Shown here: one piece after another, positions 1 to 64,000 of the stretch
Numbering within the stretch: position 1 is the first letter of the stretch
How the letters are laid out: each line of letters opens with the position of its first letter
NCBI RefSeq assembly: GCF_009617895.1
Contig: NZ_BLAW01000001.1
Span: 3,401,001 to 3,465,000 of the forward strand
Reading direction: 5' to 3'
From: Prolixibacter sp. SD074
GTDB lineage: Bacteria; Bacteroidota; Bacteroidia; Bacteroidales; Prolixibacteraceae
Length of the DNA: 64,000 nt
The notes under the pieces: model-generated
Seen by the model: the letters and a program-made list of their open reading frames with translations, nothing else
Database searches by the model: none
Told to the model about the DNA's origin: nothing
Made by a program: the position numbers and the translations under genes

Positions 1-1
1 A

Positions 2-1210
2 CCGGTGCACGGCGCTGTTACGGCCTGGAACAAAAAGACCGGTGATTTCACCTATGTGCCGAATCCCGGTTACATTGGTGCCGACCATTTTGTGTACGAA
101 CTGAACGACGGGACGCACCAGACTTATGCGACCGCCTATGTGTACGTGATGGCCGACCTGATTGCTAATGCGGGTAACGATACAACCGTTAGTGGTTGTT
201 ATACCTATGTCGCTGATGCCTCCGGTTCGCAGGGGCTGTATTTACGCTACGCGTGGACTTCAACTAAGGGAACATTTGATGATCCTTCTGCCCAGGTAAC
301 CAACTATGTTCCGGATGGTCCGGGACAGCATGAATTGATTTTGACGGTAACCAATAGTGCCGGATTGAGTCAATCGGATACGTGTGTGGTAACTGTATTA
401 CCGTTGCCGGAAATCGTGATGGATGCGCCGGAAACGCTAGAATCGGGAATGAGTGCTATCTTAGACGCTTCCGGAACGACCGGTATCGATCCTTTAACAT
501 ACCACTGGAGTACATCCGATGGAACCATTGAAGGGGTGTCCGATGAACCGAAATTGGAGATTAGTTCACCCGGTACGTATACTCTTGATGTTACAGATTC
601 ATTAGGGTGTTCAGCTCCAGATACTGTTGTCGTACAGGGGGTTGAGCATGCTCCGGTAGCCTACGATGATTTTGCCGCTACTTCGGCACAGGAACCAATC
701 AATATCTCGGTATTGACGAACGATGTGGATATCGACAATGATTTGGATACCAGCTCGGTTATCATATTGCTGAACCCTGGTTATGGTGATGTAACCGTAT
801 TACCTGACGGAACCGTCAACTATATACCAACGCAGCCTTACCAGGGTAAGGACCAGTTTACCTACCAGGTTTGTGACCTGACTAATTTGTGTGATTCGGC
901 TATAGTGTTCATTGATGTCAGCAGGGGGCCGTTTGTGATTCCGGAGGCCTTCTCTCCGAACCAGGACGGCTTTAACGACACCTTCGAAATTCTGGGTATT
1001 GAGCAATACCCGGGCACACAACTATCGGTATATAACCGTTGGCAAAGCAAGGTGTATATGAGTAAGGATTACAAAAACGACTGGGACGGTAAGTGTAATA
1101 CCGGACTGATGTCAGGTAACAGTTTGTTGCCCGTGGGAACCTACTATTATGTGATAATGCTGGGCAGTACACACAAAACGTACAAAGGGTTCGTCTATAT
1201 AGCATACTAG
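2..1210 (+). CDS. Partial large surface protein with gliding-motility (CHU_C) C-terminal domain, probable T9SS substrate
   Basis: This is the 3' end of a much larger gene that enters from the left edge; the frame is already open at base 2, so the GTG at base 5 is not taken as the start. The visible 400 residues contain cadherin/Ig-like repeats (GYIGADHFVYELNDG near residue 22; a second one, from VAYDDF to FTYQVCD, near 218-295) with a PKD-like segment between them. The last 95 residues, starting at VIPEAFSPNQDGFNDTFEI, are the CHU_C / gliding-motility-associated C-terminal domain, a sorting signal for the type IX secretion system. Such proteins are exported to the cell surface as adhesins. 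The PorP/SprF gene that follows on the same strand is the usual partner, as sprF follows sprB in Flavobacterium. Confidence 0.88.
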   Translation, partial: PVHGAVTAWNKKTGDFTYVPNPGYIGADHFVYELNDGTHQTYATAYVYVMADLIANAGNDTTVSGCYTYVADASGSQGLYLRYAWTSTKGTFDDPSAQVTNYVPDGPGQHELILTVTNSAGLSQSDTCVVTVLPLPEIVMDAPETLESGMSAILDASGTTGIDPLTYHWSTSDGTIEGVSDEPKLEISSPGTYTLDVTDSLGCSAPDTVVVQGVEHAPVAYDDFAATSAQEPINISVLTNDVDIDNDLDTSSVIILLNPGYGDVTVLPDGTVNYIPTQPYQGKDQFTYQVCDLTNLCDSAIVFIDVSRGPFVIPEAFSPNQDGFNDTFEILGIEQYPGTQLSVYNRWQSKVYMSKDYKNDWDGKCNTGLMSGNSLLPVGTYYYVIMLGSTHKTYKGFVYIAY

Positions 1211-1221
1211 AAGTAGCCCCG

Positions 1222-1237
1222 TCCCGAGGCTTCGGGA
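1222..1237 (+). terminator. Hairpin just after the adhesin stop, possible terminator
   Basis: TCCCGA / TCGGGA arms with a four-base GGCT loop lie 11 bases after the stop codon. There is no T-tract behind it, so it may only stabilise the 3' end. Confidence 0.35.
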
Positions 1238-1338
1238 GCATCCGGGGGATTGAAATGATTACGGCACGCATTTAGATAGAAGGTAGATGAAGAGTTTTAA
1301 GTTTTAAGAAACGGAGCTGGCACGATATTAAGAAGAAA

Positions 1339-2270
1339 AGCGTTCACAATCCCGGCAGGGGTTGAAGCTTAATAATGCCGGGTGTAACCCGGTGTAAAAA
1401 ACGGTCGGCAAGACGGTCGCGCGGTGCAGCGGTTTGAAAAGCTAACGCTGTTTCGACCGCGAGTGCAGCGGCGTAGATGTTGCCTTCTACCGGCCCTATC
1501 CTCCTCCGGCCTGCGGCCACCTCCTCCAGAGGAGGACAGCCCGCGAACACCGGTGGTTGATAAATGGGAACCGGTTGCCCGTAGGGCAAACAGTATTGTA
1601 GAATAAATAGTAAATAAAAGCGTTCATAAACCCTGAAGGGGGTTGAAGCAGTAGCCCCGGATTGCATCCGGGGTTATGTTGGGTACACCCCGTGAATTTG
1701 GAAAGCCAACGCTGTTTCGACCGCAAGTGCAGCGGCGTAGATATTGCCTTCTACCGGCCCTATCCTCCTCCGGCCTGCGGCCACCTCCTCCAGAGGAGGA
1801 CAGCCCGCGAACACCGGTGGTTGATAAATGGGAACCGGTTGCCCGTAGGGCAAACAGTATTGTAGAATAAATAGTAAATAAAAGCGTTCATAAACCCTGA
1901 AGGGGGTTGAAGCAGTAGCCCCGGATTGCATCCGGGGTTATGTTGGGTACACCCCGTGAATTTGGAAAGCCAACGCTGTTTCGACCGCAAGTGCAGCGGC
2001 GTAGATATTGCCTTCTACCGGCCCTATCCTCCTCCGGCCTGCGGCCACCTCCTCCAGAGGAGGACAGCCCGCGAACACCGGTGGTTGATAAATGGCGACC
2101 ATTTGCCCGTAAGGCATCGATTATTGTAGAATAAATAGTAAATAAAAGCGTTCATAAACCCTGAAGGGGGTTGAAGCAGTAGCCCCGGATTGCATCCGGG
2201 GTTATGTTGGGTACACCCCGTGAATTTGAAAAGCCAACGCTGTTTCGACCGCAAGTGCGCCAACGCTGAT
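1339..2270. repeat. 264-bp structured tandem repeat, about 3.5 copies
   Basis: Units begin with AGCGTTCA at 1339, 1619, 1883 and 2147. The last two spacings are exactly 264 bp; the first, diverged unit is 280 bp; the fourth is cut short near 2260-2270. Copies 2 to 4 are nearly identical. Each unit holds several short hairpins: AACCC/GGGTT, CCCCGGAT/ATCCGGGG, CGCTG/CAGCG, GGCC/GGCC, TCCTCC/GGAGGA and TTGCCC/GGGCAA. In the first copy the second hairpin has a different sequence (CCGGGT/ACCCGG) but still pairs. The short open frames here are read through the repeat on both strands and have no coding features. No mobile-element gene is present. The block separates the adhesin gene from porP/sprF. 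Confidence 0.92.
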
Positions 2271-2389
2271 AAATGATATTTGAAAAATGACAAAACAGAA
2301 CGGAATCCGGAATAGGAGCATAGGAACCCCTTACACCCTATACCCTAATCCTTATCCCGTTTGAAACGAAATGATTGAAATAATTTAAC

Positions 2390-3352
2390 TTGATAAAACG
2401 AAACTACATATTAAAACGTAGCAATCTTTTAGGATTGATTGTTTTGCTGATGTTACTTCCCTTTGCGGGGAAAGCGCAGCAGGACCCGGTTTTTACGCAG
2501 TACCTGAACAACGTACTGACAGTGCAACCCGCCTATGCAGGAAGTCAGGGTACCCTGAATGTGACGGCACTTTCGCGGCAGCAGTGGGTGGGGTTCGATG
2601 GCGCTCCGTCGACGAATACAGTTACCGTACAAGCCCCGCTGAACTCCTACAACGTCGGTCTCGGCATGTCGATTTACAACGATAGTTGGGGACCGGTCAA
2701 GCAAAATGGTATCTATTTCGATTATGCCTACCGTGTTCGCGCCAGTCGTTACAATCGCCGGCAGTATATATCCTTTGGTTTGGAGGCCGGTTTCAACCTG
2801 TACGAGGCCCGGTTGACGGGGCTTCAGATTAACGATCCGAACGATCCGGTGTTTGCCCAGGATATCAACTACAAATTTCTGCCCAATTTCGGAGTCGGGG
2901 TGCTGTGGCATGGCGATCGCTTCTTCCTGGGATTATCGGTACCTAAAATTCTCAAAAGCGCCATTCAGAAAGAGACGACGAATTTGAGCCAGACCGAAGT
3001 ACTTCACTTCTACCTGATGGGAGCTGAGGTTTTCAATGTATCACGTTACGGTACCCTGAAATTTAAACCTTCGTTTTTGGTCCGGTATGCCCAGAATGCA
3101 CCTATCTCTGCCGATGTCTCAGCACAATTCCTGATTAGTGACAAAGTTTGGGTGGGCGCCACCTATCGGTATCAAAACTCTTTTGGAGGCTTGTTGCAGT
3201 TTTATGTTAACCCTCAGTTAAAAATCGGTTATGCCTATGACATGACAACCATGCCGGAGGCGCACTACAATGCCGGTACACATGAATTCATGGTAAGCTA
3301 CGATTTCGACCTTGGCCGCCGCCGCCGCCGCATAGGCCCGCGGTATTTCTAA
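2390..3352 (+). CDS. PorP/SprF family type IX secretion outer-membrane protein
   Basis: An outer-membrane beta-barrel protein of about 320 residues. Proteins of this family help export or anchor one partner adhesin through the type IX secretion system. The N-terminus is a signal peptide ending near LLPFAGKAQQ; it is followed by the family hallmark QDPVFTQYLNNVLTVQPAYAG and alternating aromatic strands. The C-terminus is a basic run RRRRRIGPRYF. A TTG start is chosen because the complete signal peptide begins there and the ATG at 2371 runs into a stop after five codons. The partner is probably the adhesin ending at 1210. No strong promoter box is visible, so it may be read from upstream through the repeat. 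Confidence 0.9.
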   Translation: MIKRNYILKRSNLLGLIVLLMLLPFAGKAQQDPVFTQYLNNVLTVQPAYAGSQGTLNVTALSRQQWVGFDGAPSTNTVTVQAPLNSYNVGLGMSIYNDSWGPVKQNGIYFDYAYRVRASRYNRRQYISFGLEAGFNLYEARLTGLQINDPNDPVFAQDINYKFLPNFGVGVLWHGDRFFLGLSVPKILKSAIQKETTNLSQTEVLHFYLMGAEVFNVSRYGTLKFKPSFLVRYAQNAPISADVSAQFLISDKVWVGATYRYQNSFGGLLQFYVNPQLKIGYAYDMTTMPEAHYNAGTHEFMVSYDFDLGRRRRRIGPRYF

Positions 3353-3379
3353 ACAGAAAGCTTTTCTCAGCAATTAATA

Positions 3380-4063
3380 ATTCCTCGCAAAGAACGCTAA
3401 GGACCACCAAGGCCAGGACGATAAATCTTTGCGGCCTCTGCGTGGTGCCTTCAATTCGTTCCTCGCAAAGAACGCTAAGGATCACAAAGCCCGCTAAGTA
3501 ACAAACCGGCAGCGCCCAAGGCCATGACAATAAATCTTTGCGGTCTCCGCGTGGTGCCTTCTGTTTATTCCACGCAAAGAGCGCAAAGGACCACAAAGCC
3601 CGCTAAGAAATAAACCGGCAGCGCCCAAGGCCATGACAATAAATCTTTGCGGTCTCCGCGTGGTGCCTTCAATTCGTTCCCCGCAAAGAACGCTAAGGAC
3701 CACAAAGGCCAGGACAATAAATCTTTGCGGTCTTCGCGTGGTGCCTCTATTCATTCCCCGCAAAGAACGCTAAGGACCACAAAGGCCAGGACAATAAATC
3801 TTTGCGGTCTTCGCGTATTCAATCTTAGCGGCCTCTGCGTGGAACCTTCTGTTTATTCCCCGCAAAGGGCGCTAAGGAACCACAAAGGCCGCAGAAGATT
3901 GCATGTTATGTCGGCAATTTTATTTGAAAGGGATTGATTAATATAAAGCTAAAGTAGGCCTCTCTTTATCTTTGCGGTCTCCGCGTATTCAATCTTAGCG
4001 GCCTCTGCGTGGTGCCTTCAATTCGTTCCACGCAAAGAACCCCAAAGTACGCAGAAGATTTAT
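3380..4063. repeat. Palindromic repeat array, left block flanking the GxxExxY gene
   Basis: Seven left arms of the type CGCAAAGAACGCTAAGG begin at 3386, 3464, 3573, 3682, 3759, 3861 and 4031. Each is followed by a right arm of the type CTTTGCGGTCTTCGCGTGG, which is nearly the reverse complement of the left arm (CCACGCAAAGAGCGCAAAG against CCACGCGGAGACCGCAAAG in the unit at 3573). Every unit could therefore fold into a long imperfect hairpin. Unit spacing falls into two classes, 77-78 bp and 102-109 bp; the longer class carries about 31 extra bases between the arms. There are no unique spacers, so this is not a CRISPR array, and no reading frame has coding character. Confidence 0.9.
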
Positions 4064-4065
4064 GA

Positions 4066-4452
4066 TTAATAATCTCCAAGTCCATTCACTATCCGGTGTA
4101 TGTTTTCTTTCAGAATCTTGCTATTGAAGTTCAAAAGTAACCCAAGCTTTACGTCGGACAACTTCAAATAAGTCAATACTTGTGCAAAATGAACCGGAGC
4201 TAATGACTCAACGGCTTTAATTTCAATAATAACTTTGTTTTCAACTAAGAGGTCAACCCGGTAGCCGACATCCTGCTTTACTCCTTTATAAATAAAAGGC
4301 ATTGGAACTTGCTGTTTGACATTTAGGCCAGCCAATCTTAAATCATAAGCAAGTGCATTTTCATAAGCAGATTCCAGTAAGCCGGGACCAATTGTCCTAT
4401 GAATACTAATAGCTGTTCCTATAATTTTGTGTGAAATTTCATTTTCTGTCAT
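4066..4452 (-). CDS. GxxExxY family protein, PD-(D/E)XK nuclease-like
   Basis: A 128-residue protein with the naming motif GLLESAY at residues 24-30. It carries a PD-(D/E)XK-like active-site pattern: E27, D67 (in YRVDLLV) and E77-I-K79 (in VIIEIKA), followed by a conserved Q91 in QVLTYLK. The length is normal for the family, whose cellular role is not established to my knowledge; nuclease fold membership is family knowledge plus these residues. The gene lies inside a palindromic repeat array: similar units, in the same orientation, flank it on both sides and come within a few bases of its stop codon. No Bacteroidota promoter box is visible upstream. It could be a repeat-associated nuclease, or a solitary gene that carries the repeats with it. 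Confidence 0.85.
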   Translation of the reverse strand: MTENEISHKIIGTAISIHRTIGPGLLESAYENALAYDLRLAGLNVKQQVPMPFIYKGVKQDVGYRVDLLVENKVIIEIKAVESLAPVHFAQVLTYLKLSDVKLGLLLNFNSKILKENIHRIVNGLGDY

Positions 4453-4509
4453 AAGGTTTGTTTTTGTGTTGTTTACCTGTTTTTCGGTTCTTTATGGAGC
4501 ATTAATTTA

Positions 4510-4757
4510 ATTCCACGTAAAGCCTGCAGGATTTTTTTTAATTCCTCGCAAAGAGCGCTAAGGACCACCAAGGCCATGACAATAAATCCCTGCGGTCTCC
4601 GCGTGTTCAATCTTTGCGTTCTCTGCGTGGACCCATCTGTTTATTCCCCGCAAAGGGCGCTAAGGACCACCAAGCCCAGGACAATAAATCCCTGCGAACT
4701 CCGCGTGTTCAATCTTTGCGTTCTCTGCGTGGAACCTTCTGTTTATTCCCCGCAAAC
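4510..4757. repeat. Palindromic repeat array, right block flanking the GxxExxY gene
   Basis: A degenerate arm (CACGTAAAG) near 4515 is followed by left arms beginning at 4547 and 4649 and a truncated one at 4751, with right arms CTGCGGTCTCCGCG and TTTGCGTTCTCTGCGTGG between them. They are the same family and orientation as the block at 3380-4063. The array stops seven bases before the stop codon of the efflux adaptor gene, so it fills almost the whole gap between the nuclease gene and the efflux operon. Confidence 0.88.
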
Positions 4758-4763
4758 CTGACC

Positions 4764-6092
4764 TTACTTCTTCGTTTTATACAGCTCATCTATCGGAACA
4801 ACCTCTACCGTCATGGAGTCTTTCAGCGTACGTGAAATAAGTCCGTAAGGAGCTACAACCACTTCTTCACCATCTTTCAGCCCATTTTCAATTTCGATGT
4901 TGACATTATCCTGAATACCGGTTTTGACCCGTTTTTCACGAACGACACCGTCATTATACACAAAGACAACTTCATGCTGTTTGGCTTCAGGTTTAGGTTT
5001 GACGGTTGTTGTTTCATCGGTTTCCCCACTGTTTTCCTGTTGTAAACCAGTTGTTTCATCCCTGGCTTCACCTTTTCCGCTGCGGGTGGTAACAGCCTGG
5101 ATGGGAACCGTAATCACACCGTTGCGGGTATTGGTCCGGATATCGACAGTGGCTGACATTCCCGGTAGGAAAGGATAACGATCCGATGGGTTTTTTAGCA
5201 AATCATTATAGGAACTCTGCAGCAGTAAAATCTTTACATCGAAGTTGGTGACCTGGTCGGTTGAGGAGCCGGTCACATTGGCCGAGCTGGCAATTTCGGT
5301 CACAATACCTTTGAATTTTCGGTTCATATATGCGTCAATCTCCACCAGTGCCGTATCGCCTGACTGCACTTTTACAATATCGTTTTCGTTCACTTCTACC
5401 TTCACTTCCATGCTATTGAGGTTGGCCACGGTCATCAGCTCGGTACCGGCAAACTGGTTGGTCCCAACGACCCGTTCGCCTTTCTCTACATTCAGTTTCG
5501 AGATCGTTCCCGTAATAGGAGCGTAGATTTTTGTTTTGGTCAGGTTTTCCTGGGATTCCTGCACACTCGATTCCGCACTTTTCACCATGTATCGCGCTGC
5601 CTCGACGTCGGAAACAGCAACTTTATAGGCTGCTTCGGCTGACTGATAATCGGCTTGGGAGATGGTCTGCTGTTTATAAAGTTGTTTCGACCGGTCGAAA
5701 TTCAGTTTTTTCTCGGTCAATTGCGCTTCTGACTGTGCCAATCGCGCTTTTTGGGTATTCAGGGTGGCGCGCAAACGGTTGAGATTGGAAATGTAAATAT
5801 CGGGCTTAATGATAGCCAGTAAGTCGCCTTCCTTTACTTCATCGCCCTCCTTCACGGGAAGTTCAATAATCTCACCCGGAACTTCCGGGCTGATTTTTAC
5901 TTCCGTTTGCGGCTCAATCTTTCCGTTTGCCGTAATGAGCTCGGTAATATCTTTCTTCCCGGCTTTTTCAACAGCTACCCGGGTAGCAAATTCTTTTCCG
6001 AACCAGCCGGCTTGTTTACCTACAATAAGCAGAATGATAACTGCAAAGACAACGATGATGGGCAGACGGAAACTCCTTTTTTTCTTCTTCAT
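4764..6092 (-). CDS. Efflux periplasmic adaptor (HlyD/MacA-like), last gene of the operon
   Basis: A membrane-fusion protein that bridges an inner-membrane ABC permease to the TolC channel. An N-terminal membrane anchor (residues 11-24, PIIVVFAVIILLIV) is followed by a lipoyl-like half (EVPGEIIELPVKEGDEV), a long coiled-coil hairpin (about 95-190), the second lipoyl half (YAPITGTISKLNVEKGERV) and a beta-barrel. Near residues 344-378 there is an insert rich in Glu, Thr and Lys (GKGEARDETTGLQQ onwards) that is absent from the other adaptor of this operon. At 442 residues it is longer than its paralogue at 7579-8682. It is the promoter-distal gene, 60 bp after tolC, and ends directly at the palindromic repeats. 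Confidence 0.88.
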   Translation of the reverse strand: MKKKKRSFRLPIIVVFAVIILLIVGKQAGWFGKEFATRVAVEKAGKKDITELITANGKIEPQTEVKISPEVPGEIIELPVKEGDEVKEGDLLAIIKPDIYISNLNRLRATLNTQKARLAQSEAQLTEKKLNFDRSKQLYKQQTISQADYQSAEAAYKVAVSDVEAARYMVKSAESSVQESQENLTKTKIYAPITGTISKLNVEKGERVVGTNQFAGTELMTVANLNSMEVKVEVNENDIVKVQSGDTALVEIDAYMNRKFKGIVTEIASSANVTGSSTDQVTNFDVKILLLQSSYNDLLKNPSDRYPFLPGMSATVDIRTNTRNGVITVPIQAVTTRSGKGEARDETTGLQQENSGETDETTTVKPKPEAKQHEVVFVYNDGVVREKRVKTGIQDNVNIEIENGLKDGEEVVVAPYGLISRTLKDSMTVEVVPIDELYKTKK

Positions 6093-6152
6093 ACGGGTTA
6101 CGGTATTATGACTACATGGTTGACCACAAAACGAAAATAACGTTCCTTAAAG

Positions 6153-7499
6153 TTACAATTCAATGGGTATTCCGCGGTAGAAATCGAGGATTTTGGTGCG
6201 GAAAATGAACTCGTACTTGGCTTGCAGCAAATCCGATTGTGCTTTGGCCAGGTTATTTTTGGCCTGGTTGTACTCCAGTGCATTCACCAAACCAACATTG
6301 TATTTTTCTTCCGAATAGCGGAATGCTTCCTGCATGGCAGCCACTGCTTTCTGGTTCGATGTGTACCGGTTCAGCGCTGCAATCGCGTTGGTTTCGGCCG
6401 TTTCAATGTCTTTCCGGAGAACTTTCCTGGAGTTTTCTAGATCGAGTTGTTTACTGAGCACGTCGATTTTGGCATTGTCAATTTGGGTCTTGTTCTGCAG
6501 ACGGTTGAAAATCGGTATGTTCATCTGGAGGCCAAAACCCTTTCGCTGGTTGTTGCTCAGCTGCTCGCTGAACGGAATCTTATCACCCTTCAAATCGGTG
6601 TATTTGTTGTTGTATGAGTTATAATAGAAGCCATACGCCGAAATGGTCGGATAATTAGCTCCTTTGGCAGCCTTCAGTTGATATTGTGAGCTCTGCAGTT
6701 TGTATTCTGACGATTTAACGTCCGGCCACAATGCCAGTGCTCTTTTGTAAATTTCAGTTGCTGAAACCAGGGAAGCCTCTGCTTTGATTTCGGGCAATTC
6801 AGGCTTCCGGATATTGAAGTTTTTGTAAGAATCCAGCTCCAGCAGCTGCGCCAGTTTCAGATTATTCAGTTTCAACTGGTTCTGGTTGTCCACCAATGTG
6901 AGTTCCTCTTTGGCTGCCTGGGCCTGGATATCCAGCAAACTGCCTTTGGCCAGGGCTCCGGCATCAACCTTCTCCTGGGTTTGCTGAATCTGCTGTTTCG
7001 TAACTGCCAATTGTTCCTCCGATACCTTGACCAACTCTTGCGAGAACAAGATTTCGAGGTAAGCAGAGGCGATATTCATGGTAATGTCATCTTTCGCCTT
7101 TTGCAAATCCTCCATCGAAGCCTTCAGATCAAACTGGCCCTTTTTGATGTTGTTGTTGAGTTGAAACCCCTGAAAAATCGGGACATTTGTATTCAGGTTC
7201 AGGTCGCTTTCCGAGGAGTTGATATTCTCGTAGGTGTTATTGTAGGTCAGCGAACGTCCGTAGTTCTGGTTTTGCGAAGCCTGGGCATTCAGGTTGGGAA
7301 GGCGGTCGGTTTTGGCTTTGCGCAATAAATTTTTCTGGTATTGTGTGCTTAACTCGCCTTGTTTAACCTGGATATTGTTTTGAATGGCATAGTCAATACA
7401 TTCTTTTAACGACCAGGCACCGGGTGTGTCCTGTGCTTTCAGGATGTTGCTAATGCTTACCAGGATTAAAAAGGCGATGGCATAGAATAGTCGGCTCAT
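6153..7499 (-). CDS. TolC family outer-membrane efflux protein
   Basis: The outer-membrane channel of the efflux system. A signal peptide (MSRLFYAIAFLILVSISNILKAQ) is followed by WSLKECIDYAIQNN, the typical start of the family, and two rounds of long helices with repeated Q/A/K heptads (YLEILFSQELVKVSEEQL; YNVGLVNALEYNQAKNNLAKAQ). The 448-residue length is normal. It lies between the two adaptor genes on the same strand, with gaps of 79 and 60 bp, so both adaptors probably share this channel. Confidence 0.92.
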   Translation of the reverse strand: MSRLFYAIAFLILVSISNILKAQDTPGAWSLKECIDYAIQNNIQVKQGELSTQYQKNLLRKAKTDRLPNLNAQASQNQNYGRSLTYNNTYENINSSESDLNLNTNVPIFQGFQLNNNIKKGQFDLKASMEDLQKAKDDITMNIASAYLEILFSQELVKVSEEQLAVTKQQIQQTQEKVDAGALAKGSLLDIQAQAAKEELTLVDNQNQLKLNNLKLAQLLELDSYKNFNIRKPELPEIKAEASLVSATEIYKRALALWPDVKSSEYKLQSSQYQLKAAKGANYPTISAYGFYYNSYNNKYTDLKGDKIPFSEQLSNNQRKGFGLQMNIPIFNRLQNKTQIDNAKIDVLSKQLDLENSRKVLRKDIETAETNAIAALNRYTSNQKAVAAMQEAFRYSEEKYNVGLVNALEYNQAKNNLAKAQSDLLQAKYEFIFRTKILDFYRGIPIEL

Positions 7500-7578
7500 G
7501 GATTATAATTTTTTATTTCGACGTTATGCTAATTTACTTATTCGTTTGGGGTGTTACCCTTTTCGGGGCGATATATTT

Positions 7579-8682
7579 TTAACTGTCCTGTGCACCTGGT
7601 TCCACTTTGGCGCCTTTCAGATGGTCATTCTTGGTAATTCCATTCAAGATTTCGATGTTGATACCATCGGATAATCCGGTTTTCACATAGCGTTTTTCGT
7701 ACTGTTGCGGCTGTGTTTCTACTTCTACGTAAGCCGAATCGTTATCAAACTGGAGCAAACCTTCCGGAACAGCCAGCACGCTGTCGCGACGGGACAGGAC
7801 AATATCGGCATTTGCACTGTATCCTGCACGGATAAACTGGTCCTTTTTTAGGTTGACATTCGCCTTGATTTCAAACTGAATGGCACCATTATCTTCCTCA
7901 CCTTTCGGTGAAATATATTCCAATGTTGCATCAAATTTCTCATGCTCGATGGCGCCAATGGTCAGCTCGATGGGCATGCCCTCTTTAATTTTTCCGACTT
8001 CGGTCTCATCTACCTTCCCGTCGAAAATCATGTCATTCATATCGGCCAGCGTGGCAATAGTGGTTCCGTCGTTGAATGTATTCGACTGGATAACCGAATT
8101 TCCCACCTTTACGGGCACGTCGAGCACCATACCGTCGATGGTTGCACGGATGAGCGTATTGGTGGTCTTCTGCGAGGTTTTGGTCACCCCCTTGCGAATC
8201 AAATCCAGGTTGTTTTCTGCAGCTTCCACTTCGGCTTTTGCCCCGTCGTACGCAAGTTTCGCTTTCTGGTATTCTTCACGCGAAACGACCTGCTTCCCGA
8301 AAAGCTTAGATTGACGGTCGTAGTCAAGTTTGGCGTCTTCGAAGCTGATTTTAGCTTTGGTTACCCGGGCCTCGGCGGCATTCAGGTTCACCATATCCGG
8401 AATGATTTTTACCTTGGCCAGGAAATCGCCTTCTTTAACGGTATCGCCGGCTTGTACATATAACTCCTGAATGATGCCGGAAACCTGTGGTTTTACTTCC
8501 ACTTCTTTACGTGGGACGACCGAACCGGTAGCAACCGTCTTTTGAATTATGTTCGTAGTAAGCGGAGTTTCATCTTTAAATACATTTGGCTTTGCCTTCG
8601 ACTTTTGATACAGGAAGCCCAGCGTTCCGAGGAATACTAACCCCAGTACAACGAACCCGGAGATTTTGAAAAACTTTTTCAT
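7579..8682 (-). CDS. Efflux periplasmic adaptor (HlyD/MacA-like), first of two
   Basis: A 367-residue membrane-fusion protein with an N-terminal anchor (FFKISGFVVLGLVFLGTLGF), lipoyl halves around VSGIIQELYVQAGDTVKEGD and IDGMVLDVPVKVGNSV, and a shorter coiled-coil hairpin (about 105-160) than the second adaptor. It lies 38 bp after the second permease, so it is the adaptor most directly tied to the permease pair. It is clearly related to, but different from, the adaptor at 4764-6092. Confidence 0.9.
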   Translation of the reverse strand: MKKFFKISGFVVLGLVFLGTLGFLYQKSKAKPNVFKDETPLTTNIIQKTVATGSVVPRKEVEVKPQVSGIIQELYVQAGDTVKEGDFLAKVKIIPDMVNLNAAEARVTKAKISFEDAKLDYDRQSKLFGKQVVSREEYQKAKLAYDGAKAEVEAAENNLDLIRKGVTKTSQKTTNTLIRATIDGMVLDVPVKVGNSVIQSNTFNDGTTIATLADMNDMIFDGKVDETEVGKIKEGMPIELTIGAIEHEKFDATLEYISPKGEEDNGAIQFEIKANVNLKKDQFIRAGYSANADIVLSRRDSVLAVPEGLLQFDNDSAYVEVETQPQQYEKRYVKTGLSDGINIEILNGITKNDHLKGAKVEPGAQDS

Positions 8683-8720
8683 TCGTTTAAAATTTATTAA
8701 TTAACTCTTTCATGCGTTGT

Positions 8721-9989
8721 TTATTCGTCGCGTAATGCGTCGATGGGTTTTATTTGCAGCGCCCGCTTCGCCGGAATGGAACCGGCAAACAGCCCGGCCA
8801 GTATCAACACGGCCAGTGCAACGAGTGCTACCGGAAGATCAATCGTCGGATCTTTATAGAAGACACCGTCACCTCCGCTGTTCATTTTCGCCAGGACGTT
8901 GCTGACAAGTTCCAGGAGCCCGACGCCCAATGACAGTCCGATATAGCCGGCCAGGGTCGTCAGGGCCACACTTTCGAGTACAATTTGTGAAATAATGATT
9001 CCGGGGGTCGCCCCAAGAGCGCGTTGTATCCCAATTTCGCGGGTACGCTCTTTCACAATCACCAGCATGATGTTACTAACACCAATCACCCCGGCCAGTA
9101 ATGTTCCGATTCCCACAATCCAGGTCAGGATACTGATGCCAAGGAAAAGGCCGTTCATCTGTTGGAACTGTTTTTCGATATTGACGCTTCTGATTGCCTG
9201 TTCGTCTGTCGGAGCGATTGAATGCCGCTTTTTAATGATGGTGAGTATCTGGCCTTCCAGGCTACTGACGGATACACCTTTTTTTGAAGTGACAGCAATC
9301 AGGTGAACTTCGTTGCCGTAATTATAGGCTTGTTGCATGGTGGTGAATGGAAGAAAGATGGTCTCTTCCTTACGTCCGTTAAAATTGACGCGTGTTTCGG
9401 GTTTCAGTACCCCGATGACCTGGAAATATACGCCCGATACTTTGAGGTATTTCCCGATAGGATTTTCGTTTTTATCGAACATACTTTCCTCTACTTTCTC
9501 ACCAATCACACACACTTTTCTCTTATTGCGCATATCTATTTCATTGATCCAACGGCCTTTTACCATGGAAACCGGGTCGATTTTGGTATACACCGGGTAA
9601 TCTCCCGCAATATTATAGGCGCCGGTCCGGTTATCGCGAACGGTGTTTTCGCCGCCGCGTTCCTTCCAGCCAAAAAGCATTGGGGCCAGGTATTTAATGC
9701 CCTGTACGTGGTCTTCGATGTAGGTGATGTCGGATGTATTCATATTCCAGAAACGGCCGCGTTTAAAACCTTTGTAAGGCTCGCCGGTCCGCTGTGTCCA
9801 CATAAAGGCAGAATTAACAGCAAACCTGGATACACCGTCGTAAATGCCGTGTTTCAACCCGTTTCCGGCGCCGGTCATGACGACCAGCATGAAGATTCCC
9901 CAGAAAACCCCGAAGGCGGTGAGAAAGCTCCTGAGCTTGTTTTTTGTCAGGGCGTTCCATATTTCGTTCCAGCGTTCGATGTCAAACAT
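8721..9989 (-). CDS. ABC transporter permease, MacB/FtsX type (second of a pair)
   Basis: An inner-membrane permease of the MacB class without a fused ATPase domain. It begins with MFDIERWNEIWNALTKNKLR, then a first membrane segment (FLTAFGVFWGIFMLVVMTGA), a large periplasmic MacB_PCD domain (about 50-270), and three C-terminal membrane segments including GIGTLLAGVIGVSNIMLVIV and the FtsX motif RTREIGIQRALGATP. It ends in IPAKRALQIKPIDALRDE. It lies 45 bp after a second permease of the same architecture; the two probably form a heterodimer served by the separate ATPase. Confidence 0.93.
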   Translation of the reverse strand: MFDIERWNEIWNALTKNKLRSFLTAFGVFWGIFMLVVMTGAGNGLKHGIYDGVSRFAVNSAFMWTQRTGEPYKGFKRGRFWNMNTSDITYIEDHVQGIKYLAPMLFGWKERGGENTVRDNRTGAYNIAGDYPVYTKIDPVSMVKGRWINEIDMRNKRKVCVIGEKVEESMFDKNENPIGKYLKVSGVYFQVIGVLKPETRVNFNGRKEETIFLPFTTMQQAYNYGNEVHLIAVTSKKGVSVSSLEGQILTIIKKRHSIAPTDEQAIRSVNIEKQFQQMNGLFLGISILTWIVGIGTLLAGVIGVSNIMLVIVKERTREIGIQRALGATPGIIISQIVLESVALTTLAGYIGLSLGVGLLELVSNVLAKMNSGGDGVFYKDPTIDLPVALVALAVLILAGLFAGSIPAKRALQIKPIDALRDE

Positions 9990-10034
9990 GATCAGGATTT
10001 TAAACAGGTTATTGATTTTGAATTTTCCCTTTGC

Positions 10035-11291
10035 TTATTCATCACGAAGGGCTTCAATGGGTTTTACGTTGGCCGCTTTTTTCGCAGGAATGTATCCGGC
10101 AATAGCGCCTGATAAAACCAGGATTACCGTGGCTGAAATGGCTGTTCCGAAGTTGACGGTTGGGTTACGGAAGAATATTCTGTCACCTCCGCCGGAGGCA
10201 AACATCTGTTCGAGTACATAATTCACTACTTCCATGATGCCGACGCCCAGGGTCAGTCCAATGTATCCCGCAACGGTGGTTATCAGGATCGATTCCATCA
10301 GGATAAGGCCGATAACAGAGCGGGGTGATGCGCCCAGCGCTTTCCGGACACCGATTTCACGGGTCCGTTCTTTTACCAGGATCAGCATGATGTTGCTTAC
10401 CCCTACGATACCGGCAATCAGGGTTCCGATACCAATAATCCAGACAAATATTTTGATACCCTGGAAAATCTTCATGGTACGCAGATACTCTGTTAGCATG
10501 TTGAAAGCGCCCATAGCACGGTTATCGTCTGGATTGAATTTGTGACGCCGGGCAAGCGCTTCACGAACTTTTTTGGTAATGGTTTCAGCCTGTTTTGTTG
10601 AGGTGACCATTTTCGTGGTAACGGCAAAACTGTGAACCCGGTTACCTCCGTTGAAAATACGTTGAGCGGTAGATACCGGCATGTAGGCCGTACGGTCGTT
10701 ACTATTGTTCGGATCGTGACAAACACCGACCACCTCAAAAGGCACATCGTTTACTTTGAGATATTTTCCAATGGGGTCTTCTTTTTTGAAAAGGGCCTTG
10801 GCAATATCTTTTCCGATAACAATGGACTTGCGATAGTCGGTAATATCCTTGTGGTTGATGAAGCGGCCTTTGCCCAGCTTAATATTTTCAACATCCTGAA
10901 GGGCCGGATGGCAGGTGACGGTCGTGAATGAGCCGTATTCATTACCATATGCATAATTGGTATCACCGGGCAAGTAGAAGCGGGAAGAGACTTCATCCAG
11001 TCCTTTCACCTTGTTGGTCAGGAAGGTATAATCCTGGTTGGTGAAATGAATAGGCCGTCCGGTTTTCATTCCTTTATACGGCATACTGGTTTCGCCGGTC
11101 CATATCCACATGGCATTAACTGCGTTACCGGCAAACTGTTTTTTAACACCGTTCTGCAACCCGTTTCCCGACCCGAGCAGTATCATTAACATGAAAATAC
11201 CCCACGCTACCGAGAAACCGGTAAGAAAAGTACGGAGCTTGTTCTTCCGGATAGTGCTGAATATTTCCTGCCAAACATCGATATCAAACAT
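10035..11291 (-). CDS. ABC transporter permease, MacB/FtsX type (first of a pair)
   Basis: It has the same architecture as the neighbouring permease: an N-terminal membrane segment (FLTGFSVAWGIFMLMILLG), a periplasmic MacB_PCD domain, then GIGTLIAGIVGVSNIMLILV, RTREIGVRKALGASP and the C-terminal tail KPIEALRDE. The start overlaps the end of the ATPase gene by 8 bp, which suggests translational coupling. The two permeases are clearly diverged outside the membrane segments, so this is an old duplication rather than a recent one. Confidence 0.93.
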   Translation of the reverse strand: MFDIDVWQEIFSTIRKNKLRTFLTGFSVAWGIFMLMILLGSGNGLQNGVKKQFAGNAVNAMWIWTGETSMPYKGMKTGRPIHFTNQDYTFLTNKVKGLDEVSSRFYLPGDTNYAYGNEYGSFTTVTCHPALQDVENIKLGKGRFINHKDITDYRKSIVIGKDIAKALFKKEDPIGKYLKVNDVPFEVVGVCHDPNNSNDRTAYMPVSTAQRIFNGGNRVHSFAVTTKMVTSTKQAETITKKVREALARRHKFNPDDNRAMGAFNMLTEYLRTMKIFQGIKIFVWIIGIGTLIAGIVGVSNIMLILVKERTREIGVRKALGASPRSVIGLILMESILITTVAGYIGLTLGVGIMEVVNYVLEQMFASGGGDRIFFRNPTVNFGTAISATVILVLSGAIAGYIPAKKAANVKPIEALRDE

Positions 11292-12021
11292 GATGCGTTG
11301 GTTTATTAATGTTCCGGTTATATTGTGCCTGGAAGGACTTCAGGTCGCCGTTTTTAATTATCTCTTCAATCACACCGTCTTTCAGGTGGATGATTTTCCG
11401 GGTCATAGCAGCAATATCATATTCGTGGGTAACAATAATGACAGTAATCCCTTCCTCATTGACTTGCTTCAGCATTTCCATCACTTCGTACGAGGTTTGT
11501 GTATCGAGTGCGCCGGTAGGTTCGTCCGCCAGAATGATACGTGGTTTGGCGATCAGTGCACGGGCAATGGCCACCCGTTGGCGTTGTCCTCCGGAAAGTT
11601 CATTCGGCATATGATGTGCCCATTCCTTCAGGCCCAGTTTTTCCAGGAATTCCATGGCCATCTGGTTCCGTTTCTTACGCGAAATGCCTTTGTAATAGAG
11701 CGGTAAAGCAACATTCTCCATCGCATTCTTAAACGATATCAGGTTGAATGACTGAAAGATGAATCCAATCATTTTGTTGCGCGTCCGGGCTGCCTGAGTC
11801 TCATTCATGTCTTGCATTAGAAGACCGTCAAGGGAGTAAGATCCTTCGTCATAATTATCGAGAATGCCGAGGATATTCAACAAAGTCGACTTACCGGAAC
11901 CTGAAGACCCCATGATGGAAACGAATTCTCCCTCCTTGATGTCCAGGTTCAGGCCCTTCAGGACGTGCAGGCTGTTATTCCCCGTTACATACGACTTATG
12001 TAAGTTGTTGATCTGTATCAT
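11284..12021 (-). CDS. ABC transporter ATP-binding protein (MacB/LolD type)
   Basis: The cytoplasmic ATPase that drives the efflux system. Walker A is GSSGSGKST (residues 38-46), the signature is LSGGQ (142-146), Walker B is IILADE (162-167), and the H-loop lies in VTHEYDIA. The 245-residue length fits the LolD/MacB ATPase subfamily. It is the first gene of the six-gene operon, and its upstream region holds a sigma-54-like promoter and paired repeats. Confidence 0.95.
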   Translation of the reverse strand: MIQINNLHKSYVTGNNSLHVLKGLNLDIKEGEFVSIMGSSGSGKSTLLNILGILDNYDEGSYSLDGLLMQDMNETQAARTRNKMIGFIFQSFNLISFKNAMENVALPLYYKGISRKKRNQMAMEFLEKLGLKEWAHHMPNELSGGQRQRVAIARALIAKPRIILADEPTGALDTQTSYEVMEMLKQVNEEGITVIIVTHEYDIAAMTRKIIHLKDGVIEEIIKNGDLKSFQAQYNRNINKPTHHV

Positions 12022-12094
12022 TGTTCAAGATTTTGTGTTCGGATGGGAACTTTTGTGCGGAAAAATCATTCCTAAAAATTGTTAACCCCGGAAG

Positions 12095-12105
12095 GTTAGA
12101 CTAAC
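12095..12105. promoter_or_regulatory. Short palindrome in the efflux operon leader
   Basis: GTTAG-A-CTAAC is a perfect 5-1-5 palindrome about 75 bp before the ATPase start codon, between the proposed transcription start and the gene. It could bind a repressor, or could be chance. Confidence 0.25.
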
Positions 12106-12176
12106 TACCGGGCGAAATAGTTACAACAAATGATGGAAAATATTCCGCGTTTTACGTTCCATCCCGAAAATGGTTT

Positions 12177-12192
12177 ACCAATAGATATGCCA
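12177..12192 (-). promoter_or_regulatory. Candidate sigma-54 promoter for the efflux operon
   Basis: On the minus strand the sequence reads TGGCATATCTATTGGT. The -24 element TGGCA is intact and the -12 element is TTGG instead of TTGC, with exactly ten bases between the GG and the GG/GC pair as sigma-54 requires. A start would fall near 12167, giving a leader of about 145 nt. No Bacteroidota-type TAnnTTTG box was seen for this operon. Confidence 0.35.
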
Positions 12193-12256
12193 AACGGTAT
12201 AATTACCACAAAATGAGGCATAAGTGGATTTCCATAAATTTGTGTGCTGTAAAGAA

Positions 12257-12289
12257 ATTGTACGGTTTCGAACCGGGAGTGTACGATTT
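12257..12289. promoter_or_regulatory. Paired 12-bp direct repeats, candidate activator site
   Basis: TGTACGGTTTCG (12257) and TGTACGATTTTG (12278) match at ten of twelve bases and are 21 bp apart, which is two helical turns. A CGGTT-TCG-AACCG palindrome overlaps the first copy. They lie about 90-120 bp upstream of the proposed sigma-54 start, where enhancer-binding activators of that sigma factor usually bind. The rest of the 12022-12520 gap has no coding potential that I can support. Confidence 0.4.
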
Positions 12290-12520
12290 TGGGCGCAAAG
12301 AAGGTTTGTTTGGCTGGAATTTATTACTTCTTATTTGTTCCGGAAATGAATCTATCGGTCAATCACCCTGTTTTGCTTAAAATCTTATTATCTTTAATGC
12401 TTTTAGCGGATATCCGAATACGTACCGTAACCTCTATACTCCCGGCAAAAAGTTAAGAAGCCCTGGTTTTCGAATGAATGGGAAACCTGACCGGATTATT
12501 GGATATTTAATCATTGCCTA

Positions 12521-13273
12521 TTGAAACGAAAACTGTTTTTTGTATCGGTCTTTCTGTTGATGTTGCCTTGGGGAGCCGGGGCAAAAGACTGGGGATGGAG
12601 TGTTGGCGGGGGTTACTCGCATTTCAATTATTCTCACGAACGACAGTCCGGTCCGGCTGGTTTCTATGGCAATTCGTTCTACCCGAAGTTCAATTTGTTT
12701 TTGACAAGTGGGCGACGTGAAAATATTTTTCAGTTTGCCATGTGGAATTTTAATAACTGGAAATACAATGATAGCAACGAATCGGCGCCGGAGCAAAAAA
12801 TGATGAAATTAATGGTGGCCTGGGAGCAATATCGATATCTGACAAGGCAACCGAATTCATTGTTCCGGTTATATGCCGGCCCGGAAGCTGACATAGGATA
12901 CCGCAAATGGAATCTTAGTTACGATGGTGGGACGGATTTAATGTACCATTGGACGAATGTCAGTGGAGGAATAGTCGTTGGCAGCATGGTGAAAATTTTG
13001 CCCGTAGCAGGATTGGACATTCAGGCGAATGCCAAAGGAACAGTAGGTTTTTATTCGAGTACGCCCGGGTATTATTCGAACAGTAAGGGAGTGGAAAGTG
13101 GTTTTGATCTGGGCTTAACAGCACGGGCATATTTCAACCTGAATGATCATATCCGGATTTGTCCTCAGTGGTCGTATTTGTATGGCCGCGATTATAATAA
13201 GCGCTATAGTTTGATACTATGGGAACAGAGGTGGTCGGTCTCAATAAAGTTTATGCCGTTCCATGAGAAATAG
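12521..13273 (+). CDS. Uncharacterised outer-membrane beta-barrel protein
   Basis: A 250-residue protein with a signal peptide (KRKLFFVSVFLLMLPWGAGAK). The mature part is rich in Tyr, Trp, Gly and Asn in alternating strands (WGWSVGGGYSHFNYS; FDLGLTARAYFNLNDHIRI) and ends in strands typical of a small porin or outer-membrane protein. No specific family is recognised. The start is TTG, chosen because the signal peptide begins there. The gene overlaps the following lipoprotein gene by 11 bp, so the two are probably co-translated and may work together at the outer membrane. Confidence 0.75.
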   Translation: MKRKLFFVSVFLLMLPWGAGAKDWGWSVGGGYSHFNYSHERQSGPAGFYGNSFYPKFNLFLTSGRRENIFQFAMWNFNNWKYNDSNESAPEQKMMKLMVAWEQYRYLTRQPNSLFRLYAGPEADIGYRKWNLSYDGGTDLMYHWTNVSGGIVVGSMVKILPVAGLDIQANAKGTVGFYSSTPGYYSNSKGVESGFDLGLTARAYFNLNDHIRICPQWSYLYGRDYNKRYSLILWEQRWSVSIKFMPFHEK

Positions 13274-14045
13274 GAATTATCTGATAGCCATTTTGGTGCT
13301 GCTTTTGCAAGCATGTTCGCTGATTCCTGATTCCGGCGAAATGGATTCCCATGGTACCTGGTTACAGGCCGAGTCGGAAAACTATGTATATTATTACCGC
13401 CCTAATTCGGCTGCTGCCGCGGATATCGATAAAATTGAGGCAGAGCAGGAACGCGTTTTCGTCCAGTTAAATGAAATCCTGGGGACGAGTTACAATCAAA
13501 AAATTCACGTCTATATTTTTAACGATTTGGCGGATGCCGGGTTTACCGATAAAACCGGGCAGGCTTTCCCCATTTTGAATACAATTGAAGTGATTTATGG
13601 TTCAGATGGTTATACCATCGGCAAACGAGGTATTTCGGCGCACGAAGTAGCACATATCATTACTTTTAATGCCTGGGGGCCGACCGATTTACGTATCTTA
13701 AGCGAAGGGATTGCGGTGTACATGGAGCACGTCACGTATGACAGCGAAGCAAATTACGACAGCTCGCAAATGATTGTTGCTGCGTTAGCTGTCCATGGCG
13801 GTTTGCCGGACATTGAAAGCCTGGCCAGCGACTTCGGGCAGTTCGATACCAATATCTCCTATCCGGTTTCCGGTTCATTTTCCGGTTACATTATTCATGG
13901 CTTTGGAATGGAGAAGTACCGTAAGTTGTTTACCGAAGGGCGGAGAGTTCATTTTGCCGCGGATTTCCAGTCAGTTTATGGGGTTTCACTTTCAGATGTG
14001 GAAAATACCTGGGGCCGCCAGTCGGATAAATCGTTGCCTCAATAG
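13263..14045 (+). CDS. Putative metalloprotease-like lipoprotein (gluzincin motif)
   Basis: A lipoprotein of 260 residues with a lipobox ending at Cys18 (LLLQACS). It contains HEVAH at residues 127-131 and a downstream glutamate in LSEGIAVYME (E148). This HExxH plus E spacing is that of gluzincin zinc peptidases, and the EGIA context resembles the peptidase MA-like group. No named family is assigned. It is probably anchored in the outer membrane beside the beta-barrel protein whose gene it overlaps. The gene converges with the carbamoyltransferase gene with only three bases between the two stop codons, so no terminator fits there. Confidence 0.7.
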   Translation: MRNRNYLIAILVLLLQACSLIPDSGEMDSHGTWLQAESENYVYYYRPNSAAAADIDKIEAEQERVFVQLNEILGTSYNQKIHVYIFNDLADAGFTDKTGQAFPILNTIEVIYGSDGYTIGKRGISAHEVAHIITFNAWGPTDLRILSEGIAVYMEHVTYDSEANYDSSQMIVAALAVHGGLPDIESLASDFGQFDTNISYPVSGSFSGYIIHGFGMEKYRKLFTEGRRVHFAADFQSVYGVSLSDVENTWGRQSDKSLPQ

Positions 14046-14048
14046 AAT

Positions 14049-15713
14049 TTATAGCCTGGAATACTTCCCGTTAAGAACCACACCGTCAAGTTGCATCGCT
14101 TTGGCCGATGCCAAGGCATCTTCCGGTGTATGGACGATTGGTTTGCCGCGTTGGTTAAATGAAGTGTTGATAAGAGCTTTCAATCCGTATTTTTCATCGA
14201 GCAGTTCCAGTAAATCGAAGAGAAAAGGATTATCCCCGCGTTGGAAAATGGTCTGAATCCTCGACGTGCCATCTACATGGACCACTCCTTCCATCTCTTT
14301 TCTCTTTTCGGGAAGGATAGCAAAATCCAGCAGCATGTATCGCGATAGCGGATGGATTTCGTCAAGACCGGTTACTGTTTTGGTGTTTCGCTCCAGCATA
14401 ATGGGGGCTACCGGGCGGTACCATTCCCGGCCTTTGTGTTCCATACTCACTTTTCGGGCCAGCGGAGCGGAGTCAGCCCGGGCGATGATGCTCCGGTTTC
14501 CCAACGCACGCGGTCCCGATTCTCCGGCACCATTTGCAATCCCGATGACACGGTTATCTATTAGATCGGTGGCGATTTGCTCCAGCGTCTCTTTGGTGTA
14601 GTTTACCTTTTCGGGAAGAAGTCCCCAATTATTGAGATAGGGGGAATGCCTTTCGATTTTTCCATGTTTGAGCCACTCGATGTAAGCGGCAGCACCCAAA
14701 GCCAATCCTGAATCTTCACAGCAAGGCGGAATGGATACAAAGTCGAACAAATCTTCATTTACAATGCGCGAATTGGTGACAATATTCAGGGCACAACCAC
14801 CGGAGTAGTACAGGTTTTTGCAACCGGTTTGTTCGCGCAATTCTCTTAACTTTTTCAGGAAATCACGCTGAAAAATGTGCTGCATGGTGGCAATGATATC
14901 CTGAAGGAACGGGTCTTTTTGGTCAAATGAATTACCCTGCCAGTTCCAATCTGTACGCGCCTGTTGGAAGAAAACCGAACGTTTTCCCCAGATGTCTTCA
15001 AAAAACTGATGTTCGCTGAGCCACTGTTCCAGTTCAGGTGAGTGGCTCCCGTATGAGGCATAGCCCATCATTTTTCCGGGAACGGAATTCTGATCGTCCA
15101 TTTTCGCACCGATAATTCCGAAGGCCAGGGCATTGGCATTAAACAGTGTGGTCAGGTATTTTAAGTCCCAGTTGTATTCCAGGGGCGTTAGCTGTTTGTC
15201 CCGGTAGATCCAGCCCGAAAAATTGGACAAACTGGCGCCACCATCAAAATGGACGAGCAGGCTGTTGTGTTTTATTCCTCCGGTGAACGGGAGGGTAGAG
15301 AAAACATGGGCCAGTTCGTGGTTGACCACCCATGCATCATGCTCTTTGCCGTACCACCAGCATCGGCCTTTTTCAGCGGAAGCGACAAGTTTTTGATTTA
15401 ACGGCGCTTCGAACCGGGCTTGCCCATCGGTCGAGATGAAGGCCCGTCCTACCACATTATCCACGAAAACGAGATCATAATCGGCAGGGGAGAGCAGTTT
15501 TTCTTTTCGCAGGATTACGGTGAGCTGTTGATGCAGATGATTATCCCGTTTCCGGCGGGTGGTCCGTTCGAGCTGTAAAAGTTTGATCACTTTTCCACCC
15601 GACATGAGTGCCATGTTATGGTCGTGGACATAACCCGGATGGTCCGGTTCCATTCGGTCCTGGATGCCATATATCGCCAGTGTCGGTTTTGACGAATCCA
15701 TTGGATTAACCAA
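14049..15713 (-). CDS. Carbamoyltransferase, NodU/CmcH family
   Basis: A 554-residue enzyme predicted to transfer a carbamoyl group from carbamoyl phosphate, through an adenylate, to a hydroxyl acceptor. The N-terminal Kae1-like domain has a DHN triad near residue 31 and the metal-binding NHELAH at 131-136. The C-terminal YrdC-like domain has GESGPRALGNRSI and ALINTSFNQRGKPIVHTP, both hallmarks of the family. The acceptor is unknown; no antibiotic or nodulation-factor genes are nearby. The first ATG overlaps the preceding membrane-protein gene by 8 bp; a second ATG four codons later is also possible. It is the third gene after purD on this strand. Confidence 0.9.
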   Translation of the reverse strand: MVNPMDSSKPTLAIYGIQDRMEPDHPGYVHDHNMALMSGGKVIKLLQLERTTRRKRDNHLHQQLTVILRKEKLLSPADYDLVFVDNVVGRAFISTDGQARFEAPLNQKLVASAEKGRCWWYGKEHDAWVVNHELAHVFSTLPFTGGIKHNSLLVHFDGGASLSNFSGWIYRDKQLTPLEYNWDLKYLTTLFNANALAFGIIGAKMDDQNSVPGKMMGYASYGSHSPELEQWLSEHQFFEDIWGKRSVFFQQARTDWNWQGNSFDQKDPFLQDIIATMQHIFQRDFLKKLRELREQTGCKNLYYSGGCALNIVTNSRIVNEDLFDFVSIPPCCEDSGLALGAAAYIEWLKHGKIERHSPYLNNWGLLPEKVNYTKETLEQIATDLIDNRVIGIANGAGESGPRALGNRSIIARADSAPLARKVSMEHKGREWYRPVAPIMLERNTKTVTGLDEIHPLSRYMLLDFAILPEKRKEMEGVVHVDGTSRIQTIFQRGDNPFLFDLLELLDEKYGLKALINTSFNQRGKPIVHTPEDALASAKAMQLDGVVLNGKYSRL

Positions 15714-16692
15714 TTATCATGACCGTAGCAATGATCCCGAGGAAAAGATAGAATAGCAGTTCGGGCCAGAAGCGGTTTTTGGCAAAAATGAAAAAGTGGG
15801 CGATGAAGTAAGCAAACGGGATGGCCAGCAGAATAATCGCCTCGATGCCGACCGAACGGCTGAAGAGAATGGCGGCAACCAGAAAGGCGACCATCCAGTA
15901 AAAGATGATGAAGTATTTCCGTGAGCTGATTTTCTTGACATCGTACCGGGTGAGGATGGAACTACTTCCGAGCACAGCTAAAAAGATGAAGAACCCTGAT
16001 AAGAGCTGGAAGGGAAAAGTGTTGATAATGTTTATGTTGGCCGTATGAATATTTTCCTGGACGACGCTGAAAAGCTGTGGCAACAGGTCATTCAGATAGT
16101 AGACAAAACCGGCGATGAACCACGGAACGGCAAATCCCACCAGCGGAATGAAAAGGAAGCGCCAGTTATTGCCCTTTTGTAACACCGCAATACTTATCCA
16201 GGTAATGGGAAAAAGAAAGATGGTCGGGAAATAAAACAGCGAACCGGCCGAAAGGAAAAACGCTGCATTAAATGTATCGGGGATGGTATTGGAATGATGG
16301 TACGTGTCGAAGATGCTGATGAGCGCCAGGAAGACAAAAAGAGACGCAAGGTGCACCGGATGCAATGTATGCATCGACGGAAAGGCTGAAACCGTTAGCA
16401 GGTAGATGATTCCGGGCAAACCGGAACGTGACCGCAAAAACTGAAAGCGAGTGCTGATTTGATTAATAAGAAAAGCGCTGATAACCACGGTAACTAATCC
16501 GGTGAAAGCCGACCAAAAAGGAAATTTAATCAGATAGGCGCCAGTAATCCTGTAGAGGGGCATATCGGCCTCTCCTGCAAAAAAGTTGAACGTATTGGGA
16601 TGGATTAAACCGGGTAGCCAAAGTAAAATTCCGGCTAACGGAATAAGCACCAGATGGGCAATCTGATTGGTTTTTAAAAATCGCAAGACCAT
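15706..16692 (-). CDS. Multi-pass membrane protein, DUF6427-like
   Basis: A 328-residue, very hydrophobic protein with about nine or ten membrane segments (AHLVLIPLAGILLWLPGLI; FLINQISTRFQF; LLSGFFIFLAVLGSSSIL; FFIFAKNRFW near the end). It resembles the DUF6427 proteins found next to purD in many Bacteroidota; the family name is from memory and its function is not known. It lies 12 bp after purD and overlaps the carbamoyltransferase, so the three genes form one operon. It could be a transporter or a glycosyltransferase-like integral protein. Confidence 0.65.
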   Translation of the reverse strand: MVLRFLKTNQIAHLVLIPLAGILLWLPGLIHPNTFNFFAGEADMPLYRITGAYLIKFPFWSAFTGLVTVVISAFLINQISTRFQFLRSRSGLPGIIYLLTVSAFPSMHTLHPVHLASLFVFLALISIFDTYHHSNTIPDTFNAAFFLSAGSLFYFPTIFLFPITWISIAVLQKGNNWRFLFIPLVGFAVPWFIAGFVYYLNDLLPQLFSVVQENIHTANINIINTFPFQLLSGFFIFLAVLGSSSILTRYDVKKISSRKYFIIFYWMVAFLVAAILFSRSVGIEAIILLAIPFAYFIAHFFIFAKNRFWPELLFYLFLGIIATVMIIG

Positions 16693-16704
16693 ACAGGCAA
16701 TAAT

Positions 16705-17973
16705 TTAAAGGTCGAATCCTAAATCGCGGCGGTAATATTTTTTCTCAAAATCGATGATGGCGGCATTTTTATACGACCGGTCGAGCGCTTCGCGACGGTC
16801 TTTTCCATAGGAACTAACCGAAATAACCCGTCCGCCATTGGTTACCACCTGGCCGTTGACGAATTTTGTGCCGGCATGAAAGACGATACTATCCTGTACC
16901 TTCTCCAGGTTAGAAATGACTTTGCCTTTCTCGTAAGCTTCGGGATAGCCGCCCGAAACCAGCATAACCGTTACTGCAGCCCGTTCATCTATATCGAGTT
17001 GCTTTTCAGCCAGGTTTCCTTCGGCCATGCCTTCGAGCAAATCGACAAAATCGGATTTTACTCGCAGCATAACTGCTTCTGTTTCCGGATCGCCCATGCG
17101 AACGTTGTATTCAATCACAAAAGGCTTGCCGTCCACATTCATCAGTCCCAGGAAGATGAAGCCGCGATAGTTGATATCGTCTTTTTGCAAACCTTCAACT
17201 GTTGGCCGGATAATGCGATCTTCCACCCTTTTCATGAAGGATTCGTCGGCAAACGGGACAGGAGAAATCGCTCCCATTCCTCCGGTGTTGAGGCCGGTGT
17301 CACCTTCACCAATTCGCTTGTAATCTTTTGCTTCGGGCAGAATTTTGTAGCTTTTTCCGTCGGTGAGCACGAATACCGAGCATTCCACGCCTTTCAGAAA
17401 CTCCTCAATCACCACGCGGGAGCTGGCTTCGCCGAATTTGCCCCCCAGCATTTCACGCAACGAAGTTTCCGCTTCTTTCAGCGAGTCGACGATGAGAACC
17501 CCTTTTCCGGCCGCAAGGCCATCGGCTTTTAATACGAAAGGAGCTTTTAGTGTTTTCAGGAAACCGATACCTTCTTCCAGGTTTTCGGTGGTAACCGAAA
17601 GATACCTGGCCGTTGGGATATCGTGGCGGGCCATGAAATCTTTGGCAAAATCCTTACTGCCTTCCAGACGGGCGCCTTCCTTATCGGGACCAATCACCGG
17701 GATATTTTTAACCTGCTCGTTGGCTGCGAAAAAGTCAACGATTCCTTCTACCAGCGGAACTTCGGGGCCTACGATCACCATGTCGATGTTGTGTCCGGTA
17801 ACGGCGTCGCGTAAGCCAATAAAGTCGCTAACACCAATATTCAGGTTGGTCCCGGTTTCAGCCGTTCCGGCATTTCCGGGGGCAATAAACAGTTGGTCAA
17901 CTTTGTGGCTTTGTTTGATTTTCCAGGCGAGGGCGTGCTCCCGGCCTCCGGAGCCAACGAGTAAAATCTTCAT
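16705..17973 (-). CDS. purD: Phosphoribosylamine-glycine ligase
   Basis: This enzyme joins glycine to 5-phosphoribosylamine with ATP, the second step of purine synthesis. The N-terminus [19 protein letters not shown] is diagnostic; [16 protein letters not shown] and [40 protein letters not shown] mark the ATP-grasp domain, and [16 protein letters not shown] binds the metal. At 422 residues it is full length. It heads a three-gene operon. Confidence 0.98.
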
Positions 17974-18023
17974 GCGATTGGTTTCTTTTTTGTTCAGGAC
18001 GACTGTGCTCTTTCAGTTGCCGG

Positions 18024-18031
18024 CAAATATA
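18024..18031 (-). promoter_or_regulatory. Bacteroidota -7 box upstream of purD
   Basis: On the minus strand this reads TATATTTG, matching TAnnTTTG, about 50 bases before the purD start codon. The nearest TTTG-type -33 element is 24 bp further upstream, slightly too far. Confidence 0.45.
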
Positions 18032-18147
18032 CTCAATTAATGAACGGTAGCGAAACAAATCGGCAAGGTGGGGCACAGTTATCCAGCGTCAGCCGTGATG
18101 AAGACGATGACAAATAAACCCGGCATGCAGATTGTGGGGAAAGGGGA

Positions 18148-18861
18148 TTATGCCCAGCGGTGTACCTGGCGGATGGTTTGCCTGAGTTTTTGCAAACGCT
18201 GGCGGTACACAGGATTGAACAATGGGCGTTCTTTCGGGAATTCAATCTTGCGGAATTCGTATCCACGCTCTTTTAGTTCGGCAATAGCCTTTGGCAAGGC
18301 ATAGCGAAGATGGCTTTCTCCTTTCAGCGAATCATGGAAAGTGATAATACTTCCTGGACGTGAATACTTCAATACATTTTTCAGGACCTCTTCTTTAGGA
18401 ATATTCCGGTTATAGTCACACGAAATCACATCCCACATAATGATTCTGTATTTCTGCGAAATGAAGTGGTATTGTGAGCGTTTCAGCCAGCCGTGTGGCG
18501 GACGGAAAAGGTTGGATCCGATCAGGTGGTTTGCTTGCTCGATGTCTTTGAAATAAGAAACATTTTCGCTTTTCAATCCCTGAATGTGATGATACGTATG
18601 ATTTCCAACTGCGTGGCCGTCTTCTACTATCTGCTCGAAGATTTCGGGATACCGGAATACATTTTCCCCAACACAAAAGAACGTAGCTTTGATGTCATTT
18701 TCCTTCAGGAATTTCAATACCCAGGGAGTGACACCAGGAATCGGGCCGTCATCAAAGGTCAGATAAACAACTTTTTTGTCCTCTTGCGGAATGCGCCAGA
18801 TGGCTGCCGGGAACCATTTTGTAATATGTCGAGGTAAGTGTACCTGAGGTTTTAGTCTCAT
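18148..18861 (-). CDS. Polysaccharide deacetylase (NodB domain)
   Basis: A carbohydrate esterase family 4 enzyme of 237 residues that removes acetyl groups from an amino sugar polymer such as peptidoglycan. The metal and catalytic motifs are present: TFDDGP (35-40), NHTYHH (87-92), FRPPHGWLK and IITFHDS. No signal peptide is evident (a short hydrophobic stretch WFPAAIWRIP only), so it may act in the cytoplasm or be exported by another route. It has its own promoter and lies just downstream of a DUF2723 gene. Confidence 0.88.
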   Translation of the reverse strand: MRLKPQVHLPRHITKWFPAAIWRIPQEDKKVVYLTFDDGPIPGVTPWVLKFLKENDIKATFFCVGENVFRYPEIFEQIVEDGHAVGNHTYHHIQGLKSENVSYFKDIEQANHLIGSNLFRPPHGWLKRSQYHFISQKYRIIMWDVISCDYNRNIPKEEVLKNVLKYSRPGSIITFHDSLKGESHLRYALPKAIAELKERGYEFRKIEFPKERPLFNPVYRQRLQKLRQTIRQVHRWA

Positions 18862-18906
18862 TTTGTTAGATTAAAGGTGGCGCTATCGCTACACCTTAAT
18901 ACGGCG

Positions 18907-18939
18907 CAAAGGTAAAATAATTTTTGCCGGATAAACAAA
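18907..18939 (-). promoter_or_regulatory. Promoter of the polysaccharide deacetylase gene
   Basis: The minus strand carries TTTG (18936-18939), a 21-bp spacer and TACCTTTG (18907-18914), a full match to the Bacteroidota promoter. The start would fall near 18901, about 40 bases before the ATG. Confidence 0.6.
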
Positions 18940-18975
18940 TTTAGCATAAATTATTTTACCTGTAGCCTTTATTTA

Positions 18976-21900
18976 TCAATTAGTTGATGAATAGATCTGA
19001 ACATATGTAGTAAACTTATTGCTTAATGTTTTTGCCAGATCTTTTTCACCAAACTTATCAGCAGTTCGTGCCATTTCGCGGATAATAAAGAGTGGTCGTT
19101 GAATATCATCCTGAATGGTTTTCCGGAACTTCGGTTGCAATGAGAAGAAATAATTCAATTCATCCTCGTAATTGCTAAACATGGTGTTCATCACTTCCTT
19201 TGCTTTATCGTTTGCCCCTGCTTTAAAGTAATCTTCAGCCATCAGCAAATTAAAGTAGTTATACTCTACTTTGCTGTTGGGCACAATTTCGGCGCATTTG
19301 TCGAGCACGGTAATGGCCGAGTCTTTTCGGCCTTTCGCCAGTAAGGCATCCGCCAGGCGGACGAAGTTGTTACGCACATTCATGGCCATGCGGGTATTGT
19401 TCTCGTCGAGGTATACCTTCGGATCGTTCATGTTACCCCACCTGAACTTGTGCATCATGTTGTTGTACATGGTGTCGGCATCCACACCGCCAGTTTGACC
19501 GTTTTCCGACTTGAACTCAATCGGAACGACCCGATAGGCAAATCCTTCGGACATAAAATAATTCTGCAGGCCGAGATATTTATCGCTTCCTACCGTGATG
19601 GCGAAGTACAATGGCCGTTTCCAGGCGTTATTGGCAATCATGTCCAGGATCATCAATTCATCCTTGGTGATGTAGTGGCCTTTCAGTTTGATGTTGAGTT
19701 GTTTCACCATGTGTTTGGCCTGCTCGGCCGTAATCACATGATTTTTCATCACATCGGACGAATCAACCGGATAAAATAGTTCATTTGTCGGAATGTAGGA
19801 TGAATTGTCCGCCTGTCGCAGTTTTGTACGAGGATCGTCCGAACGAACAAAATCGATGGCTTCTTTCAGATTGACAGGACGTTTCAATTGATTGATCACA
19901 TAGATCAGGTCCCTGGTCCCTTCCAGGTACTGATCGTGCGTAAAGTTTATCGGAAGCGGATCCGACGTGTATGCTTTGCGCCGCATTTGATCAACATACC
20001 AATCGGTTTGTAAATAGCTCAGGTTACAAACCCGCACATCCGGGCGGATTCCTTCTATTTCCTGTGCGTACCAAAGCGGGAAGGTATCGTTATCACCATT
20101 GGTGAAAAGAATGGCGTTAGGTGCGCATGATTCCAGGTAGTTTCGGCCAAAGTCTCGCGCTGTATACCGGTTCGAACGGTCATGATCGTCCCAGTTTTGG
20201 CTGGCCATCAATACGGGAACTGCGACCAGGCTGATAACTGTCGCCAGGATAGGGCCCAATACCGGAGGCGTAAATTTCTTCAGCATATCGATAAGCCCCA
20301 GTACACCCAGGCCGATCCAAATCGCGAAAGCATAGAATGAACCGGCAAAGGCATAATCACGTTCACGGGGCTGGTGCGGCGTTTGGTTCAGATAAATTGT
20401 AATGGCAATTCCTGTCATGAAAAAGAGGAGGAACACCACCCAGAAATCCCGTTTCCCTCGTTTCCCGGATGTCAGTTGGAAGAAAATACCCAATAATCCG
20501 AGGAGGAAGGGCAACAGGAAGTAAGTATTGCGGCCTTTATTGTTTGCATAAACGTTGGGAATATTATCCTGATTTCCCAGTCGTGCCGCATCGAGGAATT
20601 TAATACCGGTGATCCAGTTTCCACGGAGAATATCACCATGGCCCTGAATATCGTTTTGCCTTCCGGAGAAGTTCCACATGAAATAACGCCAATACATCCA
20701 TCCAACCTGGTAACGGAAAAAGAAAGCAAGGTTATCGGCAAAGGTCGGTTTGACAATGATCGTTGGATTACCATTCTGGTCTGTCGTTCTTATTTTGGTC
20801 CCGGTAATATGCACCCACGATTTGTAATCAGCTATGTGTTGCGGATCAGAGCTGTACATGCGGGGGAAGAACGTCTCGAAACGGCTATCGTAATTTGCAT
20901 GCTGTTTGTAATTGGATATGATGTATTTCCCATGATCTTCCACGTAATGCGGTTTTCCCTGCGAATAAGGATCTTGCCGATCGACCGGGGCATCATAGTA
21001 CTGACCGTATATCAGGGGGCGATCGCCATATTGGTCACGGTTCAGATAGCCCAATAAACCGAAAACGTTGTCCGGATTATTCTGGTCCATTGGCGGGTCG
21101 GCCGATGAGCGGATCACCACTATCGCGTACGAAGAATATCCGATAACAATGACGGTAAATGCGAGTAAGATGGTGTTAGCCAGTGTTTTTTTCTTTTTGA
21201 TGGTATATCGCAATCCCCAGATAACAGCAGAGATGAACAACACAGCATAAACAATAACTCCTGTATTGTATGGTGCACCAAAGGAGTTAACGAAAAGCAA
21301 TTCGAACCACGAAGCTACTTTCACTACGCCCGGAATAACGCCATACATAATGAACGCCAGAAGGATCACGGCAATAATCATAGCAATGGCGAGCCCCGGC
21401 TTAGTGACTTTGTATTTCCTGAAGTAATACACGAACACGATGGCCGGAATTGCCAGCAGGTTCAGCAAGTGAACACCAATGGATAAGCCAATCATATAGG
21501 CAATAAAAATCAACCAGCGGGTGGCTCCCGGCGAGTCGGCTTCGTTTTCCCACTTCAGGATAGCCCAGAAAACAAGGGCGGTAAACAGCGACGACGTCCC
21601 GTAAACTTCCGCTTCCACTGCCGAAAACCAGAATGTATCGGAGAAAGTATACGCTAACGCACCGACTGCGCTTGCACCCAAAATGGAAATTAGTTGCGCA
21701 GTGGTTGGTCCTTCGTCATTTTTCAGTATAATTTTACGCGCCAGGTGCGAAATAGTCCAGAAGAGAAAGAGAATGGTCAATCCGCTGGCCAAAGCCGACC
21801 ACGCATTCATCATGATAGCCACATGGGAAGGCGAACTGGCAAAAAGCGAGAAGAAACGCTGGATGAGCATAAAAAAAGGCGCTCCGGGCGGGTGCCCGAT

Positions 21901-22050
21901 TTCCATCCGGTAGGCTGTTGTGATAAATTCAGGACAGTCCCAATAACTTGCAGTGGGCTCCATTGTCAGCAGGTATGTTGTGGCGGCCACAATAAATACC
22001 ACCCAACCGGTAATGTTGTTGTAAAGATTGTATTTTTTCATGTTTGTCAC
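18976..22050 (-). CDS. DUF2723 family membrane protein (mannosyltransferase-like), paralogue A
   Basis: A 1024-residue protein. The first 500 residues hold about a dozen membrane segments in a PMT/GT-C-like layout, with family motifs ASYWDCPEFITTAYRMEIGH, HPPGAPFFML and FSAVEAEVYG. Residues 500-620 include LNQTPHQPRERDYAFAGSFY, followed by a soluble part (NAILFTNGDNDTFPLWYAQE) and a helical, TPR-like C-terminus. DUF2723 proteins of Bacteroidota are suspected glycosyltransferases that use lipid-linked sugars at the inner membrane; the substrate is unknown. A second, clearly homologous gene lies at 28046-31108. Confidence 0.9.
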   Translation of the reverse strand: MTNMKKYNLYNNITGWVVFIVAATTYLLTMEPTASYWDCPEFITTAYRMEIGHPPGAPFFMLIQRFFSLFASSPSHVAIMMNAWSALASGLTILFLFWTISHLARKIILKNDEGPTTAQLISILGASAVGALAYTFSDTFWFSAVEAEVYGTSSLFTALVFWAILKWENEADSPGATRWLIFIAYMIGLSIGVHLLNLLAIPAIVFVYYFRKYKVTKPGLAIAMIIAVILLAFIMYGVIPGVVKVASWFELLFVNSFGAPYNTGVIVYAVLFISAVIWGLRYTIKKKKTLANTILLAFTVIVIGYSSYAIVVIRSSADPPMDQNNPDNVFGLLGYLNRDQYGDRPLIYGQYYDAPVDRQDPYSQGKPHYVEDHGKYIISNYKQHANYDSRFETFFPRMYSSDPQHIADYKSWVHITGTKIRTTDQNGNPTIIVKPTFADNLAFFFRYQVGWMYWRYFMWNFSGRQNDIQGHGDILRGNWITGIKFLDAARLGNQDNIPNVYANNKGRNTYFLLPFLLGLLGIFFQLTSGKRGKRDFWVVFLLFFMTGIAITIYLNQTPHQPRERDYAFAGSFYAFAIWIGLGVLGLIDMLKKFTPPVLGPILATVISLVAVPVLMASQNWDDHDRSNRYTARDFGRNYLESCAPNAILFTNGDNDTFPLWYAQEIEGIRPDVRVCNLSYLQTDWYVDQMRRKAYTSDPLPINFTHDQYLEGTRDLIYVINQLKRPVNLKEAIDFVRSDDPRTKLRQADNSSYIPTNELFYPVDSSDVMKNHVITAEQAKHMVKQLNIKLKGHYITKDELMILDMIANNAWKRPLYFAITVGSDKYLGLQNYFMSEGFAYRVVPIEFKSENGQTGGVDADTMYNNMMHKFRWGNMNDPKVYLDENNTRMAMNVRNNFVRLADALLAKGRKDSAITVLDKCAEIVPNSKVEYNYFNLLMAEDYFKAGANDKAKEVMNTMFSNYEDELNYFFSLQPKFRKTIQDDIQRPLFIIREMARTADKFGEKDLAKTLSNKFTTYVQIYSSTN

Positions 22051-22250
22051 GTTGATTCGCTAACTGTCTTGTTCTTTCATGGAAGTGCGAAGATATAAAA
22101 CCTTCCTTCACAGGACAACTCGAAACGTAATGCTTAATTTATCTGGTACAATGCTTTTTTTGATCAATCTAATTTAACAAAAATAGAAGTTGCAGCCGGA
22201 TATGTATCAAATATTTACAATTTTTAAGAAAATCGTTTTACTAATACCGG

Positions 22251-22283
22251 TTTGGGTTGGTGAAACAAAATGAGTTACCTTTG
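22251..22283 (+). promoter_or_regulatory. Promoter of the TPR lipoprotein gene
   Basis: TTTG (22251-22254), a 21-bp spacer and TACCTTTG (22276-22283) match the Bacteroidota promoter. The expected start near 22290 excludes the start codons at 22257 and 22284 and supports the GTG at 22311. Confidence 0.6.
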
Positions 22284-22310
22284 ATGTTCTTAAATTCAAA
22301 AACTGTAGAT

Positions 22311-23198
22311 GTGAGATTGAAGGGATATATTTTTATCGGACTAAGCGCCCTTTTGATGGCTTCCTGCTCCGTTTCCAAAAACTTCACCGCGTTAACCAAC
22401 AACGCCGAATCGTATTACAACAAAGGTGAATATGCAAAAGCAACTGCTGCCTGGCAGCAGATTATTGCTGATTATGGAAAGGTTGGCTCCGTTTTTACGG
22501 CGGAAAATTATCTAAAAGCAGCTAAAGCCGCTGTTAAAGCGGGTAATGATAAACTGGCGTTTCAGTGGTACAATACGGCAAGGTTGAAAGGACAAAGCTC
22601 TCCTGAGTTATGGTTGTATCTGGCCCGCCATTTCCACAAAATTGATAACCTGTCGAAAGAACTGGATGCACTTGGGTATTATTTCTCATTTGATGTAAAA
22701 GATACTGACGCAATGAAGGCCCGGGAACGTTACTTTGAGGCGCTTGTGGAAAGTGAGAACTACGAGCAGGCTTTCAAAGAGTGGCCATACATCGAAAGCG
22801 ATGTGAAAAGCAACAAAAATTACGTTGAGATGTACTTCGAGGTTTGTCAGTCGTTAAACCGCGGGCCGGAATTGAACAACGCGCAGGAAATGTTGCTGAA
22901 ACTCGATCCGGCCAATGAAGATGCGTTGTTCAGAAAAGCACGGACACTATATGATGCGGTAGGGAAGCGGTACAAAAATGAAATGGATGCTTACGAGAAA
23001 AATCATACCCGCAGTCAGTACAGTAAATTGCTGAAAGCGCTGAAAGGAATTTCAGCTGATTATCGCACCGCCCGCAATTATTTTGAAAAGCTGTATGCTG
23101 CTCATCCCTCAAAAAGGTATGCGGCTTACCTGGCCAATATTTATGCTCGGCTAGATAGTAAGTCAAAATCAGACTACTGGCGGCGTAAATCGGAATAA
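22311..23198 (+). CDS. TPR-repeat lipoprotein
   Basis: A lipoprotein of 295 residues. The GTG start gives RLKGYIFIGLSALLMASCS, a compact signal with lipobox LMASC; starts further upstream would add an odd leader and precede the predicted transcription start. After the Cys come TPR-like helices with repeated A/Y/W spacing (NNAESYYNKGEYAKATAAW; ENYLKAAKAAVKAGNDKLAFQWYNTARL; QAFKEWPYIESDV; ARNYFEKLYAAHPSKRYAAYL). Such proteins are scaffolds in envelope complexes. It diverges from the DUF2723 gene and could be its partner, but nothing shows this directly. Confidence 0.75.
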   Translation: MRLKGYIFIGLSALLMASCSVSKNFTALTNNAESYYNKGEYAKATAAWQQIIADYGKVGSVFTAENYLKAAKAAVKAGNDKLAFQWYNTARLKGQSSPELWLYLARHFHKIDNLSKELDALGYYFSFDVKDTDAMKARERYFEALVESENYEQAFKEWPYIESDVKSNKNYVEMYFEVCQSLNRGPELNNAQEMLLKLDPANEDALFRKARTLYDAVGKRYKNEMDAYEKNHTRSQYSKLLKALKGISADYRTARNYFEKLYAAHPSKRYAAYLANIYARLDSKSKSDYWRRKSE

Positions 23199-23481
23199 AA
23201 TTCGTTGAAAAATAAAATAGTGAACCTTTTCCCGGGAAACAGCATAACCCAACTTGTTAAAAATACCCCATCCACAATCAAAAAAAATGCACAAATTTCG
23301 TTTATAACTACCGGATAATCAATTGCAATATTTTTGAAAGCCGTAAAAAAACCGCTCCTCATCACATGAAAAAATCCGTAGTACCCGAATTATAAATAAT
23401 ATCACAACATGTGACTGATATTCAACATTTTATATCAATTGGGAAACAAGTTGGGCTAAGGTGTTATGGCCTGACGTTTAT

Positions 23482-24360
23482 TCAATTAACAGGAAAATAC
23501 TTTGAGAAAAATTCCTTCATATCATTCCACGAGGCTGAATCTGCCGCCGCATTATAAGCAATGGGCATGTTAAATTTCTTGCCTGCTTCAGTTGATTCGG
23601 GATTTGTGAAAGCATGCAAGGCTCCTTCATATTCTTTAAATTCATAGGCAGCGCCAACAGCATTCATCTGATTTTTAAAATTATCCTTATCTTCCTGGGA
23701 AACAAATTTATCTGCTGCCCCGTTGCAGACGAGAACATGCGTGTTTTTAATTGCCGGGTCCGCTTTGAAACCTGCAAGCCCACCGTGAAAGCTTACAACT
23801 GCATCAAGCGGGATATCTAAACTGGCAGCGGTTAAGACCACCGTACCACCGAAGCAATAACCTATTGCTGCAATACGTTCCGGATCTGCAAAACCGCTGT
23901 TTACTAAAACATCGTAAGCTGCTGTCATTCTTTCTTTCAATAAATTCACATCAGAATAAATAGCACCTGCATTTTTTTGTGCATCTTCCGGATTATCAAC
24001 GATAAGGCCATTGCCGTACATGTCGGCAGCAAATGCTGTGTAACCTAATTCTGCCAACATCCTGGCCCGCTTTTGGGTGTAAGCATTATTGCCCCACCAT
24101 TCGTGCACAACAATGATTCCGGGGCTTTTCTTCGTTTTATTCTCATCGTAAAAAAGATACCCTTTTAATGGTGTCTTTCCTGCCTTATAATCAATCTCTT
24201 TACGCACGATATTTTGTTCGTTCTTTTTTTTCTGTCTGTGCTTTCTGTTTTTTCCCTGGTTCCTTCCGTATCCGTCAGCAGTAGTCGCTATTGATATCAA
24301 TAGCAAACTGACGACAAGGAATTTACTGTCGAAACCTTTTAAATAATTTTTGATATTCAT
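23482..24360 (-). CDS. Dienelactone hydrolase family protein, exported
   Basis: An alpha/beta hydrolase of 292 residues with an N-terminal signal or anchor (FLVVSLLLISIATTADG) and a basic, Lys-rich linker (residues 34-48). The catalytic triad of the dienelactone hydrolase family is present: Cys169 in GYCFGG, Asp217 in NGAADKF and His249 in GALHAF; VVHEWWGNN precedes the oxyanion region. The natural substrate is unknown. A canonical ribosome binding site lies five bases before the ATG. It is the last gene of a four-gene operon with two alcohol dehydrogenases and a 2-hydroxyacid dehydrogenase. Confidence 0.88.
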   Translation of the reverse strand: MNIKNYLKGFDSKFLVVSLLLISIATTADGYGRNQGKNRKHRQKKKNEQNIVRKEIDYKAGKTPLKGYLFYDENKTKKSPGIIVVHEWWGNNAYTQKRARMLAELGYTAFAADMYGNGLIVDNPEDAQKNAGAIYSDVNLLKERMTAAYDVLVNSGFADPERIAAIGYCFGGTVVLTAASLDIPLDAVVSFHGGLAGFKADPAIKNTHVLVCNGAADKFVSQEDKDNFKNQMNAVGAAYEFKEYEGALHAFTNPESTEAGKKFNMPIAYNAAADSASWNDMKEFFSKYFPVN

Positions 24361-24365
24361 ACCAA

Positions 24366-24373
24366 CCTCCTTT
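24366..24373 (-). promoter_or_regulatory. Canonical Shine-Dalgarno site before the dienelactone hydrolase
   Basis: The minus strand reads AAAGGAGG five bases before the ATG. Such a strong site is unusual for Bacteroidota, where most genes in this window have none. Confidence 0.7.
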
Positions 24374-24427
24374 AATTAATTTGTTGAAAAAACGGTTTAA
24401 ATGTATGTTTTGTTCAAGAGCCGGGAT

Positions 24428-25441
24428 TTATTGCATTTTTAACACAGCCCTAAATCTTACTTTGTTGGTAATCATTTTGTTATATGCCTCGTTCGCTTTC
24501 TCAAGAGGGAAAACTTCAATTTGAGGGCGAACATTTTTCAAGACCGAAAAATTCATCGTATCTTCAGAATCTTTTGCATCACCCGAGGGCCATCCCTGAA
24601 TTGTTTTACCGGAAATAAGCGTGAACGGGATAACCTCCATGGGCTCGCTCGCCGCAGCAACAATGATTAATTTACCTCGTTGTTTCAGGCCGTTTGTTAT
24701 TTCCGAAATCACTTTGCTGTTAGGCGCGGTGGCCAAAATAATGTCAGCTCCTCCCATTTTTTGCAGCTCTTCGGCCGCATTAGTGTTACTTGCATCTATG
24801 TATATGTGTGCACCGAGTTTCAATGCCAATTCTCTTTTTTCACTTCCGTTAGAAATTGCCACTGTCCGGTAACCGGCAGCATTCGCGAATTGTACTCCCA
24901 AATGTCCCAAACCCCCAATGCCTTGTATTGCAACCGTATCACCCGGTTTAGCTCCGCTGTTTCTTAACGCATTATATGTAGTGATACCGGCACAAAGAAG
25001 AGGGGCGGCTTCTTCCGAATTCAATTCTTTGGGAACTGAAGCCAGTGCATCCTGCGGTGCGCACATATATTCAGCATAACCGCCGTTGTAGTTAATTCCG
25101 GGGACCTTCCCATTGACACAATTAATGAAGTCGCCCCGACGACAAGGTTCGCATTCAAAACAATGCCCGCCATGCCAGCCCACGCCTACCCTTTGACCTG
25201 TTTGCCATGACTTTACATTTTTCCCGGCTTCTGTTATTGTTCCGATTACTTCATGGCCCGGGACTAAAGGATATGGTAGATTTGGGACCCATCCTTCTTT
25301 TACCATTGCATCGCTGTGACAAATTCCACAGGCTTCTACTTTTATCAGTACCTCATTTTCTTTCGGTGCCGGTACCGGAATTTCAACCAATTGAAAATCA
25401 CCACCGGCTTTTTTTACCTGCATTGCTTTCATTGTTGCCAT
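24428..25441 (-). CDS. Zinc-dependent alcohol dehydrogenase
   Basis: A 337-residue medium-chain dehydrogenase. Catalytic zinc ligands are Cys41 (CGICHSD), His63-Glu64 (PGHEV) and the Cys in EEAAPLLCAGITTY; structural zinc is held by four cysteines in GGHCFECEPCRRGDFINC. The NAD(P) motif is GIGGLGHLGVQFA. It interconverts a primary alcohol and an aldehyde; substrate range is broad in this group (AdhP/AdhA-like). It is the third gene of the operon and is 23 bp from the second dehydrogenase. Confidence 0.92.
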   Translation of the reverse strand: MATMKAMQVKKAGGDFQLVEIPVPAPKENEVLIKVEACGICHSDAMVKEGWVPNLPYPLVPGHEVIGTITEAGKNVKSWQTGQRVGVGWHGGHCFECEPCRRGDFINCVNGKVPGINYNGGYAEYMCAPQDALASVPKELNSEEAAPLLCAGITTYNALRNSGAKPGDTVAIQGIGGLGHLGVQFANAAGYRTVAISNGSEKRELALKLGAHIYIDASNTNAAEELQKMGGADIILATAPNSKVISEITNGLKQRGKLIIVAAASEPMEVIPFTLISGKTIQGWPSGDAKDSEDTMNFSVLKNVRPQIEVFPLEKANEAYNKMITNKVRFRAVLKMQ

Positions 25442-25464
25442 TTTTTTACCTTTTAATTACTTTG

Positions 25465-26556
25465 TTAAATTTTTACCATCACTGTTGTTAATCCTCCTAA
25501 TCTTGATCCTGCAAGGGCAACAGCTTCGTTTATCTCGTCCAGTGAAAAGGTTTTTACATCAAACAAATTTAAATTCAGCAAACCGGATTGAGCCAGGCTA
25601 ACCATTTCGTTTGCTTCAAAATTATGAAACCATAATGACCCGGTTAACTTTATTTCAGTTCCTAAAAGAAAACCGTAAGGAATATTGATATTTCCGGTTG
25701 CCCCGCCAACAAATACAGCAGTCCCTCCTTTTTTAACTGCATATAAGCATTGATGAGTCGACTGCGTATCAACGTATTGAAGGCAATCAACAAATGACCC
25801 GGCACCTTTCCCGTTTGTCAATTCTCTTATCTTGCCGGTCACTTCCCCATCCAGGAGTGACAAGGTGGAAATAACCGACGGGTTAATCTGCCTGATTTTT
25901 TCCAACCTCTCTTTTTTATTGGCTACAGCAATTATTTTTACCGCACCCATAGCTAAAGCAAGCAGCACAGCGCTTGTACCGACGGTTCCGGTAGCGCCGT
26001 TGATCAAAACGGTTGAGCCGTAATGAACATTTGCAGTTTTCAAAGCCTGATAGGCTGTTCCCAGGTAACCAATACGGACTGCCTGTTCAAGAGGAAAATT
26101 ATCCGGTAAGATTGCCACATTTGTCGAGGGCGCTTTTACATATTGAGCAAAGCCGCCTTGATATTCATCTAAAAGACGGACGTTGTTCGGATCAAAAGTG
26201 AACATGCCCTGGAAAGCCATCGAATCACTCAATCCTTCCCGGCCCATTAATGCGTATTCATCCGTCTTATCATAAAGGATCGAATTGACCCATACTTTCT
26301 GACCTTCTTTTAATCCTCTTACCTTGTTTCCTAATTTAGAAATGATTCCAACAGCATCGGAACCAAAAATAGCCGGTAAGGCAGGGCGGATAAAATTTCC
26401 GCCCGGATTTAGAATATCATTCATTGATGGCGCTACAAACGTAGCTTTCACTTCTACCAACACATCGTCATCCGATAATTCCGGTATCTGAACCTCTTCT
26501 ATTACAAGAGGTTTCCCCAATTCATATAAGCGTGCTGCTTTCATTGTTTTTTTCAT
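25465..26556 (-). CDS. Medium-chain dehydrogenase/reductase without zinc ligands (quinone-oxidoreductase-like)
   Basis: A 363-residue MDR-superfamily protein with the Rossmann motif NGATGTVGTSAVLLALAMGA and an N-terminal GroES-like fold (KAARLYELGKPLVIEEVQIPEL). It has neither the catalytic cysteine nor the four structural cysteines of its neighbour, so it probably works without zinc, like quinone oxidoreductases or enoyl reductases. An AAGGAG ribosome binding site lies seven bases before the ATG (26564-26569). The substrate is unknown. Confidence 0.85.
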   Translation of the reverse strand: MKKTMKAARLYELGKPLVIEEVQIPELSDDDVLVEVKATFVAPSMNDILNPGGNFIRPALPAIFGSDAVGIISKLGNKVRGLKEGQKVWVNSILYDKTDEYALMGREGLSDSMAFQGMFTFDPNNVRLLDEYQGGFAQYVKAPSTNVAILPDNFPLEQAVRIGYLGTAYQALKTANVHYGSTVLINGATGTVGTSAVLLALAMGAVKIIAVANKKERLEKIRQINPSVISTLSLLDGEVTGKIRELTNGKGAGSFVDCLQYVDTQSTHQCLYAVKKGGTAVFVGGATGNINIPYGFLLGTEIKLTGSLWFHNFEANEMVSLAQSGLLNLNLFDVKTFSLDEINEAVALAGSRLGGLTTVMVKI

Positions 26557-26563
26557 ATTTATA

Positions 26564-26569
26564 CTCCTT
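26564..26569 (-). promoter_or_regulatory. Canonical Shine-Dalgarno site before the zinc-free dehydrogenase
   Basis: The minus strand reads AAGGAG seven bases before the ATG, an optimal spacing. It is one of two clear ribosome binding sites in this operon. Confidence 0.65.
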
Positions 26570-26622
26570 GGCGTTTGTTTTATTTTTTGAAATGTGTTTC
26601 TGTACTTAATTTTTTCCTTATT

Positions 26623-27597
26623 TTATAATGTTCTTTTAACGACTCCTTTTATTTCCTCATTATTCAGGAATCTCTTCACATTTTCTGCTGCTTTTCCTGC
26701 CCCTTCAATCATAATATTTTCGGCAATAGCTGAATTGTGGGGTGATCCGATGAGATTGGGCAATTCAAAAAAGGGATAATTGATTTTGAACTGTCCAAAC
26801 TTAAACGGCTCGATCCACCACGCATCAATTCCGGCTGAAAAATCGGGGTGGCCCTTCAAATGTTCATATAAATCTTTTTCTTTAATAACCGGCCCCCTGG
26901 CAACATTAATCAATATGGCATCATTTTTCATCAGCTCTAATTCCCTTTTCCCGATTAATCCTTCTGTTTCGTCTGTCAGGGGAATGGAAATGACCACAAA
27001 ATCGGAATGAATTAAGAGGTGATCCAAATCGTCTAATGTGCCAATAAAATCAACATTTTCAGTTGTATTTCCGCTTGTGTTTAATGCCATTACTTTCACA
27101 TCAAAACCACGCATCAATTTTGCAACTTCTTTTCCAATTGAACCGAAGCCGATAATTCCGAGCGTTGCTCCCTTAACCTGCCTGGTAATACTTTTCAGTT
27201 GTTCAAATTTTCCTTCTGCCATGCGGTTATGATACAAGCGCAATTTTTTTGCCAGTGTAAGAATCATTGCAACCGTATGTTCAGCCATCGGTGTTGCATA
27301 AGCGCCCTGGTTCGCTGCAATTAAACATTTGTCCGGAAACATATCGAATTCCAGGTGATCATAACCGGCAGACAATAGTTGAATAAGATGAAAATTACGG
27401 AACAGGCTTTTATTAAACTTTTCTAATTCTTTTGTCGGGTTCCACGCAATGATTATGTCACTTTCCAATAATATTTTTTCTTTTTTAGCTGTTTCTGTAT
27501 AATCATCTAAAAAAGAAATCACATGTTCCTGGAAGAAGTTCCTGTAAAATTCTTTTTCTTTTTCGTTGGCTTTATATGTCACTAAAATCTTTTTCAT
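26623..27597 (-). CDS. D-isomer-specific 2-hydroxyacid dehydrogenase
   Basis: A 324-residue NAD(H)-dependent enzyme that interconverts a 2-keto acid and a D-2-hydroxyacid. Family motifs are visible: the nucleotide-binding GIIGFGSIGKEVAKLM, the catalytic Arg in INVARGPVI, the Glu in the DAWWIEP segment and the His in IGSPHNSA. The length is normal. It is the first gene of the operon, 66 bp before the next. Together with two alcohol dehydrogenases and a hydrolase it suggests aldehyde or keto-acid detoxification, but the pathway is not fixed by the sequence. Confidence 0.9.
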   Translation of the reverse strand: MKKILVTYKANEKEKEFYRNFFQEHVISFLDDYTETAKKEKILLESDIIIAWNPTKELEKFNKSLFRNFHLIQLLSAGYDHLEFDMFPDKCLIAANQGAYATPMAEHTVAMILTLAKKLRLYHNRMAEGKFEQLKSITRQVKGATLGIIGFGSIGKEVAKLMRGFDVKVMALNTSGNTTENVDFIGTLDDLDHLLIHSDFVVISIPLTDETEGLIGKRELELMKNDAILINVARGPVIKEKDLYEHLKGHPDFSAGIDAWWIEPFKFGQFKINYPFFELPNLIGSPHNSAIAENIMIEGAGKAAENVKRFLNNEEIKGVVKRTL

Positions 27598-28045
27598 TTG
27601 TGGTAATTTTGAAGGAGATTTATCAATTGATTATGAAGTTTTACATTTTGGGCCACCTTAAAGAGGGATAAAAGATACAGGTAACTTTGTCCTGCTTTTT
27701 GCCGCAGCTTCTGGATTGCAGCCGGAACGGGTGGTTCCTGTTATAATTCCAATTTTCAACATAGTCCGTTCTCTTAATAAATATAAACATCATATATTGA
27801 AACATGTTCACGAATAAATTTAATCCAACTGGGTATAACCTGGGTTAAAAACCCTGTGAAACCCAAACAGGGGGGAGCATTTATTTTATCCGTACCGCTC
27901 TTTCAGGGAAAGATGGAAACACCATCTGAACAATTTACAATACACTAACCGAAATGTGAAAAACGTAACGGCATCCGGCTGGGATACAGAATTTTATGAT
28001 AGTAAGATGATAAGTTGGGATAAGACTTCCCTGGAAAAGGTTTTT
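27598..28045. other. Intergenic region upstream of the dehydrogenase operon
   Basis: No gene is supported here. It holds a pair of CTGGGT repeats 11 bp apart (27829 and 27840), an AACATGTT palindrome at 27801 and an inverted repeat GGGTT-AAA-AACCC at 27842-27854, any of which could be an operator for the operon. A CCCTGT/ACAGGG hairpin lies at 27852-27872. No clear promoter box in the right direction was found; a TAACTTTG at 27682 points the other way, with no gene behind it. Confidence 0.4.
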
Positions 28046-31000
28046 TTATTTCATGGAAAGGCTGTAACGATTAATCAGTTCATTCAACCGGTCATCGAGT
28101 TCTTTGCTCAAATCATCCTGTTTGTATTGTTTGGCAATGTGTACACAGTTGGACAGAATGGCCAGTTGGCGTTGCCTTTCCCGGTCAAGCCCATCGGAAA
28201 GATAACTCGGGAGGTTGACGTAATAGTTCAGGCGTTCGAGTGTCAGATGCGCCAGTTTCCTGATGATGGCATTCGCTTTTGCCGGAGCATTTGCTTTGTA
28301 ATAGGTCTTCGCAAGATCAAAGTCTTCGTAACCGTATGGAATATTCCGGTTGGGGAAAGTAGCCACGCACCGGTCAAGTACGTTAATGGCCGAATCTCGT
28401 TTTCCCTCGGCCAATAATGCCTGGGCCAGCCTGTTAAAAGTAGGTTTGGCATCGATGATTTTTACTTCTTTCACGTTATTGTCATCCACCCAGATGGTTG
28501 TATCACTGATATTTCCCCAAGTGAATTTCCCCATCAGATTATGGTATAAAATACGACTGTTGGCACGGCCAAGAGAAATTCCGTCAGAAAGTGTTTTGAT
28601 AGGCACAAGCCGGTAAGCCAATCCTTCCAGTTGCAGATAATCCTGAAGTCCCAACTTGAGCGACTGGACGGCACTGAGATCAAAATAAATTGGGCAGCTC
28701 CAGTTACCGGTGGCAATCATATCCATGACAGCAAAGTCACTTTTGGATAAACTACTGGCACCTATGTGAAAGGTAACGGTGTCGGCAATATCCGAAGCAT
28801 CTTCCGGGGCTACCGTGCCATTCTTAAGTACCTTTTGCTTATTGATGGGCATATAAAGCCTATTTCCCGGGAGGAAATCGAGTTTATTGCCATTTTGCAT
28901 GGAAAGCTGTGAGCGTGGATTATCGCTGGCGATGAAATCAATTGCATCTTTCAGCAAAACCGGTTTATCAATTTTGGGAACTACCGGAATATAATCCCGC
29001 TTGCCCATCCGATAGGTATCATCTTTTAACGAAATGGGCAGCGGGGCGGAATCATAAGCCTTCGATTTCATTTCAGTAATGTACCAGTTCATTCCCAACA
29101 GGCTCAGGTTGCAAATCCGTACATCGGGACGAACACCTTCTACATCCTGCACATACCATAAGGGGAACGTATCGTTGTCGCCATAGGTAAACAAGATGGC
29201 GTTTGGAGCACACGATTCGAGGTAATCGCGGGCGTAATCGCGGGCCATATATCGGTTGGAGCGATCGTGGTCATTGTAATTCTGAGCAATCAGAATCACG
29301 GGCACAACCATGGCTACCGCCGTTACCAACCAAGGTAAACCTTTCATCCGGAGGCGCCGTGACAGTAAGTCATAGAGCCCGATCACGCCAATTCCTATCC
29401 AAATTGCGAAGGCGTAAAACGATCCCACGTAGGCATAATCCCGTTCACGCGGCTGGAACGGTGTCTGGTTGAGGTAAACCACAATGGCCAGTCCGGTAAA
29501 GATGAATAGCAGGAAGACAACCCACCAGTCCTGCCGGCCACGCTTGTTGTGTGAATACTGGAAAATAAAACCAAGTAATCCTAACAAGAGCGGTAAAAAG
29601 TAATATCGGTTTCGTGCCTTGTTGTTTTTCAAATCGGAAGGGAGATCATCCTGTGGCCCCAGACGCATATCATCCAGGAAATTGATGCCACTAATCCAAT
29701 TCCCATGGACAACGCCTCCGTAACCCTGAATATCGTTTTGACGGCCTACAAAATTCCACATGAAGTAGCGGAAATACATGAAGCCCGTCTGATAGCTGAA
29801 AAAGAAGCGCAGGTTATCACCGAATGAAGGTTTTTTGCGCATTTGTGTTTGTCCGTTATTGTTAACGGGCAATGCTGTTCCGTCGGTGCCTCCCCAGGTT
29901 TGGTACGCCTGAATATGGGTGGGCACATTGCTGTACATGCGTGGAAAGACAGTCTTAAAACGGCGGTCGTATTCGTAGGCAGGGAAAGGGATTACTTCTT
30001 TGTATTTACCATTTTCCTGTATGGTTTCGGTCTTGCCTTCCCGTTCATCTACTACCGGAGCATTATAATAGCGGCCATATAGCAGCGGACGTTCTCCATA
30101 TTGTGTCCGGTTAAGGTAACTTTCCAGTGAAAATACGTTATCCGGATTATTCTCGTCCATCGGTGGGTTAGCGCCTGAGCGAATGATAATCAGTGAGTAT
30201 GATGAGTAGCCAATGATGAGCATGAGTACGCTCAGTAAAATGGTGTTGGCCAGAAATTTCTTTCCCCGGTAGGTATAGTAAATACCATATGCCAGGCCGG
30301 CAACGATTATCGCAACGAAAATCAATAATCCGGAATTGTAGGGCAGATTCATGCCGTTAACGGTTACCAGCTCGAGCCAACCAGCTATTTTCGGTACCCC
30401 GGGAATAATTCCCCACATAATGGTCCCCAAGATAGCCATCGCCACCAGCAGGGTAATGATGAATCCTTTTCGGGAAGTTTGGTATTTTCTGAAATAGAAG
30501 ATGAAGACCATCGCCGGAATCGCCAGCAGGTTCAGCAAATGCACACCAATAGACAGTCCCATCAGGTAGGCAATTAGCACAATCCAACGGTTGGCACGCG
30601 GCTGGTCTGCTTCTTCTTCCCACTTGAGGATGGCCCAGAAAACAATGGCTGTAAAAAAGGAAGAAAAGGCATAAACCTCGGCTTCGACCGCCGAAAACCA
30701 AAATGTATCGGTGAAAGCGTAGGCCAGCGCTCCAACAAGTCCTGAGCCAAGCACTAAAATCTGTTCATTGCTTTTTAGCTCCTTCGGATTGGGCATCAGC
30801 ATACGTGCCAGGTGGGTAATGGTCCAAAAGAGGAACATGATGGTTGCCCCGCTGACGAGTCCTGAAAAGCTGTTGACAACATGAGCAACTTCGTCCGGGC
30901 CGGATGCCAACAACGAAAAAATACGTGCAACCATCAGATAAAGAGGTGCTCCCGGCGGGTGGCCGATTTGTAATTTATACGAGGCGGCCAGGAATTCGCC

Positions 31001-31108
31001 ACAATCCCAAAAACTAACGGTGGGCGCTAATGTGAGAAGGTATACTGTGGCGGACAAACCAAATATAATCCAGCCCAGTACAATGTTTTTTTTATGAAAA
31101 TCGGACAT
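28046..31108 (-). CDS. DUF2723 family membrane protein (mannosyltransferase-like), paralogue B
   Basis: A 1020-residue homologue of the protein at 18976-22050 with the same order of parts: VSFWDCGEFLAASYKLQIGH and HPPGAPLYL at the start, FSAVEAEVYAFSSFF, LNQTPFQPRERDYAYVGSFY, then NAILFTYGDNDTFPLWYVQD and a helical C-terminus. About a dozen membrane segments lie in the first half. The two copies are collinear over their whole length but clearly diverged, so the duplication is old. It is a suspected glycosyltransferase with unknown substrate. Confidence 0.9.
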   Translation of the reverse strand: MSDFHKKNIVLGWIIFGLSATVYLLTLAPTVSFWDCGEFLAASYKLQIGHPPGAPLYLMVARIFSLLASGPDEVAHVVNSFSGLVSGATIMFLFWTITHLARMLMPNPKELKSNEQILVLGSGLVGALAYAFTDTFWFSAVEAEVYAFSSFFTAIVFWAILKWEEEADQPRANRWIVLIAYLMGLSIGVHLLNLLAIPAMVFIFYFRKYQTSRKGFIITLLVAMAILGTIMWGIIPGVPKIAGWLELVTVNGMNLPYNSGLLIFVAIIVAGLAYGIYYTYRGKKFLANTILLSVLMLIIGYSSYSLIIIRSGANPPMDENNPDNVFSLESYLNRTQYGERPLLYGRYYNAPVVDEREGKTETIQENGKYKEVIPFPAYEYDRRFKTVFPRMYSNVPTHIQAYQTWGGTDGTALPVNNNGQTQMRKKPSFGDNLRFFFSYQTGFMYFRYFMWNFVGRQNDIQGYGGVVHGNWISGINFLDDMRLGPQDDLPSDLKNNKARNRYYFLPLLLGLLGFIFQYSHNKRGRQDWWVVFLLFIFTGLAIVVYLNQTPFQPRERDYAYVGSFYAFAIWIGIGVIGLYDLLSRRLRMKGLPWLVTAVAMVVPVILIAQNYNDHDRSNRYMARDYARDYLESCAPNAILFTYGDNDTFPLWYVQDVEGVRPDVRICNLSLLGMNWYITEMKSKAYDSAPLPISLKDDTYRMGKRDYIPVVPKIDKPVLLKDAIDFIASDNPRSQLSMQNGNKLDFLPGNRLYMPINKQKVLKNGTVAPEDASDIADTVTFHIGASSLSKSDFAVMDMIATGNWSCPIYFDLSAVQSLKLGLQDYLQLEGLAYRLVPIKTLSDGISLGRANSRILYHNLMGKFTWGNISDTTIWVDDNNVKEVKIIDAKPTFNRLAQALLAEGKRDSAINVLDRCVATFPNRNIPYGYEDFDLAKTYYKANAPAKANAIIRKLAHLTLERLNYYVNLPSYLSDGLDRERQRQLAILSNCVHIAKQYKQDDLSKELDDRLNELINRYSLSMK

Positions 31109-31169
31109 GTTGTCTATTTGCTTTGCCGTAAATATAAGCTTTTCGGGAGCAAAAATTTAAATGAAAACA

Positions 31170-31199
31170 TTTGTAGAAAGAAAAATCTTTATAATTTTG
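31170..31199 (+). promoter_or_regulatory. Promoter of the tRNA-Gln pair
   Basis: TTTG (31170-31173), an 18-bp spacer and TAATTTTG (31192-31199) match the Bacteroidota promoter, about 35 bases before the first tRNA. Confidence 0.7.
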
Positions 31200-31232
31200 C
31201 ACCCGTCCTAAAAAGATAGGATAATGAATGAT

Positions 31233-31305
31233 TGACCCGTGGTGTAATTGGCAACACATCTGATTTTGGTTCAGAAGAGTCCAGGTTCGAGCCCTGGCGG
31301 GTCAA
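31233..31305 (+). tRNA. tRNA-Gln (anticodon UUG)
   Basis: The acceptor arms TGACCCG and CGGGTCA pair fully. The anticodon stem TCTGA/TCAGA encloses the loop TTTTGGT, giving anticodon TTG. The T-arm CCAGG-TTCGAGC-CCTGG is standard. CCA is not encoded. Confidence 0.96.
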
Positions 31306-31312
31306 CAATTAT

Positions 31313-31385
31313 TGCCCTGTGGTGTAATTGGCAACACGTCTGATTCTGGTTCAGAAGAGTTCAGGTTCGAGACCTGACAGGGCAA
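31313..31385 (+). tRNA. tRNA-Gln (anticodon CUG)
   Basis: It lies eight bases after the first tRNA-Gln and is almost identical in its D- and anticodon arms. The loop TTCTGGT gives anticodon CTG, and the acceptor arms are TGCCCTG/CAGGGCA. The compensated changes in the acceptor and T-stem show that it is a functional isoacceptor, not a decaying copy. Confidence 0.96.
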
Positions 31386-31390
31386 CATCC

Positions 31391-31420
31391 AAGGGATGCT
31401 TTCAGGCAAGCCCTTTTTTT
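31391..31420 (+). terminator. Terminator after the tRNA-Gln pair
   Basis: The arms AAGGG...CCCTT have an inner TGC/GCA pairing and are followed by a run of T. Confidence 0.75.
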
Positions 31421-31574
31421 ATGATGTATGGGGAATGTGATGGAGATGATCATTTTCGGTGAGCGTGTTGTGTTGGTTAAGTAGCATAAGTTACCTGTTT
31501 TTGGGAATTGTTTCCATACTAAAAAGACCAAATCCTTACATCAACAAGTAGCAGGATGAATAAAAACCAAAGGT

Positions 31575-32336
31575 TTACATATAGGAATAGCGTGTAACCG
31601 TCGATGTGTGGTTTCCGGACAACAAACCGTTCTGATGTTCCACCAGGCGTAACTCACCGTCGGAGTTATAATGAAAGAACTCCTGTTTGTACACCGCACC
31701 CGTATGATCGGAGTACTTCATCACCGACTTGCGTTGGTTGCTGTCATACTTATATTCAATCCACGACATGACGTACTCCGACGGGGTAAAACGGGTTACA
31801 TTATCGAGGTTGCCGTCCCTTTTGTATTCGTAGGCATCGTAATAAAGCACTTCGCCTGCCCGGTAAAATACCTTTCGTTCAAGCTGGTCTCGTCCATAAA
31901 TGTATTTCACATCCAGCAAACGTTCTCCACCTGGAAGAACAATGTACTCAGACTGAAGCTTATTGTCTGCATATTCAAATTCGCGGGTTGAGACTAGTTG
32001 GACCCCGGAAGGATTGATGGTATCATGTTGATATTTGAGTGCTTTTAATGTTCGTCCTTCCCCATCATTTTGGAAAACGGTTTCTCTGGCCAACATGCCT
32101 GTTTTTGCATCGTAATACAATTTCTTGTCCAGGTATCCCTGATTGTCGTATTCGTAGGCAATTACTTCTTTAGGAAGAAGGGCATCCATGTTGGGATATA
32201 ACTCCTCCGATACAATGAGTGAAGTGTTGTTGGGTGAGTTTGACAGCAGTTCATTGTCATTCATGGTACAACTTCCCATCATCAATAGAAGAATGGCGCC
32301 GGGAAGCAGCGATATATATGCAAGTATTTTTTTCAT
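31575..32336 (-). CDS. Hypothetical lipoprotein with YD-type repeats
   Basis: A 253-residue lipoprotein if started at the ATG used here (MKKILAYISLLPGAILLL...SC); the frame extends 15 codons upstream, but that part looks untranslated. The lipobox is MMGSC. The rest is a series of short repeats of the form YEYDNQGYLDKKLYYD, FEYADNKLQSEYIVL and EYKYDSNQRKSVMKYSDH, resembling RHS/YD repeats or the beta-meander seen in toxin-like surface proteins of Bacteroidota. No toxin domain follows. Function unknown. Confidence 0.6.
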   Translation of the reverse strand: MKKILAYISLLPGAILLLMMGSCTMNDNELLSNSPNNTSLIVSEELYPNMDALLPKEVIAYEYDNQGYLDKKLYYDAKTGMLARETVFQNDGEGRTLKALKYQHDTINPSGVQLVSTREFEYADNKLQSEYIVLPGGERLLDVKYIYGRDQLERKVFYRAGEVLYYDAYEYKRDGNLDNVTRFTPSEYVMSWIEYKYDSNQRKSVMKYSDHTGAVYKQEFFHYNSDGELRLVEHQNGLLSGNHTSTVTRYSYM

Positions 32337-32629
32337 TCGAATAGCACACCTATTTTCTTTTAGACGAAATTGATTAACCAAAGGTTTACAAATCTTTCCA
32401 AGATATCCGAAGGCTTTGATTCAAACCACTTGTTCTTAGGCAGATAGGATGTCAGGAATTTTCAGGTGCCGTTGAGGCTAACTGTTTGATTTACGTTATG
32501 ATTAGTTTCATCCTTAAAAATCGGGGCAAAGTAAATGGATAATTTGGAATATTAGGTATCGAAACGAATAAAGTTTGCTTAGAATTACCTTTTGATCAAA
32601 TAGGCGAGTGGGATTTTGCAAACTATATG

Positions 32630-33826
32630 TTAACGAACCATCGCGTTGAAAGAATCCCAAAAAGCCTTGTTGTAGGGTTTATCAACAAAATATTCCCGTT
32701 CGGAAAGCATCTTCGGATGAGCCGTTTCGATAACCGACGGGAGTAAATAAGTTTGATATACAATCGTTTCCTTATTCCCCGTTTTTGGATTTAACCAGAC
32801 ATTTTGGCGCGTAGCTTTGGTGAATCCCAGGGTGAACTTATTCTTGTTCTTCCGATAGGTGGTTGTAAAATTATAATGAATTTCGACTGGTTTTAAATTA
32901 GCGTTTCCGGTTGCGGCAAACGAGCGTCCCTGGCGGCTATAGTTGGAAGCTGTAATCCAGGTTTCATTTTTCACTACAGCATAATTCGACTTACTGATAT
33001 AAATTCTCCCCTTGTATGATGTTGCATAAAAATCGCCTGTGTGGCTGATGTCAGGATGGTTCAGGGTATAATTAACCACCCAAACGGAATCGCCGTTGAA
33101 TCCCGTCATTTGGTCGAGCGTCAAATCATAGTCGTGGAGGAATTTGGCGTTCAATACTCCCGAACGGGTTCTGACGATATCGTAACTCAGCAATTCGTCC
33201 ATCTGGGTCATTCCGTCGGCCAGCGAGGAAAACGGAGTGTTGGTCCGTACTTCCATGAACCGGTAGTTGATATCCTCCTGCTCTTGAGCCGGTGTTTCGC
33301 GCACATAACCTGTTTTGTCGGAAATTTCAACCGCAGCTTCGCGATGATGAATCAGGTTCCCGTCTTCGGTGATGTCGTTCCGGTAATACGCCTGGGAACT
33401 TAAAGGTCCCTGCAAATAATTATTTTTAATTTTCTTTGAGGCTTCGCGAAGAATCCGGTAGAGGACGAGCGACTGAGCGCTGATGTCGACATCTTCGATT
33501 TTGTATGATTGCGGTTCCATCCGGAGAACAATTGCATTCCCTGAATTAATCGCGGTAACCGCTTTTTTTATTGTTTGGTAACCCACTGCCGATGCATACA
33601 GGTATCCATTTTTCTCCGATGCGGGTACTTTAAATTCGAACTGCCCCGAGGCATTACTGGCCGAGCCCAGAAAGGTCCCTTCAATACCGATATTGGCATA
33701 CTGAACCGGTTTGCCGGTGGCATTATCAACGACAATGCCTTTGATGGTGTTCATATTGGTATCCTGGGCAACTAATATTCCCGGAAGGAAAAGGGCAATA
33801 ATGACGGCGGTTATTTTGTAATTCAT
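32630..33826 (-). CDS. Carboxypeptidase-regulatory-like domain protein, exported
   Basis: With the ATG used here the protein begins MNYKITAVIIALFLPGILVAQ, a clean signal peptide; the 54 codons upstream in frame do not look coding. The first 80 mature residues form a CarboxypepD_reg-like beta-sandwich (IKGIVVDNATGKPVQYANIGIEGTF, starting after the signal). A beta-rich domain follows (ALTTYR... region with TTYRKNKNKFTLGF). This domain pair occurs in outer-membrane or periplasmic proteins of Bacteroidota, sometimes with TonB receptors. It is probably an envelope protein of unknown role. Confidence 0.65.
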   Translation of the reverse strand: MNYKITAVIIALFLPGILVAQDTNMNTIKGIVVDNATGKPVQYANIGIEGTFLGSASNASGQFEFKVPASEKNGYLYASAVGYQTIKKAVTAINSGNAIVLRMEPQSYKIEDVDISAQSLVLYRILREASKKIKNNYLQGPLSSQAYYRNDITEDGNLIHHREAAVEISDKTGYVRETPAQEQEDINYRFMEVRTNTPFSSLADGMTQMDELLSYDIVRTRSGVLNAKFLHDYDLTLDQMTGFNGDSVWVVNYTLNHPDISHTGDFYATSYKGRIYISKSNYAVVKNETWITASNYSRQGRSFAATGNANLKPVEIHYNFTTTYRKNKNKFTLGFTKATRQNVWLNPKTGNKETIVYQTYLLPSVIETAHPKMLSEREYFVDKPYNKAFWDSFNAMVR

Positions 33827-34005
33827 ACTATCGGTTTTTTCTGAAATTTTGCTGGTGTAAAACGCACTTCTTTTTCTTTCGATGCTTATCAGCTTATATA
33901 TTTCCACGTTAAGATGATTCCGGCTGGTCGCATCACATCCCGTAAAGATAAACATTTCGGTATGCTTCCGGTTTAATTTTGGAAACAAAGGCAGCTTTAA
34001 TTTCC

Positions 34006-34013
34006 TATATTTG
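34006..34013 (+). promoter_or_regulatory. Bacteroidota -7 box upstream of the coiled-coil lipoprotein
   Basis: TATATTTG is a perfect TAnnTTTG match, giving a leader of about 85 nt. The nearest TTTG-type -33 element is 24 bp upstream, slightly too far. Confidence 0.45.
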
Positions 34014-34101
34014 TTAAGTCAAAAAAGAAAAACCAGGAACCAGAAACCAGCCTGTTCGGGCTAACAGCGTCTCTGTTTTATCAGCGAAAAACAATAAGCA
34101 T

Positions 34102-34764
34102 ATGAAATATCGCCAACGTCTTTACCTTTTCAGCCTGATTGCCGTTTTACTTCTGGGCCAATCGTGTGTGTCGAAAAAAAAGTACCTCGAAATGGAACAG
34201 GGAAAAATCAGGGCTTCCCGCCGGGTGGTTGCTTTAACTACCACCGTTGATTCGCTCAATCATTTGACCGCCAACATCCGTTCCGAATTTAATAAAATGC
34301 AGAATGAGTTGCGGCAGAGCAATGCCGTGAAAGACACCTATATCGACTCGTTGAGCGTGATAATCAATAGCTTATCATCGAATGTGGCCAGGGCTAATGC
34401 CGACATGTCGGATAAGATTTACGTTTTCGAGACCGAGAAACGGCAGTTGAAGGCTGCCATCGAGGAGCGTGACCAACAGATTAACGATTTGAATAACCAA
34501 ATCAAGGCTGGCGAATCACAAATTAAAGAGTTGAATAAAGAGTTGGGTGATCTGCGGTTTGATTTAAGTAAGCAGAAAGACGCAACACAGGCGAAGGTGA
34601 ACCGGATAGAGGTTATCCGGAACCAGTTGAATGAAACCAAGGCTGAATTGAAAAAAGCTCAGTCGGAGATAGCTTCGATGCAAAGTGAGATAGATAAGAA
34701 GGATGCCGAGTTGAAGAAGTTGCACAACAATGTGAAGTTGTTGAAAAGCGAACTAACGAAATAA
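34102..34764 (+). CDS. Coiled-coil lipoprotein
   Basis: A 220-residue lipoprotein with lipobox LGQSC (Cys22) and SKKKYLEMEQ after it, a start common among Bacteroidota OmpA-associated lipoproteins. From about residue 35 to the end it is almost uninterrupted heptad repeat (DQQINDLNNQIKAGESQIKEL; NETKAELKKAQSEIASMQSE), with no OmpA or other globular domain. It may be a spacer or tether in the periplasm, comparable in layout to an elongated Lpp-like or YiaD-type N-terminal part lacking its peptidoglycan-binding domain. Confidence 0.7.
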   Translation: MKYRQRLYLFSLIAVLLLGQSCVSKKKYLEMEQGKIRASRRVVALTTTVDSLNHLTANIRSEFNKMQNELRQSNAVKDTYIDSLSVIINSLSSNVARANADMSDKIYVFETEKRQLKAAIEERDQQINDLNNQIKAGESQIKELNKELGDLRFDLSKQKDATQAKVNRIEVIRNQLNETKAELKKAQSEIASMQSEIDKKDAELKKLHNNVKLLKSELTK

Positions 34765-34781
34765 TATTCCCGGTTAACCGG

Positions 34782-34811
34782 AAAAAAATGATGCCCTTTT
34801 TGTCGAGGGGC
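34782..34811 (-). terminator. Terminator of dgt
   Basis: Reading the minus strand, GCCC...GGGC arms are followed by ATCATTTTTTT just after the dgt stop codon. Confidence 0.6.
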
Positions 34812-34819
34812 TTCTGTTA

Positions 34820-36166
34820 TTATCCGATTTGCGGCAAACTGATGCCGGTAATCTTCCGGTACAGGTCAAGCGCAAACGGGTCGGTCATCCCGGAAACGAA
34901 GTCAATAACCGATTGGATTTTCCCGTAGGTCGAGTGCTCGTCATTCCGGTATTGTTCAGGAATGATGGAGAGCAATTTTTTCGACAGTGGATTCTTTTCG
35001 TGCATAATGGCCTGGGTGAATTCGTCCATTAATGTTCCCAGGATTTTATAACCGGCAATTTCAATCTGAACGACAGAGCGCTCACTGTAAATCCGGCTCA
35101 CCGATACCTTCTTGATATGGTCCATCGCTTTTGCGGAAGTGCCGGCCAGGCGTTTGAAAAGCGAACCGTCAAAATTTCCGGACAAAATGTTGTCGTGGTT
35201 TTCCATGAAAATAGTGGCACATTCCCGGACCAATTGTCCGATGACTGTTGCGCGAAGGTATGCTATTCTTTCGTTGCGGTCGGTCACCGTTTTGAAGTTC
35301 CGTAGAATGGGTTTCCGTGTCTTTTTATCTTCTTCGGAAGAAAAAAATGCCATGAGTAAATCTTCTGTCTCCTCGTAAGTCAGAATCTTTAGTTTGTGTG
35401 CATCTTCCACATCCATCACCTGGTAGCAGATATCGTCAGCTGCCTCCACCAGGTACACCAGCGGATGGCGGGCAAATTTTCCCGGCTCATCCTTATTTTC
35501 GGGTAATCCCAAATCAGAAATGATGCGTTGAAAAGTCTCCTTTTCACTCTGGAAATAACCGAATTTCTGTTTCCCGCCAGCCAGATACGACGGGAATGGA
35601 TATTTGATAATGGACGCCAGCGTAGTATAGGTGAGCGCAAACCCTCCGGCACGCCGGCCTTTAAACTGGTGGCTGAGAATGCGAAAAGCATTGGCGTTTC
35701 CTTCGAAAAGGGTCAGGTCGGCCCATTCTTCCGTTGTCATTTTTTCACGGTAGTTTTGGCCTTGCCCATCCGTAAAATAATTGGCAATAGCTGATTCGCC
35801 CGAATGGCCGAAAGGCGGGTTGCCTAAGTCGTGCGCCAGGCAAGCCGATGATACGATGGGACCAATTTCAGGAAGCAGCTCCCTATGTTCGATGTCCGGG
35901 CGTTTTTCGAGTTCGGTGGCTACCATATTTCCCAGCGAGCGTCCAACGCTGGCTACTTCCAGCGAATGCGTCAGACGGTTGTGAACAAAGATACTTCCCG
36001 GTAAGGGAAAAACCTGTGTTTTATCCTGGAGACGGCGAAAAGGGGATGAGAAGATAATGCGGTCGTAGTCGCGCTGAAATTGCGAACGGGCATCGTGAAT
36101 TTCATTGGTGTGCCTTTCCTCAAGTCCCAGCCGTTTGGCCGAAAGTAACTGATCCCACTGCATCAT
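34820..36166 (-). CDS. dgt: Deoxyguanosinetriphosphate triphosphohydrolase (dGTPase)
   Basis: An HD-domain enzyme that splits dGTP to deoxyguanosine and triphosphate, balancing dNTP pools. The HD signature is visible as RLTHSLEVASVGRSLG and CLAHDLGNPPFGHSGE, and the N-terminus has the family's FQRDYDRIIFSSPFRRLQDKTQVFP. At 448 residues it is full length. It is the last of three genes on this strand, 60 bp after the YgjP-like peptidase. Confidence 0.95.
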   Translation of the reverse strand: MMQWDQLLSAKRLGLEERHTNEIHDARSQFQRDYDRIIFSSPFRRLQDKTQVFPLPGSIFVHNRLTHSLEVASVGRSLGNMVATELEKRPDIEHRELLPEIGPIVSSACLAHDLGNPPFGHSGESAIANYFTDGQGQNYREKMTTEEWADLTLFEGNANAFRILSHQFKGRRAGGFALTYTTLASIIKYPFPSYLAGGKQKFGYFQSEKETFQRIISDLGLPENKDEPGKFARHPLVYLVEAADDICYQVMDVEDAHKLKILTYEETEDLLMAFFSSEEDKKTRKPILRNFKTVTDRNERIAYLRATVIGQLVRECATIFMENHDNILSGNFDGSLFKRLAGTSAKAMDHIKKVSVSRIYSERSVVQIEIAGYKILGTLMDEFTQAIMHEKNPLSKKLLSIIPEQYRNDEHSTYGKIQSVIDFVSGMTDPFALDLYRKITGISLPQIG

Positions 36167-36226
36167 TTTGCTGGCTGTTTAAAATTAAGACGTTAAAGTT
36201 CTCTGTTTTTTTTTGAAACCCTACAA

Positions 36227-36958
36227 TCAATTGGTGAAAAATCGGGGGTGATAGTTTTTCAGCTCCTTCTCCATTGTTTTTGCTTCGGGGAAAAAGCGTT
36301 GCATGGCTGCTTTGAATTCCTGGCCGTGATTGGGAATGACGGTATGTACCAATTCATGCACAATTACAAAATCGATAAACGGATCGGGGAGGCGCATCAG
36401 GTGCAGGTTCAGGTTGATATTGCCTAAACTCGAACAGCTTCCCCAGTTGCTTTTGTTGTTTTTAATGAAAACCCGGTTGTACCGGAAATGCAGTTGTTCC
36501 GCCAATTCTTTGGTGCGTTTGGGTAAATATAGCCTGGCCTCCTTGCGTAATAGTTCGGTTAGTACATTTGTAATAGCCTCCTGCAATCCCTGGCTATCGG
36601 GCGATCGATTTTCCGGGAACTCCAGGACACAGCGATTTTCCGGAAAAGAGATAATCAACCGGTTGCCGGTCCTTTTCGACACGGCCAGTTCATAGGTCTT
36701 GTATCGCGTTTGGAACAATACGCCGGGTTGAAACGAATTTTGTCGCAGAGGATGATTTTGGTAGTGGGCCAGCGTATCCAGAACCCACTCTTTCCGCTTC
36801 ATCAAGAAGGAAATCCCCGATTCGTAAGAGGCATACCAGGGCATGCTGACCCGCACTTCACCGGAAGGTTTAACGGTAATGCGCAGTTGTTTTGAGCGTT
36901 TATTCTTGACCAGTTTGACCTGCCCGATGTCTTCAACCGAAATCCATTTCTCTTTCAT
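36227..36958 (-). CDS. YgjP/SprT-like zinc metallopeptidase (DUF45)
   Basis: A 243-residue cytoplasmic protein with WGSCS (172-176), HELVH (201-205) and a third ligand His211 in NHGQEFK. These motifs define the YgjP-type metallopeptidase family (PF01863), whose cellular substrates are poorly known. It is 11 bp from the flippase-like gene and 60 bp from dgt. Confidence 0.92.
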   Translation of the reverse strand: MKEKWISVEDIGQVKLVKNKRSKQLRITVKPSGEVRVSMPWYASYESGISFLMKRKEWVLDTLAHYQNHPLRQNSFQPGVLFQTRYKTYELAVSKRTGNRLIISFPENRCVLEFPENRSPDSQGLQEAITNVLTELLRKEARLYLPKRTKELAEQLHFRYNRVFIKNNKSNWGSCSSLGNINLNLHLMRLPDPFIDFVIVHELVHTVIPNHGQEFKAAMQRFFPEAKTMEKELKNYHPRFFTN

Positions 36959-36969
36959 GCAAGTATTTT

Positions 36970-38079
36970 CTAATCCTTTATTTTTGTCGGCGCGTGATGG
37001 CGTTTAAAGCTTTTCCGGATCCAGCCGGGCAGAATCACTGCACCGATAAAAAGATACGGATAATAGCTCACAAACCGCCAGATGATGGCCATCAAGCTGG
37101 CGAAACCTGTGGGAATGAAGACATCCATGTATTGCAGGAAAACCACTTCGGAGAAGCCGGTTCCGCCGGGAGTTGGCATCACCATCATCATAATCCACAT
37201 GATGAGCTGACGGGCAAAGATGTGAATTTGTTGGCCGATGGATACAATATCCTGATTCAATTGTCCTTTCAGTCCGAAGAACAGGGCGAGAATGAGAAAG
37301 TTAGCCACCCAGTAACGGGAAGTCCAGGAGAAAAAGGTAGCCGTAAAACTTTTTAACCAGAAGGAAAGGGGTTTAGCTGTCAACTCTTTTGAAGCCATGG
37401 CAATTTCATCTCCGGAATCCAGGGCACCTTGTTGCCAACGTTTCAGAAACGGTAAACGGAAAACAACCGCAATAAGCTTTTTAATGGCTTTTGGATTGAT
37501 GAACAATCCGTAACTAACCAGTGAGATGATGGTTAGTTTGACTCCGTATCCGGCAATGGCAAACCAAAAAAACTGGTTGCGAAAAATTGAAGCAGGATCC
37601 CCCGGCGTTACTTCGAACAATTGCTGCCAACCACCCAGCCAGATAACGAGAGGAAACATCAGGATGAAATAGAGCTCATCGAGGAAAAAAGTGGCCAGTA
37701 CAATAGCCGAGCCTTTCCCAATCGAAAGGCCCTCTTTATATAAAAACAGTAAAGCAACCGATGTTCCGCCAATGGCCGAAGGGGTTACCGATGACGCAAA
37801 CTCCCATAGGAAAGTGATGCGTACGGACTGAAGAAGAGAAAGTTGCTTGTCGGAAAGAATGCGTAGGCGGATAATGTAACCGATGTCCCGCATCAGGACC
37901 ATAGCCAGAACGGCAAACAACCAACCGGCCATTTGACGATTGAAATGTAAATCAGATAATGAGGGAGGCGTTTCTTCCACTGCTACGATGTAAATTCCCA
38001 CAGCCACACTAATAATGAGCGGTAGGATAACTCTCGCTGGATGAACCTCTTTTAATATTTTATGTTGCTCTTTTCTCAT
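36970..38079 (-). CDS. Lysylphosphatidylglycerol synthase TM-domain (flippase-like) membrane protein
   Basis: A 369-residue integral membrane protein with about eight segments and the UPF0104 motifs SSVTPSAIGGTSVALLFLYKEG and PTPGGTGFSEVVF. These belong to the membrane half of MprF-type proteins, which flip lipids; no synthetase half is present, as is usual for stand-alone members. It heads a three-gene group with a YgjP-like peptidase and dgt. Confidence 0.88.
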   Translation of the reverse strand: MRKEQHKILKEVHPARVILPLIISVAVGIYIVAVEETPPSLSDLHFNRQMAGWLFAVLAMVLMRDIGYIIRLRILSDKQLSLLQSVRITFLWEFASSVTPSAIGGTSVALLFLYKEGLSIGKGSAIVLATFFLDELYFILMFPLVIWLGGWQQLFEVTPGDPASIFRNQFFWFAIAGYGVKLTIISLVSYGLFINPKAIKKLIAVVFRLPFLKRWQQGALDSGDEIAMASKELTAKPLSFWLKSFTATFFSWTSRYWVANFLILALFFGLKGQLNQDIVSIGQQIHIFARQLIMWIMMMVMPTPGGTGFSEVVFLQYMDVFIPTGFASLMAIIWRFVSYYPYLFIGAVILPGWIRKSFKRHHAPTKIKD

Positions 38080-38225
38080 GAAATGCCAGGTGAGGATTTA
38101 GTTTTGGAAAGGGTAAAATGTTAAATAAAATAAGGGCATAAAGTAGGTTTTTACTAACAAAAGCTCTAAATTATTGTTTAGGAATACAGGATTATATTTT
38201 ATAACCTGCAATAACCTTCAAAAAT

Positions 38226-38930
38226 ATGGGCAAAAATAAGACAATTGAAGTTTTCGGAACGTTGTCGAAGAGTGAAACTTTATTTACCATCTCCGACAAA
38301 ACGATTCCAGGAACGCTGGTTTTTGAGTCATTCCAACCTTTTCCCGGCTACTACAACGAAGTTCCAAACGAAGTCAAACCTGTGTACCTTTACATCGGAC
38401 TGGAGAAAGACTACGAAGTCTTCGAAGTATCAAGAGCATTTCAACATATTAGAAAGACGAAGGGATGGAATTTTGAAGCTGCTTGTGCATCTGTAAAGAT
38501 TTATGCCAAAACGTTTCATACGTTGCGTTTGCGTCACCTCGACAGCTACGACGACATTAAACCGATCCAGGAGGCATTTGCCGAACTGGGAATTAAACCA
38601 AAAACAATTTCCGGTAAATGGAAACAGGAAGAGGGCATCATTAAACTAAAGAAAACATTCTGTATCCAGAAAGTAGCGAAAGGAATATTTATGGACTGTT
38701 CGGAAGATTACCATGCCTATATTCTCTTACCTAAATACATGACACCGGAAGAGTTTAACGAGTATAACCAACAGGTTATTTACAACTGGTTTGGCAGTAA
38801 GTTCGACTCGGCCAAAGGAGCGTTTTACTATAAATTTAAGTTGCGCGAAATGGTGCGGATTTACTCAAAGAAATTGGACCTAAACTACCTGGAGGATCTT
38901 CAGAAACTTTATTTATCGAAGATCAAATAG
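38226..38930 (+). CDS. Conserved-looking hypothetical protein, family not recognised
   Basis: A 234-residue soluble protein without signal peptide, membrane segment or recognised motif. The composition is rich in Lys, Phe and Tyr (FESFQPFPGYYNEVPNEVKPVYLYIGLEKDYEVFEVSRAF). The second half (VAKGIFMDCSEDYHAYILLP) is followed by a helical, basic C-terminus. The start ATG lies seven bases after an A-rich stretch, and a clear bidirectional terminator follows. Codon use looks like that of its neighbours, so it seems a real gene. Confidence 0.7.
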   Translation: MGKNKTIEVFGTLSKSETLFTISDKTIPGTLVFESFQPFPGYYNEVPNEVKPVYLYIGLEKDYEVFEVSRAFQHIRKTKGWNFEAACASVKIYAKTFHTLRLRHLDSYDDIKPIQEAFAELGIKPKTISGKWKQEEGIIKLKKTFCIQKVAKGIFMDCSEDYHAYILLPKYMTPEEFNEYNQQVIYNWFGSKFDSAKGAFYYKFKLREMVRIYSKKLDLNYLEDLQKLYLSKIK

Positions 38931-38950
38931 GTAGCAAGTTGGGGGAAAAC

Positions 38951-38983
38951 AAAAAAGCCTGGCTCACTGAACCAGGCTTTTTG
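38951..38983. terminator. Bidirectional terminator between the unknown gene and tRNA-Ala
   Basis: AAAAAAGCCTGG and CCAGGCTTTTT pair perfectly around a nine-base loop. The A- and T-runs on both sides serve both strands: the plus-strand gene and the minus-strand tRNA. Confidence 0.9.
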
Positions 38984-38985
38984 GG

Positions 38986-39059
38986 TGGAGACGGCGGGGC
39001 TCGAACCCGCGACCTCTTGACTGCCAGTCAAACGCTCTAGCCAACTGAGCTACGCCCCC
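38986..39059 (-). tRNA. tRNA-Ala (anticodon GGC)
   Basis: On the minus strand the acceptor GGGGGCG pairs with CGTCTCC, including the G3:U70 wobble pair that identifies alanine tRNAs. The anticodon stem TTTGA/TCAAG encloses CTGGCAG, giving anticodon GGC. The T-arm GCGGG-TTCGAAC-CCCGC is standard. CCA is not encoded. Confidence 0.96.
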
Positions 39060-39072
39060 TTTTCTCGCGGAG

Positions 39073-39102
39073 CAAAAATACAATTTTTTTAAAAGAAACA
39101 AA
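39073..39102 (-). promoter_or_regulatory. Promoter of tRNA-Ala
   Basis: The minus strand has TTTG (39099-39102), an 18-bp spacer and TATTTTTG (39073-39080), a full Bacteroidota promoter, ending 13 bases before the tRNA. Confidence 0.7.
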
Positions 39103-39218
39103 TATTATGAGTTGGAATTGGAACTTTTTCTCGTTTGTTTCGAAAAAAATAGATAGAACAATGTGTTTAACGGGAATAAGGAGGTGTATGAAACATTTCA
39201 AAATAGGCATTAAAAAAC

Positions 39219-39247
39219 TTTGAATTGAAGATTATTTTTTATCTTTA
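39219..39247 (+). promoter_or_regulatory. Candidate promoter of the tonB gene
   Basis: TTTG (39219), a 17-bp spacer and TATCTTTA (39240-39247) are close to the Bacteroidota promoter, with A in place of the last G. The leader would be about 40 nt. Confidence 0.4.
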
Positions 39248-39295
39248 AACCCTCGAAAAAAGAAGAATAATTTAACTCGGAAATAACTTAAAACT

Positions 39296-39982
39296 ATGGA
39301 ACCGAAGAAATCACCCAAAGCGGATCTTGAGAACAAGAGGGGTATCTTCGTTCAACTTGGGCTGGTAGTTTCACTGGGTTTGGTACTCCTGGCTTTCAAT
39401 TGGAACAGTCAGATTAAGGAGGCCACTAACCTCGGACAAGTACAGGCACAGGATGTAGAAGACGAGATGATCCCCATCACGCGGCCGGAAGAAGTTAAAC
39501 CGCCGCCACCACCTCCACCACCACAGGTTGTAGAGGTACTTAACATTGTGGATAATAACACGGATATTGACGACGAACTGAAGATCGAAGATACTGAGGC
39601 CGATGACAATACCGTGGTTAATGTAGCTCCGATTCAACAGCAGAAAGAAGAGAAAACCAAAGAACAACCGGTGTTCTTCATTGTAGAAGACATGCCTGAA
39701 TTCCCGGGTGGTGATTTGGCACTGCGTAAGTACATTGCCAATGCTATCAAGTATCCGGTTATCGCACAGGAAAACGGTATTCAGGGTAAAGTGTATGTGA
39801 ACTTTGTTGTGAACACTGATGGTTCAGTAACCGACGCGAAAATTGCTCGTGGTGTTGACCCGTCGCTTGACAAAGAAGCATTGCGCGTGATTAACTCACT
39901 TCCGAAATGGAAGCCGGGTAAGCAACGTGGTAAGCCGGTTCGCGTTTCATTTACTGTACCGATCAACTTTGTATTGCAGTAG
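39296..39982 (+). CDS. TonB family energy transducer
   Basis: A 228-residue protein that carries proton-motive energy to outer-membrane receptors. One N-terminal membrane segment (FVQLGLVVSLGLVLLAFNW) is followed by an acidic, proline-rich periplasmic linker (a run of eight Pro near residue 66) and a TonB C-terminal domain from MPEFPGGDLALRKYI to the end (GKVYVNFVVNTDGSVTDAKI). It stands alone, without exbB or exbD nearby. A strong terminator follows. Confidence 0.92.
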   Translation: MEPKKSPKADLENKRGIFVQLGLVVSLGLVLLAFNWNSQIKEATNLGQVQAQDVEDEMIPITRPEEVKPPPPPPPPQVVEVLNIVDNNTDIDDELKIEDTEADDNTVVNVAPIQQQKEEKTKEQPVFFIVEDMPEFPGGDLALRKYIANAIKYPVIAQENGIQGKVYVNFVVNTDGSVTDAKIARGVDPSLDKEALRVINSLPKWKPGKQRGKPVRVSFTVPINFVLQ

Positions 39983-40003
39983 AGAATTATTTGCAAACGA
40001 AAT

Positions 40004-40037
40004 AAAAAAATCCCGGCTGTTATGCCGGGATTTTTTT
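40004..40037 (+). terminator. Terminator of tonB
   Basis: ATCCCGGC and GCCGGGAT pair perfectly around TGTTAT, followed by seven T. Confidence 0.93.
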
Positions 40038-40051
40038 ATGCTCGAAATATG

Positions 40052-40059
40052 TACTTTTG
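40052..40059 (+). promoter_or_regulatory. Bacteroidota -7 box immediately before the hflX start codon
   Basis: TACTTTTG is a perfect TAnnTTTG match only four bases before the ATG at 40064, so transcription would begin at or very close to the start codon. No good -33 element is seen upstream, where the terminator T-run lies. Confidence 0.45.
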
Positions 40060-40063
40060 CACT

Positions 40064-41278
40064 ATGGCAGAATCCTATAACACAGCACAGGAAAAAGAAA
40101 AGGCTGTGCTCGTCGGTCTGATTCACTCAAAACAGGATGAACGGCAGGCGAAAGAGTATCTTGATGAACTGGATTTTCTGGCTGATACAGCTGGAGCAGA
40201 AGTCCAGGGAAAGTTTTTTCAGCGTTTGGAAGTGCCCAACCCAGCTACGTTTGTAGGACCGGGCAAATTGCAGGAGATCATCGACTTTGTGAAGGTTCAC
40301 GATATCGATGTGGTTATTTTTGATGATGAGCTGTCGCCAACCCAGTTACGAAATATTGAACGGGCATTGAACCTGAAAATTCTGGATCGGACCAATTTGA
40401 TTTTGGACATTTTTGCCCGAAGAGCTCAGACTGCCCATGCAAAAACACAGGTGGAGCTGGCACAATATCAGTATATGTTACCCCGGTTGACCCGGATGTG
40501 GACACACCTGGAACGGCAACGCGGAGGTATTGGGTTACGTGGCCCGGGGGAAACGCAGATTGAAACAGACCGTCGTATTATCCTGGATAAAATTGCCCGG
40601 CTGAAAGCCCAGCTGGAACGAATCGACAAGCAAAAAGCTACCCAGCGCAAAAATCGTGGTAAGATGGTTCGGGTGGCGTTAGTCGGATACACCAATGTCG
40701 GGAAGTCGACCATCATGAATATGCTGAGCAAATCGGATGTATTTGCCGAGAATAAACTTTTTGCAACGCTCGATACGACTGTGCGTAAGGTGGTGGTAGG
40801 GAACCTTCCATTTTTGCTTGCCGATACGGTTGGTTTTATCCGAAAGTTGCCGCATAATCTGGTCGAGTCGTTTAAATCGACGTTGGACGAGACCCGGGAA
40901 GCAGATATTCTTTTGCATGTAGTCGACATTTCGCATCCTGGCTTTGAAGAACAGATCGAAGTAGTGGACGAGACTTTGGCGGAGATTGGCGCTGCGGACA
41001 AAACTAAATTTTATGTCTTCAATAAAATCGATGCTTTTTCTTACGTTGAAAAAGAAGAGGATGATTTGAGCCCGGTTACCCGCGAAAACCTGACATTGGA
41101 GGATTGGCAGCATTCGTGGATGGCAAAGGATCAGGGGCCATCGATCTTTATTTCGGCCAAAGAGCGGGAAAATGTGGAGGAGTTTAAGAAACTGATTTAC
41201 GATGAGGTGAAGAAGATTCATGTGACCCGCTTCCCATACAATGATTTTTTGTACGATTACTACCCGGAAGGGGGGTAA
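40064..41278 (+). CDS. hflX: GTPase HflX
   Basis: A ribosome-associated GTPase that rescues stalled ribosomes. All G motifs are present: GYTNVGKST (G1), DTVGF (G3), NKID (G4) and SAK (G5), with the family's RGPGETQIETDRR before them. The ATG here is preferred because the frame further upstream runs through the tonB terminator hairpin. A -7 box lies four bases before this ATG. The length of 404 residues is typical. Confidence 0.95.
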   Translation: MAESYNTAQEKEKAVLVGLIHSKQDERQAKEYLDELDFLADTAGAEVQGKFFQRLEVPNPATFVGPGKLQEIIDFVKVHDIDVVIFDDELSPTQLRNIERALNLKILDRTNLILDIFARRAQTAHAKTQVELAQYQYMLPRLTRMWTHLERQRGGIGLRGPGETQIETDRRIILDKIARLKAQLERIDKQKATQRKNRGKMVRVALVGYTNVGKSTIMNMLSKSDVFAENKLFATLDTTVRKVVVGNLPFLLADTVGFIRKLPHNLVESFKSTLDETREADILLHVVDISHPGFEEQIEVVDETLAEIGAADKTKFYVFNKIDAFSYVEKEEDDLSPVTRENLTLEDWQHSWMAKDQGPSIFISAKERENVEEFKKLIYDEVKKIHVTRFPYNDFLYDYYPEGG

Positions 41279-41302
41279 GCAGCTGAAATAACAATATAAG
41301 AA

Positions 41303-41348
41303 GGAGGATAATCTTGCCCCGGCTGTTGGGGTAAGTTATCCTCCTTTA
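41303..41348 (+). terminator. Terminator after hflX
   Basis: AGGAGGATAA and TTATCCTCCT form a ten-base stem with an inner CCCC/GGGG hairpin, followed by a short T-run. Confidence 0.8.
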
Positions 41349-41378
41349 CTAACTAAAACTAAGCATAAAGCCCATTCG

Positions 41379-41519
41379 TCATAATCCGGGGCAGTCGGAT
41401 TTCATCCGGCTGACCATTAACACACTTTTCACGCCGGCACGACTTCCTGCAAAGGCGTAAACCAGGTAAGCATTGTCGTCGTCATCCCAGAGCGGAGAGG
41501 GATCAATCAATCCTTTTCC
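41379..41519 (-). pseudogene. Fragment of a glycoside hydrolase family 43 enzyme
   Basis: The minus strand reads GKGLIDPSPLWDDDDNAYLV followed by YAFAGSRAGVKSVLMVSRM, close to a conserved stretch of GH43 arabinanase/xylosidase-type enzymes in Bacteroidota, and stops after 46 residues. It overlaps, one frame away, the end of the pectinesterase fragment, so it has no start of its own. Confidence 0.65.
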
Positions 41520-42171
41520 GGCTGTTTAATCCGAGGATATTTTCCACGGTATATTTCTGCTCCTGTTTATTGGTTAACTGATGCGGCCACGAAACGCGTT
41601 GCGTTGTATTGGCACCGGTCCCGGTGTTGTGAAATTCAGTGTAGAAAGCCGTTTTGTATCGATCGGTATCATGCCAGTTGCTCCATCCTTCAGGATTGAT
41701 AAAACGTCCGAGTTCGCAATTCATGAAAACTACCTTCGCATAGGCCCGCCACGGACGGTCCAGGTAAACCTGACTGATTTCGGGGTCTGCGTTGATTTTG
41801 CAATTCATAAAAACATACCCGAATGGCTGGCCTTTTGGTGTCCTGGCTGCTGTAATGGAGGATTGCTTTTTACATAGGATATCACAATCATTGAATACAG
41901 CGGTGGACGAACCAAAAATGAAATCGGTGGTACCTTCGATGTGACAATTTGTGAAGTATTGCCGGGCATTGTTTTGACAATCGTGTGGGTGTGCCGGATA
42001 TTCAGCTTTTGGGTCCGTTGGTTGTAAATAACCTTCAGCGGGGCGATATTTTTTTAGCTCACCTACAGCAGTTGTCACGCTTCCTTCATTTTGCATGATA
42101 TCGGCCACCAGGCTGTTGAGGTAAACTTCCACGTTGGGATATTTATTGAGCAGGAAGCCAACGTGGGTCAC
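41503..42171 (-). pseudogene. Truncated pectinesterase remnant
   Basis: Pectinesterases remove methyl esters from pectin. The core is intact from YFTNCHIEGTTDFIFG through YLDRPWRAYAKVVFMN, GWSNW and a natural-looking end YTVENILG. The N-terminal half of the enzyme, including the signal peptide and the first substrate-binding strands, is missing; the first 65 residues of this frame match nothing I recognise. The end runs into a GH43 fragment in another frame. It is flanked on both sides by other broken carbohydrate-degradation genes. Confidence 0.8.
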
Positions 42172-42364
42172 CTACCTGGTTGTCCATTAATGTTTGATTG
42201 CTGATGGTGAAGCCACCGTTGGCTGCATCGGTATAACCCGGGTCAACGCTGGTGGCATGGATATCGGAATCTGTCAGTGCTACGAAGATATCATTGTGCA
42301 CAGCCAGTGCAGGCGGAATATGTCCAAAGAATAAAAATCCTGTGGAAGATGGCTTTATTTTGAA
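42143..42364 (-). pseudogene. C-terminal fragment of a DUF5123-type polysaccharide-degradation protein
   Basis: In the third minus-strand frame the sequence reads GFLFFGHIPPALAVHNDIFV, then VDPGYTDAANGGFTISN and QVGDPRWLPAQ before a natural stop. The GDPRW ending is typical of exported beta-helix proteins (DUF5123/DUF4957 type) in pectin-degradation loci. No start codon or N-terminal part exists, since the asd gene ends just upstream. The family call is from memory and tentative. Confidence 0.5.
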
Positions 42365-42388
42365 TATAATTATTCGTTGAAGATTACA

Positions 42389-43399
42389 TTACTTGACAAC
42401 TCCTTCTTTGATAAGATATTCGGCGATTTGCACGGCATTGAGTGCAGCTCCTTTCAGAATCTGGTCCGAAACGGTCCAGAAGGTCAGTCCTTTCGGATTG
42501 CTGATATCTTTCCGGATACGGCCGACAAATACTTCATTTTTTCCCGAAAGGTAAAAAGGCATCGGGTATTTTTTTTCTGCCGGGTTGTCAATAACAACAA
42601 TACCTTCTGCTTCTTCGAAGGCCCTGTGCGCGGCATCGACAGAAATCTCCTGTTCGGTTTCTACCCAGATAGCTTCGGAGTGAGAGCGCATGACCGGAAC
42701 ACGAACAGCCGTAGCGCTAACCTGTACATCGGAGTGCATGATCTTCCGGGTTTCGTTGTACATCTTCATCTCTTCCTTGGTATAGTCGTTATCGAGGAAC
42801 ACATCAATGTGCGGAATCACGTTATTCACCAGTTGGTACTGAAACTTCTCGACGGTTGCTTCCTGTTTGTTGGCCACCTCTTTGGTTTGCTCTTCCAGTT
42901 CCGCCATGCCCGATGCACCGGCTCCGCTGGCGCTCTGGTACGTGGCAATGTGTACCCGGGTGATGTGCGAAAGCTTTTCAACCGCTTTCAGTGCAACTAC
43001 CATCTGGATGGTTGTACAGTTCGGGTTGGCAATAATGTGTAGCGGCATATTTTTGCAATCTTCCGGGTTCACTTCCGGAACGACCAGCGGGACGTTCTCA
43101 TCCATACGGAAAGCGCTGGAGTTGTCAATCATTACCGCTCCGTGTTTGGTAATCGTTTCGGCGAAAGCCTTGGACGTGCCTGCTCCGGCAGATGCCAGCG
43201 CAATATCGATGTCTTTAAAATCGTCGCCTTCCTTCAGTTCCTTAACGACCAGTTTCTTGCCGTTGAACTCGTATGTCCGGCCTGCACTCCGGGCAGAGCC
43301 AAATAATACCAGTTCATCCATTGGGAAATTCCGTTCGGCAAGCACCCGCAGGAACTCCTGTCCAACAGCGCCACTAGCACCAACAATTGCTACTTTCAT
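42389..43399 (-). CDS. asd: Aspartate-semialdehyde dehydrogenase
   Basis: It reduces aspartyl phosphate to the semialdehyde, feeding lysine, threonine, methionine and diaminopimelate synthesis. The nucleotide-binding [14 protein letters not shown] starts the protein, the catalytic cysteine lies in [14 protein letters not shown], and [14 protein letters not shown] follows. The length of 336 residues is normal. A TAATTTTG box on the minus strand at 43470-43477 may be its promoter. Confidence 0.96.
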
Positions 43400-43469
43400 A
43401 ATACTACTGAATTTACTAACTTGAATATAACATTGTCTGATTTACTTGTTCGAGACATAGATGCAATGT

Positions 43470-43477
43470 CAAAATTA
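43470..43477 (-). promoter_or_regulatory. Bacteroidota -7 box upstream of asd
   Basis: The minus strand reads TAATTTTG, about 70 bases before the asd ATG. No good -33 element is seen. Confidence 0.4.
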
Positions 43478-43503
43478 ATCTTTTTCCTAACGCGAACCTT
43501 GCC

Positions 43504-46098
43504 ATGCGATCAACGTTTACGATTATTTTACTTACAATTTGTAAGCTAACGAACCTATTCTCTGCGACATTATTCTACGAAGACTTCGAAAAAGGGCAGC
43601 TTGATAGCTGGAATACTTATCAGTCGTGGGCTTTGGATAGCCGGGAAGTCCTGACCGGAAATTACTCGCTGCGTCATTTTGTATTTGGAAAAGGTGGAGA
43701 AAGTTATATCAGTCACTCCATTGACGAAATCGATTTGAATGCCGGCACCTTTAGTTGGCGGGTAACCCTTTCCAACGGAGACTGGGCACCTGCCGAAGAC
43801 GATGCATTTGGTTTTTGGCTTTGTGCCGATACAACAGATTTGTCTGCTGCGTCAGGATATGCAGCTGGGATCAACCTGATGAAGAATGATAATCGGCTGA
43901 CGTTGGTCCGGTTTCAAAACGGAAAGCCGGTTGAGGAAATATTGAAAACCCAAATGACCTGGGATGAAGGGAAAACGGTAATGCTACAGCTTTCTCACTC
44001 ACCGGATGGCATCTGGCATTTTTCCTACCGGGACAAAAGCAGGAGTAGCTGGTCAGCACAATACGAGACAGAAGAAGAAACTCCCTCATTAATGGTGCAT
44101 ACTACTGGCGCTTATTTCCGGTTTACCGCGGCACACAGTGGACAATTCTGGCTGGATGATATGGTGATTGATTTTGAGAATACGCTTCCGTTTGTCCGGA
44201 GTGTTGCTGGCTTGTCGCCGAATGAAATCAACGTTCAGTTCTCGGAAACGATGACCAATGAAGCACTTCTCGCTGAAAAGTATCGATTAACAAATCGTCA
44301 GGGTGAAGCAATCGATATAAAGAATATCGGGAAGAAGGAAGATTATCCGGCAGCTGTTTCCCTGGAAACGGGACCAATAACGGATTGGGATCTAAAACTG
44401 GCAGTTAACTCAATTCCTGATGAACAAGGCTCTCTTTCTAATGATACAACCATCACATTCCAGTTTGCATTGCCTGCCCGGATTGGTGATGTGGTTCTCA
44501 CCGAAGTGATGGCCGATCCGTCTCCGTCGCAGGGTTTGCCCGATGCCGAGTATATCGAACTGTTTAATAATAATGGTTGCCCCGTAACGCTGAATGGTTG
44601 GAAGCTTCATATTGATGGTCCGGAAAAGGAATTGCCTGCACTCATCATAGCTCCCGGAAGCTATATTTTATTGGTCGGAACCGGAGACAGCACACTGTTG
44701 AGTGATTATGGAGCCGTGTATGAAATTCCCGGGCTTTCGTTGCGAAACAGTGAGTTCGGGCTCTCACTTCAATTCTTGGAAGGTGAACTAATGGATTCGA
44801 TGCATTACCATAACGATTTATTTAATGCAGAAAAACAGGAAGGTGGTTGGTCGTTGGAAAGAATCGACCCCTATCGGTTATGCGGTCCTTCCGGAAACTG
44901 GATGGCTTCGGTGGCATTATCCGGCGGAACACCGGGAACGGCTAATCCTAATCAGTATGCTAATCCGGATGAAATTCCGCCTCAGGCGTTGGGCATCCGG
45001 GTAGAATCGGGCCAACAATTGTCCATTTGGTTCAGCGAGTCAATTTCGGCCGTGCCAGATATTTCCTTTCCCAAAAGTGATTTTCAAGCTGACAGCACGA
45101 ACGTTTCAAATAATAACCAGATCGATCTATTCTTCCCGGAAGGAACATTTCAGGAAGGCGCATCTTATAGGCTTCATCTTTCCGCTTTCGCGGATGAATG
45201 CGGCAATCAGGCGGAAGGTGGTGATTACGATTTTACGTACAGGTTTCTGCGGCCGGGCGAGTTGAAATTGAGCGAGGTGCTGTTCAATCCATACCCTGAC
45301 GGAGTCGACTTTGTGGAGCTTTTCAACCCCGGTCCTGATGCAATTGATCTTGGGGGACTTTATCTTGCGGCCCGGGATGGTTCATTGGCGCTGAAACAGG
45401 TTTCGTTAATTTCCGACGTTCCGCGAGTTCTTGATGCAGGGGAATATGTGGTTCTGTCGGTCGACAAAGAATCAATAATAAGTCAGTATTTTACCGAATG
45501 CACAGAATGTTTTGTCCAAATGGATAAATTTCCCTCATTGCCGGATGATGCCGGAAAAGTGGTTTTGCTGAACCGCAGAATGGAAGTTTTGGAGGAATTC
45601 AGCTATAATCATTCGATGCATCATCCGTTAGTGGCAAATGAATCGGGAGTTTCGCTGGAGCGGAAGAGTTTTTCATGGGAGGTAAACGAACAGAATAACT
45701 GGCATTCAGCGGCTGCCACACATGGTTTTGCAACTCCCGGATATGCCAATTCGACGATGACGGAGGAGGAGTCGGTTGCCGAATGGTTGCAGATTGAATC
45801 GAAAATTTTCTCACCGAACGATGATGGTTATCATGACCGGTTAATCATTCACCTTTCTCCCGGGGAACCGGGCTGGACCGCCAATATCCGGATATTTGAT
45901 ACGGCTGGCCGGGAAATTCGCCGGCTGAGCAATAATGAACTATTGGCTTCAGCCAGTCAATTGGTGTGGGACGGACGAAAAGAGAACCACCAATTGGCTG
46001 AACTTGGGATATATATTATTGCCATTGAGGCCTTCAATACATCGGGTCAAACCAAATCCTTCCGAAAGGCCTGTGTACTAACCGATCGCATCGAATGA
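43504..46098 (+). CDS. Lamin-tail-domain surface protein, probable T9SS substrate
   Basis: An 864-residue exported protein (signal MRSTFTIILLTICKLTNLFSA). The N-terminal 210 residues look like a laminin-G/concanavalin-like beta-sandwich (FYEDFEKGQLDSWNTYQSW). Two lamin tail domains follow (VVLTEVMADPSPSQGLPDAE near 330; LKLSEVLFNPYPDGVDFVEL near 585), with bacterial Ig-like segments between them. The last 95 residues (KIFSPNDDGYHDRLIIHLSP to the end) form a FlgD/gliding-motility-type C-terminal domain, a likely type IX secretion signal. The ligand is unknown. Confidence 0.85.
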   Translation: MRSTFTIILLTICKLTNLFSATLFYEDFEKGQLDSWNTYQSWALDSREVLTGNYSLRHFVFGKGGESYISHSIDEIDLNAGTFSWRVTLSNGDWAPAEDDAFGFWLCADTTDLSAASGYAAGINLMKNDNRLTLVRFQNGKPVEEILKTQMTWDEGKTVMLQLSHSPDGIWHFSYRDKSRSSWSAQYETEEETPSLMVHTTGAYFRFTAAHSGQFWLDDMVIDFENTLPFVRSVAGLSPNEINVQFSETMTNEALLAEKYRLTNRQGEAIDIKNIGKKEDYPAAVSLETGPITDWDLKLAVNSIPDEQGSLSNDTTITFQFALPARIGDVVLTEVMADPSPSQGLPDAEYIELFNNNGCPVTLNGWKLHIDGPEKELPALIIAPGSYILLVGTGDSTLLSDYGAVYEIPGLSLRNSEFGLSLQFLEGELMDSMHYHNDLFNAEKQEGGWSLERIDPYRLCGPSGNWMASVALSGGTPGTANPNQYANPDEIPPQALGIRVESGQQLSIWFSESISAVPDISFPKSDFQADSTNVSNNNQIDLFFPEGTFQEGASYRLHLSAFADECGNQAEGGDYDFTYRFLRPGELKLSEVLFNPYPDGVDFVELFNPGPDAIDLGGLYLAARDGSLALKQVSLISDVPRVLDAGEYVVLSVDKESIISQYFTECTECFVQMDKFPSLPDDAGKVVLLNRRMEVLEEFSYNHSMHHPLVANESGVSLERKSFSWEVNEQNNWHSAAATHGFATPGYANSTMTEEESVAEWLQIESKIFSPNDDGYHDRLIIHLSPGEPGWTANIRIFDTAGREIRRLSNNELLASASQLVWDGRKENHQLAELGIYIIAIEAFNTSGQTKSFRKACVLTDRIE

Positions 46099-46154
46099 TA
46101 TTTATGGACCTTTATATATATTTAAACTCGTTCTAAATCAGTGCTTAATGTATG

Positions 46155-46182
46155 TTGGACATGAACATTTTCATTAGTTTTA
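46155..46182 (+). promoter_or_regulatory. Candidate promoter of the DUF362/polyferredoxin operon
   Basis: TTG (46155), a 17-bp spacer and TAGTTTTA (46175-46182) approximate the Bacteroidota promoter, 25 bases before the ATG. Confidence 0.4.
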
Positions 46183-46207
46183 AGACTGAATTAAACCGAT
46201 CAAAACT

Positions 46208-47122
46208 ATGAAGCGCAGAGATTTCATTCGATCAAGTGTGGGTGCCGGCGTAGCAACCGGAGCTGCCCTGAGTTTAGGCGGGGCCAACAGTTTACTGGGG
46301 GCTGAGGCTGAGACAGATTTTGACCTTGTGGCCATTCGCGGAGGAGAGCCTGAAGTAATGTTCGACAAGGGAATTGCTGCACTGGGAGGAATGTCCCGAT
46401 TTGTGAAGCCCGGACAACGCGTGCTGGTAAAACCGAATATTGGCTGGGACCGGACACCTGAAAGAGCGGGCGATACCAACCCAAAACTGGTAAGGCGAAT
46501 TATTGAACACTGCCTGGATGCCGGTGCAAAAGATGTCCTGGTATTCGATCATACCTGTCACGAGTGGACCAAGTGCTACCAACATTCAGGAATAGAGCAG
46601 GCTGTTGCTGAAGCCGGCGGTAAAATTGTTCCCGGCAACAGCGAAAGATATTATAAGCATGTGGATGTGAAAGGTGGTGTGAAACTGAAAGAGACCGATG
46701 TACACGAATTGATGCTCAATACCGATGTATTCATTAATGTTCCTGTTCTGAAGAATCACAATTCGGCCAAGATGACCATTGCCATGAAAAACCTCATGGG
46801 ATGCGTATGGGATCGTGGTTACTACCATAAGAACGATTTGCACCAGTGTATTGCCGACTTCCTGCATTTCCGCAAACCCGACCTGAACGTGGTGGACGCT
46901 TACCGTGTGATGACGCAGAACGGCCCGGTAGGTGTTTCGCTGGATGATTTGGTAACCATGAAGAGCCAGCTCATCTCCACAGATATTGTGGCGATTGATG
47001 CGGCAGCCGCCAAGTTTGTCGGCATGGATCCATCCGAAATCAATCACATCAAGCTTGCTAGCGAAGCCGGATTTGGCACTATGGACCTGAGCAAGCTCAA
47101 GATAAAACGGATTGTCGTGTAA
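46208..47122 (+). CDS. DUF362 protein with Tat signal
   Basis: A 304-residue protein that begins MKRRDFIRSSVGAGVATGAA, a twin-arginine (Tat) signal, so it is exported folded. The body is a DUF362 domain (VLVKPNIGWDRTPERAGDTN; VPVLKNHNSAKMTIAMKNLMG), a family often coupled to iron-sulfur redox partners but of unknown catalytic function. It has few cysteines, so it probably does not hold a cluster itself. The polyferredoxin gene begins 36 bp later; the two form an operon. Confidence 0.88.
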   Translation: MKRRDFIRSSVGAGVATGAALSLGGANSLLGAEAETDFDLVAIRGGEPEVMFDKGIAALGGMSRFVKPGQRVLVKPNIGWDRTPERAGDTNPKLVRRIIEHCLDAGAKDVLVFDHTCHEWTKCYQHSGIEQAVAEAGGKIVPGNSERYYKHVDVKGGVKLKETDVHELMLNTDVFINVPVLKNHNSAKMTIAMKNLMGCVWDRGYYHKNDLHQCIADFLHFRKPDLNVVDAYRVMTQNGPVGVSLDDLVTMKSQLISTDIVAIDAAAAKFVGMDPSEINHIKLASEAGFGTMDLSKLKIKRIVV

Positions 47123-47158
47123 GACTTTCGCTGCTGAAATTTTTTGATAAATAAGTAC

Positions 47159-48790
47159 ATGAAATTATCCATATTAAAAAAAATCAGGGTCGTACTGGCC
47201 CTGTTCTTTTTTCTGTTGCTCTCGGCTGTATTTATTGATTTCCGGGGCACCTTTGGCGATGCATTTTATCAGTGGGCTGTTTCACTACAATTTGTGCCGG
47301 CTTTGATGAAAACCATTACGGTAGCCGGTGTGGTTGCCTGGGGATTGATAGCTGTGCTGCTGCTCACCCTCTTGTTCGGACGTGTTTACTGCTCTGCCAT
47401 TTGTCCGTTGGGCATTATGCAGGATGTGGTTTCCTGGGTTTCCCGGAAGGTGAAGAAGAAACACCGTTACAAATTTCGTAAGGCCTGGACTATTACACGA
47501 TACACCATTCTGGGCTTGTTGTTGCTGGTTGTGCTGTTAGGCGGTATCACCTTGCTAACGGTACTCGACCCGTATAGTTTATTCGGACGAATCGCTTCCT
47601 ACCTTTTCAAACCGGTTGTGGTTTGGGTAAACAACCTGGGAGCGACAGCGCTTTCATCGGCCGATGTGTATTCAATCCTGTATCAGTACGACCTGGCGCC
47701 GGTGCAATGGGCCGTTCTGGGAACCACCATATTGTTTTTCATTCTCATCATTGTTATGGCGTTCAACCGGGGACGTCTTTATTGCAACAGCATTTGCCCG
47801 GTGGGAACGGTACTTGGGTTTCTCTCGAAATACTCCCTGTTCAAGATTGAGCTGGATCATGATACTTGCACGCAATGCGGAAAGTGCATGCGGGTTTGCA
47901 AGGCCGAATGCATCAATATCAAACACCAGACGATTGACTACAGCCGCTGTGTGGCTTGTTACAATTGCATTGATACCTGTCCGGAAGACGCAGCTGTTTA
48001 CCGGATTTCCCGGAAAGGGAAAAAAGAGAAGACGGTTGACCTGAAGCCAGCGAATGTGATGGTGGCTCAACCGAAAGGACCGCAAATGAATAAGCGGAGT
48101 TTTCTGTTTACGGCCGGGGCCGGAATGGCTGCCCTGGCCGGTGTTGCTTCGGTGAAGAAGGTACAGGCGGCTGCCACTGCCCAGCAAGGCTCAACCATCC
48201 ATTCCAGCAACGGAGGAAAGATTCCGGAAGACAAAAATTATGCTGTTTCTCCTCCCGGCTCTGAAAGCATTGAACGGTTCAATGACATTTGCACCGGATG
48301 TTCATTATGTGTGAGCGCCTGCCCCAGCAAGGTATTGCAGCCTTCGTTTCTGGAATACGGCCTGGCCGGAATGCTGCAGCCGCATATGGATTTCCACGCG
48401 GGATTGTGCAACTTTGATTGCACCACGTGCGGTGAAATTTGTCCGACCGGTGCCATCAAACCGCTGACCATGGAACAGAAACATGTGACCCAGGTTGGCA
48501 AAGCACATTTCATTAAGGCGAACTGCATTGTGGAAACCGACGGGACCGATTGCGGTGCCTGTTCGGAACATTGTCCGACGAAGGCGGTGCATATGGTTCC
48601 TTACGGTGATTTGGTTATCCCCGAAGTAACCGAGGATATTTGTGTTGGATGCGGTGCCTGCGAGCATGCTTGTCCGGTTACGCCGCACAGGGCCATTTAT
48701 GTCGATGGAAACCCGGTACACCTTGAAGCGAAGAAGCCCGAAACCGAAAAAGCAAAATCGGATTTGAAGGCGGGTGAATTCCCTTTCTAA
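47159..48790 (+). CDS. NapH-like polyferredoxin fused to a Tat-type ferredoxin domain
   Basis: A membrane electron-transfer protein of about 543 residues. The N-terminal part has four or five membrane segments and the two NapH-type motifs CSAICPLG and CNSICPVG. Then come CTQCGKCMRVCKAEC and CVACYNCIDTCP. Near residue 310 a second export-like segment appears, MNKRSFLFTAGAGMAALAG, followed by CTGCSLCVSACP, CTTCGEICP, CGACSEHCP and CVGCGACEHACP. In total at least five or six 4Fe-4S sites are encoded. It resembles a NapH-like and a NapG-like subunit joined together. The ATG at 47159 is preferred to the TTG five codons earlier. Probably it passes quinol electrons to the DUF362 partner. Confidence 0.88.
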   Translation: MKLSILKKIRVVLALFFFLLLSAVFIDFRGTFGDAFYQWAVSLQFVPALMKTITVAGVVAWGLIAVLLLTLLFGRVYCSAICPLGIMQDVVSWVSRKVKKKHRYKFRKAWTITRYTILGLLLLVVLLGGITLLTVLDPYSLFGRIASYLFKPVVVWVNNLGATALSSADVYSILYQYDLAPVQWAVLGTTILFFILIIVMAFNRGRLYCNSICPVGTVLGFLSKYSLFKIELDHDTCTQCGKCMRVCKAECINIKHQTIDYSRCVACYNCIDTCPEDAAVYRISRKGKKEKTVDLKPANVMVAQPKGPQMNKRSFLFTAGAGMAALAGVASVKKVQAAATAQQGSTIHSSNGGKIPEDKNYAVSPPGSESIERFNDICTGCSLCVSACPSKVLQPSFLEYGLAGMLQPHMDFHAGLCNFDCTTCGEICPTGAIKPLTMEQKHVTQVGKAHFIKANCIVETDGTDCGACSEHCPTKAVHMVPYGDLVIPEVTEDICVGCGACEHACPVTPHRAIYVDGNPVHLEAKKPETEKAKSDLKAGEFPF

Positions 48791-48816
48791 GTAAAAATGA
48801 TAAGTCTTTTATCGAC

Positions 48817-48846
48817 AGGGGGGCACAGATGAGGCCTCCTTTTTTA
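48817..48846 (+). terminator. Terminator after the polyferredoxin gene
   Basis: AGGGGG...CCTCCT arms are followed by six T. One pair is a wobble and one base is unpaired near the loop. Confidence 0.6.
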
Positions 48847-48875
48847 TTAACCATTCCATAAAGTCCCGTTGGCGG

Positions 48876-48902
48876 TTGACTGAGCGGGGCCCACTATTTT
48901 TG
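48876..48902 (+). promoter_or_regulatory. Promoter of the EamA transporter gene
   Basis: TTG (48876) and TATTTTTG (48895-48902) with a 16-bp spacer (or TTG at 48869 with 23) fit a Bacteroidota promoter. The start near 48908 supports the ATG at 48924. Confidence 0.5.
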
Positions 48903-48923
48903 TTGCTTCGAAACAAACCGTTT

Positions 48924-49820
48924 ATGTGGGCAATCTTTGGCGCGATATCGTCGCTTTTCCTGGGTACGTATGATGTGTTGAAGAAGTGGTCGCTGAGGGG
49001 CAACGCGGTGATTCCGGTGCTCTTCTTCTCGACCGTTACGTCGGCACTGCTGTTTGTGCCGCTGTTGTTGCTGTCGCACTTTGCACCCGGTACGTTTGGT
49101 CATTCACTTTTTTTCGTGCCGTCGATACCGATTGAGCAGCATGGGTTTATTTTCCTGAAGGCAATGATTGTAACGTCATCGTGGCTGTTTGCCTACTTTG
49201 CCATGAAAAACCTGCCCATCACCATTGTGACGCCCATTCGTGCCACTGGCCCGGTTTGGACACTGGTTGGCGCCATCGTTATCTATTCGGAGCATCTTTC
49301 GCCCCTGCAGTGGGTGGGGCTGTCGGTTACACTCATTTTCTTCTACCTTTTTTCCCTGGCGGGGAAGACTGAGGGAATTCACTTCCGTACCAACAAGTGG
49401 GTATTGTTCATTATTGCCGGAACATTGCTGGGGGCGGTGAGCGGTTTGTACGATAAATTCCTCATTCGCCATTTCGACCGGATGGCCGTACAAGCCTGGT
49501 TCTCCATTTACCAGGTGGCGCTGTTGTTGCCGGTACTGCTGTTCCTCTGGTATCCGCGCCGGAAAAAGAACACTCCGTTCCGGTGGCGTTGGAGCATTCC
49601 GTTCATCGGGTTGTTCCTCGTTACCGCCGATTTTCTCTATTTCTATGCGCTTTCGCTCGATGGCTCCTTAATCTCGGTCATTTCCGCTTTGCGAAGGGGC
49701 GGGGTCCTCATCACATTTGCCCTGGGGGCAGTCCTTTTCCGTGAGAAAAACATACGCCAAAAATTCGTTCTGCTGTTCGGGATCCTCGCTGGTATCCTTC
49801 TTTTGCTACTCGGGAGCTGA
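48924..49820 (+). CDS. EamA/DMT family transporter
   Basis: A 298-residue inner-membrane protein with about ten membrane segments in two EamA-type halves (WAIFGAISSLFLGTYDVLKK at the start; WVLFIIAGTLLGAVSGLYDK in the second half; ALRRGGVLITFALGAVLFRE near the end). Members export amino acids, nucleosides or other small metabolites; the substrate is not known. The ATG used here gives a normal first membrane segment; the TTG 16 codons upstream overlaps the promoter. Confidence 0.85.
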   Translation: MWAIFGAISSLFLGTYDVLKKWSLRGNAVIPVLFFSTVTSALLFVPLLLLSHFAPGTFGHSLFFVPSIPIEQHGFIFLKAMIVTSSWLFAYFAMKNLPITIVTPIRATGPVWTLVGAIVIYSEHLSPLQWVGLSVTLIFFYLFSLAGKTEGIHFRTNKWVLFIIAGTLLGAVSGLYDKFLIRHFDRMAVQAWFSIYQVALLLPVLLFLWYPRRKKNTPFRWRWSIPFIGLFLVTADFLYFYALSLDGSLISVISALRRGGVLITFALGAVLFREKNIRQKFVLLFGILAGILLLLLGS

Positions 49821-49929
49821 TCTTCTGCCGAAAACATCTGCACATCTTATGTTAGATGTACTTATCTTTCCTAATTCTAATCATGATTATTTTTAGTTTT
49901 AATCAGCATTAGAATAACAAAAGGTAAGC

Positions 49930-49962
49930 AAAAAAATATCCGAAGGCGCTTACCCCCGGATA
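49930..49962 (-). terminator. Terminator of the purine nucleoside phosphorylase gene
   Basis: On the minus strand TATCCG and CGGATA pair and are followed directly by seven T. The loop contains GGTAAGC, which is complementary to GCTTACC just after the T-run (plus-strand 49923-49929), so a pseudoknot is possible. Confidence 0.75.
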
Positions 49963-50016
49963 AGTTTGTGTGGTTGTTTGTATAATTTTCCCCTTACCGG
50001 TTTCCCGGAAGGATAG

Positions 50017-50829
50017 CTACATTTGGCGTATCAGCTCGCGGATGATGAGGGAAAGTTTGGGTTCGGCTTTCATGGCTACTTCCTGGACTTCCTCGTGCGA
50101 TATTTCGACGATTTCGCCTGGCACGCCGCTATCGGTGACAATGGAAATTCCGAAAACATCCATGTCCATGTGGCGGGCGACAATCACTTCCGGCACGGTC
50201 GACATACCTACGGCGTCGCCTCCCAACACGCGGAACATCTTGTATTCAGCGGGTGTTTCGAAGGTTGGGCCGGCTACCCCCACGTACACTCCCTCTTCCA
50301 GGCTGATGTCATTCTTCAGGGCAATTTTCCGCGCCAGGTTGCGCAGGTGCAGGTTGTAAGCTTCGCTCATATCGGGGAAACGCGGTCCGAGTTCTTCCTG
50401 GTTGGGGCCAATCAGCGGGTTGCCCGGAAACATGTTGATGTGATCGGTGAGCATCATGATGTCGCCCACTTTGTATTCGGGATTTAATCCTCCGCTGGCA
50501 TTGGATACGATGAGTTTGCGTACGCCGAGCGTCTGTAATACGCGTACCGGGAAGGTGACCTCCTGCAGCGAATAGCCTTCGTAAAAGTGGAAGCGTCCCT
50601 GCATGGCGATAATTTTCTTCCCGCCAAGGCGGCCAAAAATCAGTCGCCCGGCATGCCCTTCTACGGTTGATACCGGGAAGTTGGGGATATCGGTATAGTT
50701 CAGCGAATGCTCAATATCGATTTCTTTGGACAGGCCTCCCAGCCCGGTTCCCAGGATGATTCCTACTTCAGCATCAAAACCGGTTTGCTCTTGTATAAAG
50801 GTCGAAGTTGTTTTTATTTTCTCTAACAT
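50017..50829 (-). CDS. Purine nucleoside phosphorylase
   Basis: A 270-residue trimeric-type (PNP/MTAP class) enzyme that splits inosine or guanosine with phosphate for salvage. Motifs: GIILGTGLGGL, GRFHFYEGYSLQEVTFPVRV, ASGGLNPEYKVGDIMMLTDH, and AEYKMFRVLGGDAVGMSTVPE. Its start lies inside the end of lpxK, a 56-bp overlap in another frame. A good terminator follows. Confidence 0.93.
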   Translation of the reverse strand: MLEKIKTTSTFIQEQTGFDAEVGIILGTGLGGLSKEIDIEHSLNYTDIPNFPVSTVEGHAGRLIFGRLGGKKIIAMQGRFHFYEGYSLQEVTFPVRVLQTLGVRKLIVSNASGGLNPEYKVGDIMMLTDHINMFPGNPLIGPNQEELGPRFPDMSEAYNLHLRNLARKIALKNDISLEEGVYVGVAGPTFETPAEYKMFRVLGGDAVGMSTVPEVIVARHMDMDVFGISIVTDSGVPGEIVEISHEEVQEVAMKAEPKLSLIIRELIRQM

Positions 50830-51868
50830 AGTTTAGTATTTTTCGGTCAAAATTCTTTTTGCCGTCATTCAGGAATTTAATTTCCAGTGGAATATAGTGT
50901 AAACTCTCTTTGACAATGTCGGGGACATGGTTCAACCTTTCAATCCGAATCATATCCTTCTCGGTGGTGATGATGATTTTTCGCGGCGACTGAATTTCAA
51001 GGAAGCCTTCCTCCACCCGTTCCATGTCTTTATTGGTGAAATTATGGTGGTCGCTAAATGTGAGCTCGTGAATTTCGATGGTATGATGCCGCAAATAATC
51101 TTTTAGCGGTTTAGGATTGGCAATTCCGGTTACCAGCAACACGGCCGAACCGATATGAGAATAAGCCTCTTTTACCTTACCAGGAAAAACCGGAACGGGG
51201 GCACCGTATTCCAGGGTTGTGAAATAAAGATTCTGAAAAGGTTTTATTTCCAGTTCTTTCGTGATGATGCGCTCGTCGATGGGTTTGAGTTCACCCGGGC
51301 ATTTGGTTACGATAATCATGTTGGCACGTATGCGGTTCGACGCTCGCTCCCGCAGCCTTCCGTAAGGTAACAGATGATCCTGTGTAACCAAACGATTGTA
51401 TTCGGTCAAAAGAATATTAACTCCCGGGTTGATGTAGCGGTGCTGAAAAGCGTCGTCGAGCAGGACAACTTCCGGACGGTGATGTTTTTCCGATTTGAGT
51501 AACTCTTCCACTCCGTGTACCCTCTTTTCGTCGACAGCAACGGTTATCTCAGGAAACTTCTGTTTGATTTGCAGCGGTTCGTCACCTACTTCACTCACGG
51601 TAGAATCGACTTGCACAATGTGAAAACTCTTGGTTTTTCGTTTGTATCCCCGGCTAAGGGTAGCCACTTTGAATTCCTGGTAAAGCAACCTGACCAGGTA
51701 TTCGGTGTGTGGTGTCTTTCCCGTTCCGCCCACCGCAATATTTCCAACCGAAATAGTGGGTATGGAAAACTCCTTTGAATGGAGGATTTCCATTTCGAAG
51801 AGTCGGTTCCTGATGGCGACAACAAGGCCATACAACCAGGAGAGCAGTATGAGTATCAGTTTTTTCAC
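50774..51868 (-). CDS. lpxK: Tetraacyldisaccharide 4'-kinase
   Basis: It phosphorylates the 4' position of the lipid A precursor at the inner membrane. The N-terminal hydrophobic segment LILILLSWLYGLVVAIRN is followed by the P-loop GNIAVGGTGKTP and later motifs DDAFQHRYINPGVNILLTEY and FSDHHNFTNKDM. At 364 residues it is normal. The last 18 codons overlap the next gene, so lpxK and the phosphorylase are co-transcribed. Confidence 0.95.
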   Translation of the reverse strand: MKKLILILLSWLYGLVVAIRNRLFEMEILHSKEFSIPTISVGNIAVGGTGKTPHTEYLVRLLYQEFKVATLSRGYKRKTKSFHIVQVDSTVSEVGDEPLQIKQKFPEITVAVDEKRVHGVEELLKSEKHHRPEVVLLDDAFQHRYINPGVNILLTEYNRLVTQDHLLPYGRLRERASNRIRANMIIVTKCPGELKPIDERIITKELEIKPFQNLYFTTLEYGAPVPVFPGKVKEAYSHIGSAVLLVTGIANPKPLKDYLRHHTIEIHELTFSDHHNFTNKDMERVEEGFLEIQSPRKIIITTEKDMIRIERLNHVPDIVKESLHYIPLEIKFLNDGKKNFDRKILNYVRENKNNFDLYTRANRF

Positions 51869-51956
51869 GCGTATTTTGTATCCGACGTAACCAGTTACGT
51901 TCAGTCGCGAATAAACGTTTCGCGAAGAAGCCTAAGTTACTATTTTATCAAGACAG

Positions 51957-51990
51957 AAAAAAAGGAGAACAACCCGTGCCCTCCTTTTTG
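51957..51990 (-). terminator. Terminator of sppA
   Basis: On the minus strand AAAAAGGAG and CTCCTTTTT pair around a short loop with T-runs on both sides, so it may work in both directions. Confidence 0.75.
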
Positions 51991-52012
51991 TATGACAAAA
52001 TTAATTGAATTT

Positions 52013-53797
52013 TTATCGGATTTCAAGCGTGTAGGGCAACATTGTGTATAAACCGTTCATGTTCGAAACACGGTTAATGTTTTCCCATGTTTTGTATGAG
52101 TTACCCAACACATATTCAGACATTTTCACTTTAGCCGCAGCCGTGAAGTTTTTCAGCAGCTCCTCAAACGGGTCTTTCTCTTTTGGTAACTCTTTAATGC
52201 GATAATTTTCAACGCCTGCCTGGCTGGCGGCCAGTTTGATGGCATCATTCAAACCACCGAACTTATCGACTAAACCAATTTGTTTTCCGTTCTCACCGGT
52301 CCAAACGCGGCCCTGGCCAATGCCATCGATGTAATGACTGGTGGTGTCACGTCCGGCTGCAACTCTTTTCAGGAACAGTTCATACCCTTTCTCTACATAA
52401 TTTTGCATCAGGTCGTGCTCGAAAGGAGTCATAGCCCGGCTAACGGTCGGCATACCCGAGTGTGCGTTGGTGTTTACTTCATCGAAGGTAATTCCAATTT
52501 TGTTTGATAACAGATCGTGGAAGTTGGGGATCATTCCGAAAATACCAATGGAACCGGTGATAGTGGTTGGCTCCGCTATAATGGTACCGGCAGCACAGGA
52601 GATGTAGTAACCACCTGAAGCAGCTAAATCACCCATAGAAACAACAACCGGTTTCACTTTTTGTGTCAGCTCCACTTCGCGCCAGATAACTTCAGAGCCA
52701 TAAGCGCTTCCTCCTGGAGAGTTTACCCTTAAGACGACGGCTTTAATGGTTGAGTCACGACGGGCTTTCCGAATTGTTTCTGATATTTTCCTGGAATCGA
52801 TATAGTATGGACCATCGCTTCCCGGGTCGATTTCCCCCTGCGCATAAACCACGGCAATTTTATTTTTCGCCAGTCCTTTACCATCCAGTTTTTTGGGGAC
52901 CTTGTCGTATTTGACGGGACTGATACTTGGAATGTCTTTGTCTTTACCGACTCCGGTCAGCGTGCGTAAATCATCCAATACCTGATCTTTGTATTTTAGA
53001 TTATCGAAAAATCCTTTGCTTAAAGCTTTTTGCGGCATGCGGAATGTCTGTACTTCGTTGGCATATGCCTGAAGCGAATCATCCGGGATTTTACGAGCGT
53101 CGGAGATCCCCTGGAGAAGGTGGCTCCAGATGCTGTTCAGGTAGACCATGGTTTGTTCGCGGTTGGCTTCACTCATTTTTTCGTACATGAAGGGTTCCAC
53201 CGCCGATTTAAACTTATTGTTCCGGCCACGAATGATCTGCATATCGACGCCGAACTTATCCATGGCTTTTTTGTAAAAAGTCCGTTGCGCACTGAGTCCC
53301 CTGAAATCGAACATGCCACGGGGATTCATGATAACACTGTCGGCAACTGTGGCGAGGTAATACGCTTTCTGGGAAATATTATCAGAGTAAGCGTAAATAA
53401 ATTTGTCAGATGATTTGAAATCTTCCAGGGCATCGCGGATTTCTTCAATGGTAGCGTAGCCAGCGCCAATATCCGACAGATTCAGGTAGATACCTTTGAT
53501 GTGGCCATCTGTTTTGGCCTTTTTGATGGAACGCAATATCTGGTTGAGCCCGGTCGTGGAAGTTGTACTTATTCCGGGAAATGGAATATCCATGTCCTCA
53601 AACGGATTATTCGACTTGCGGTCGACAATGCGGTTATCCAGTTTTAAGGTCAATACGGAGTTATCGGCGACCTGCACCGAGGGACCGGCGAATGAAGCCA
53701 GCGATGACAGAAAGCCAATAGAAACGAAAAAGAAGAGGATAATTCCAACAAATATTGCCAGTAAAGAGGCAAGGAAAATTTTCCAAAAACTATTCAT
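52013..53797 (-). CDS. sppA: Signal peptide peptidase SppA (67K type)
   Basis: A membrane-bound serine protease of 594 residues that clears leftover signal peptides. The N-terminal anchor is IFLASLLAIFVGIILFFFV. The first domain supplies the catalytic lysine (region QKAYYLATVADSVIMNPRG) and the second the catalytic serine in GDLAASGGYYISCAA; NSPGGSAYGSEVIWREV precedes it. This two-domain length is that of the E. coli type. Confidence 0.94.
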   Translation of the reverse strand: MNSFWKIFLASLLAIFVGIILFFFVSIGFLSSLASFAGPSVQVADNSVLTLKLDNRIVDRKSNNPFEDMDIPFPGISTTSTTGLNQILRSIKKAKTDGHIKGIYLNLSDIGAGYATIEEIRDALEDFKSSDKFIYAYSDNISQKAYYLATVADSVIMNPRGMFDFRGLSAQRTFYKKAMDKFGVDMQIIRGRNNKFKSAVEPFMYEKMSEANREQTMVYLNSIWSHLLQGISDARKIPDDSLQAYANEVQTFRMPQKALSKGFFDNLKYKDQVLDDLRTLTGVGKDKDIPSISPVKYDKVPKKLDGKGLAKNKIAVVYAQGEIDPGSDGPYYIDSRKISETIRKARRDSTIKAVVLRVNSPGGSAYGSEVIWREVELTQKVKPVVVSMGDLAASGGYYISCAAGTIIAEPTTITGSIGIFGMIPNFHDLLSNKIGITFDEVNTNAHSGMPTVSRAMTPFEHDLMQNYVEKGYELFLKRVAAGRDTTSHYIDGIGQGRVWTGENGKQIGLVDKFGGLNDAIKLAASQAGVENYRIKELPKEKDPFEELLKNFTAAAKVKMSEYVLGNSYKTWENINRVSNMNGLYTMLPYTLEIR

Positions 53798-53969
53798 ATT
53801 ACTGAATTTAGGTGTATAGTAATTGCTTCAATGAGAAATGTTTCCGGTGACAATGAAACATCAGATATCGATTGAACCTGAATTTGCCTTAACCGAAAAT
53901 TGAAAATAAGATTAATCATTATAAAATAAGTATTATTGTGCAGCTTTTCATTACAAAAATTTAAAGGGA

Positions 53970-54452
53970 ATGCTTCAGGTTGATGTACTTTTGGGCGGGA
54001 ATGTTGGTAACACGCCGGAAATATTTCGTAAAGCAAAGATGCAGATGGTCGAAAAAGCGGGTGGGGTTACAGAGGAATCGTCGCTTTACCGGACCGAAGC
54101 CTGGGGTTTCGACTCAGATCTTTTTTTTAACCAGGTTATCACTTTAGAAACTACGCTGCTTCCGCAGGAATTGTTGCAAAGGCTTCTTTCGATTGAGACA
54201 TCCTTTGGCCGCGAACGTAAAGGCAGTGGTTATTCAGCCCGAACGCTTGATTTGGACATTCTTTTCGTAGAAGATCAAGTAATTAATGAACCGGATCTAA
54301 TTGTCCCACATCCCCGGATGGCAGAGAGGCGTTTTGTTTTGGAGCCATTGAATGAGCTCTATCCAAATCGAAATCATCCGGTTACGGGGAAACCCATCAG
54401 CCAGATGCTTTTGGAATGTCCGGACAGCTCGGGGGTGGAGAAGCTTTCATGA
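53970..54452 (+). CDS. folK: 2-amino-4-hydroxy-6-hydroxymethyldihydropteridine diphosphokinase
   Basis: It transfers pyrophosphate from ATP to the pterin in folate synthesis. The 160-residue protein has GGNVGNTPEIF at the start, ESSLYRTEAWGFDSDLFFNQV, and the metal-binding RTLDLDILFVED. The ATG is preferred for its position before LLGGNVGN. It stands alone, diverging from sppA. Confidence 0.95.
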   Translation: MLQVDVLLGGNVGNTPEIFRKAKMQMVEKAGGVTEESSLYRTEAWGFDSDLFFNQVITLETTLLPQELLQRLLSIETSFGRERKGSGYSARTLDLDILFVEDQVINEPDLIVPHPRMAERRFVLEPLNELYPNRNHPVTGKPISQMLLECPDSSGVEKLS

Positions 54453-54523
54453 AAAAACCGCTATGTCTAATCAATCCGTCAGATATAATGGTTGCTGTAT
54501 GAATTGTTCCGGTGCAGAAATAA

Positions 54524-55198
54524 TTACCGGTTGTGTGTCTTTTTCGAATCGATTTTAATTCCGTAAGCCAGATCGCCGGCATCGCCTAATCCGGGAACGA
54601 TATACGATTTTGGAGTCATTTCCTGATCGATGGCACCAATCCAAAGTGTATAATTATTGTGCGGCATTTTTTTAACCAGGTAATCAACCCCTTCCTGGCT
54701 GGCAATTACTGAAACCATGTGCACATGTTTAGGCGTGCCCTTTTCCCGTAATGCACGGTAACCTATTTCCATGGAAGCGCCGGTTGCCAGCATCGGGTCA
54801 GAAAGTATAACGATTTTGTCGTCGACTGATGGAGACGAAATGTATTCGAACTCGATATGGAATTCTCCGTCATCGTCGTATTTGCGATAAGCCGAAATAA
54901 AGCAGTTTTCGCCCTGGTCGAAAAAATTGAGTAATCCCTGGTGAAGAGGGAGCCCGGCACGCAGAATGGTGGCCAAAACGGGTTGCTGCACCATTGTTGG
55001 GACTTTGGCCACACCGAGAGGAGTGGTTATATCTTGAGTTTTGTAATCGAGGTGCTTACTGATTTCGTAGGCAAAAATCTCTCCTACACGTTCGAGGTTA
55101 CGGCGGAACCTTAATGAATCTTTCTGTACAACCTCGTCCCTGATTTCGGAGATGAACTGGTTGAACAGGGAATTGCTCTTGCCAAGTAAGTGGATCAT
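54524..55198 (-). CDS. upp: Uracil phosphoribosyltransferase
   Basis: It makes UMP from uracil and PRPP. The ATG chosen here starts MIHLLGKSNSLFNQFISEI and is supported by the natural start of the family; 18 codons upstream in frame overlap the preceding gene. ILRAGLPLHQGLLNFF and the PRPP-binding DPMLATGASMEIG are present, and the C-terminus has PGLGDAGDLAYG. The length of 224 residues is normal. Confidence 0.93.
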   Translation of the reverse strand: MIHLLGKSNSLFNQFISEIRDEVVQKDSLRFRRNLERVGEIFAYEISKHLDYKTQDITTPLGVAKVPTMVQQPVLATILRAGLPLHQGLLNFFDQGENCFISAYRKYDDDGEFHIEFEYISSPSVDDKIVILSDPMLATGASMEIGYRALREKGTPKHVHMVSVIASQEGVDYLVKKMPHNNYTLWIGAIDQEMTPKSYIVPGLGDAGDLAYGIKIDSKKTHNR

Positions 55199-55248
55199 GG
55201 AATTTTTATGCGAAAATAATAAAAAAAGATCTTCCGGGTGGACCGGGC

Positions 55249-56184
55249 TCACTGTTTAAACCATTTCAAAAAAAGAGGAAGCCGGTTCCGGCGGATAAAT
55301 GAATATTCGGTTGGAGTAGCCCCAAAGCCGGAATAAAAGCGGGCTACCGATTCGATAGTTGATCCTTCAAAATCCAGTGTATATGGACTACCTGCATATT
55401 TCCGGATAAACTGATCAATCATCATGAACATGGCGCTTTGTCTTTTCCCTTCGTCAGAACTGGCGGAAACCAGTAAAATGGGTTTGTGATGTGACCACAC
55501 AAAAAAGACGGTGGCCAGCAGTTCATTGTGGCCGGAGTAAGCGGCACTGATCTTTCCTCTTCCATAACGAATGGAGTAGCTGGCCAGTTTCTGTAACCGA
55601 AGGAAATCGGCATGTTTCAATTCCGGCGCTTTTTTTTGAAGGTGCTCCCTTGTAAACCGCATGAAGAGCCCCATATCGATATTTTCGTCAATAAAGACAT
55701 TGTTACGTTGTGCCTTCCGGATATTGCGGATGGTGTTAATTTTATAGGCGGCACACAACTGTTGATACGGTTGAATAAGATCCAGTTGGTAAGTTGCACG
55801 ACGTTCGGTCTCGAAATGAGCGAGATGATTGTGCATATTGAAAGTGTTGAGAGAGATTTCGATTAAACGGTATCTGGAGGGAATTGCCAGGAGAAATTTA
55901 TTGACCACTTCAGCGTTCAACAGGTTGGAAGAAAAAATGCCGGATTGCTGCGTGAAGTAAGGTTGATATAAATAGTCTATCCCAAATTTACGGCGCGGAA
56001 TCAGTGGCATCACATATTCATAATCTCCCATGACCAATGCATCCCATTTCCCGGCAACAATATCGAGGTACCACGAATAGGCATAGATAATTCCGTTCAC
56101 CGCATTATCAATGCACGTGTCCCATTTTTTGACATCTAATTTGTCATACGGAATATAGTCGATTGTTTGACTTTTATTCATCAC
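55249..56184 (-). CDS. FemAB/GNAT-like acyltransferase
   Basis: A 311-residue cytoplasmic protein resembling FemAB-type GNAT proteins: an N-terminal half (GIIYAYSWYLDIVAGKWDALV) and a C-terminal half with INTIRNIRKAQRNNVFIDE, YSGHNELLATVFFVWSHH and LDFEGSTIESVARFYSGFGA. FemAB members attach amino acids or acyl groups to cell-wall precursors or sugars; the substrate here is unknown. It overlaps the deacetylase gene by 11 bp, so the two may modify the same envelope glycan. Confidence 0.75.
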   Translation of the reverse strand: MMNKSQTIDYIPYDKLDVKKWDTCIDNAVNGIIYAYSWYLDIVAGKWDALVMGDYEYVMPLIPRRKFGIDYLYQPYFTQQSGIFSSNLLNAEVVNKFLLAIPSRYRLIEISLNTFNMHNHLAHFETERRATYQLDLIQPYQQLCAAYKINTIRNIRKAQRNNVFIDENIDMGLFMRFTREHLQKKAPELKHADFLRLQKLASYSIRYGRGKISAAYSGHNELLATVFFVWSHHKPILLVSASSDEGKRQSAMFMMIDQFIRKYAGSPYTLDFEGSTIESVARFYSGFGATPTEYSFIRRNRLPLFLKWFKQ

Positions 56185-57508
56185 GAAGTTCGCCGGCCTT
56201 TTTCAACATCGATTTGAAAACGTTTTTCCACCCTTTCCATTCGCCCGAATCACTCAATGATTCATTGTGGAACAGTGAAACAAAGGTACCATTCACTTTT
56301 TTTACCTCCATCATTAATCGGTTGATTGTTTCGGTTGCCTGTTCGGGCGTTTGGTCCTGGTACTGTTTTAGTGAAACTTCCATTACCGTTGTCGGGAATA
56401 TTTTCAAATTGGTTTCGGTTTCCGATGATAAATCGTAATAGTGGAAAGGCGTACAGGTGCCGGCCCTGAATCCAGCATGGGAAGGGTAGGTTAGGGTATA
56501 ATCTTCTTTGATCCCGGTATTAATAAGCCATTGATAGGATTGAGGGAAGGTAAGCCGGAGATAATGAAAACGGCTGCGGAAAGGAGGTTCCCCGATAATC
56601 TTTCTGAGCCGCGTGATTTCGGTCTGCAATTTCTTTAGCGATCCCGAAGCCTTGTACGACGGATGAATGCCTACCGGGACTTTTTTGGAAGTATCCCGGA
56701 TAAGTGCTCTGTAATTAACATTCCGATAGGAAAGATTCTTATCAAACTTCCCGTAATCGCCTAACAGAAAAAAGAAAACAGCTTCCACGTTGTAGGCTTC
56801 ATGCAACGTTTCCAGCTCAGCATAGGTGTCGTAAGGGTCCGGCTTTTGACCTTTCAATACCTCTTTACGGACAGAAATCGGCCTGTTTTTTCCGGGATTC
56901 ATAATCGAACGAAATGAGGCTGTCATCTTGCGTAACATTCTTTTGTGAAGAATGGCGTATGCATTGTCCACATCAATAGTTGAGATATAACGAAAGCGGC
57001 GTACCGGTTTTTCCCATTTGCCCCATCTGGCAGAAATTGTGTTGGCCAGTGATTCTGCCCAAAGATCGACAACCGGGCGTTGCAAAAAACGATGCTGGCA
57101 AGCGAAAGAAATTTCGGCAGGGAAACGTCCGTGAATATCCGTTTTTCCTTTGGGAAAATATTCCTCGTACCGGGAAACCAACCAGAAAATAGCAGAGAAT
57201 ACGTCGAATGCCAGCTCACTTTTTTCGCTGGTTGAAACAGGGAAAAGTAATGGGATTTCACCGGAATTATCGATTTGCGGAACAAAGTCTACAAGTTTGC
57301 CGGAGAAGAGTAAGCCGTGAGGAAGGATGTGCAATCCCGGCAACTCGTCGTTGTCTGAATAGTTGATGATGGGACCGTAAAACCGGGTAATTAACCCCGG
57401 ATCATCAGTCAGATGAAAAGTCGTCGGGATGAGGTCATTGAAAATATACCTGACAGTATAGTTCAGGCGGGGACTTAGGTTATGGCTGTAGATGAGAATC
57501 ACGGTCAA
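56174..57508 (-). CDS. Polysaccharide deacetylase family protein with DUF7033-like N-terminus
   Basis: A 444-residue protein without a signal peptide. The N-terminal 110 residues (MTVILIYSHNLSPRLNYTVR) look like the DUF7033 domain; the C-terminal half is a polysaccharide deacetylase fold with ISTIDVDNAY, VGIHPSYKASGS and THAGF-like segments (YPSHAGFRAG). The classical HxxxH metal motif is not clearly visible, so catalytic activity is uncertain. It overlaps the FemAB-like gene by 11 bp. Confidence 0.75.
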   Translation of the reverse strand: MTVILIYSHNLSPRLNYTVRYIFNDLIPTTFHLTDDPGLITRFYGPIINYSDNDELPGLHILPHGLLFSGKLVDFVPQIDNSGEIPLLFPVSTSEKSELAFDVFSAIFWLVSRYEEYFPKGKTDIHGRFPAEISFACQHRFLQRPVVDLWAESLANTISARWGKWEKPVRRFRYISTIDVDNAYAILHKRMLRKMTASFRSIMNPGKNRPISVRKEVLKGQKPDPYDTYAELETLHEAYNVEAVFFFLLGDYGKFDKNLSYRNVNYRALIRDTSKKVPVGIHPSYKASGSLKKLQTEITRLRKIIGEPPFRSRFHYLRLTFPQSYQWLINTGIKEDYTLTYPSHAGFRAGTCTPFHYYDLSSETETNLKIFPTTVMEVSLKQYQDQTPEQATETINRLMMEVKKVNGTFVSLFHNESLSDSGEWKGWKNVFKSMLKKAGELRDE

Positions 57509-57549
57509 AGTCTCAGTTTATCACAAATGTAAAAAAATACTACGATGTT

Positions 57550-58245
57550 TTAGAGGATTCCATCATCGGCGAAGCTGTAATAGCCGGTTTGTGTAATGAT
57601 GAGGTGATCGAGCAATGGAATTTCCATCAGCTTAGCGGCGTCTCTAAGTTGTGTGGTTATTTTACGGTCGGAATCGCTGGCCTGCAAATTTCCCGACGGA
57701 TGGTTGTGGGCGATAATAATGGAGGTAGCCAGTTTCTCGAGGGCCTTTTTCAGAATGACACGCACATCGATTACGGTGCCGGTCAGGCCACCCTGGCTGA
57801 TTCGCTCATAGTGAATAATCTTATTATGACGGTTGAGGTGAAGGACCCAGAACTCTTCGTGAGGTAAATCGCCCATTACAGGCTGTAAAAAGTTGGCGGC
57901 ATCACGGCTCGAGGTAATTTGTTGCATTTTCAGTGCTCCCGACTGGTTCCGACGTCGCCCGAGTTCCAACGCAGCGATCACGGCAATAGCCTTTGCTTCA
58001 CCAATTCCCTTGAATTTCTTCAAAGCTTCAACATCAAGCTTTCCCAGTGCATTCAGGTTATTTTTTACGGTACCTAAAATACGGCGTGATAATTCAACGG
58101 CAGTTTCTTCGTTGTTGCCCGATCCAATAAGGATGGCAATTAATTCGGCATCGGAAAGGGAGGCAATTCCGCGATAAAGGAGTTTTTCGCGGGGCCGATC
58201 TTCGACCGCCCAATCCTTGATACTAAGTTTACGATATTCTTCCAT
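57550..58245 (-). CDS. radC: RadC family JAB-domain protein
   Basis: A 231-residue protein with an N-terminal helix-hairpin-helix part (LKKFKGIGEAKAIAVIAALELG) and a JAMM/MPN+ metal motif HNHPSGNLQASDSD. It is named after a DNA-repair phenotype that was later withdrawn; the actual role is unclear. Confidence 0.94.
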   Translation of the reverse strand: MEEYRKLSIKDWAVEDRPREKLLYRGIASLSDAELIAILIGSGNNEETAVELSRRILGTVKNNLNALGKLDVEALKKFKGIGEAKAIAVIAALELGRRRNQSGALKMQQITSSRDAANFLQPVMGDLPHEEFWVLHLNRHNKIIHYERISQGGLTGTVIDVRVILKKALEKLATSIIIAHNHPSGNLQASDSDRKITTQLRDAAKLMEIPLLDHLIITQTGYYSFADDGIL

Positions 58246-58312
58246 TCGGGTTTAGCTTTAAACTAATTTACAAAATGTAATCTAAACGGAGAACGGAGTA
58301 AGCGGTCAAAAC

Positions 58313-58344
58313 AAAAAAAGCCCACCCTTTTTGAAGGATGAGCT
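58313..58344 (-). terminator. Terminator of the tRNA-Glu/rpsT unit
   Basis: The minus strand has imperfect arms AGCTCATCCTT and AAGGGTGGGCT followed by seven T, 22 bases after the rpsT stop codon. Confidence 0.75.
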
Positions 58345-58365
58345 GAAATATAGATTAGAAATATC

Positions 58366-58617
58366 TTACAAGCTGTTCACGTGCAAAGACAGGCTTGATT
58401 TCAGGTTAGCCGCTTTGTTTTTGTGAATGACATTTTTCTTCGCCAGTTTGTCGAGCATCGCAGCTACTTTCGGTAACATGTCCGATGCGGCTTCTTTTTC
58501 GCTGGTTGAACGCAGGTTACGAACTGCATTACGCATCGTTTTAGAATAATAACGATTTTCCAAACGACGCTTTTCTGATTGTCTTGCTCTTTTTGCTGCT
58601 GATTTATGATTTGCCAT
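58366..58617 (-). CDS. rpsT: 30S ribosomal protein S20
   Basis: An 83-residue, highly basic protein that binds 16S r[23 protein letters not shown] is the diagnostic N-terminus. It lies 28 bases after a tRNA-Glu gene on the same strand without a promoter box between them, so it may be co-transcribed with the two tRNA genes. Confidence 0.97.
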
Positions 58618-58645
58618 TTTCCCTAAATAATTTTGTCTTTAAAAG

Positions 58646-58717
58646 TAGCCCGTAGGGGAATCGAACCCCTGTTACCAGGATGAAAACCTGGCGTCCTAAC
58701 CCCTAGACGAACGGGCC
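58646..58717 (-). tRNA. tRNA-Glu (anticodon UUC), copy 2
   Basis: The acceptor is GGCCCGT/ACGGGCT (with a G1:U72 pair) and the anticodon stem CCAGG/CCTGG encloses TTTTCAT, giving anticodon TTC. It is identical to the upstream copy at 58817-58888. CCA is not encoded. Confidence 0.96.
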
Positions 58718-58816
58718 TCCTTGATTCAATGTCCCTTAAATTGGGACTGTAAAAATAATGTTTTTTCCTGATTTGGAAAGCATTCATCCGGTTTTTCCGG
58801 AAATGGCTTCCTGTTG

Positions 58817-58888
58817 TAGCCCGTAGGGGAATCGAACCCCTGTTACCAGGATGAAAACCTGGCGTCCTAACCCCTAGACGAACGGGCC
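58817..58888 (-). tRNA. tRNA-Glu (anticodon UUC), copy 1
   Basis: It has the same sequence as the copy at 58646-58717, separated from it by 99 bases. It carries the strong promoter at 58918-58946; the second copy has only a degenerate TATTTTTA box, as if gene and promoter had been duplicated together. Confidence 0.96.
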
Positions 58889-58917
58889 TCCTGATGCTTG
58901 CCTTTTGTTTGGCGCTG

Positions 58918-58946
58918 CAAAAATAAATAGTTTTTGTAAGCTCCAA
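58918..58946 (-). promoter_or_regulatory. Promoter of the tRNA-Glu genes
   Basis: The minus strand has TTG (58944-58946), an 18-bp spacer and TATTTTTG (58918-58925), a full Bacteroidota promoter, about 30 bases before the first tRNA. Confidence 0.7.
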
Positions 58947-59059
58947 CCTGAGGGCCAGTTTAACCATTCAAAATACTGAATGGCTCAATAGCCCTTATGT
59001 TTTGAGCGATGCAAAGAAATAACATATTTCTCAAACAACAAATAAAAAGATCAAAAAAA

Positions 59060-60001
59060 TTAGCGCCACTCCACGATGGTCCCGCGCGCTTTGTTTTTGA
59101 GTGATTTTGGCACTTGCTGAATAATCTCTTCCCGAAGAACGCTGATCAATTTATGTTTGGCAAAATTGCGGGCATAAATCAGGCTGACTTCCCGCAAAGG
59201 AGTCAAGTCAGAGAAATTTCGGACAATTACCGGGGCTGTAAGGGGAACAAATCCTGCTGCCAGTTCCGGAATCAGCGTATAACCACCTTCCCGCTCAACA
59301 ATTTTCATGATGGTTTCGAGCGAACCTCCATCAAAATGGAAGGGGAGTTTAGACTGCACCTGGCTTTTCATCCGGCAGAGGTTGATAACCTGCGTGCGGA
59401 AACAATGGCCATCGTCAAGTAGCCAGATGTCCGGGGAAGCAATGTCTTTTACTGAAATGGTCTGTTTCCTGGCAATGGGATGTCCGCGGTGCGAGAAAAT
59501 TTTCATCTCTTCGTAAAAAAGCGGGTCTTCGTGGATATTCTTATCCTTAAGCGGCGTAACGACAATGCCCACGTCCAGCTGGTCTTTTTTCAGCTTCTCC
59601 TCGATGATATGTGTATAATATTCTTCCACATAGATATCGATGTTGGGATATTTTTTCGAGAATTCACCGATGAAAAGGGGCAGGACATATGGTGTTAATG
59701 TAGGAATGATACCGATCTTGAGGGTTCCACTTACCTCGCCTTGAAAGTCATCTATAATGCGGTGAATTTTATTTGCCTCGAATAAAACCTGCCGGGCCTG
59801 TTCAATAATTTTACGTCCGACATCGGTCGGAATAATGGGTTGTTTGCTTCGGTCGAAAATGATGACACCCAGCTCATCTTCCATTTTCTTTATTTGCATA
59901 CTCAGCGTAGGCTGGGTAATGAACTTTTTTTCAGCGGCTGTGGCAAAATGACGATACGTATCAACAGCTACAATGTATTCGAGTTGAGTTAGTGTTACCA
60001 T
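59060..60001 (-). CDS. oxyR: OxyR-type LysR regulator
   Basis: A peroxide-sensing transcription activator of 313 residues. The LysR DNA-binding helix-turn-helix is at the N-terminus (FATAAEKKFITQPTLSMQIKKMEDEL). The redox pair Cys200 and Cys209 lies in DDGHCFRTQVINLC, with the same nine-residue spacing as C199/C208 of E. coli OxyR. Targets such as katA, ahpC or dps are not in this window. Confidence 0.93.
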   Translation of the reverse strand: MVTLTQLEYIVAVDTYRHFATAAEKKFITQPTLSMQIKKMEDELGVIIFDRSKQPIIPTDVGRKIIEQARQVLFEANKIHRIIDDFQGEVSGTLKIGIIPTLTPYVLPLFIGEFSKKYPNIDIYVEEYYTHIIEEKLKKDQLDVGIVVTPLKDKNIHEDPLFYEEMKIFSHRGHPIARKQTISVKDIASPDIWLLDDGHCFRTQVINLCRMKSQVQSKLPFHFDGGSLETIMKIVEREGGYTLIPELAAGFVPLTAPVIVRNFSDLTPLREVSLIYARNFAKHKLISVLREEIIQQVPKSLKNKARGTIVEWR

Positions 60002-60110
60002 GATCAGGGAAAAATTTTCTCCGCAAGGTAATAAACCTTTATGATGTGGAGATGAAGCTTCTGATGATGAAATCAGGTGGCGTTGTGAAAACGGAGTTGT
60101 TACGTTAATC

Positions 60111-60860
60111 TTAAGGGTGCAAGATTTTTAAAAAGTCTGGTTGTATCAAATCCTTTTCCTTCAGTACGTCGATTGGAATATAAACAACAGCGGTCCCACA
60201 CGCGTAAGGGCCAATCTGGTAATTGGCAAACGAGAAAACGATGTCGTCATTGGTGAAATTGACATTCTGAAAGTCATTGCCCAATTCATCGGCTGTAACC
60301 GTAAAACAGTCGCCCCGATTGTCAAGGTATTGGGAAATTACTTCTGCCAGCTCCTGCATTTTTTCCGGAGTAGAGCGATTAATGATATCATCGGTGGTGA
60401 GAAAACGATTAGCGGATGCTGAAAAGTTGTAGCAAATAAACCAGGTATTTCCGTGGGCGCCTAATGCATATTCGTATTTCTTAAAACGAAGGCTGAGCAT
60501 CCCGTTGTAAATATTAAACCATTGATGTGTAAGCGACATTTCGTAGCGGTAATCTGAACGGGTATTTGGACTTTCCCCACGCACCTGATCGACGGCTTGT
60601 TTCTTTTCAGCCAGTTGTTTGCCTTCGAATTCAGCCATGGTGCTGTCGGCAAAGCTGGTCATTTCGCGATTAAAAGTGTCTTTAAACCGGCAGTTCGACC
60701 AATAGCTTTCAATCAGTGGAAAGGCAATGTGTACCTTGTAGTAATAATCCTGCTGGTGAATATCTTTTAAACGGAACGAAATCTGACCGTCTCGCTGACG
60801 GCTGGGATGACATGAAAACAATGTTATTGCAATCGTTGCCAGTACAATAATCTTTTTCAT
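60111..60860 (-). CDS. DUF4163/DUF3298 lipoprotein (RsiV-like)
   Basis: A 249-residue lipoprotein (MKKIIVLATIAITLFSC) whose start is set at this ATG; 16 codons upstream do not look coding. The body has the DUF4163 region (KVHIAFPLIESYWSNCRFKD) and the DUF3298 region (EYALGAHGNTWFICYNF; GIVFSFANYQIGPYACG-like end). This pair occurs in the lysozyme-binding anti-sigma factor RsiV and in many Bacteroidota lipoproteins of unknown role; no sigma factor gene is nearby. Confidence 0.8.
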   Translation of the reverse strand: MKKIIVLATIAITLFSCHPSRQRDGQISFRLKDIHQQDYYYKVHIAFPLIESYWSNCRFKDTFNREMTSFADSTMAEFEGKQLAEKKQAVDQVRGESPNTRSDYRYEMSLTHQWFNIYNGMLSLRFKKYEYALGAHGNTWFICYNFSASANRFLTTDDIINRSTPEKMQELAEVISQYLDNRGDCFTVTADELGNDFQNVNFTNDDIVFSFANYQIGPYACGTAVVYIPIDVLKEKDLIQPDFLKILHP

Positions 60861-61035
60861 TTCGGGGCATTTTTTACCAGGACCGGTTATGATATGCAAC
60901 CGTGGCAAACAGATATTCGTAACCAGTTCTTACTGATTTCAAATGTAACCAGAAATATCTGAGCCTGGTGCATTGCTTTTGGGATATTTCGTTTGGGTCG
61001 GCCAGAAATTGTATTTTTAGGAAAAATTTCAGGAT

Positions 61036-61842
61036 ATGAAACGAGGATATAGCAGTGGGGTATTTTTCATTTGGTTGATGTCGATGTTATTTGTCTCGTG
61101 TGGTCCGTCACCTTCCGAGAAAGCGGCTCAACAAATCAACAGGGCCGGGATGCTTCTTTCGCAGGGCGATACGGTGAAAGCTGTTAGGAGCCTGGATTCA
61201 ATCGCGACAATGTACCCGGAAGCCGTTGCCCAGATAAAGCAGGCCGATGAGATGAAAAAGCGCGTTTTCGTTGCCGAGCTAATCACACTTCGGGCAAATC
61301 GCGATTCACTGGATGACAAGATTCAGAAGGTGTCAAAGAATTTCACAACGAAGAAGGACGAGTTTGACGAGTACACTCAATATATTCCGAAGAGGCAAAC
61401 CGTTAATCGTAGCTGGGCCCGTTCATTTATCCAGGTGCATTTGGACGCCAGTGGCCGGATTTACCTGTCGAGTAATTACTACGGTGATAAATGGCTTAAT
61501 CACGTAGCAGTCCGGGTTTATGACGGAAAGTTAAGTGCTCGAACCGACACTGTTCCTTTGAACGATGTCAACAATCATCACAGTGAATTTCTGGATAAGA
61601 AGTGGGAGCAGGTTTCATACAAGGATGGGAAAAGTGACGATGTGATTAAGTTCATTGCCGGACATACCGATCTGAAACTTAAAGCTGTCTTTCTTGGGAA
61701 GCGGTATTACTACATCGTACTGGAAACATTTGATAAGGAAGCTGTCAAAAATGCATACGATTTATCGCTGTTGCTGAAGGCGAAGAATAAATTAGATAAG
61801 AAGATAAAGTCGCTGGAGGCAAGAGTGAAAGAAACCAACTAA
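61036..61842 (+). CDS. Hypothetical lipoprotein with helical N-terminus
   Basis: A 268-residue lipoprotein (lipobox LFVSC, Cys22). Residues 25-110 are predicted helical (QQINRAGMLLSQGDTVKAVR, then a coiled coil ending in KVSKNFTTKKDEFDEY); the middle part (VHLDASGRIYLSSNYYGDKW) is a beta-rich domain; the C-terminus is a basic helix. No family is recognised. It ends in a good terminator and converges with mpl. Confidence 0.65.
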   Translation: MKRGYSSGVFFIWLMSMLFVSCGPSPSEKAAQQINRAGMLLSQGDTVKAVRSLDSIATMYPEAVAQIKQADEMKKRVFVAELITLRANRDSLDDKIQKVSKNFTTKKDEFDEYTQYIPKRQTVNRSWARSFIQVHLDASGRIYLSSNYYGDKWLNHVAVRVYDGKLSARTDTVPLNDVNNHHSEFLDKKWEQVSYKDGKSDDVIKFIAGHTDLKLKAVFLGKRYYYIVLETFDKEAVKNAYDLSLLLKAKNKLDKKIKSLEARVKETN

Positions 61843-61851
61843 TATAGAGAC

Positions 61852-61877
61852 AGGGAATGAAAATTCCCCGTTTTTTT
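61852..61877 (+). terminator. Terminator of the lipoprotein gene
   Basis: GGGAAT-GAAA-ATTCCC is followed by CG and seven T. The T-run reaches the mpl stop codon. Confidence 0.8.
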
Positions 61878-63240
61878 ATTCTTCCGTCAACGACTTGGCA
61901 AAAGCGGGCAAATCCTTTCCCGAAAAGGTCCCGGAACTCATTAACAACAGGTTTTGGTTGTTGTGTGGCACATTCTCCAATGCCGAAAAAAGTGCATCCG
62001 GGTCGGTAAATACCTGTAGGTCATCGCGCCCGAAAGCCTCTTTTACCTGGTCTGTCGTGATGGGCTCAAGTTTTTTATGCTCAATGGTGTGTGGGCTGAA
62101 GTATACAAATGCCCGATCCGCCTTCTCCATGGAATCTTTGTAAAGCGGAAGAAACTCCTTTTTCAGGCTGCTGAACGTGTGTAATTCCATGACAGCGGTC
62201 AATTGCCTACCGGGAAATTGTTGTTTAACAGCTTCCACTGTCGCTTTTAATTTTGATGGTGAATGGGCAAAATCGCGGAAAACGGTCATGTTGTTTGTTT
62301 CCGCCAATTTCTCCAGACGGCGGGAAGCGCCGCTGAAAGTGGAAATACTCCGATAGAAATCTTCGTCTGTAATTCCCAGTTGTTGACAAATAACATGTGC
62401 GCCACTAATGTTCTGCAGATTGTGCCGGCCAAAAATCGTCAGACCGATGTGTTGACCATTAGCCGTAATCAGTTGAGTTCGTCCATCCGTAACATCGGCT
62501 GCATGTTCGTTGTAACCTGTTACCTTCAAACGCGGGGCATTTTCACTGGCAATTTTCCTCAGGTTTTCATCGCCATCAAAATAAATCAGGTGCGCCTTAT
62601 CGGGCATCAGCCGGGCAAATTCCCTGAACTGTTCTACATAATTGTCAAAAGTGGGGAAGACATTGATGTGATCCCAGGCAATTCCCGAAAGGAGGCCGAT
62701 TTGCGGTTGATACAAATGAAACTTGGGACGCCGGTCGATGGGCGATGACAGGTATTCATCGCCTTCGAATATGGCGATTTTTGCCGAATCACTGAGCCGG
62801 ACCATCGTATCGAAACCTTCGATTTGGGCACCTACCATGTAATCAAAATCGACGTTATTCTCTTTCAGCACGTGCATAATCATCGACGTAATGGTGGTTT
62901 TTCCGTGGCTTCCGCCGATGACGATGCGGGTTTTGTGCTTGGTCTGTTCGTAAAGAAATTCCGGGTACGAATATATTTTTATGCCTAGGTCCCTGGCTTT
63001 TGCCAGTTCCGGGTTGTCTTCTCGGGCGTGCATTCCCAGGATGACGGCATCTAAGCCAGATGTTATTCTGTTAACATCCCACCCAAATGAACCGGGCAAT
63101 AAACCGTGCTGTTCTAAACGGCTTTTCGAGGGCTCAACTATTTCGTCATCCGATCCGGTTACCCGGTAGCCTTTTTGTTTTAGGGTAATTGCCAGGTTGT
63201 GCATGGCGGCTCCGCCTATTGCGATGAAATGAATATTCAT
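61876..63240 (-). CDS. mpl: UDP-N-acetylmuramate:L-alanyl-gamma-D-glutamyl-meso-diaminopimelate ligase
   Basis: It re-attaches the recycled tripeptide to UDP-MurNAc during peptidoglycan recycling. The 454-residue Mur-ligase fold has a Rossmann-like start (MNIHFIAIGGAAMHNLAITL), the ATP-binding GGSHGKTTITSMI, and EGDEYLSS with a VLHTF-type C-terminal domain region. The N-terminal GGAAMHNLA favours Mpl over MurC (which has GGIGMSGIA), as does its position away from the dcw cluster. Confidence 0.88.
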   Translation of the reverse strand: MNIHFIAIGGAAMHNLAITLKQKGYRVTGSDDEIVEPSKSRLEQHGLLPGSFGWDVNRITSGLDAVILGMHAREDNPELAKARDLGIKIYSYPEFLYEQTKHKTRIVIGGSHGKTTITSMIMHVLKENNVDFDYMVGAQIEGFDTMVRLSDSAKIAIFEGDEYLSSPIDRRPKFHLYQPQIGLLSGIAWDHINVFPTFDNYVEQFREFARLMPDKAHLIYFDGDENLRKIASENAPRLKVTGYNEHAADVTDGRTQLITANGQHIGLTIFGRHNLQNISGAHVICQQLGITDEDFYRSISTFSGASRRLEKLAETNNMTVFRDFAHSPSKLKATVEAVKQQFPGRQLTAVMELHTFSSLKKEFLPLYKDSMEKADRAFVYFSPHTIEHKKLEPITTDQVKEAFGRDDLQVFTDPDALFSALENVPHNNQNLLLMSSGTFSGKDLPAFAKSLTEE

Positions 63241-64000
63241 GGTTTTGGTAAATTCTTGCCAATTTTGCGGTTAAAAGTAACAAAATCCGAATCACAAAAT
63301 TTCAGTACCTGAAGCTTTATCCAATTCATGCAGGTTATTTTATGGCTGACGGTGGCGCCTTGTTTGGGGTTGTCCCGAAGGTTTTGTGGAGTAAACATTA
63401 TCCGTTGGATGAGAATAGTCTGTGCAAAGGAGCGACGCGATTCAGGGCACCAGGCAGTCCCGGTAATGGCACTCCGGTAGAAGCCAAAACGGTGTTTTTC
63501 AAAAATAGCCTTCTGTAAATGCCATTTTTAAAAATATTATGTAAATAATGTTGTCGAATTGTTTAACACTGCCTTGTAAAATAATTTGGCTTGAAAGCCG
63601 TGGAAATGCTGAAAAACCTGAATTTTAAACATTTTGATAAAAAAGTTGAAATTTAATTGACATTAAGAGCGATTAGTTCGTAAATTTATAATCAATTTAA
63701 CTATTAGAATGGTTAAACCCCTTAACGTGTATGACTTTCTTAACGTCTCTCCCGTACAGTGGTTCATCATCTGACATCAGCAGTATGTGGAAGCGCAAAT
63801 ATAGGGCGTCATGGTGGAGGGATAAATGATTTAAAAGCAGTTGGTTATTGTAATGGTTTTTTTGTTCTCGTTAAGAGAGAACATTATTAGTTTGATTGAT
63901 AGAATTTTTTTGGCTTCAGATTTCAGAAGTAAGGTTTGAGGATTATTGAAGGAGATTTTTGAGAAAACAACTTAAGTCCCATCACTCGGAACTTAAGTAT
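63241..64000. other. Intergenic region at the right end, no gene recognised
   Basis: No open frame here has coding character. An interrupted palindrome GGCTT-GA-AAGCC lies at 63588-63599. TTGACA and TAAATT with an 18-bp gap near 63657-63686 resemble an E. coli promoter, probably by chance. The last 32 bases contain two AACTTAAGT copies 21 bp apart (63969 and 63990). Confidence 0.5.

Follow-up and report, generated by a model that had tools for sequence, protein, structure and literature searches.

In many microbes, genes of the GxxExxY family are enclosed by inverted arms made of the same heptad words, an arrangement that suggests an undescribed, tiny mobile element. Computational analysis revealed the arms, their inversion, a frequent match between the two arms of a locus, a link between arm wording and protein clade, a repeat abundance that depends on the gene, empty sites, and a nuclease-like fold in the protein model. 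We consider it fairly probable that heptad inverted repeats around a Cas4/RecB-like nuclease form a minimal mobile element with arms-only derivatives, which resembles the REP/RAYT systems in its working. The locus considered here lies in a 64-kb stretch of the Prolixibacter sp. SD074 genome, referred to as the window, in which a GxxExxY gene is embedded in a repeat array between two convergent host genes (Table 1).

The window protein matched the profiles NCBIfam TIGR04256 (GxxExxY; 149.6 bits, cut-off 35) and Pfam PF13366 (PDDEXK_3; 141.9 bits, cut-off 22) over the full length. In an alignment of 105 sequences, ten columns were invariant (G22, G24, E27, Y30, D67, E77, K79, Q91, L106, and N108) and Y95 was kept in at least 90% of the sequences. 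The original prediction had named E27, D67, E77, and K79 as active-site residues of a nuclease-like gene; all four are among the invariant positions, and the profiles agree with the assignment. The catalytic motifs D, ExK, and QxxxY of RecB/Cas4-family nucleases are present as D67, E77-x-K79, and Q91xxxY95. An AlphaFold2 model of the protein (mean pLDDT 94.7) found its closest solved fold in 4ic1, the structure of the Cas4 protein SSO0001 (Foldseek E 2.1e-4; VIA comparison Z 9.6, 99 aligned residues, rmsd 3.7), and a PDB sequence search with the family profile returned nothing up to E 1. Identification as a Holliday-junction resolvase is not preferred, because resolvases score behind SSO0001 in the fold comparison (Z 6.9 and below). 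As modeled, the protein is a restriction-endonuclease-like core of the RecB/Cas4-like PD-(D/E)XK nuclease type. Cysteines that hold an iron-sulfur cluster are a feature of Cas4; the window protein has no cysteine, and therefore lacks this cluster.

The repeats surrounding the gene had been described as about ten units of a single repeat in one orientation, in keeping with which nine 34-nt left arms, all on the plus strand, start at positions 3381, 3459, 3568, 3677, 3754, 3856, 4026, 4542, and 4644, mostly 77-109 nt apart. CRCDRAG/CTYHGYG heptads number 91 in the window, with 46 inside positions 3380-4757 and 45 in the remaining 62.6 kb. The claim that the array comes close to both ends of the gene holds on the stop side, where the half unit forms a 3' arm when read on the gene strand (CTTCTGCG..CTTTGGGG..CTTTGCGTGGAA); on the start side, about 90 nt separate the gene from the nearest full arm, with a degenerate arm at 4506. 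The repeats had also been called palindromic, which is correct only in an approximate sense, since single-stranded DNA folding of six array units gave z-scores from +0.24 to -2.15; the repeat array itself is real. It differs from a CRISPR array of identical repeats and unique spacers in that the sequence between the arms itself recurs from unit to unit. An Rfam scan of the window returned tRNAs only, and the array does not lie inside a 23S rRNA gene.

Table 1. Features of the Prolixibacter GxxExxY locus, in window positions.
Feature	Position	Strand	Remarks
Left flanking gene, PorP/SprF family	2390..3352	+	TIGR03519, 267.5 bits
Repeat unit 1, 78 nt	3381..3458	+	Left-arm heptads CGCAAAG, CGCTAAG; right-arm heptads CTTTGCG, CTCTGCG
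Repeat unit 2, 109 nt	3459..3567	+	Includes ~31 extra nt
Repeat unit 3, 109 nt	3568..3676	+	
Repeat unit 4, 77 nt	3677..3753	+	
Repeat unit 5, 102 nt	3754..3855	+	Right arm doubled; fold z -1.82
Repeat unit 6, 170 nt	3856..4025	+	Internal ~70-nt segment that recurs three times in a sister array in L035
Half unit	4026..4065	+	End adjoins GxxExxY stop codon
GxxExxY gene, 128 aa, PD-(D/E)XK nuclease	4066..4452	-	TIGR04256 / PF13366
Degenerate arm	4506..4528	+	Upstream of GxxExxY start codon
Repeat unit 8, 102 nt	4542..4643	+	Outer arms pair over ~20 nt; fold z -2.15
Repeat unit 9, 102 nt	4644..4745	+	
Truncated left arm	4746..4757	+	Closes array
Right flanking gene, RND efflux periplasmic adaptor	4764..6092	-	TIGR01730, 184 bits; convergent with left gene

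An empty site matching window positions 3352-4763 was found in two genomes of the same genus, with the PorP/SprF and RND adaptor genes as its edges; at this position, the two sister species lack the GxxExxY gene and its local array of arms-only units. Throughout the whole 3.96-Mb genome, CGCAAAGNNCGCNAAGG (one mismatch allowed) had 31 matches, compared with 2 for its reversed control, and these form only three clusters: the window array accounts for 8 matches, a second array for 19, and a third for 4. The arm-pair match around the window gene scored 18 within 150 nt, where there is no well-matched pair, and 29 within 400 nt. The window array appears to be an atypical, locally expanded form of the single inverted-arm pair that is usual at GxxExxY genes.

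The usual arrangement emerged from a survey of 100 loci, the best-scoring matches listed from 93 Bacteroidota genomes, mostly one per genome. Some matches that lay at the edge of a contig or contained a stop codon were skipped; one locus with an in-frame stop (L144) counted toward the arm statistics but was excluded from the tree. Gene starts were set at the nearest in-frame ATG or else at the profile start. In an unbiased 7-mer count of the 400-bp flanks, CACAGAG occurred 132 times against 4.5 expected and CGCAAAG 164 times against 10.8, and the five top 7-mers (CACAGAG, CGCAAAG, CGCAGAG, CGCTAAG, and CACGGAG) are all forms of one degenerate heptad. These heptads read inward from both gene ends: the plus form reached 23.4/kb in the 50 nt upstream of the genes and the minus form 34.8/kb in the 50 nt downstream, against a distant background of ~0.4-0.5/kb. 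At least three heptads lay within 300 bp on either side at 87 of the 100 loci, as opposed to 77 of 3254 distant 600-bp windows. An arm-match score of at least 28 was attained by 58 of the 100 loci, compared with 27 of 500 when the loci were mis-paired and 5 of 700 among control ORFs (open frames of at least 120 codons, not confirmed genes). The original prediction had mentioned similar repeats near GxxExxY genes in other genomes, which is borne out, and had proposed surveying their enrichment, which proved to be very strong and oriented, both here and in further phyla.

Outward matching of the arms reached background ~5 nt beyond the heptads (89 loci), so that the element has a defined end, a property of the family and not of the window's own gene. 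Extended palindromes in two genomes (G371 and G249) had raised the idea that GxxExxY elements insert into pre-existing hairpins, which was rejected because of this loss of outward matching; such an origin may still apply to the arms-only palindromes of G371. Among orthologous insertions, the within-locus arm match exceeded the match to the sister species in 29 of 47 comparisons (p 0.014). The advantage is slight, and arm pairing is therefore not strongly maintained after insertion.

GxxExxY is a very common family, found in 186 of the 395 Bacteroidota genomes sampled. From named genomes, a further scan retained 80 loci, to which two confirmed loci on viral contigs were added. Of the 77 with complete flanks, 71 had at least three heptads of either class and 47 had an arm match of at least 28. 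Loci filed outside Bacteroidota and close relatives showed heptads in 19 of 20 cases and an arm match of at least 28 in 13 of 20. Both archaeal loci, like most of the rest from outside Bacteroidota, come from metagenome-assembled contigs that may be misassigned. Plasmids seldom carry the gene, with 8 matches in 72,556 records, and a search of 50,697 phage records found none. Among five plasmid loci, the one from Bacteroides has matched arms, those from Gemmatirosa and Sphingomonas have heptads and no matched pair around the gene, that from Treponema is flanked on either side by one AT-class word, and that from Prevotella has no heptads.

Arm wording follows the protein. On a tree of 116 labeled proteins, the arm class (..AG versus ..AT) required 4 changes; with T as a group and all 126 rows, 6 changes were counted, against a shuffled mean of 21.5, and none of 500 shuffles was as low. 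A second set of 30 loci contributed 18 to this tree and to the mismatch test described below; those left out were the window's own copy, edge-cut and unused loci, and five minus-strand loci. At a site of the Flavobacterium type, two protein subfamilies (~38-41% identical) occur in different species, each with its own wording.

Repeat abundance depends on the gene. The CGCAAAG-type motif CGCAAAGNNCGCAAAG has 801 copies in the 186 gene-bearing genomes and 24 in the 209 gene-less ones, the latter being at chance level (22 for the reversed control, a manual tally), and all 35 genomes with at least five copies have a GxxExxY gene. The CACAGAG wording has 813 copies in gene-bearing and 56 in gene-less genomes, and 36 of these 56 are in two genomes, G371 (29) and G156 (7). 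Neither has a PF13366 match up to E 10, which makes them real exceptions and indicates that the repeats can persist or spread without the gene. Because the 395 genomes are related, significance in this comparison is only indicative. Apart from these exceptions, the repeats are not equally common without the gene, and the earlier suggestion of a joint spread or maintenance of the two gains support from both the oriented enrichment and the gene-dependent abundance.

According to the proposed mechanism, the GxxExxY gene would form the coding part of a minimal mobile element that is ~450-500 bp long and usually located between genes. Each end typically carries two to four copies of CRCDRAG (CRCRRAT in some clades), ~1-4 nt apart and in inverted orientation, in a ladder preceded by a short outer (T)TMAC / GTKAA, and between the arms lies one compact RecB/Cas4-like PD-(D/E)XK nuclease. 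We infer that the arms are where the enzyme cuts or joins DNA and that this moves the element: the nuclease may act on its own arms, most likely as a hairpin or cruciform, and this action would drive the copying or insertion of anything bounded by arms. Arms-only palindromes would then be non-autonomous derivatives, similar to MITEs or REPINs. The window contains one such gene within a local array of arms-only units.

Empty sites exist for the window site, the Flavobacterium-type site, the radA/FAD-protein junction (Parabacteroides versus Bacteroides), and the fabD/fabG junction (two Sphingomonas). No target-site duplication was recognizable at the several junctions compared, the flanks of which are too diverged. 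The junctions bear on a homing variant, which we consider unlikely, in which arms-only palindromes are recognition sites that the nuclease cuts, after which repair templated by an occupied site fills the gap with the gene, as with homing endonucleases; the gene would colonize existing palindromes without transposing to new sites. The typical position of the gene between two arms is consistent with homing, as are the arms-only clusters that these genomes contain: in 1.89 Mb, 33 of them lie away from the gene, of which 17 are plus then minus, with 3 expected for random strands, and 7 minus then plus. The gmd-fcl junction, which is occupied by a GxxExxY gene in the window's own genome and in G414 by a palindrome of other words and no gene, fits as well. 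However, Flavobacterium-type empty sites, where the genes abut in three species and a short gap separates them in six, have no arms, the empty radA-FAD gap is just 13 nt, and 98 of the 186 gene-bearing genomes lack any copy of the CGCAAAG motif. It is also rather improbable that the palindromes are propagated by other means, such as template switching at hairpins or another enzyme, with the gene merely benefiting or being attracted. The chance-level occurrence of the CGCAAAG wording without the gene speaks against this, as do the tracking of protein clade by arm wording across host families and a single genome (G236) in which three GxxExxY genes of three clades have three different wordings. 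The repeats of G371 and G156 would nevertheless be accommodated, along with the absence of a GxxExxY gene from the largest array of the window's own genome (19 of the 31 matches), the palindrome after ffh, which differs in all five species of the genus of G371, and the four-helix-bundle genes outside rRNA, which also lie between inverted arms, of other words, in 10 of 30 cases (score at least 28).

Insulation at the RNA level, as in 23S rRNA intervening sequences (IVSs), would have the arms pair in the transcript and RNase III cut the gene out, so that an insert in an operon would be harmless. Insertion between co-directional genes (fabD/fabG, radA/FAD) suits this improbable explanation, and the terminal inverted repeats and size resemble those of the Coxiella IVS (PMC4990558). 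If RNA pairing were under selection, G.U should be better tolerated than A.C, but G/A and A/G mismatches stood at 103:100 overall and 34:20 in the heptads, with no clear excess, and the arms of at least one locus (L099) point the opposite way. That the repeats are terminators or promoters beside a small gene by coincidence is scarcely credible, given an enrichment far above control ORFs and far windows and two arms that match in a locus-specific manner, even though terminators would be expected between the convergent genes that flank the window array, and its single units fold weakly.

The mobile-element reading is the one we prefer. Weighing against it are G371 and G156 with their repeats and no gene, the 98 gene-bearing genomes without the CGCAAAG motif, the gene-free largest array of the window's own genome, the absence of a matched upstream arm at the window gene, the weak maintenance of arm pairing after insertion, the unrecognizable target-site duplication, and the scarcity of the gene on plasmids and phages. 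The reading can tentatively be extended. Taken as a whole, and with slightly less than even confidence, the data could reflect an undescribed class of mobile DNA, spread across many phyla of bacteria and probably found in archaea as well. Its agent would be a single Cas4-like nuclease of ~125 residues that reads a heptad code, specific to its clade, in the inverted terminal ladders and moves both itself and gene-free palindromes. S23 four-helix-bundle genes may then be a parallel class with other words, in which case rRNA intervening sequences would be one branch of a general architecture that places a small gene inside a word-ladder palindrome. No paper among the matches listed from the open-licence literature links GxxExxY genes to heptad repeats, and the accessible portions of the papers found there that name the family give it no function. 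If correct, the proposal would account for the GxxExxY gene as well as for a large group of dispersed repeats that have lacked an explanation, and a nuclease type would join the enzymes by which palindromes are spread; since arm wording changes with protein clade, it also supplies testable protein-DNA pairs.

REP/REPIN elements with their RAYTs resemble the GxxExxY system in that inverted palindromes bracket the members of one gene family, non-coding copies are dispersed, and repeat abundance is tied to gene presence, with G371 and G156 as exceptions on the GxxExxY side. Inverted flanks characterize the GxxExxY family and are weak at the window's own gene. RAYTs are REP-associated tyrosine transposases of the Y1 HUH type, whereas the GxxExxY enzyme is a PD-(D/E)XK nuclease by profile and fold; REPs are tagged GTAG/CGTC, whereas the GxxExxY ends are degenerate heptad ladders. 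Insertion sequences and MITEs likewise have inverted repeats near the ends of a single gene and arms-only copies, but the GxxExxY element has no DDE transposase, and its arms are word ladders that vary by locus. Free-standing homing endonucleases of the PD-(D/E)XK type exist, and resemble GxxExxY as small nuclease genes with a patchy presence between host genes; they differ from it in that GxxExxY has inverted heptad arms that follow the clade and no single target gene. Cas4/RecB nucleases share the fold and catalytic motifs of the window protein, which at 128 residues is shorter than the SSO0001 chain (202) and differs from Cas4 in its lack of cysteine. The Coxiella IVS is reported to have 428 nt, an S23 ORF, a 28-bp stem, and RNase III processing (PMC4990558), and 23S rRNA IVSs are like GxxExxY elements in having a small ORF between terminal inverted repeats, a size of ~430 nt, and a tolerated insertion. 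They differ in protein fold and arm words, and GxxExxY elements sit between protein genes and not in rRNA helices. Profile searches did not identify the window ORF as an S23 four-helix-bundle protein, and such proteins were rejected as carriers of the same heptads, with only 2 of 30 loci having at least three CRCDRAG. At the gmd-fcl junction, three relatives have a four-helix-bundle gene instead of GxxExxY. Because both gene types use armed inserts and can share a junction, the comparison with GxxExxY offers a handle on an old question, the role of the four-helix-bundle genes in rRNA intervening sequences.

GxxExxY genes (TIGR04256) were found in 186 of the 395 genomes sampled from the phylum Bacteroidota. 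The flanks of 100 of the best-scoring ones (93 genomes, stretches up to 20 kb) were used to count 7-mers without a preset motif, comparing positions within 400 bp of the gene with those at a distance of over 4 kb. The five most enriched 7-mers across these loci are all forms of CRCDRAG, referred to here as the heptad, and the next in rank are mostly CRCDRAG words in shifted reading, together with ATCTGTG from a sister class of arms built from CRCRRAT words (the AT class, as distinct from the AG class of CRCDRAG arms). This unbiased count bears out, for other genomes, the proposed enrichment of the repeat near GxxExxY genes. Heptads read inward at both sides of the gene, their frequency returning to background over a few hundred bp, and in many loci the two arms are nearly reverse complements of each other (33 of 33 letters in locus L107, 41 of 42 in L076). 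Inverted arms matched at the two ends of one locus (arm score at least 28) are present in 58 of the 100 loci, versus 27 of 500 mis-paired loci and 5 of 700 control ORFs. Outside the heptads, matching persists for about 5 nt before it is no better than between unrelated pairs (89 loci); the typical element therefore ends at defined points and has the approximate form (T)TMAC-heptads ... heptads-GTKAA. Two same-strand pairs of GxxExxY genes within 1.1 kb, in sampled genomes G092 (C4:68683-69764) and G198 (C1:3199652-3200531), are possibly tandem copies.

A scan of named genomes yielded at least 80 loci, mostly from Bacteroidota, plus two on viral contigs; 77 had complete flanks. Among the matches listed, 71 of these 77 carry at least three heptads (AG or AT class) within 300 nt, the mean farther out being 0.73 per 300 nt, and 47 have an arm match of at least 28. 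By hand count among the matches listed, 19 of the 20 loci assigned outside Bacteroidota and its close relatives bear at least three heptads and 13 have matched arms, most of the 20 being metagenome-assembled contigs whose taxon may be misassigned. Their assigned taxa are Planctomycetota, Cyanobacteria, Chloroflexota, Acidobacteria, Neomarinimicrobiota, Desulfobacteraceae, Alphaproteobacteria/Rhizobium, Methanothrix, and Methanosarcinales; one locus, L290, comes from a named strain, Anabaena catenula. Five plasmid loci were read: that of Bacteroides finegoldii has clean matched arms, those of Gemmatirosa and Sphingomonas contain heptads but no matched pair enclosing the gene, that of Treponema has a single AT-class word per side, and that of Prevotella has no heptads at the gene.

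Sequence comparison indicates that arm wording follows protein clade. On a tree of 126 proteins, built from few columns and with many open forks, the AG/AT class changes four times over 116 labelled rows; arm class taken as a group over all 126 rows changes six times, versus 21.5 in shuffles, none of 500 being as low. Hosts of the AT clades come from several families, and in one genome (G236) three GxxExxY genes (L068, L161, L162) belong to three different clades, each with its own wording. At the Flavobacterium-type site (30 loci read, L248-L277), a GxxExxY match adjoins the methyltransferase gene in 17, that of L270 being only a fragment. Most of these proteins form one subfamily with CRCDRAG arms, and a second subfamily, about 38–41% identical to it, has CACGAATT arms at seven loci (L254, L259, L262, L264, L265, L267, L272).

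The alternative considered with the original prediction, that the repeats are equally common without the gene, is contradicted by the exact motif CGCAAAGNNCGCAAAG, which has 801 copies in genomes with the gene (186) and 24 in those without it (209). Its reversed form has 7 and 22 copies, respectively (hand tally), so that the motif stands at chance level in gene-less genomes. All 35 genomes with at least five copies (13 families) carry the gene, and the motif is absent from 98 gene-bearing genomes. A second wording (CACAGAG, 1–4 nt, CACRGAG) has 813 copies in gene-bearing versus 56 in gene-less genomes (reversed control, 50 versus 13) and reaches at least five copies in 44 genomes with the gene and two without. 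These exceptions, G371 (29 copies; long, clean palindromes) and G156 (7 copies), had no match to PF13366 at thresholds up to E 10. In several palindromes of G371 (L375-L378), which is 99% complete, complementarity runs into locus-specific flanks. In five species of one genus (L383-L387), the palindrome directly after a gene that we take to be ffh is worded differently in each; two have heptad words and three have different ones, a picture that would suit repeated rewriting of the terminator stem.

The nuclease gene and same-orientation repeats claimed for the window were both recovered, the gene by two profiles (see table) and the repeats as a 34-nt left arm present nine times from 3381 to 4677, every copy on the plus strand. 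The repeat units are imperfect palindromes and fold only weakly when taken singly. Of the 91 window heptads, 46 fall within 1.4 kb of array. The window gene itself is not a textbook example of the armed element, and no matched arm pair lies within 150 nt of it. A repeat-pattern search of its whole genome (3.96 Mb, one contig) found 31 matches confined to three clusters: 8 in the window, 19, and 4. The 19-match array, 15–18 kb from that of the window, lies on both sides of tsaB (TIGR03725, 158 bits) without a GxxExxY gene; a 70-nt inner segment has three copies there and one in the window array. Gene-free units would have accumulated locally next to a single gene copy to give the window array. 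The 4-match cluster lies upstream of gmd, about 1.4 kb ahead of a second GxxExxY gene, which is located between what are presumably gmd and fcl and has its own short arms, CACGCAAAAAGCGCAAAG / CGCTTTTTGCG, one per side (arm score 30). A broken third copy occurs at 1.763 Mb. Two small ORFs lie between the repeat copies upstream of gmd (L037:7241-7832), the first without an NCBIfam match. On the minus strand of window 1344-2293, near-identical open frames stand in tandem (1344-1667, 1674-1931), with related sequence at L035 10300-10650; they are a further dispersed repeat family, adjoining the PorP-family gene.

Coordinates of the GxxExxY gene and repeat features (window positions unless stated)
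Feature	Position	Strand	Remarks
GxxExxY gene	4066-4452	-	full length; TIGR04256 149.6 bits, PF13366 141.9 bits
Degenerate left arm	4506		in addition to the nine 34-nt arms
Left arm, truncated	4746		
Larger array	L035:6780-9310 (own genome 3386.8-3389.3 kb)		around tsaB

Related genomes offer empty or alternatively filled sites. In G396 and G397, of the same genus, the gene pair flanking the window site is kept and 3352-4763 (1.41 kb) is replaced by about 0.25–0.43 kb of unrelated sequence with neither array nor gene, and G395 has a different left neighbour. The gmd-fcl junction, occupied by GxxExxY in the window's genome, holds a four-helix-bundle gene (TIGR02436, 106–107 bits) flanked by word-like sequence in three genomes (G395, G396, G404); in G414 it holds a palindrome of CGAATT words that contains no gene. 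The loci read there (L360, L361, L362, L363) present one junction with different small inserts among relatives. The Flavobacterium-type site lacks GxxExxY in 13 of 30 loci, with neighbours abutting in three (L266, L275, L276), a short gap in six, other sequence in three, and one cut off. GxxExxY lies between radA and the gene for an FAD protein in Bacteroides finegoldii, whereas 13 nt separate both genes in Parabacteroides distasonis and another, longer sequence occupies the site in Phocaeicola massiliensis; it lies between fabD and fabG in Sphingomonas parapaucimobilis, versus a short gap alone in S. paeninsulae.

An AlphaFold2 model (105 own and related sequences; mean pLDDT 94.7) has as its best solved structural match SSO0001, which we take to be a Cas4 (Foldseek E 2.1e-4, Z 9.6), followed by a restriction-endonuclease-like Spirosoma protein (Z 8.6) and further nucleases that share the fold, including lambda exonuclease and AddAB/AdnAB. 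In GxxExxY proteins, E27, D67, E77, K79, and Q91 are invariant and Y95 nearly so, and these residues fit the D, ExK, and QxxxY motifs typical of RecB/Cas4 nucleases. Cas4 enzymes act ahead of integration by trimming DNA ends at a short sequence signal; therefore, a natural guess is that the GxxExxY nuclease may define ends at heptads.

The unit thus described has inverted arms with clade-specific words and a nuclease gene; the abundance of its repeats depends on the gene, and it is present in some relatives and absent from others. We infer that the nuclease would recognise the arm words proper to it and would thereby cause DNA between such arms, both its own gene and gene-free palindromes, to be copied or inserted. 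This mechanism is limited by the location of 19 of the 31 pattern matches of the window's genome in a gene-free array and by arm pairing that is weakly kept after insertion. No clear RNA signature was found in the arms.

The open-licence literature searched yielded no link between GxxExxY and repeats, and the two papers found to name GxxExxY do so in passing. The GxxExxY element resembles REP/RAYT systems in how it works but differs from them in enzyme family and in its ends, and is therefore not a member of that group. Its anatomy is shared with rRNA intervening sequences (PMC4990558). Outside rRNA, 10 of 30 four-helix-bundle loci (TIGR02436; L198-L227) are flanked by inverted arms built from different short words (ACTAAG, GTATCAAG, and the like); these loci parallel the GxxExxY layout but encode a different protein.
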